In this document: positions 1 to 11,435 of the stretch, piece by piece
Numbering within the stretch: position 1 is the stretch's first letter
How the letters are laid out: every line of letters starts with the position of its first letter
Source: Actinomycetes bacterium
GTDB taxonomy: Bacteria > Actinomycetota > Acidimicrobiia > Acidimicrobiales > RAAP-2
Assembly: GCA_021849765.1 (NCBI GenBank)
Contig: JAJZSM010000024.1
Coordinates: 1 to 11,435 of the forward strand
Length of the DNA stretch: 11,435 bases
Reading direction: 5' to 3'
Translations under genes and position numbers: made by a program
The notes under the pieces: model-generated
Told to the model about the DNA's origin: nothing
Seen by the model: only the letters and a program-made list of their open reading frames with translations
Databases searched by the model: none

Positions 1-198
1 TCTATCGACACGCCCATCTACGGCACCGGACCCCAGTCCGACGAGTTCAAAGCCCGTCTCGGTGCCGGCGTGCTCTTCCCCAAGCGACTCGGCTACGCGA
101 GCGAGTACGCGTCGCTGGCCGTTGAGCTGCTCGCCAACAGCTACATGAACGCCGAGTCGATCCGCATCGACGCCGGCATCCGCATGCAGCCGAAATAG
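1..198 (+). CDS. SDR-family 3-hydroxyacyl-CoA dehydrogenase (HSD10-like), C-terminal fragment
   Basis: Frame 1 is open from the window edge to a TAG at 196-198 and gives the last 65 residues of a protein whose start lies outside the window. The tail contains FPKRLG, then EYASL, and ends IRIDAGIRMQPK. It matches the C-terminal pattern of short-chain dehydrogenases of the HSD17B10 / 2-methyl-3-hydroxybutyryl-CoA dehydrogenase type (FPxRLG, EYAxL, VIRLDGAIRM). Family members oxidise 3-hydroxyacyl-CoA with NAD+ in the cytoplasm, in fatty-acid or isoleucine degradation. The Rossmann fold and the catalytic Ser-Tyr-Lys are not in the window. The gene converges on the ABC permease, with one base between the stop codons, so it is probably unrelated to the minus-strand block. 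The family call is fairly secure; exact substrate is not. Confidence 0.85.
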   Translation, partial: SIDTPIYGTGPQSDEFKARLGAGVLFPKRLGYASEYASLAVELLANSYMNAESIRIDAGIRMQPK

Positions 199-199
199 T

Positions 200-1780
200 T
201 CAACCCGCGAGGTCGCGCCGGGCGAACCACCCGATCGCAGCCGCGAGCGCGACGGCGCCCACGACCACGAACCCCGCAACCGTGCCCCAGTCGGGCGCCA
301 CCGCGGGCACGAGTCGCGAGTAGTGGTAGATCGACGCGTCCACGACCGCCGCCGGCCAGTGCAGCGGCGGGCCGAGGACGGCGTCGAGGTAGCTGAGCGC
401 GAGCAGCCCGCTCAAGGTGACCTGCACCAATCGGGGCACCAGCGCGACCGCCAGCGCCGCCACGCCGAGCACCAGGGGCACCCCGGTGAGCGCGTTGGTG
501 GTGGCGGCGAGCGCGGTCGGCAACGACAGCGACGAACCGCCCGAGCCGACGCCGACCCAGATGCCCACCGCCGTCACGACGGCCACGAGAACGGCCCCGA
601 CGCCCGCGACGACGCTCGTCGATCCGAGCCAGGCCCGCCGCCCCGCGCCGTTGCCCAGGGGCAGTTCGAGACGCCCCGACACGACGTCCGCACCAACCGT
701 CGCGACCACCGACACGACGAAGAACCCGAGCCCGAGCGCGAGAAACGTGCTGATCTCGCCCACGTAGCCGCGCACCGAGACCAGCTCGCCCAGGTGCCAG
801 CGGGCCAGGAGTTGGGCGAAGGACCGGTCCGTACGGCCGAAGGTGACCAGCGCGTTCGTGAGGTAGCCGATGACGAGGCCCACCACGCCCGTCACGACGA
901 GCCAGACGACGAGCGTGCTCGCGAGTTCGCGCCAGGCGAAGCGCCACGTCGACGTGAGCAGCGCCGGCCGCAAGGTCCCGCGATCGCTGCGCCGCCACCA
1001 CGCCGATCCGACGTCCCGGTGGCCCGCCATCGACACGAGCACCGCCACGACGAGCACCGGGGTGACCAACAGTGGCACCAGCCAGACGGCCTCGCGGTGT
1101 TGGAAGGCCCCGACGCGCTCGAGCCACCCGAAGGGCGTGAGCGACGCCAGCCAAGACCCGTTGGTCGACGCGTCGGCCACCATGCGCGCCAGGTACCCGA
1201 CGCCGATCGCGCCGAGGGCCATTTGGGAGGCCGAACGACGCGGCGCGAGTAGTTCGGAGGCCACCAGGCCAGTCGCCTGGGCGCACCAGGCGAGTCCGGT
1301 CAGTCCGGCGCCGTAGAGGACGCTGTCGAGGGGCTGCTGACCGTTGGCGACGAGCGCGACGAAGACGGCGAGACCCACCGCGACCCCGCTGAGGGCGAGC
1401 ACGCCGATGGTCTCGCGGTAGACCGTCGCGCGCGAGACCCGCTCGATGACGAGCAGGTCCCAGGTACCGGTGTCCTCGGCCCCCCGGGTGACGCGCGTCG
1501 CACCGAGCGCCGCCCAGATCGCGACCGCCAGGGTCACCACGATGCCCACCTTCCACAGCACGTACGCGCCCGCGGTGTCCAGGCCGGTGAAGTCGCCGTA
1601 GAGGGCCCGGAAGGCCGGATTGCGCAACAGCGCCGAGACGCCGGTCAGCGCGAGCGCGCCACCGCTGATGTTGTAGGTGGCGACGGCCACCGTAACGATC
1701 ACGACGAGCAGTGCGGCCATCACGACCGTGGTGAGGCGGATCTGACACCAGGTGACCCCGCGGGCGGAGCGCGGACCCAT
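200..1780 (-). CDS. ABC transporter permease, polyketide-antibiotic-exporter type (12 TM)
   Basis: A 526-residue membrane protein with about twelve hydrophobic segments: around residues 15-35, 76-95, 125-147, 158-178, 187-200, 233-251, 288-312, 344-366, 388-410, 432-448, 452-470 and 500-520. Length and two-half layout fit the single-polypeptide permeases of actinobacterial ABC-2 exporters annotated as exporters of polyketide antibiotics. The ATG at 1780 directly abuts the TAG of the ATPase gene (1783-1781), so the two are almost certainly translated together. An internal Met at residue 21 is a possible later start, but it would fall inside the first helix. The protein would form the membrane pore for the ATPase next door. 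Substrate is unknown; similar pairs are assigned to drug, lipid or antibiotic efflux mostly by homology. Whether it belongs functionally with the upstream redox genes is open. Confidence 0.82.
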   Translation of the reverse strand: MGPRSARGVTWCQIRLTTVVMAALLVVIVTVAVATYNISGGALALTGVSALLRNPAFRALYGDFTGLDTAGAYVLWKVGIVVTLAVAIWAALGATRVTRGAEDTGTWDLLVIERVSRATVYRETIGVLALSGVAVGLAVFVALVANGQQPLDSVLYGAGLTGLAWCAQATGLVASELLAPRRSASQMALGAIGVGYLARMVADASTNGSWLASLTPFGWLERVGAFQHREAVWLVPLLVTPVLVVAVLVSMAGHRDVGSAWWRRSDRGTLRPALLTSTWRFAWRELASTLVVWLVVTGVVGLVIGYLTNALVTFGRTDRSFAQLLARWHLGELVSVRGYVGEISTFLALGLGFFVVSVVATVGADVVSGRLELPLGNGAGRRAWLGSTSVVAGVGAVLVAVVTAVGIWVGVGSGGSSLSLPTALAATTNALTGVPLVLGVAALAVALVPRLVQVTLSGLLALSYLDAVLGPPLHWPAAVVDASIYHYSRLVPAVAPDWGTVAGFVVVGAVALAAAIGWFARRDLAG

Positions 1781-2659
1781 CTACCCGCGCGACTCGTCGT
1801 AGTACGAGAGGAAGATCTCCTCAAGGCTTGACTCGTGGGTGCGCATCGACGTGATCGTGCCCCGACCAAGCACGACGAGCAGCGGCTCGAGGGGCCCGAC
1901 CACTCGGACTCGGACCTCGTCGCCCTCGCGCGACACGACGCTCACACCCGGGACCGATTCCAGGTCGTCGAACTCGCCGGCCACGTCAATCTCCACGCCG
2001 ACGACGTCACGGAGCTCGTCGATCGCCGATACGGTGACGAGGCGGCCATCGCGGATCATCGCGACGCGCTCACAGAGGTGCTGCACCTCGGCCAAGATGT
2101 GCGAGCTGAGCAGCACCGCCTGACCCCGCGCTTGGGCCCCCAGCACGCAGTCGCGAAAGACCCGCTCCATCAGCGGGTCGAGTCCCGCGGTCGGCTCATC
2201 GAGCAGCAGCACCGGCGCGCGAGTCGCAAAGGCACTGATCAGGGCCACCTTCTGACGATTCCCCTTCGAGTACGCCCGTATCCGCTTGGCGGGGTCGAGC
2301 TCGAAACGCGCGATCAGGTCGTCGCGGTAGGACTCGTCGACCTCGCCGTGCAGAGAGCCCAGCAGCGTGATGACCTCGAGCCCCGTGAGCTGGGGCCAGA
2401 GCGCCACCTCGCCCGGCACGTACGCGACGGCCCGGCGAGCCTGCGCCGAGCCGGCACGGTGGCCGAGGATGGACGCGGTGCCCGAGGTCGGGTGCAAGAG
2501 CCCAAGCAGCAGTCGCAGGGTGGTGGTCTTGCCGGCACCGTTGGGGCCGAGAAACCCGACCACCTCCCCGGCGTCGACCGCGAGACTCAACCCATCGACG
2601 GCCTTGGTCGGTCCGAAGTGCTTGGAGAGGCGAACCGCCTCGAGGGCGTGACCGGACAC
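1781..2659 (-). CDS. ABC transporter ATP-binding protein (exporter ATPase)
   Basis: A 292-residue ATPase with all canonical motifs: Walker A GPNGAGKT (residues 38-45), Q90 in the Q-loop, signature YSKGNRQKV (130-138, the variant common in ABC-2 exporters), Walker B VLLLDEP (150-156), D-loop AGLD (158-161) and H-loop H187 (SSH). The C-terminal 75 residues form the extra domain often seen in this exporter group and end EEIFLSYY. It powers the permease encoded immediately downstream. The start is a GTG at 2659, only nine codons before the conserved LSKHF region. No good ribosome-binding site precedes it. A TAGATT hexamer six bases upstream (complement of 2666-2671) makes a leaderless transcript possible. 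It lies 47 bases after the Ig-like protein gene on the same strand, so it may be a separate transcription unit or the tail of the operon. Confidence 0.93.
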   Translation of the reverse strand: MSGHALEAVRLSKHFGPTKAVDGLSLAVDAGEVVGFLGPNGAGKTTTLRLLLGLLHPTSGTASILGHRAGSAQARRAVAYVPGEVALWPQLTGLEVITLLGSLHGEVDESYRDDLIARFELDPAKRIRAYSKGNRQKVALISAFATRAPVLLLDEPTAGLDPLMERVFRDCVLGAQARGQAVLLSSHILAEVQHLCERVAMIRDGRLVTVSAIDELRDVVGVEIDVAGEFDDLESVPGVSVVSREGDEVRVRVVGPLEPLLVVLGRGTITSMRTHESSLEEIFLSYYDESRG

Positions 2660-2665
2660 GACTGC

Positions 2666-2671
2666 AATCTA
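2666..2671 (-). promoter_or_regulatory. candidate -10 element for a leaderless ABC ATPase transcript
   Basis: On the minus strand TAGATT ends six bases before the GTG start codon at 2659. In actinobacteria a -10 box this close to the start codon is typical of leaderless mRNAs, and no Shine-Dalgarno sequence is visible here. No convincing -35 hexamer is seen at the usual spacing. This is a weak call from sequence alone. Confidence 0.25.
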
Positions 2672-2684
2672 TCGGACGACATGG

Positions 2685-2716
2685 CGCGCTCGGTGCGCGG
2701 GCTCGGTCAGCGAGCC
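2685..2716 (-). terminator. two tandem GC hairpins at the end of the Ig-like gene
   Basis: Reading the minus strand, a perfect 6-bp stem (GGCTCG / CGAGCC, 2716-2711 with 2705-2700, 5-base loop) contains the stop codon of the Ig-like gene in its loop. It is followed by a 5-bp stem (CGCGC / GCGCG, 2699-2695 with 2689-2685, 5-base loop). No U tract follows. GC hairpins without a U tract can attenuate transcription or protect mRNA 3' ends in actinobacteria. The position between two gene groups fits, but in DNA this GC-rich short stems also arise by chance. Confidence 0.3.
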
Positions 2717-3276
2717 GTCTTCACCGGCCCCTGCTGGACACGCACGACCAACGAGATGAGCGTCAGCCACACGCCGATCACCAACATGAGCAGCACGAGC
2801 ACCGTCCATCGGCCGATGAGCCCATCAGGTCGCAGACTCTCCACCGCGCCCGCGAAGGGGTCAGTGCGTGCCGCCTGAACCGTCAGCGACGTCGTCGCAA
2901 GTACCGCACCGGAACCGTCGACCGCCGACGCAGCGAAGTTCTGCGTGCCAGCCCACGTCGGCTGATACGTGATCGTGGCGACCCCGGCGGCGTCGGTCGT
3001 CGCCGTGCCGATCTGCAGCAGCGGGGCACCGGCGAACTCCTCGACGTGCACGTAGAAGTTGACCGTCGTGTCCGCCATCGGCGCCGCGGCCGCGCTGGCG
3101 ACCTGGGCCGTCAGCTCGACACCGCGGTGGGACGCGGGACTGCCCGACGTCAGGGCGAGCGTCGCGCCGGTGGAGGCCGCTGCCGGAAGGGCGGCCGCAG
3201 CAACGCTGAGCAGCACCACGCCACTCAGCCCCGCGAGTGCGCGCGTCGCGCGACGAGAGAATTTGGCTACGGACAT
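2707..3276 (-). CDS. secreted Ig-like domain protein with C-terminal membrane anchor
   Basis: The product is 189 residues. Residues 1-35 form a signal peptide (basic SRRATR, hydrophobic core, then an Ala-rich PAAAS cleavage region). Residues about 38-135 look like one extracellular beta-sandwich of the bacterial Ig-like kind, with repeated polar beta strands and the pattern TTDAAGVATITYQP followed by WAGTQNFAASA. Residues 157-178 are a single transmembrane helix followed by a short basic tail. There are no cysteines or heme motifs. The start is well fixed: an AGGAGGT ribosome-binding site lies about 8 bases before ATG 3276, which overlaps the TGA of the NrfD gene by one base (TGATG). This coupling argues for a product made with the NrfD subunit, perhaps a periplasmic accessory or docking subunit. 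I do not recognise a named family. Confidence 0.8.
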   Translation of the reverse strand: MSVAKFSRRATRALAGLSGVVLLSVAAAALPAAASTGATLALTSGSPASHRGVELTAQVASAAAAPMADTTVNFYVHVEEFAGAPLLQIGTATTDAAGVATITYQPTWAGTQNFAASAVDGSGAVLATTSLTVQAARTDPFAGAVESLRPDGLIGRWTVLVLLMLVIGVWLTLISLVVRVQQGPVKTAR

Positions 3277-4682
3277 CACGCGCCCACCTCCTGGGAATCG
3301 AACTCCTCGTGGCCCTCGGCGAGCTCTTCCATTTCCGCCATCGACAGGATCGGGACGAAGCGGAACACGACGAGCAAGAGCAGCGGGATGGCCGCGGTGG
3401 CGGCGATCGTGATCGAGATCGGCACCCACGTGAAGTGATACGTGCCCCAGTTGCCCGCGAGCACGCCGCCCTTGGCCAGTGGCGAGTTCACAAGCGGCTC
3501 GGTCGCCGGGGGGATAACGATGACGAGCCGCTTGATCCAGAGCGCGGCCACCACGAGGAACGAGGCGACCACGACACCACTGGTCGTGCGCAACCGTCGG
3601 AACATCATGATGAACAGGGGCGCGATGCCCCCCGCGACGAAGTAGATCCAGAACGGGATGGCGTAGCGTCCCGCGACGATCTGGTAGACCCAGGCCGATG
3701 CGCCCACCGTCCCCGAGTAGCCATCGATGAGGTACTCGGTGAAGGTGAGGTACAGGTACGCCGCGCCGAAGGCGATCATCAAGAACCCGAGGCGCACGAA
3801 GTGCCGGGGGGTGACGAACTCCTCGAGGTGGAAGAGCTTTCTCGATGCGGCGACCGTCAGCACGACGAGCGCGACGCCGGAGTACAGTGCCGCCACGACG
3901 AAGTAGACGGGCAGGATCGTCTCCATGTAGCCGGCCCTCGAGGACGACGCGAACGCGAAGGACAGCACCGAGTGCACCGAGACAGCCATCGGGATGATCA
4001 TGATGGCGATGAGTCCAATCGCACCGTTCAGACGACGTCGCTCGTAGGGCGTGCCACCGAAGCGTCCGACGAGGACGCGGTAGAGCGACTTGCGCACCTT
4101 CACCCGTGTCGACGGCGCCTCATCCTCGAAGCGCTCGAGGGCGATTGCGGCGTCGGGGACGAGCGGCAGGTAGAAGAAGACGATCGTCGCGAGGAGGTAC
4201 GTGCTCACGGCGAAGAAGTCCCAGAGGATCGGCGACGTGAGGTTCCAGTATGGGGGCCAGACGAGCTCCCAGATCCGGCTCGGTTCGCCCAGGTGCGGGA
4301 TGATGAAGACCATCCCGATGGGCAACGTGACCAGGGCGGTGGCCTCGGCGATCCTCGTGAGCGGCGCACGCCACCCGGCGTGGGTCAGACGAAGAATCGC
4401 CGACACCACGGCGCCGCCGTAGCTCACGCCGATGAAGGTCACGAGGTTGGCCTCGTAGATCGCCCAGAAGGCACCGTCGCTATAACCCGCCGTGCCCAGG
4501 CCGTTGGCGACCTGGTAGATCCAGGCCGCGATGCCGCCCAACACGATCACGGTCAGCACCGCGATCGAGGGCCACCACCACCGGGGCGTCTCGAGCACCG
4601 GCCGCATCGCCGCCGCTCGAAGGTCGGTGTTCTGGGGCGCCGTTTCATCGCGCCCCACGTTTGGAATGATGACGTCAGTCAT
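3276..4682 (-). CDS. NrfD/ActC-type quinone-interacting membrane subunit
   Basis: A 468-residue integral membrane protein with about ten helices (near residues 38-58, 79-98, 112-128, 153-172, 221-238, 257-277, 296-315, 342-360, 371-390, 421-440). Recognisable features match the ActC subunit of alternative complex III within the NrfD/PsrC superfamily: HLGEP (H130), WDFFAVSTY (D155), SVHSVLSF (H237), LEEFVTPRHF, the WGTYHFTW segment and the C-terminal RFVPILSMAEM. In this family the subunit binds menaquinone or ubiquinone and passes electrons to or from a partner iron-sulfur protein, without heme. That partner gene sits 22 bases upstream. The ATG at 4682 has GGAGGGG about 8 bases before it. The usual neighbours ActA, ActD, ActE and the molybdopterin-like part of ActB are absent from this window. 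Family membership is firm; quinone reduction versus quinol oxidation is undetermined. Confidence 0.9.
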   Translation of the reverse strand: MTDVIIPNVGRDETAPQNTDLRAAAMRPVLETPRWWWPSIAVLTVIVLGGIAAWIYQVANGLGTAGYSDGAFWAIYEANLVTFIGVSYGGAVVSAILRLTHAGWRAPLTRIAEATALVTLPIGMVFIIPHLGEPSRIWELVWPPYWNLTSPILWDFFAVSTYLLATIVFFYLPLVPDAAIALERFEDEAPSTRVKVRKSLYRVLVGRFGGTPYERRRLNGAIGLIAIMIIPMAVSVHSVLSFAFASSSRAGYMETILPVYFVVAALYSGVALVVLTVAASRKLFHLEEFVTPRHFVRLGFLMIAFGAAYLYLTFTEYLIDGYSGTVGASAWVYQIVAGRYAIPFWIYFVAGGIAPLFIMMFRRLRTTSGVVVASFLVVAALWIKRLVIVIPPATEPLVNSPLAKGGVLAGNWGTYHFTWVPISITIAATAAIPLLLLVVFRFVPILSMAEMEELAEGHEEFDSQEVGA

Positions 4683-4704
4683 CGGTCCCCTCCAGTCATC
4701 CGCG

Positions 4705-5562
4705 TCACGACGCGCTCGGGTTGTTGTTCAGGTCCTGGCCATGGCCGGGGATGTAGTAGACGCGCGGGTGAGTGCCGTACTCCTCCTTGAAGACGACGGC
4801 GTCGTTCTCGGCGAGGTAGGTGGAGATCTTCACCGTGTTGCCCATGCCGTTTACGGCAGCGTCTGAAGTGAGGTCACCGAAGTAGATGACGCCCATCGGG
4901 CAGTTGGTCACGCACTCGGGCAGCTGGCCGGTGGGCAGCATGGCCGCACACTCGATGCACTTGCCGACGGTGCCCTTCACCTGAGGCACGGGCCACTCAG
5001 GCTCCTGTTTGAACGGCTGACGGGGCGCCGGGACCGGGTCAGACCAGTTGAAGTACCGCGCGTCGTACGGGCAGGCGTTCATGCAGATGCGCGTCCCGAT
5101 GCACTTGCTCTGATCGACGAGTGTGAGGCCCTCCGGAGTGCGGAAGTTCGCCCCGACCGGGCAGACCGGCACGCACGCGGGGTCTTCGCACATCTGGCAC
5201 GGGCGAGGCATGAAGTAGTCCTCGCCGGCGGCGTTCTGCATCGTGTAGACGTTCATCCACGTCTGGTCCTCGTGCAAGTAGTGGGCCGTCTGACAGGCAG
5301 TCGTGCAAAGTTTGCAGCCGTTGCACAGGCGCAGGTCGATGATCATGCACCACTGCTTCACCGGCCCGCTAGGCGTGGTCGTGGCCGGTTGGGAGGCGGC
5401 AGCGAGAGTCTCGGTCAGCGCGCCGAGCACCCCGACGCCCAGGCTGCCGAGGGCCGCCGCCTGGAGGAGTCCGCGTCGGCCGATGGTGACGGCTGCGGCC
5501 GTCAACTCCTCGTGTTGCGCGTCACCGACCGCCACCGTCTCGTTGTCGTGTTTCGTGGTCAT
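4705..5562 (-). CDS. Tat-exported ferredoxin-like iron-sulfur subunit (four-cluster DmsB/PsrB/ActB type)
   Basis: A 285-residue protein with a Tat-like N-terminus (GRRGLLQAAALG, residues 28-39, then a hydrophobic stretch) and four cysteine groups: C80/C83/C86/C90, C122/C125/C130/C134, C154/C160/C164 and C202/C205/C217/C221. This is the arrangement of the electron-transfer subunits of DMSO, polysulfide and nitrate reductases and of the C-terminal part of ActB. The third group reads CIGTRIC where CIGCRxC is usual, so T157 replaces a cluster ligand and a [3Fe-4S] cluster is likely there. It should sit outside the cytoplasmic membrane and carry electrons between the NrfD subunit downstream and the cupredoxins upstream. 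The ATG at 5562 overlaps the preceding stop by four bases (ATGA) and lies just before the Tat region, whereas a longer in-frame start at 5661 would run through the cupredoxin gene. No catalytic Mo subunit is adjacent. Confidence 0.92.
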   Translation of the reverse strand: MTTKHDNETVAVGDAQHEELTAAAVTIGRRGLLQAAALGSLGVGVLGALTETLAAASQPATTTPSGPVKQWCMIIDLRLCNGCKLCTTACQTAHYLHEDQTWMNVYTMQNAAGEDYFMPRPCQMCEDPACVPVCPVGANFRTPEGLTLVDQSKCIGTRICMNACPYDARYFNWSDPVPAPRQPFKQEPEWPVPQVKGTVGKCIECAAMLPTGQLPECVTNCPMGVIYFGDLTSDAAVNGMGNTVKISTYLAENDAVVFKEEYGTHPRVYYIPGHGQDLNNNPSAS

Positions 5563-6299
5563 GCTGCTTCCACCTTGATCGAACCTTCCATCCACTTCAT
5601 GGTCGACATCGCGCCGCCCATGCCATTCGTGCCTGCGCCGCACGGGGCGTAGCACTGCCACGTGAAGGTCCCCGTCTTGGTGGGGACGAACGTCGCGACA
5701 ACCGTCACCGACTTGCCAGTTGGCGCAGCGGGGATCGGCATGTTAAAGCTCAGCCCGGGCACCGTGAAGGTGTGGGCGACCTCCGTGTCCGACACCGACG
5801 AGATCGCGTGTCCCGCGACCGTCTCTTGTCCGGTGGTCGATCCTTGGACCTTCGCGAACATCATCTGAGCCCCCATGAGCGGCGCGGTGCCGTCATCGAA
5901 GCTCACAATCTTGACGGTGACGCGTTCACCGACCTGCACGGTCCAGTTCGGGTTCGTGTACTGCGGCTGATCACCAACACCGGTTAGCGACCCCGTCACG
6001 ATCTTCATCGTCTCGGTCACGTGGCCGTGGGGGGCGATGGGTGCCGGCGGGTTCGAGCGGGTGAGTCTCGTCACGCCGGCGGCGATGCCACCGACCAACG
6101 CGACGGTAACCGCGAGTCCCACCAGGATCCCGGCGATCGACCCGAAGACCACACCACCATTGCGGGCGAATGTTGCGGGACGACGCCAACTCAGACGGCC
6201 GAGGCGGTCGAGCGGGTCGACCGCGCCAAGACGCGCGAGTGGTCCCCGGGCGCTTTCGCGCCCGGGGTCGCTCACGCCAGTGGTGTGGCGGTCACTCAT
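5559..6299 (-). CDS. membrane-anchored CuA-like cupredoxin (His-to-Thr variant), paralog 4
   Basis: 246 residues: a cytoplasmic tail of about 48 residues, one transmembrane helix (about 49-76), and a periplasmic COX2-like beta-sandwich (about 92-246). The first ligand region VAHTFTVPGLSFNMPIP (H176) closely matches the COX2 pattern VxHSFxVPxLGxKMDAxPG. The second region reads CYAPCGAGTNGMGGAM (C216, C220, T224, M227), where COX2 has CAELCGAGHAFM, so the second CuA histidine is Thr. Extra Met residues follow (M231, M234, M237). The closest relatives here are the two upstream genes. ATG 6299 overlaps the upstream stop by four bases (ATGA), and the gene's own stop overlaps the iron-sulfur subunit start. 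It is probably the copper protein closest to that subunit in the complex. A copper chaperone role is the main alternative. A strong hairpin lies inside codons 11-19. Confidence 0.85.
   Translation of the reverse strand: MSDRHTTGVSDPGRESARGPLARLGAVDPLDRLGRLSWRRPATFARNGGVVFGSIAGILVGLAVTVALVGGIAAGVTRLTRSNPPAPIAPHGHVTETMKIVTGSLTGVGDQPQYTNPNWTVQVGERVTVKIVSFDDGTAPLMGAQMMFAKVQGSTTGQETVAGHAISSVSDTEVAHTFTVPGLSFNMPIPAAPTGKSVTVVATFVPTKTGTFTWQCYAPCGAGTNGMGGAMSTMKWMEGSIKVEAA
6244..6267 (-). other. 10-bp perfect RNA hairpin with GAAA tetraloop inside paralog 4
   Basis: The minus strand reads CCCCGGGCGC, GAAA, GCGCCCGGGG: ten uninterrupted G-C pairs closed by a GNRA-type loop, starting about 32 bases after ATG 6299 of the fourth cupredoxin. 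It sits just downstream of the ATGA coupling site, where a stable structure could slow ribosomes, block decay or set the ratio between the small cupredoxins and the rest of the operon. The structure is plain in the sequence; the role is inferred. Confidence 0.55.
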
Positions 6300-6865
6300 G
6301 AAACGACCTTGACCTTGCCTGTCATCCACCCGGCGGTCTTCATGGCGCCGTTCATGCCGACGGTGCCCGTACCGCAGGGAGCAAAGCAGTTCCAGGTGAA
6401 CGTGCCGGTCTTGGTCGGCTTAAACGTTGCGGTGACCACGATGCTCTTGCCCGTCGGTGCGACCGGGATCGGCATGTTAAAGCCCAGGCCGACGATGGTG
6501 AAAGTGTGCGAGACATTGATGTCTGACACGTTGCTCACGGTCTTGCCGCCGGCGACTTCCTTGCCGTTGCTGGTGCCCTTAACCGACGTGTACTTCATGT
6601 ACTTACCCATGAGCGGTGCTGCGCCGTCGTCGTAGCTGATGATCTTGATGGTCACGGTCTGACCCTTGTGCACGGTCCAGGCCGAGTTGGTGATCTTCGG
6701 CTGCTCGCCGCTGCCCGTCAACTTGCCCGTGGTCAGGATCTTCATGACCTCGGTTACGTGACTGGGTGCGGACGCGCCCGCCGTGCCGCCACTGACGACG
6801 CCGGCGCCCAGCACGGGTGCGATGACGAGTGCCAGGGCCGCTGCCTTGGTCATTGTGTGCTTCAT
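6296..6865 (-). CDS. exported CuA-like cupredoxin (His-to-Thr variant), paralog 3
   Basis: 189 residues with a Sec-type signal peptide (MKHTMTK, hydrophobic 8-27, AGASA near 29-33) and no other membrane segment, so it is probably a soluble extracytoplasmic protein. The COX2-like domain carries H120 (VSHTFTIVGLGFN), C160 and C164 (CFAPC), T168 in place of the second CuA His, then M171, M175 and M181. HVTEVMKILTTG after the signal and DDGAAPLMGKYM (79-90) are shared with the two sister genes. ATG 6865 was chosen because GAGGAG lies about 7 bases upstream; the Met ten codons earlier lacks this and would put charged residues before the signal. The stop overlaps the next gene by four bases. Likely a copper-binding electron carrier, with direct copper binding unproven. 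Confidence 0.85.
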   Translation of the reverse strand: MKHTMTKAAALALVIAPVLGAGVVSGGTAGASAPSHVTEVMKILTTGKLTGSGEQPKITNSAWTVHKGQTVTIKIISYDDGAAPLMGKYMKYTSVKGTSNGKEVAGGKTVSNVSDINVSHTFTIVGLGFNMPIPVAPTGKSIVVTATFKPTKTGTFTWNCFAPCGTGTVGMNGAMKTAGWMTGKVKVVS

Positions 6866-6899
6866 CTCATATCTCCTCTTGGTTGAGTACTGCAATCCC

Positions 6900-6920
6900 G
6901 CTCGAACGCCCTGTTCGAGC
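6900..6920 (-). other. intergenic stem-loop between cupredoxin paralogs 2 and 3
   Basis: A perfect 8-bp inverted repeat (GCTCGAAC 6900-6907, GTTCGAGC 6913-6920) with a 5-base loop lies five bases after the stop codon of the upstream cupredoxin gene. No U run follows, so it is not a textbook terminator. A place between two short, probably abundant messages suggests an RNA-stability or attenuation element. Confidence 0.45.
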
Positions 6921-6925
6921 TGGCC

Positions 6926-7486
6926 CTACTTGACGCTGACCTTGCCCGTCATCCAGCTCATGGTCGACATCGCGCCACCCATGCCGTTGGTGCCGCTGCC
7001 GCACGGGGCGTAGCAGTGCCAAACGAACGTGCCGGTCTTCTTGGCGACGAAGCTCGCCGTGACGACGATGTGGCCGCCAGTCGGTGCGACGGGGATCGGC
7101 ATGTTGAAGCCGAGTCCGGGCACGGTGAAGGTGTGGGCAATGTTGATGTCGGACACGTTGGCAACCGGCTTGCCGTTGACGAGCTCCTTGCCGTTGAGCG
7201 TGCCCTTGACGCTCGCGTACGGCATGTACTTGCCCATGAGCGGCGCCGTGCCGTCATCGAAACTGACGATCTGGACGGTCACGGTCTGACCCTTGTGCAC
7301 GGTCCAAGAGGCGTTGGTGATCTTCGGCCAGCCCGGCCTGCCGTCCATCTTGCCGGTGATCAACCGCATGTGCTCAACCACGTGGGTCGGGACGGCTGCT
7401 GCGGCGCTCGTGCCCGTGAGCGACACCGCGGCCAGTGGGGCGGCGGCCAGCAGCAACGCAGACAACGTGGTAATCGGGCGCTTCAT
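6926..7486 (-). CDS. exported CuA-like cupredoxin (His-to-Thr variant), paralog 2
   Basis: 186 residues with a signal peptide (MKRPITT, hydrophobic core 8-22, SAAAA near 27-31). The mature COX2-like domain has H118 (IAHTFTVPGLGFNMPIP), C158 and C162 (CYAPC), T166 at the second CuA His position, and a Met-rich tail (M169, M173, M176, M179) before the last strand. It is very like paralogs 3 and 4 at protein level and visibly similar at DNA level around the GGCATGTT(A/G)AAGC stretch, so the three arose by tandem duplication. ATG 7486 has AAGGAG about 7 bases upstream; the longer frame to 7603 overlaps the previous gene and adds no plausible signal. Expected to be soluble outside the membrane and to ferry electrons or copper. 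Confidence 0.86.
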   Translation of the reverse strand: MKRPITTLSALLLAAAPLAAVSLTGTSAAAAVPTHVVEHMRLITGKMDGRPGWPKITNASWTVHKGQTVTVQIVSFDDGTAPLMGKYMPYASVKGTLNGKELVNGKPVANVSDINIAHTFTVPGLGFNMPIPVAPTGGHIVVTASFVAKKTGTFVWHCYAPCGSGTNGMGGAMSTMSWMTGKVSVK

Positions 7487-7502
7487 CTCAATGCTCCTTG
7501 TT

Positions 7503-7526
7503 GGTTGGGGGGTGGGGGGTGGGCGG
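7503..7526 (+). other. G-rich tract between cupredoxin genes 1 and 2
   Basis: The plus strand holds runs of 2, 6, 6, 3 and 2 G separated by TT, T, T and C. The transcript from the minus strand is therefore C-rich and G-poor here, just before the ribosome-binding site of paralog 2. The DNA could fold a two-tetrad G-quadruplex. The C-rich RNA resembles a Rho loading site. Neither is demonstrated. Confidence 0.35.
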
Positions 7527-7548
7527 TAGAACTTCGGACTGGTTCGAC

Positions 7549-8115
7549 TCAGGCAACCACGGTGACGTAGCCGCGCATGAAGCCGTTGTGCGCCATCGCC
7601 CACTTGTCACAGGGCAGAGCGCAGAACCACTGGATAGTTCCAGGTTTGGTCGGCTTGATCGTGAAGTGGGTGACCGACGGCGACGAGGGACTGCCGGCGG
7701 GGGCCACGGCACTCACATTCAGGTCGGGTGACATCCACGAGTGCGACTGCACGTCGTAGTTGTAGATCGTGACGTCGTAGGTCTTACCGACGGTCATGGT
7801 GAAGGTCCCCGGGACGAAGGCGTCATGGACCAACCCATCGGGACCCTTCACGCCACCAAGCGGCGGCGGGTTGATCTCGAGCTTCACCTGCACGGCGTTC
7901 GAGGCACTCGCGGGCACGACGGCGCTGGTCGACGCACCCGGGGCCGGGGTCGTGCCCGTGACTTTGTGCCAGATCGCACCGGCGCCGGCGGTGATCGCGA
8001 AGACAACCGCCGCGACGATGACGATCCCCGCGACCAACGTCACCAGTCCGCGGACTCGATGTGTCTCTGCCCCGCCGTTTCCGCGGCTCACCACGGTCGT
8101 TTCGCTGCTCATCAT
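7549..8115 (-). CDS. membrane-anchored COX2/CuA-like cupredoxin, divergent first gene of the operon
   Basis: 188 residues: a short cytoplasmic N-terminus, one transmembrane helix (about 23-49), an Ala/Ser/Pro linker, and a cupredoxin domain (about 75-188). Possible copper ligands are H125 (DVQSHSWMSP), C165 and C169 (FCALPC), H176 and M180 (HNGFMRG). These resemble COX2 CuA ligands (H; CxxxC; H; M before RG), but the spacing is C-x3-C-x6-H-x3-M rather than C-x3-C-x3-H-x2-M. It lacks the DDGTAPLMG region of the three sister genes, so it is an older paralog or a separately recruited domain. GGGAGGAG precedes two adjacent ATGs (8115 and 8112) and either could be used. It is the promoter-proximal gene, divergent from the two-component system. 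Likely a membrane-tethered copper electron carrier. Confidence 0.85.
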   Translation of the reverse strand: MMSSETTVVSRGNGGAETHRVRGLVTLVAGIVIVAAVVFAITAGAGAIWHKVTGTTPAPGASTSAVVPASASNAVQVKLEINPPPLGGVKGPDGLVHDAFVPGTFTMTVGKTYDVTIYNYDVQSHSWMSPDLNVSAVAPAGSPSSPSVTHFTIKPTKPGTIQWFCALPCDKWAMAHNGFMRGYVTVVA

Positions 8116-8209
8116 TCGCTCCTCCCGGCCACCATCACGATGGTGATTGGGACCTTTACCATCCTTGGGCCGCGAGCGAGGCCTTACTAGAGAAATCCCT
8201 CGGGTCAGT

Positions 8210-8231
8210 CGTCCCGTGGAATCACGGGACG
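8210..8231. promoter_or_regulatory. candidate operator, dyad copy 1 (9-bp arms)
   Basis: A perfect inverted repeat, CGTCCCGTG then GAAT then CACGGGACG, centred about 105 bases upstream of the first cupredoxin start. Its core CCGTG-N4-CACGG recurs at 8443-8456. Dyads of this size suit a dimeric HTH regulator such as the LuxR-type response regulator encoded next door. A transcribed hairpin is the alternative. Confidence 0.55.
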
Positions 8232-8432
8232 TTCGCGGGCCTTCTCGACGTCGAGGGAGTCGCACATTTGGGTCGCGATGACGTCGCGCGAGACGAGCGA
8301 CTCGACTCGCCCCTCGCCTCGACACGCCTCACGACGCCACCGACGGGAGCCACCGGTCAGCGGGCCCCATTCGGATAGCACCCTGGCGAGCGGGCGGAGG
8401 GGCCGGTCGTGGTCACAACACGTACTTTTTCA

Positions 8433-8464
8433 GGTCTTTCGTCCGTGAATTCACGGTAAAGACC
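8433..8464. promoter_or_regulatory. candidate operator, dyad copy 2 (14-bp palindrome with flanking repeat)
   Basis: The perfect palindrome CCGTGAATTCACGG (8443-8456) shares CCGTG-N4-CACGG with copy 1. It is bracketed by a further inverted repeat, GGTCTTT (8433-8439) and AAAGACC (8458-8464). The whole lies 28 bases before the response-regulator start codon, so it could be an autoregulatory operator overlapping the promoter, or a leader hairpin. Confidence 0.55.
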
Positions 8465-8491
8465 GAGAGGACACTGCCGTAAGGTGATGGC

Positions 8492-9166
8492 GTGGCCGAC
8501 ACCGAAGTGGTGAATTCGAGGTCGATATCCGTCATCGTGGTTGACGATCACGAGGTCGTGCGAGAGGGAACGCGCAAGATGCTCGAGCGAGACCCCGATA
8601 TCGTGGTGGTCGACGAGGTGGGTTCAGTTCAGGACGCCCTCGTGTCCGCCCGACGGTTGCGCCCTCGGCTCATGGTGATAGACGTCGAGTTGCCCGACGG
8701 CAGCGGCGTCGAGGTTGTGCGCGAGGTCGTAGCCGAGAAATTGCCGATCCGCTGCCTGATGCTCTCAGCCCACGACGACTACGTCTACTTCTCCGAGGCC
8801 CTCGCCGCGGGGGCGGGCGGCTACCTCTTGAAGACCGCTAGCGCCGCGGAGTTCGTGGCCGCCGCCCGGACTGTGTCGGTGGGCGGCACGGTCATCGACG
8901 GCTCGCTCTCGCACCGGCTCGCCGGTCGGCGCCAACCCCCCGAAGAAGAGCTAATTCACCGGCTCACGGCGCGCGAGCTCGACGTCATCGCTGCCCTCGT
9001 GCGGGGCCGCTCCAACAAGGAGATCGCCCTGGAGCTCGGCATCGGACTGCGAACCATCGAGAGCTACGTCTCGGCGATCCTTAACAAGCTCGGCGTGCGC
9101 TCACGCACTGAAGCGACGATCTTCGCGATCGAACACCACCTCGCCTCACCAAAACCGAGCAAGTGA
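8492..9166 (+). CDS. NarL/FixJ-family response regulator with LuxR-type HTH
   Basis: 224 residues. The receiver domain (about 12-130) has the acidic pair D18-D19, phospho-acceptor D64 (MVIDVELPDGSG), S92 and K114 (YLLK). The LuxR-type DNA-binding domain spans about 155-215, with LTARELDVIAALVRGRSN and the recognition-helix region LRTIESYVSAILNKLGVRSR. All switch residues are intact, so it should be a phosphorylation-controlled transcription factor. The start is a GTG at 8492 with AAGG seven bases upstream; a nearby ATG at 8487 is in another frame. It overlaps the kinase gene by four bases (GTGA) and points away from the cupredoxin operon across a shared control region with two matching dyads, so it probably controls that operon and itself. 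Target and stimulus are inferred only. Confidence 0.95.
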   Translation: MADTEVVNSRSISVIVVDDHEVVREGTRKMLERDPDIVVVDEVGSVQDALVSARRLRPRLMVIDVELPDGSGVEVVREVVAEKLPIRCLMLSAHDDYVYFSEALAAGAGGYLLKTASAAEFVAAARTVSVGGTVIDGSLSHRLAGRRQPPEEELIHRLTARELDVIAALVRGRSNKEIALELGIGLRTIESYVSAILNKLGVRSRTEATIFAIEHHLASPKPSK

Positions 9167-10602
9167 GAACGCCGAACCCCCGCATCCCGATCCGTGAGAT
9201 CCTCGTGCGGGCACTGCACCCGCCCGTTCGCGAACGGGCCTTTTGGGCCGTGCAGGCGATGGTGGTGTTCTGGGCCGTGATCCACGTGTGGGTCGACATC
9301 AGTAACGCGTTGCACGGCAGCGTCCTGCCCTACGGCGTGCCAATCGACCTGCTGTTGATCCCCGTCGGCTACGCCGCCCTACGCTACGGCCTCTCCGGTT
9401 CGGCGGCCACCACCATCTGGGCGATTCTCCTGTGGATGCCCGACCTCTTGATCCCCGACGACAAGGGCCACTACCAGCAAGATCTTGTCCAACTCTTCGT
9501 CGTCACCGTCGTCGCGCTCTTCGTCGGTCTCGAGATCGAACGCGCCCACCTCGAACGGGCTCGCGCCGAAGTCGCCGAGGCTGAACGGCGCGTCGCCGAG
9601 CAGCACTACCACCGGCTCTTCGATGTGAACACGGCGCCGATCTTCCTGATCGATCCGTTGGACACCGTGTTAGAGGCCAATCCCGCCGCGCTGCACCTCA
9701 GCGCCGGCGCGACAGGTCGGCGGATCACCGACCTGTTCGGTATCGCCAACCACGACCTCGTCGAAGGACGGATGAACCAGCTCACCATCCGTCCATCCGG
9801 TGATGATGAGGAGCGCAATTTTCGTTTCTCAGTCTCCAATTTCGAGCCCAGCGCCGTCGGGTCGATCCGTCAGGTTGTCCTCGAGGACGTCACCGAGGAG
9901 TACCGCTCCGAGCGCGAGGCGCGAGCCTGGGCGATCGAGGTCCTGCGCGCTCAAGAGGACGAGCGACGTCGCATCGCCCGCGAGATCCACGACGACCCGC
10001 TGCAGCGTCTGCTCCAACTGGCCCGACGTCTCGAGGTCCTCGGGTCGCCGAGCGAACAGATCAACGGGGACGAGCGTGTCGAGCAGTTCGCCACGGTACG
10101 CGAGGAGTTGCTCAACGTCGTCGGGCACCTGCGCGAGGTCACCCGCGGGTTACACCCGGCCGGACTCGACCAACACGGACTCGTCGCTGCAGTCCGTGGG
10201 CTCCTCGTCGACCTCGAAGTCGACGAGGGACTCATCACAGACTTCATCGTCACCGGGGACATCATCAGCGGATCCCACGAGGCCGAGGTTGGGCTCTTTC
10301 GCATCGTCCAAGAGGCGGTGCGCAACGTCATCCGCCACGCCCGGGCGGCGAACCTCGTGGTGTCGATCCACTACGCGAAGGACTGCGCGCACGTCACGAT
10401 CGTCGACGACGGCGTCGGTTTCGACGTGAGCCGTGACAGCCTCGTCTCGGGCAATCACCTCGGGATATTGAGCATGCGCGAGCGGGCGAATCTCCTCGAC
10501 GGTCACTGCGAGGTCACTTCGACGATCGGCGAGGGAACGACGGTCGAGGCCACGGTGCCACTGCACCGTGTAGCGGTCGAGGCCATGGTCCGCCGCGACT
10601 GA
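9163..10602 (+). CDS. membrane-bound PAS-containing sensor histidine kinase (NarX/DegS-type, HisKA_3)
   Basis: 479 residues, starting with GTG 9163 that overlaps the response-regulator stop. Residues about 28-125 contain three or four membrane helices with little extracytoplasmic sequence. A short coiled coil (126-150, Glu/Arg/Ala-rich) leads to a PAS domain (about 148-248, NTAPIFLIDPLDTVLEANPA). The dimerisation domain has the phospho-histidine H276 in RRRIAREIHDDPLQ. The ATPase has N-box N388 (QEAVRN), G1 motif DDGVGFD (415-421) and a G2-like HLGILSMRERA. These are the features of kinases that pair with NarL-type regulators, and the partner is encoded just before it. No heme- or cluster-binding cysteine motif is visible, so the signal may be membrane, redox or quinone-related, or a PAS ligand. 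The gene ends 16 bases from the convergent DoxX-like gene. Confidence 0.94.
   Translation: MRTPNPRIPIREILVRALHPPVRERAFWAVQAMVVFWAVIHVWVDISNALHGSVLPYGVPIDLLLIPVGYAALRYGLSGSAATTIWAILLWMPDLLIPDDKGHYQQDLVQLFVVTVVALFVGLEIERAHLERARAEVAEAERRVAEQHYHRLFDVNTAPIFLIDPLDTVLEANPAALHLSAGATGRRITDLFGIANHDLVEGRMNQLTIRPSGDDEERNFRFSVSNFEPSAVGSIRQVVLEDVTEEYRSEREARAWAIEVLRAQEDERRRIAREIHDDPLQRLLQLARRLEVLGSPSEQINGDERVEQFATVREELLNVVGHLREVTRGLHPAGLDQHGLVAAVRGLLVDLEVDEGLITDFIVTGDIISGSHEAEVGLFRIVQEAVRNVIRHARAANLVVSIHYAKDCAHVTIVDDGVGFDVSRDSLVSGNHLGILSMRERANLLDGHCEVTSTIGEGTTVEATVPLHRVAVEAMVRRD
9222..9239 (+). other. 18-bp perfect palindrome in the histidine-kinase gene
   Basis: GCCCGTTCG followed by its exact complement CGAACGGGC, within codons 20-26 of the kinase. 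The transcript could form a 7-bp stem with a CGCG loop about 60 bases after the coupled start codon. It may be chance in GC-rich coding DNA. Confidence 0.3.
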
Positions 10603-10618
10603 ACGCGTCGGCGATTGG

Positions 10619-11435
10619 TTACTGAGCGGCGGCGACTCGCGACGTCGACAACGGCCAGAACGTCCACGCGAGGAGTGCGATCAGCGGTCCAGAGTTGACG
10701 TCTGTGCCCTGCGCCGTCAGCACGCCACCGAAGTCCTGGACGAGCCACACGAACGCGGCGAAGGTCATCGCGACGATCAGCGCCGGTCGCACGAGTGCGG
10801 GCTTGGCGATGGCGAGCGCGACGGCGAGGCTCAGAAGCGCGAGGCCGAGCGAGAACGCGAAGCCGCGGTCGGCGAACACGCTGGCGAGGCCGCGGTCGAT
10901 TGACTGGACCCAACCTGGCTCACCGGACGCCACGCCCATCACCAGGTCGTGCATCGCCTGGGGTGCCCGATTCGCGGGGAGCAGGAAGTACACCGCGAAG
11001 TCGACCCAGAGCACGACCCAGGCCGCGGTCGCGCCTCGGCGCCCCCAGGCACCGGCATCGGCGACCGAGAGCGCGTCCCCACGACCAGACGGCCAGACCA
11101 GAACCGCGATCACGGCGTAGAGCACGACCGCGCCCGGTTGACCGGCGAGCGGCGAGCCGCCGGCGAACACTCCACCAAACCCCTCGGCGAACCACCAGAC
11201 CGCCAGGCTCCAGACGATCGAGGTCCCCAAAGCCAGTCGGGTAGTGGGACGCCAAAGCAGGCCGAGCGCAATCACGAGCTGCAGCGTGGCGTAGAGGGCG
11301 TTCCACCACGCGATGTCGTGGACCATGAAGTGGTCCGCCCAGATCATGGGTTGCACGATCAGCCACGGACTCCCCGACGCCGCCGGCTCGAGCGCGCCGG
11401 TCACGAAGGCCTTGGTGAACATGAAGGGCTGGAAC
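10619..11435 (-). CDS. DoxX-like integral membrane protein with internal duplication, N-terminus cut by window edge
   Basis: At least 267 residues from the first Met in the window (11422). The frame stays open to the window end (FQPF before that Met), so the true start is probably outside. The visible part has two homologous halves: residues about 5-110 contain SGSPW and later WWFAEGFGGVFAGGSP; residues about 147-256 contain SGEPGW and later VWLVQDFGGVLTAQGTD. The second half begins with a helix (131-148) that has no counterpart in the first half within the window, which supports truncation. About seven membrane segments are visible. The GGV(L/F)-T/A-xG-(T/S) loop plus four-helix unit resembles DoxX/DoxD-like proteins common in actinobacteria. 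Some DoxD-type proteins are subunits of thiosulfate:quinone oxidoreductase, but most have no known role. It ends convergent to the histidine kinase. No catalytic motif is recognised. Confidence 0.78.
   Translation of the reverse strand, partial: FQPFMFTKAFVTGALEPAASGSPWLIVQPMIWADHFMVHDIAWWNALYATLQLVIALGLLWRPTTRLALGTSIVWSLAVWWFAEGFGGVFAGGSPLAGQPGAVVLYAVIAVLVWPSGRGDALSVADAGAWGRRGATAAWVVLWVDFAVYFLLPANRAPQAMHDLVMGVASGEPGWVQSIDRGLASVFADRGFAFSLGLALLSLAVALAIAKPALVRPALIVAMTFAAFVWLVQDFGGVLTAQGTDVNSGPLIALLAWTFWPLSTSRVAAAQ

Follow-up and report, generated by a model that had tools for sequence, protein, structure and literature searches.

A conserved actinobacterial Fe-S/NrfD gene module in which cupredoxins may take the place of cytochrome c

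Introduction

Which proteins exchange electrons with a quinone-binding Fe-S/NrfD pair whose neighbouring genes encode copper proteins? The question is raised by seven genes in a window of 11,435 nucleotides (the whole stretch of DNA that was analysed). The quinone modules NrfCD and DsrOP pair with separate partners (NrfA/B; DsrJ). For the present genes, an earlier note had proposed a quinone oxidoreductase that uses cupredoxins rather than cytochrome c. Judged from sequence, the operon probably encodes such a quinone:cupredoxin oxidoreductase, with cupredoxins in the place of cytochrome c. No description of this gene set was found in open-licence PMC literature at the level of search listings.

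Results

Layout of the module

The ORF check of the window confirmed the seven packed or overlapping minus-strand genes that had been described earlier, each with the same ends. The outermost gene, cup4 (7549..8115, or to 8118), encodes a divergent cupredoxin, membrane-anchored by eye, with the loop CALPCDKWAMAHNGFM and an upstream His in QSHSW. It is followed by cupA (6926..7486, loop CYAPCGSGTNGMGGAM) and cupB (6296..6865, loop CFAPCGTGTVGMNGAM), CuA-derived cupredoxins that appear by eye to be secreted, and by cupC (5559..6299), a member of the same family with an N-terminal membrane anchor (by eye), whose start overlaps the cupB stop. A Tat-type Fe-S protein with four cluster motifs (4705..5562), an NrfD/ActC-type membrane subunit with quinone-site residues (3276..4682) and a protein with an Ig-like domain and a C-terminal TM helix (2707..3276) complete the set. 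From cup4 to the Ig gene, the junctions are 62 bases, 60 bases, an overlap, an overlap, 22 bases and an overlap. With junctions so tight, the seven genes are likely to form a single transcript. dN/dS was 0.03-0.26 for all seven genes (compared with L001, L002, L003 and L055). A PHROGs search gave no match.

Membrane and Fe-S subunits share features with alternative complex III

The description of a Tat-type four-cluster Fe-S protein, an ActC/NrfD subunit and an Ig-like membrane protein was borne out by motifs, Pfam and PDB matches. NrfD matched Pfam NrfD with E 2.2e-27. Its only PDB matches were four subunit C chains of alternative complex III (ACIII; ActABCDEF; best E 3.8e-47), and it could be aligned to ActC end to end. 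The quinone-site residues of R. marinus ActC named in PMC8076601 and PMC5928083 include His139, Ser164, Asp169 and Arg395; these four were identical in 12/12 NrfD family rows (61-100% identity to the NrfD of the window). Among the polar residues of the site (His139, Ser164, Asp169 and Asp253) three of four were kept, Asp253 being Ala in 12/12 rows, and Glu394 was Lys in 12/12. In the hydrophobic pocket, Trp82 alone of six residues was identical and Ile86 was replaced by Glu in 12/12 rows.

The module has in common with ACIII an ActC-type NrfD with three of the four polar quinone-site residues, and also a periplasmic Fe-S chain that includes ActB's CIGTR motif. The Fe-S protein matched only Fer4 families and domains in Pfam; its third motif, CIGTRIC, is without one Cys as in ActB, and the corresponding cluster would be of the 3Fe-4S type. 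Unlike ActB, it is only 285 aa long and is without the Mo-like domain. No second NrfD adjoins the module in the manner of ActF: at E 1e-20, 42/48 genomes gave just one NrfD match, though a distant ActF-like protein could escape this threshold. The Ig protein gave a Pfam match to Big_1 under the cut-off (21 of 34.9 bits).

NrfCD and DsrOP are, like the module, Fe-S and NrfD pairs without a Mo subunit of their own, but the matches to DsrO (the best NCBIfam match of the Fe-S protein, 166.4 of 200 bits) and DsrP (66.8 of 350 bits) were both under cut-off and no haem partner is adjacent. The Mo-bisPGD Fe-S/NrfD enzymes (Psr, Ttr, Arr) differ in that no molybdopterin catalytic subunit adjoins the module among the matches listed for 48 genomes. 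The module is best read as a variant of the ACIII/DsrOP/NrfCD kind.

A cupredoxin acceptor has been proposed before. Chloroflexus ACIII is presented as a menaquinol:auracyanin oxidoreductase, its proposed acceptor being a cupredoxin, in PMC3150298, which places the auracyanin genes away from the act operons and has two His binding the auracyanin copper. The module cupredoxins, in contrast, are encoded inside the operon and carry CX3C and one conserved His.

The cupredoxins retain part of the CuA ligand set

Four COX2-like, 'CuA-like' cupredoxins had been predicted. Four cupredoxins are indeed encoded, but cup4 is more divergent (28% identity), whereas cupA, cupB and cupC form, by sequence, one CuA-derived family (cupA 65% and cupC 55% identical to cupB). 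Pfam gave nothing on cupA and chance-level matches only on cupB. For cupC, COX2 was under cut-off in Pfam (14.8 of 22 bits), with NCBIfam CoxB at E 1.3e-4 (21.6 of 147.7 bits); cup4 matched Cupredoxin_1 with E 2.6e-5, also under cut-off (24.6 of 27 bits). A PDB search with a profile of cupA, cupB, cupC and nine relatives returned COX2 and N2O reductase only at E <=1, and weakly (best E 0.0022, others >0.05).

With the CuA domains of these two families, the sole PDB families matched, the module cupredoxins have in common CX3C, the first His and a Met. They differ in that the Met lies four residues further along and an insert of about 40 residues (by eye) precedes the first His. The Met was found at C+11 in 125/125 cupredoxin ORFs and the second CuA His, at C+4, in 0/125; 23/125 ORFs, all of the cup4 type, have a His within the loop. 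As the second His is missing, a canonical binuclear CuA centre is not expected and CuA proper was rejected. 'CuA-like' is therefore apt for derivation from a CuA domain, but not for a CuA centre. A type 1 (blue) site, with one Cys, two His and usually a Met, does not fit cupA, cupB and cupC, in which CX3C is accompanied by one nearly invariant His. The halved CuA ligand set provides a testable putative copper site.

AcoP/Cup, rusticyanin and sulfocyanin of acidophile iron chains are likewise copper carriers in acidophile respiratory chains and, as with these, a cupredoxin related to those of the module adjoins an oxidase operon. The copper ligands of rusticyanin are given as one Cys, two His and one Met (PMC10654088). 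Sulfocyanin was rejected as a candidate, with 0/48 genomes above cut-off and weak matches in 14/48.

Conservation of the gene set and search for Mo and haem partners

The module set was found again in 71 further loci, nearly all from actinobacterial MAGs; the scan depended on exact peptide patterns and is therefore biased toward close relatives. The earlier note had called for a check of conserved co-occurrence, and the set was kept: among loci with enough flank, the Fe-S gene was present in 68/68, the Ig gene in 68/68 and a cupredoxin in 55/59, using profiles built from module sequences (the Ig profile from 53 of the 68). The four full-flank loci without a cupredoxin are L061, L062, L068 and L069, and in L054 the only counted cupredoxin lies about 6 kb away on the opposite strand. 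Genes were called with our own codon-usage script; since antisense frames hid some cupredoxins, these were counted from six-frame ORFs, unlike haem motifs, which were counted from the gene calls.

In 48 genomes, none of the molybdopterin gene matches listed, a list limited to the stronger ones, lay within 7 kb of the NrfD of the module, and a gene with a CxxCH haem c motif was found within 7 kb in 1/72 core loci, many contigs ending sooner in both cases. L017, where a cupredoxin and a haem motif occur together, was counted as cupredoxin. The pentahaem ActA and monohaem ActE of ACIII are thus not seen near the module, contig ends permitting, and the prediction of no nearby Mo subunit or ActA/ActE held within these limits. 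The central proposal, a predicted quinone oxidoreductase with cupredoxins for cytochrome c, was refuted by neither of these checks and is partly supported.

Redox partner type differs by clade

More distant relatives share the core and carry cytochromes c. Among haem-type relatives of the class (L114-L127, n=14), a CxxCH gene was present within 7 kb in 13/14 and a module-type cupredoxin in 0/14; among further relatives (L134-L173, n=40) the figures were 19/40 for CxxCH genes and 0/40 for a module-type cupredoxin with CX3C. L140 and L146 gave weak cup4-profile matches that lack CX3C and resemble plastocyanin by eye; these were not classed as module-type. In most haem-type loci the Ig-TM protein is fused to a C-terminal cytochrome c domain. 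Ten such proteins aligned with the Ig family of the window by hhalign (E 1.4e-5, probability 80%), the Ig profile reaching E 1e-3 in only 3/14 haem-type loci.

Clusters of Fe-S, NrfD, Ig-cytochrome c and EB_dh genes in other Acidimicrobiia and in Chloroflexota have the same core order, a related Ig-TM subunit and, in several cases, two-component genes nearby like the module. They differ in their carriers, which are cytochromes c and not cupredoxins, and in the EB_dh proteins found in nine loci. No name was found for these clusters or for the Fe-S/NrfD/Ig family. Two proteins near L138, one plastocyanin-like and the other a multicopper oxidase, were seen by eye and are missed by the module profiles.

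In the NrfD tree, all 54 cupredoxin loci fell in one clade with support 99. From this tree 13 of 130 remaining rows were omitted: six with contig ends upstream, so that no cupredoxin could be seen (L004, L018, L024, L030, L033, L057), and seven near copies (L005, L042, L043, L044, L051, L052, L059). An earlier tree with these 13 rows and a smaller outer set gave 8 changes of the cupredoxin label, not 2; L070 and L071 (NrfD <330 aa) were excluded from both trees. A third type of relative (d166/c28) has neither cytochrome c nor cupredoxin, so the shift from cytochrome to copper may not be a single step. The clade of relatives with cytochromes c in the same neighbourhood adds evidence that cupredoxins replace cytochromes here. 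One quinone-binding core, with cytochrome c, copper protein or another type of exit carrier according to clade, would amount to a natural experiment in redox-partner change.

Proposed electron path and its direction

If the subunits assemble into a complex, quinol would be bound by NrfD on the periplasmic side, and electrons would enter the Fe-S protein at its likely 3Fe-4S cluster and run along its three 4Fe-4S clusters, then to the tethered cupC (perhaps cup4) and on to soluble cupA and cupB. These would deliver them to a high-potential acceptor, for which a haem-copper oxidase and, at low pH, Fe(III) are the candidates. The copper carriers would fill the electron-exit role held by cytochromes c in more distant relatives, and the Ig-like protein, most of whose relatives have a cytochrome c at their C-terminus, would be a structural subunit. 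Quinol oxidation is the preferred direction over quinone reduction, by a clear but not a wide measure. More tentatively, the module may let electrons leave the quinone pool without haem. A redox-driven and possibly proton-pumping Fe-S/NrfD complex would then use, as its carriers, cupredoxins in tandem whose CuA site is naturally halved (His, Cys, Cys and Met, holding one copper), feeding low-pH Fe(III) respiration or a cupredoxin-linked oxidase. As a quinol:cupredoxin oxidoreductase lacking cytochrome c, it would represent one of three or more partner types in the Fe-S/NrfD/Ig family.

Haem-copper oxidase subunit I was present in 48/48 module genomes and cytochrome b in 48/48 (44 strong). The weak cytochrome b matches were confined to G001, G003 and G038 (close relatives) and G041, in which a gene adjoining the qcr cluster is also missing, and are read as an assembly gap. 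As bcc-aa3 genes coexist with it, the module is not needed as a complex III replacement, and this role was rejected. The same cupredoxin family, homologous to that of the module (hhalign E 1.4e-29), lies just before coxB in 10/11 second-oxidase regions fetched; 16 of 21 canonical-oxidase regions fetched were examined. In the class sample, 3/9 genomes with the module had an oxidase-linked cupredoxin (P about 0.025). Given this weak class-wide overlap, the idea that the module is tightly coupled to the cupredoxin-containing oxidase operon was rejected. An invariable association with a terminal oxidase is not supported, and the inorganic donor that the earlier note raised is at most a candidate.

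Among the alternatives, the reverse direction survives best, although we consider it unlikely. Fe(II) or another inorganic donor would reduce the cupredoxins, and the Fe-S/NrfD unit would push some electrons uphill to quinone in the manner of bc1 in Acidithiobacillus. L006 and L008, these two loci only, come by name from acid mine drainage MAGs, oxidation of ferrous iron is described as characteristic of Acidimicrobiaceae from acidic, metal-laden sites (PMC4714123), and an oxidase operon with a related cupredoxin occurs in some module genomes. MAG 9, the source of L008 by name and outside the 48, is listed with carbon-fixation genes (PMC8357290). That operon, however, is mostly without the module in the class sample, the sulfocyanin matches were all under cut-off, and no Cyc2-type Fe(II) oxidation genes are recorded for MAGs 8 and 9 (PMC8357290). 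RuBisCO was found in 3/48 module genomes (the MAGs are incomplete), so that uphill flow for the Calvin cycle is unlikely as a common role. Absence of RuBisCO leaves other CO2 fixation possible.

Flanking genes and remaining alternatives

A membrane protein with two similar halves (by eye) is encoded at 10619..11422 on the minus strand and may extend past the window. It had no Pfam match and is possibly accessory; its family lies between the Fe-S and NrfD genes, or elsewhere near the module, in 27/43 testable core loci. One member, in an oxidase operon, carries a fused SCO1/SenC. This fusion would suit a role in copper-site assembly, in which electrons from quinol would keep CX3C proteins reduced for the loading or repair of copper centres and would not serve respiratory flux; the set of CX3C, one His and one Met resembles SCO-type copper sites. 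Several tandem cupredoxins and a four-cluster chain would nevertheless exceed the needs of chaperoning, and cytochromes c stand beside the same core in relatives, which makes this role improbable.

Still less probable is an ordinary Fe-S/NrfD enzyme whose catalytic subunit, of the molybdopterin or another type, is encoded at a distant site, with the cupredoxins merely sharing the operon: PF00384 matches occur somewhere in 48/48 genomes, 8-13 kb from the module in G041 and G045 and 16 kb in G018, but among the matches listed none is <7 kb away, the close relatives G001, G002 and G003 have one each (762, 905 and 741 aa frames) and the still closer G038 two (762 and 905 aa), frames that may represent NuoG of complex I or a formate dehydrogenase, an ordinary Mo-NrfD arrangement does turn up in these searches at G044:C72, and the cupredoxin linkage is kept across the whole NrfD clade.

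To our knowledge, electron traffic to and from iron in acidophilic Actinomycetota is largely unresolved. If the genes serve it, they would be conserved candidates with a two-component system alongside. Divergent from the module on the plus strand are a NarL/LuxR-type response regulator (8492..9166) and, paired with it, a sensor histidine kinase (9163..10602, plus strand); a kinase match was found upstream of NrfD in 31/46 testable core loci.

Organization and conservation of the gene cluster

As the earlier note had described, seven closely packed genes are present on the minus strand at 2707-8115. They are transcribed in the order cup4, cupA, cupB, cupC, Fe-S, NrfD, Ig, with overlaps of a few bases at three junctions. 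dN/dS was 0.03-0.26 for all seven genes (against L001, L002, L003 and L055, loci fetched from other genomes), which indicates that they encode maintained proteins. Signal peptides and helices were assigned by eye: cup4 and cupC, the latter of the cupA/cupB family, are predicted to be membrane-anchored and cupA and cupB secreted; the Fe-S protein carries a Tat-type signal and the Ig-like protein a C-terminal membrane helix. A two-component pair (8492-10602) is divergent from the module. An ABC transporter ATPase and a permease-like gene (200-2659) lie immediately downstream and hold this position in the closest relatives only.

A scan using one genome per species yielded 71 further loci, nearly all labelled actinobacterial MAGs (three Chloroflexi or Chloroflexota, four just 'bacterium'). 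L006 and L008 were matched via isolate name to MAGs 8 and 9, which PMC8357290 assigns to the RAAP-2 family and traces to acid mine drainage. With the window and locus L132 these make 73 core loci, counted where flank sufficed. The conserved co-occurrence that the earlier note proposed to check was borne out: the Fe-S and Ig genes were each found in 68/68 loci and a cupredoxin in 55/59, the four exceptions being L061, L062, L068 and L069. The upstream histidine kinase was found in 31/46 testable loci and the membrane family of 10619-11422 in 27/43. Among the papers listed by searches of open-licence PMC literature, none was seen to describe the gene set.

The 117-row NrfD tree (SH-aLRT support, quick method without bootstrap; 13 truncated or near-copy rows omitted) placed 54/54 cupredoxin rows within one 56-row clade (SH-aLRT 99). 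The cupredoxin label required two changes, against a mean of 38.7 in shuffles, and the haem label five; before the omission, on a different row set, the cupredoxin label required eight. Among 296 genomes of the class, 28 held a related NrfD (E 1e-30). By our reading, nine belong to the cupredoxin clade, including genome G043 without a cupredoxin, three to a neighbouring clade typified by the unnamed gene d166, and 14 are the haem-type loci L114-L127; of the remaining two, the NrfD of one is distant and the other genome (G116) lies outside the fetched loci.

Putative copper ligands of the cupredoxins

cupA shares 65% and cupC 55% identity with cupB. In the PDB, the cupredoxin profile matched CuA proteins only, weakly (best E 0.0022). 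The core loci contain 129 cupredoxin ORFs close to NrfD, and the motif W-x-C-x3-C is present in 125 of them. By their letters, two of the remaining four are fragments or frameshadows; in a third, Ser replaces the second Cys, and the fourth is the L067 protein, apparently a cupredoxin fused with a d166-like domain (by eye). Met stands eleven residues past the second Cys in 125/125 and an upstream His motif in 113/125; a loop His occurs in 23/125, of the cup4 type. His at the second-His position of CuA was found in 0/125. The CuA ligation includes one copper with His, Cys, Cys and Met. Judged from these motifs, the ligand set kept is that of this one CuA copper, and we infer a single copper per cupredoxin. 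The description 'CuA-like' holds for the CX3C motif, the Met and the CuA-only matches, but not for the second His, whose absence rejects CuA proper. Type 1 cupredoxins also differ in at least one tested feature.

NrfD and Fe-S proteins resemble the ACIII core

NrfD matched Pfam NrfD (E 2.2e-27) and, in the PDB, only subunit C of alternative complex III (ACIII; four chains, best E 3.8e-47). Residues of the quinone site and half-channels, as named for R. marinus ActC in PMC8076601 and PMC5928083, were located by alignment in 12 rows of the NrfD family, which share 61-100% identity with the window protein. His139, Ser164 and Asp169 are identical in 12/12 rows; Asp253 is Ala in 12/12. Of six hydrophobic pocket residues Trp82 alone is identical, Ile86 being Glu in 12/12. 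Identity in 12/12 rows extends to eight of the 14 residues named for the cytoplasmic half-channel and to Tyr270, Glu326 and Arg395 of the six periplasmic ones; Glu394 is Lys. Of the four cluster motifs in the Fe-S protein, the third, CIGTRIC, is ActB-like, whereas PsrB and ArrB differ, and suggests a 3Fe-4S cluster adjoining the quinone site. The top NCBIfam match of the Fe-S protein, DsrO, was under the cut-off.

The module is ACIII-core-like by anatomy; it is not classed as ACIII, at least one tested feature being at odds. The same was found for DsrMKJOP, NrfABCD and Mo enzymes. Among the matches listed, and as far as contigs reach, the absence of an adjacent Mo subunit, noted earlier from the window, extends to 48 module genomes: all encode a molybdopterin-family protein somewhere, and of the listed matches the nearest to the module NrfD lie at ~8.4 and 13 kb (G041), 12 kb (G045) and 16 kb (G018).

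Partner genes in related loci

A CxxCH gene lies within 7 kb in 13/14 of L114-L127, and a module-type cupredoxin within that distance in 0/14. In most, a single protein encoded beside NrfD unites an Ig-like domain, a TM helix and cytochrome c; the one at L119:3214-4200 matched Cytochrome_CBB3 (E 1.7e-12) and, under cut-off, Big_3_5. L116 splits the Ig and cytochrome c parts between two genes, and in L118 the Ig protein lacks a haem motif. For ten of the Ig-cytochrome c proteins, the Ig-TM portion was aligned with the window Ig family (hhalign E 1.4e-5, probability 80%); at E 1e-3 the Ig profile hit just 3/14 loci. EB_dh proteins are nearby in nine loci. Among the further relatives L134-L173, CxxCH genes occur within 7 kb in 19/40 and a CX3C module-type cupredoxin in 0/40. 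Multihaem cytochromes (5-9 CxxCH motifs) near related FeS-NrfD pairs (L115, L116, L120, L145, L156, L169-L171) might serve extracellular electron transfer.

A third gene set, FeS-NrfD-Ig-d166-c28, occurs in Chloroflexota and a few Acidimicrobiia and adjoins the cupredoxin clade in the NrfD tree. Here d166 and c28 (also unnamed; TIG-like match) follow FeS-NrfD-Ig where haem c and module cupredoxin are both absent (L129:8737-10736, L134-L141, L068, L069). Cys and His of d166 seem conserved by eye.

Proposed direction of electron flow

Quinol oxidation is the most economical interpretation: NrfD would oxidize quinol and pass electrons through the Fe-S protein to the tethered and then the soluble cupredoxins, which would deliver them to a high-potential acceptor. 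This is preferred because cupredoxin potentials usually lie far above menaquinol. Moreover, Chloroflexus ACIII, the closest relative to have been tested, is listed as a menaquinol:auracyanin oxidoreductase (a reference entry in PMC3150298). Reverse flow into quinone is less economical: RuBisCO, whose scarcity removes the commonest reason for such flow, was found in just 3/48 module genomes. Evidence against quinol oxidation comes from MAG 9, for which PMC8357290 lists carbon-fixation genes, and every absence, including that of RuBisCO, is limited by MAG incompleteness.

The electrons from quinol oxidation could go either to Fe(III), reduced at low pH, or to a cupredoxin-linked oxidase. All 48 genomes encode haem-copper oxidase subunit I, cytochrome b (44 strong by our count) and a Rieske domain; sulfocyanin above cut-off was found in 0/48, within the limits of MAG completeness. 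An oxidase match of 398-447 bits was counted in 23/48. A related cupredoxin immediately precedes coxB in 10/11 such regions examined, versus 0/16 canonical-oxidase regions (16 of 21 tested), and is homologous to the module cupredoxins (E 1.4e-29). Matches to the oxidase-type cupredoxin reach at least 98 bits in 23 genomes of the class sample (two more are weaker), among them 3/9 module genomes (P ~0.025); the link to this operon is suggestive, not tight. Second oxidase operons with a CX3C cupredoxin before coxB are present in L072:5317-9673, L074, L075, L076, L077 and L079-L083. Some genomes of the class that lack the module also carry the oxidase-type cupredoxin, e.g. G062 (contig at least 1.8 Mb).

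Accessory and fused genes

Near the oxidase operon, L072:3169-4905 encodes a SCO1/SenC copper-chaperone domain fused to a membrane domain of the 10619-11422 family. L025:6225-7724 (499 aa) joins a CuA-derived cupredoxin to a member of the same membrane family; a Pfam search of this fusion gave nothing. A Fer4_5 polyferredoxin membrane protein and a flavoprotein with Fe-S and flavodoxin-like domains (L029:11090-14935; Pfam for L029 only) also flank the module in L036, L037, L057, L061 and L062, and are a possible NAD(P)H link. L015:5740-7074 and seven more loci have a radical SAM protein with a SEC-C motif beside the module (Pfam for L015 only), resembling sulfatase-maturating enzymes by eye.
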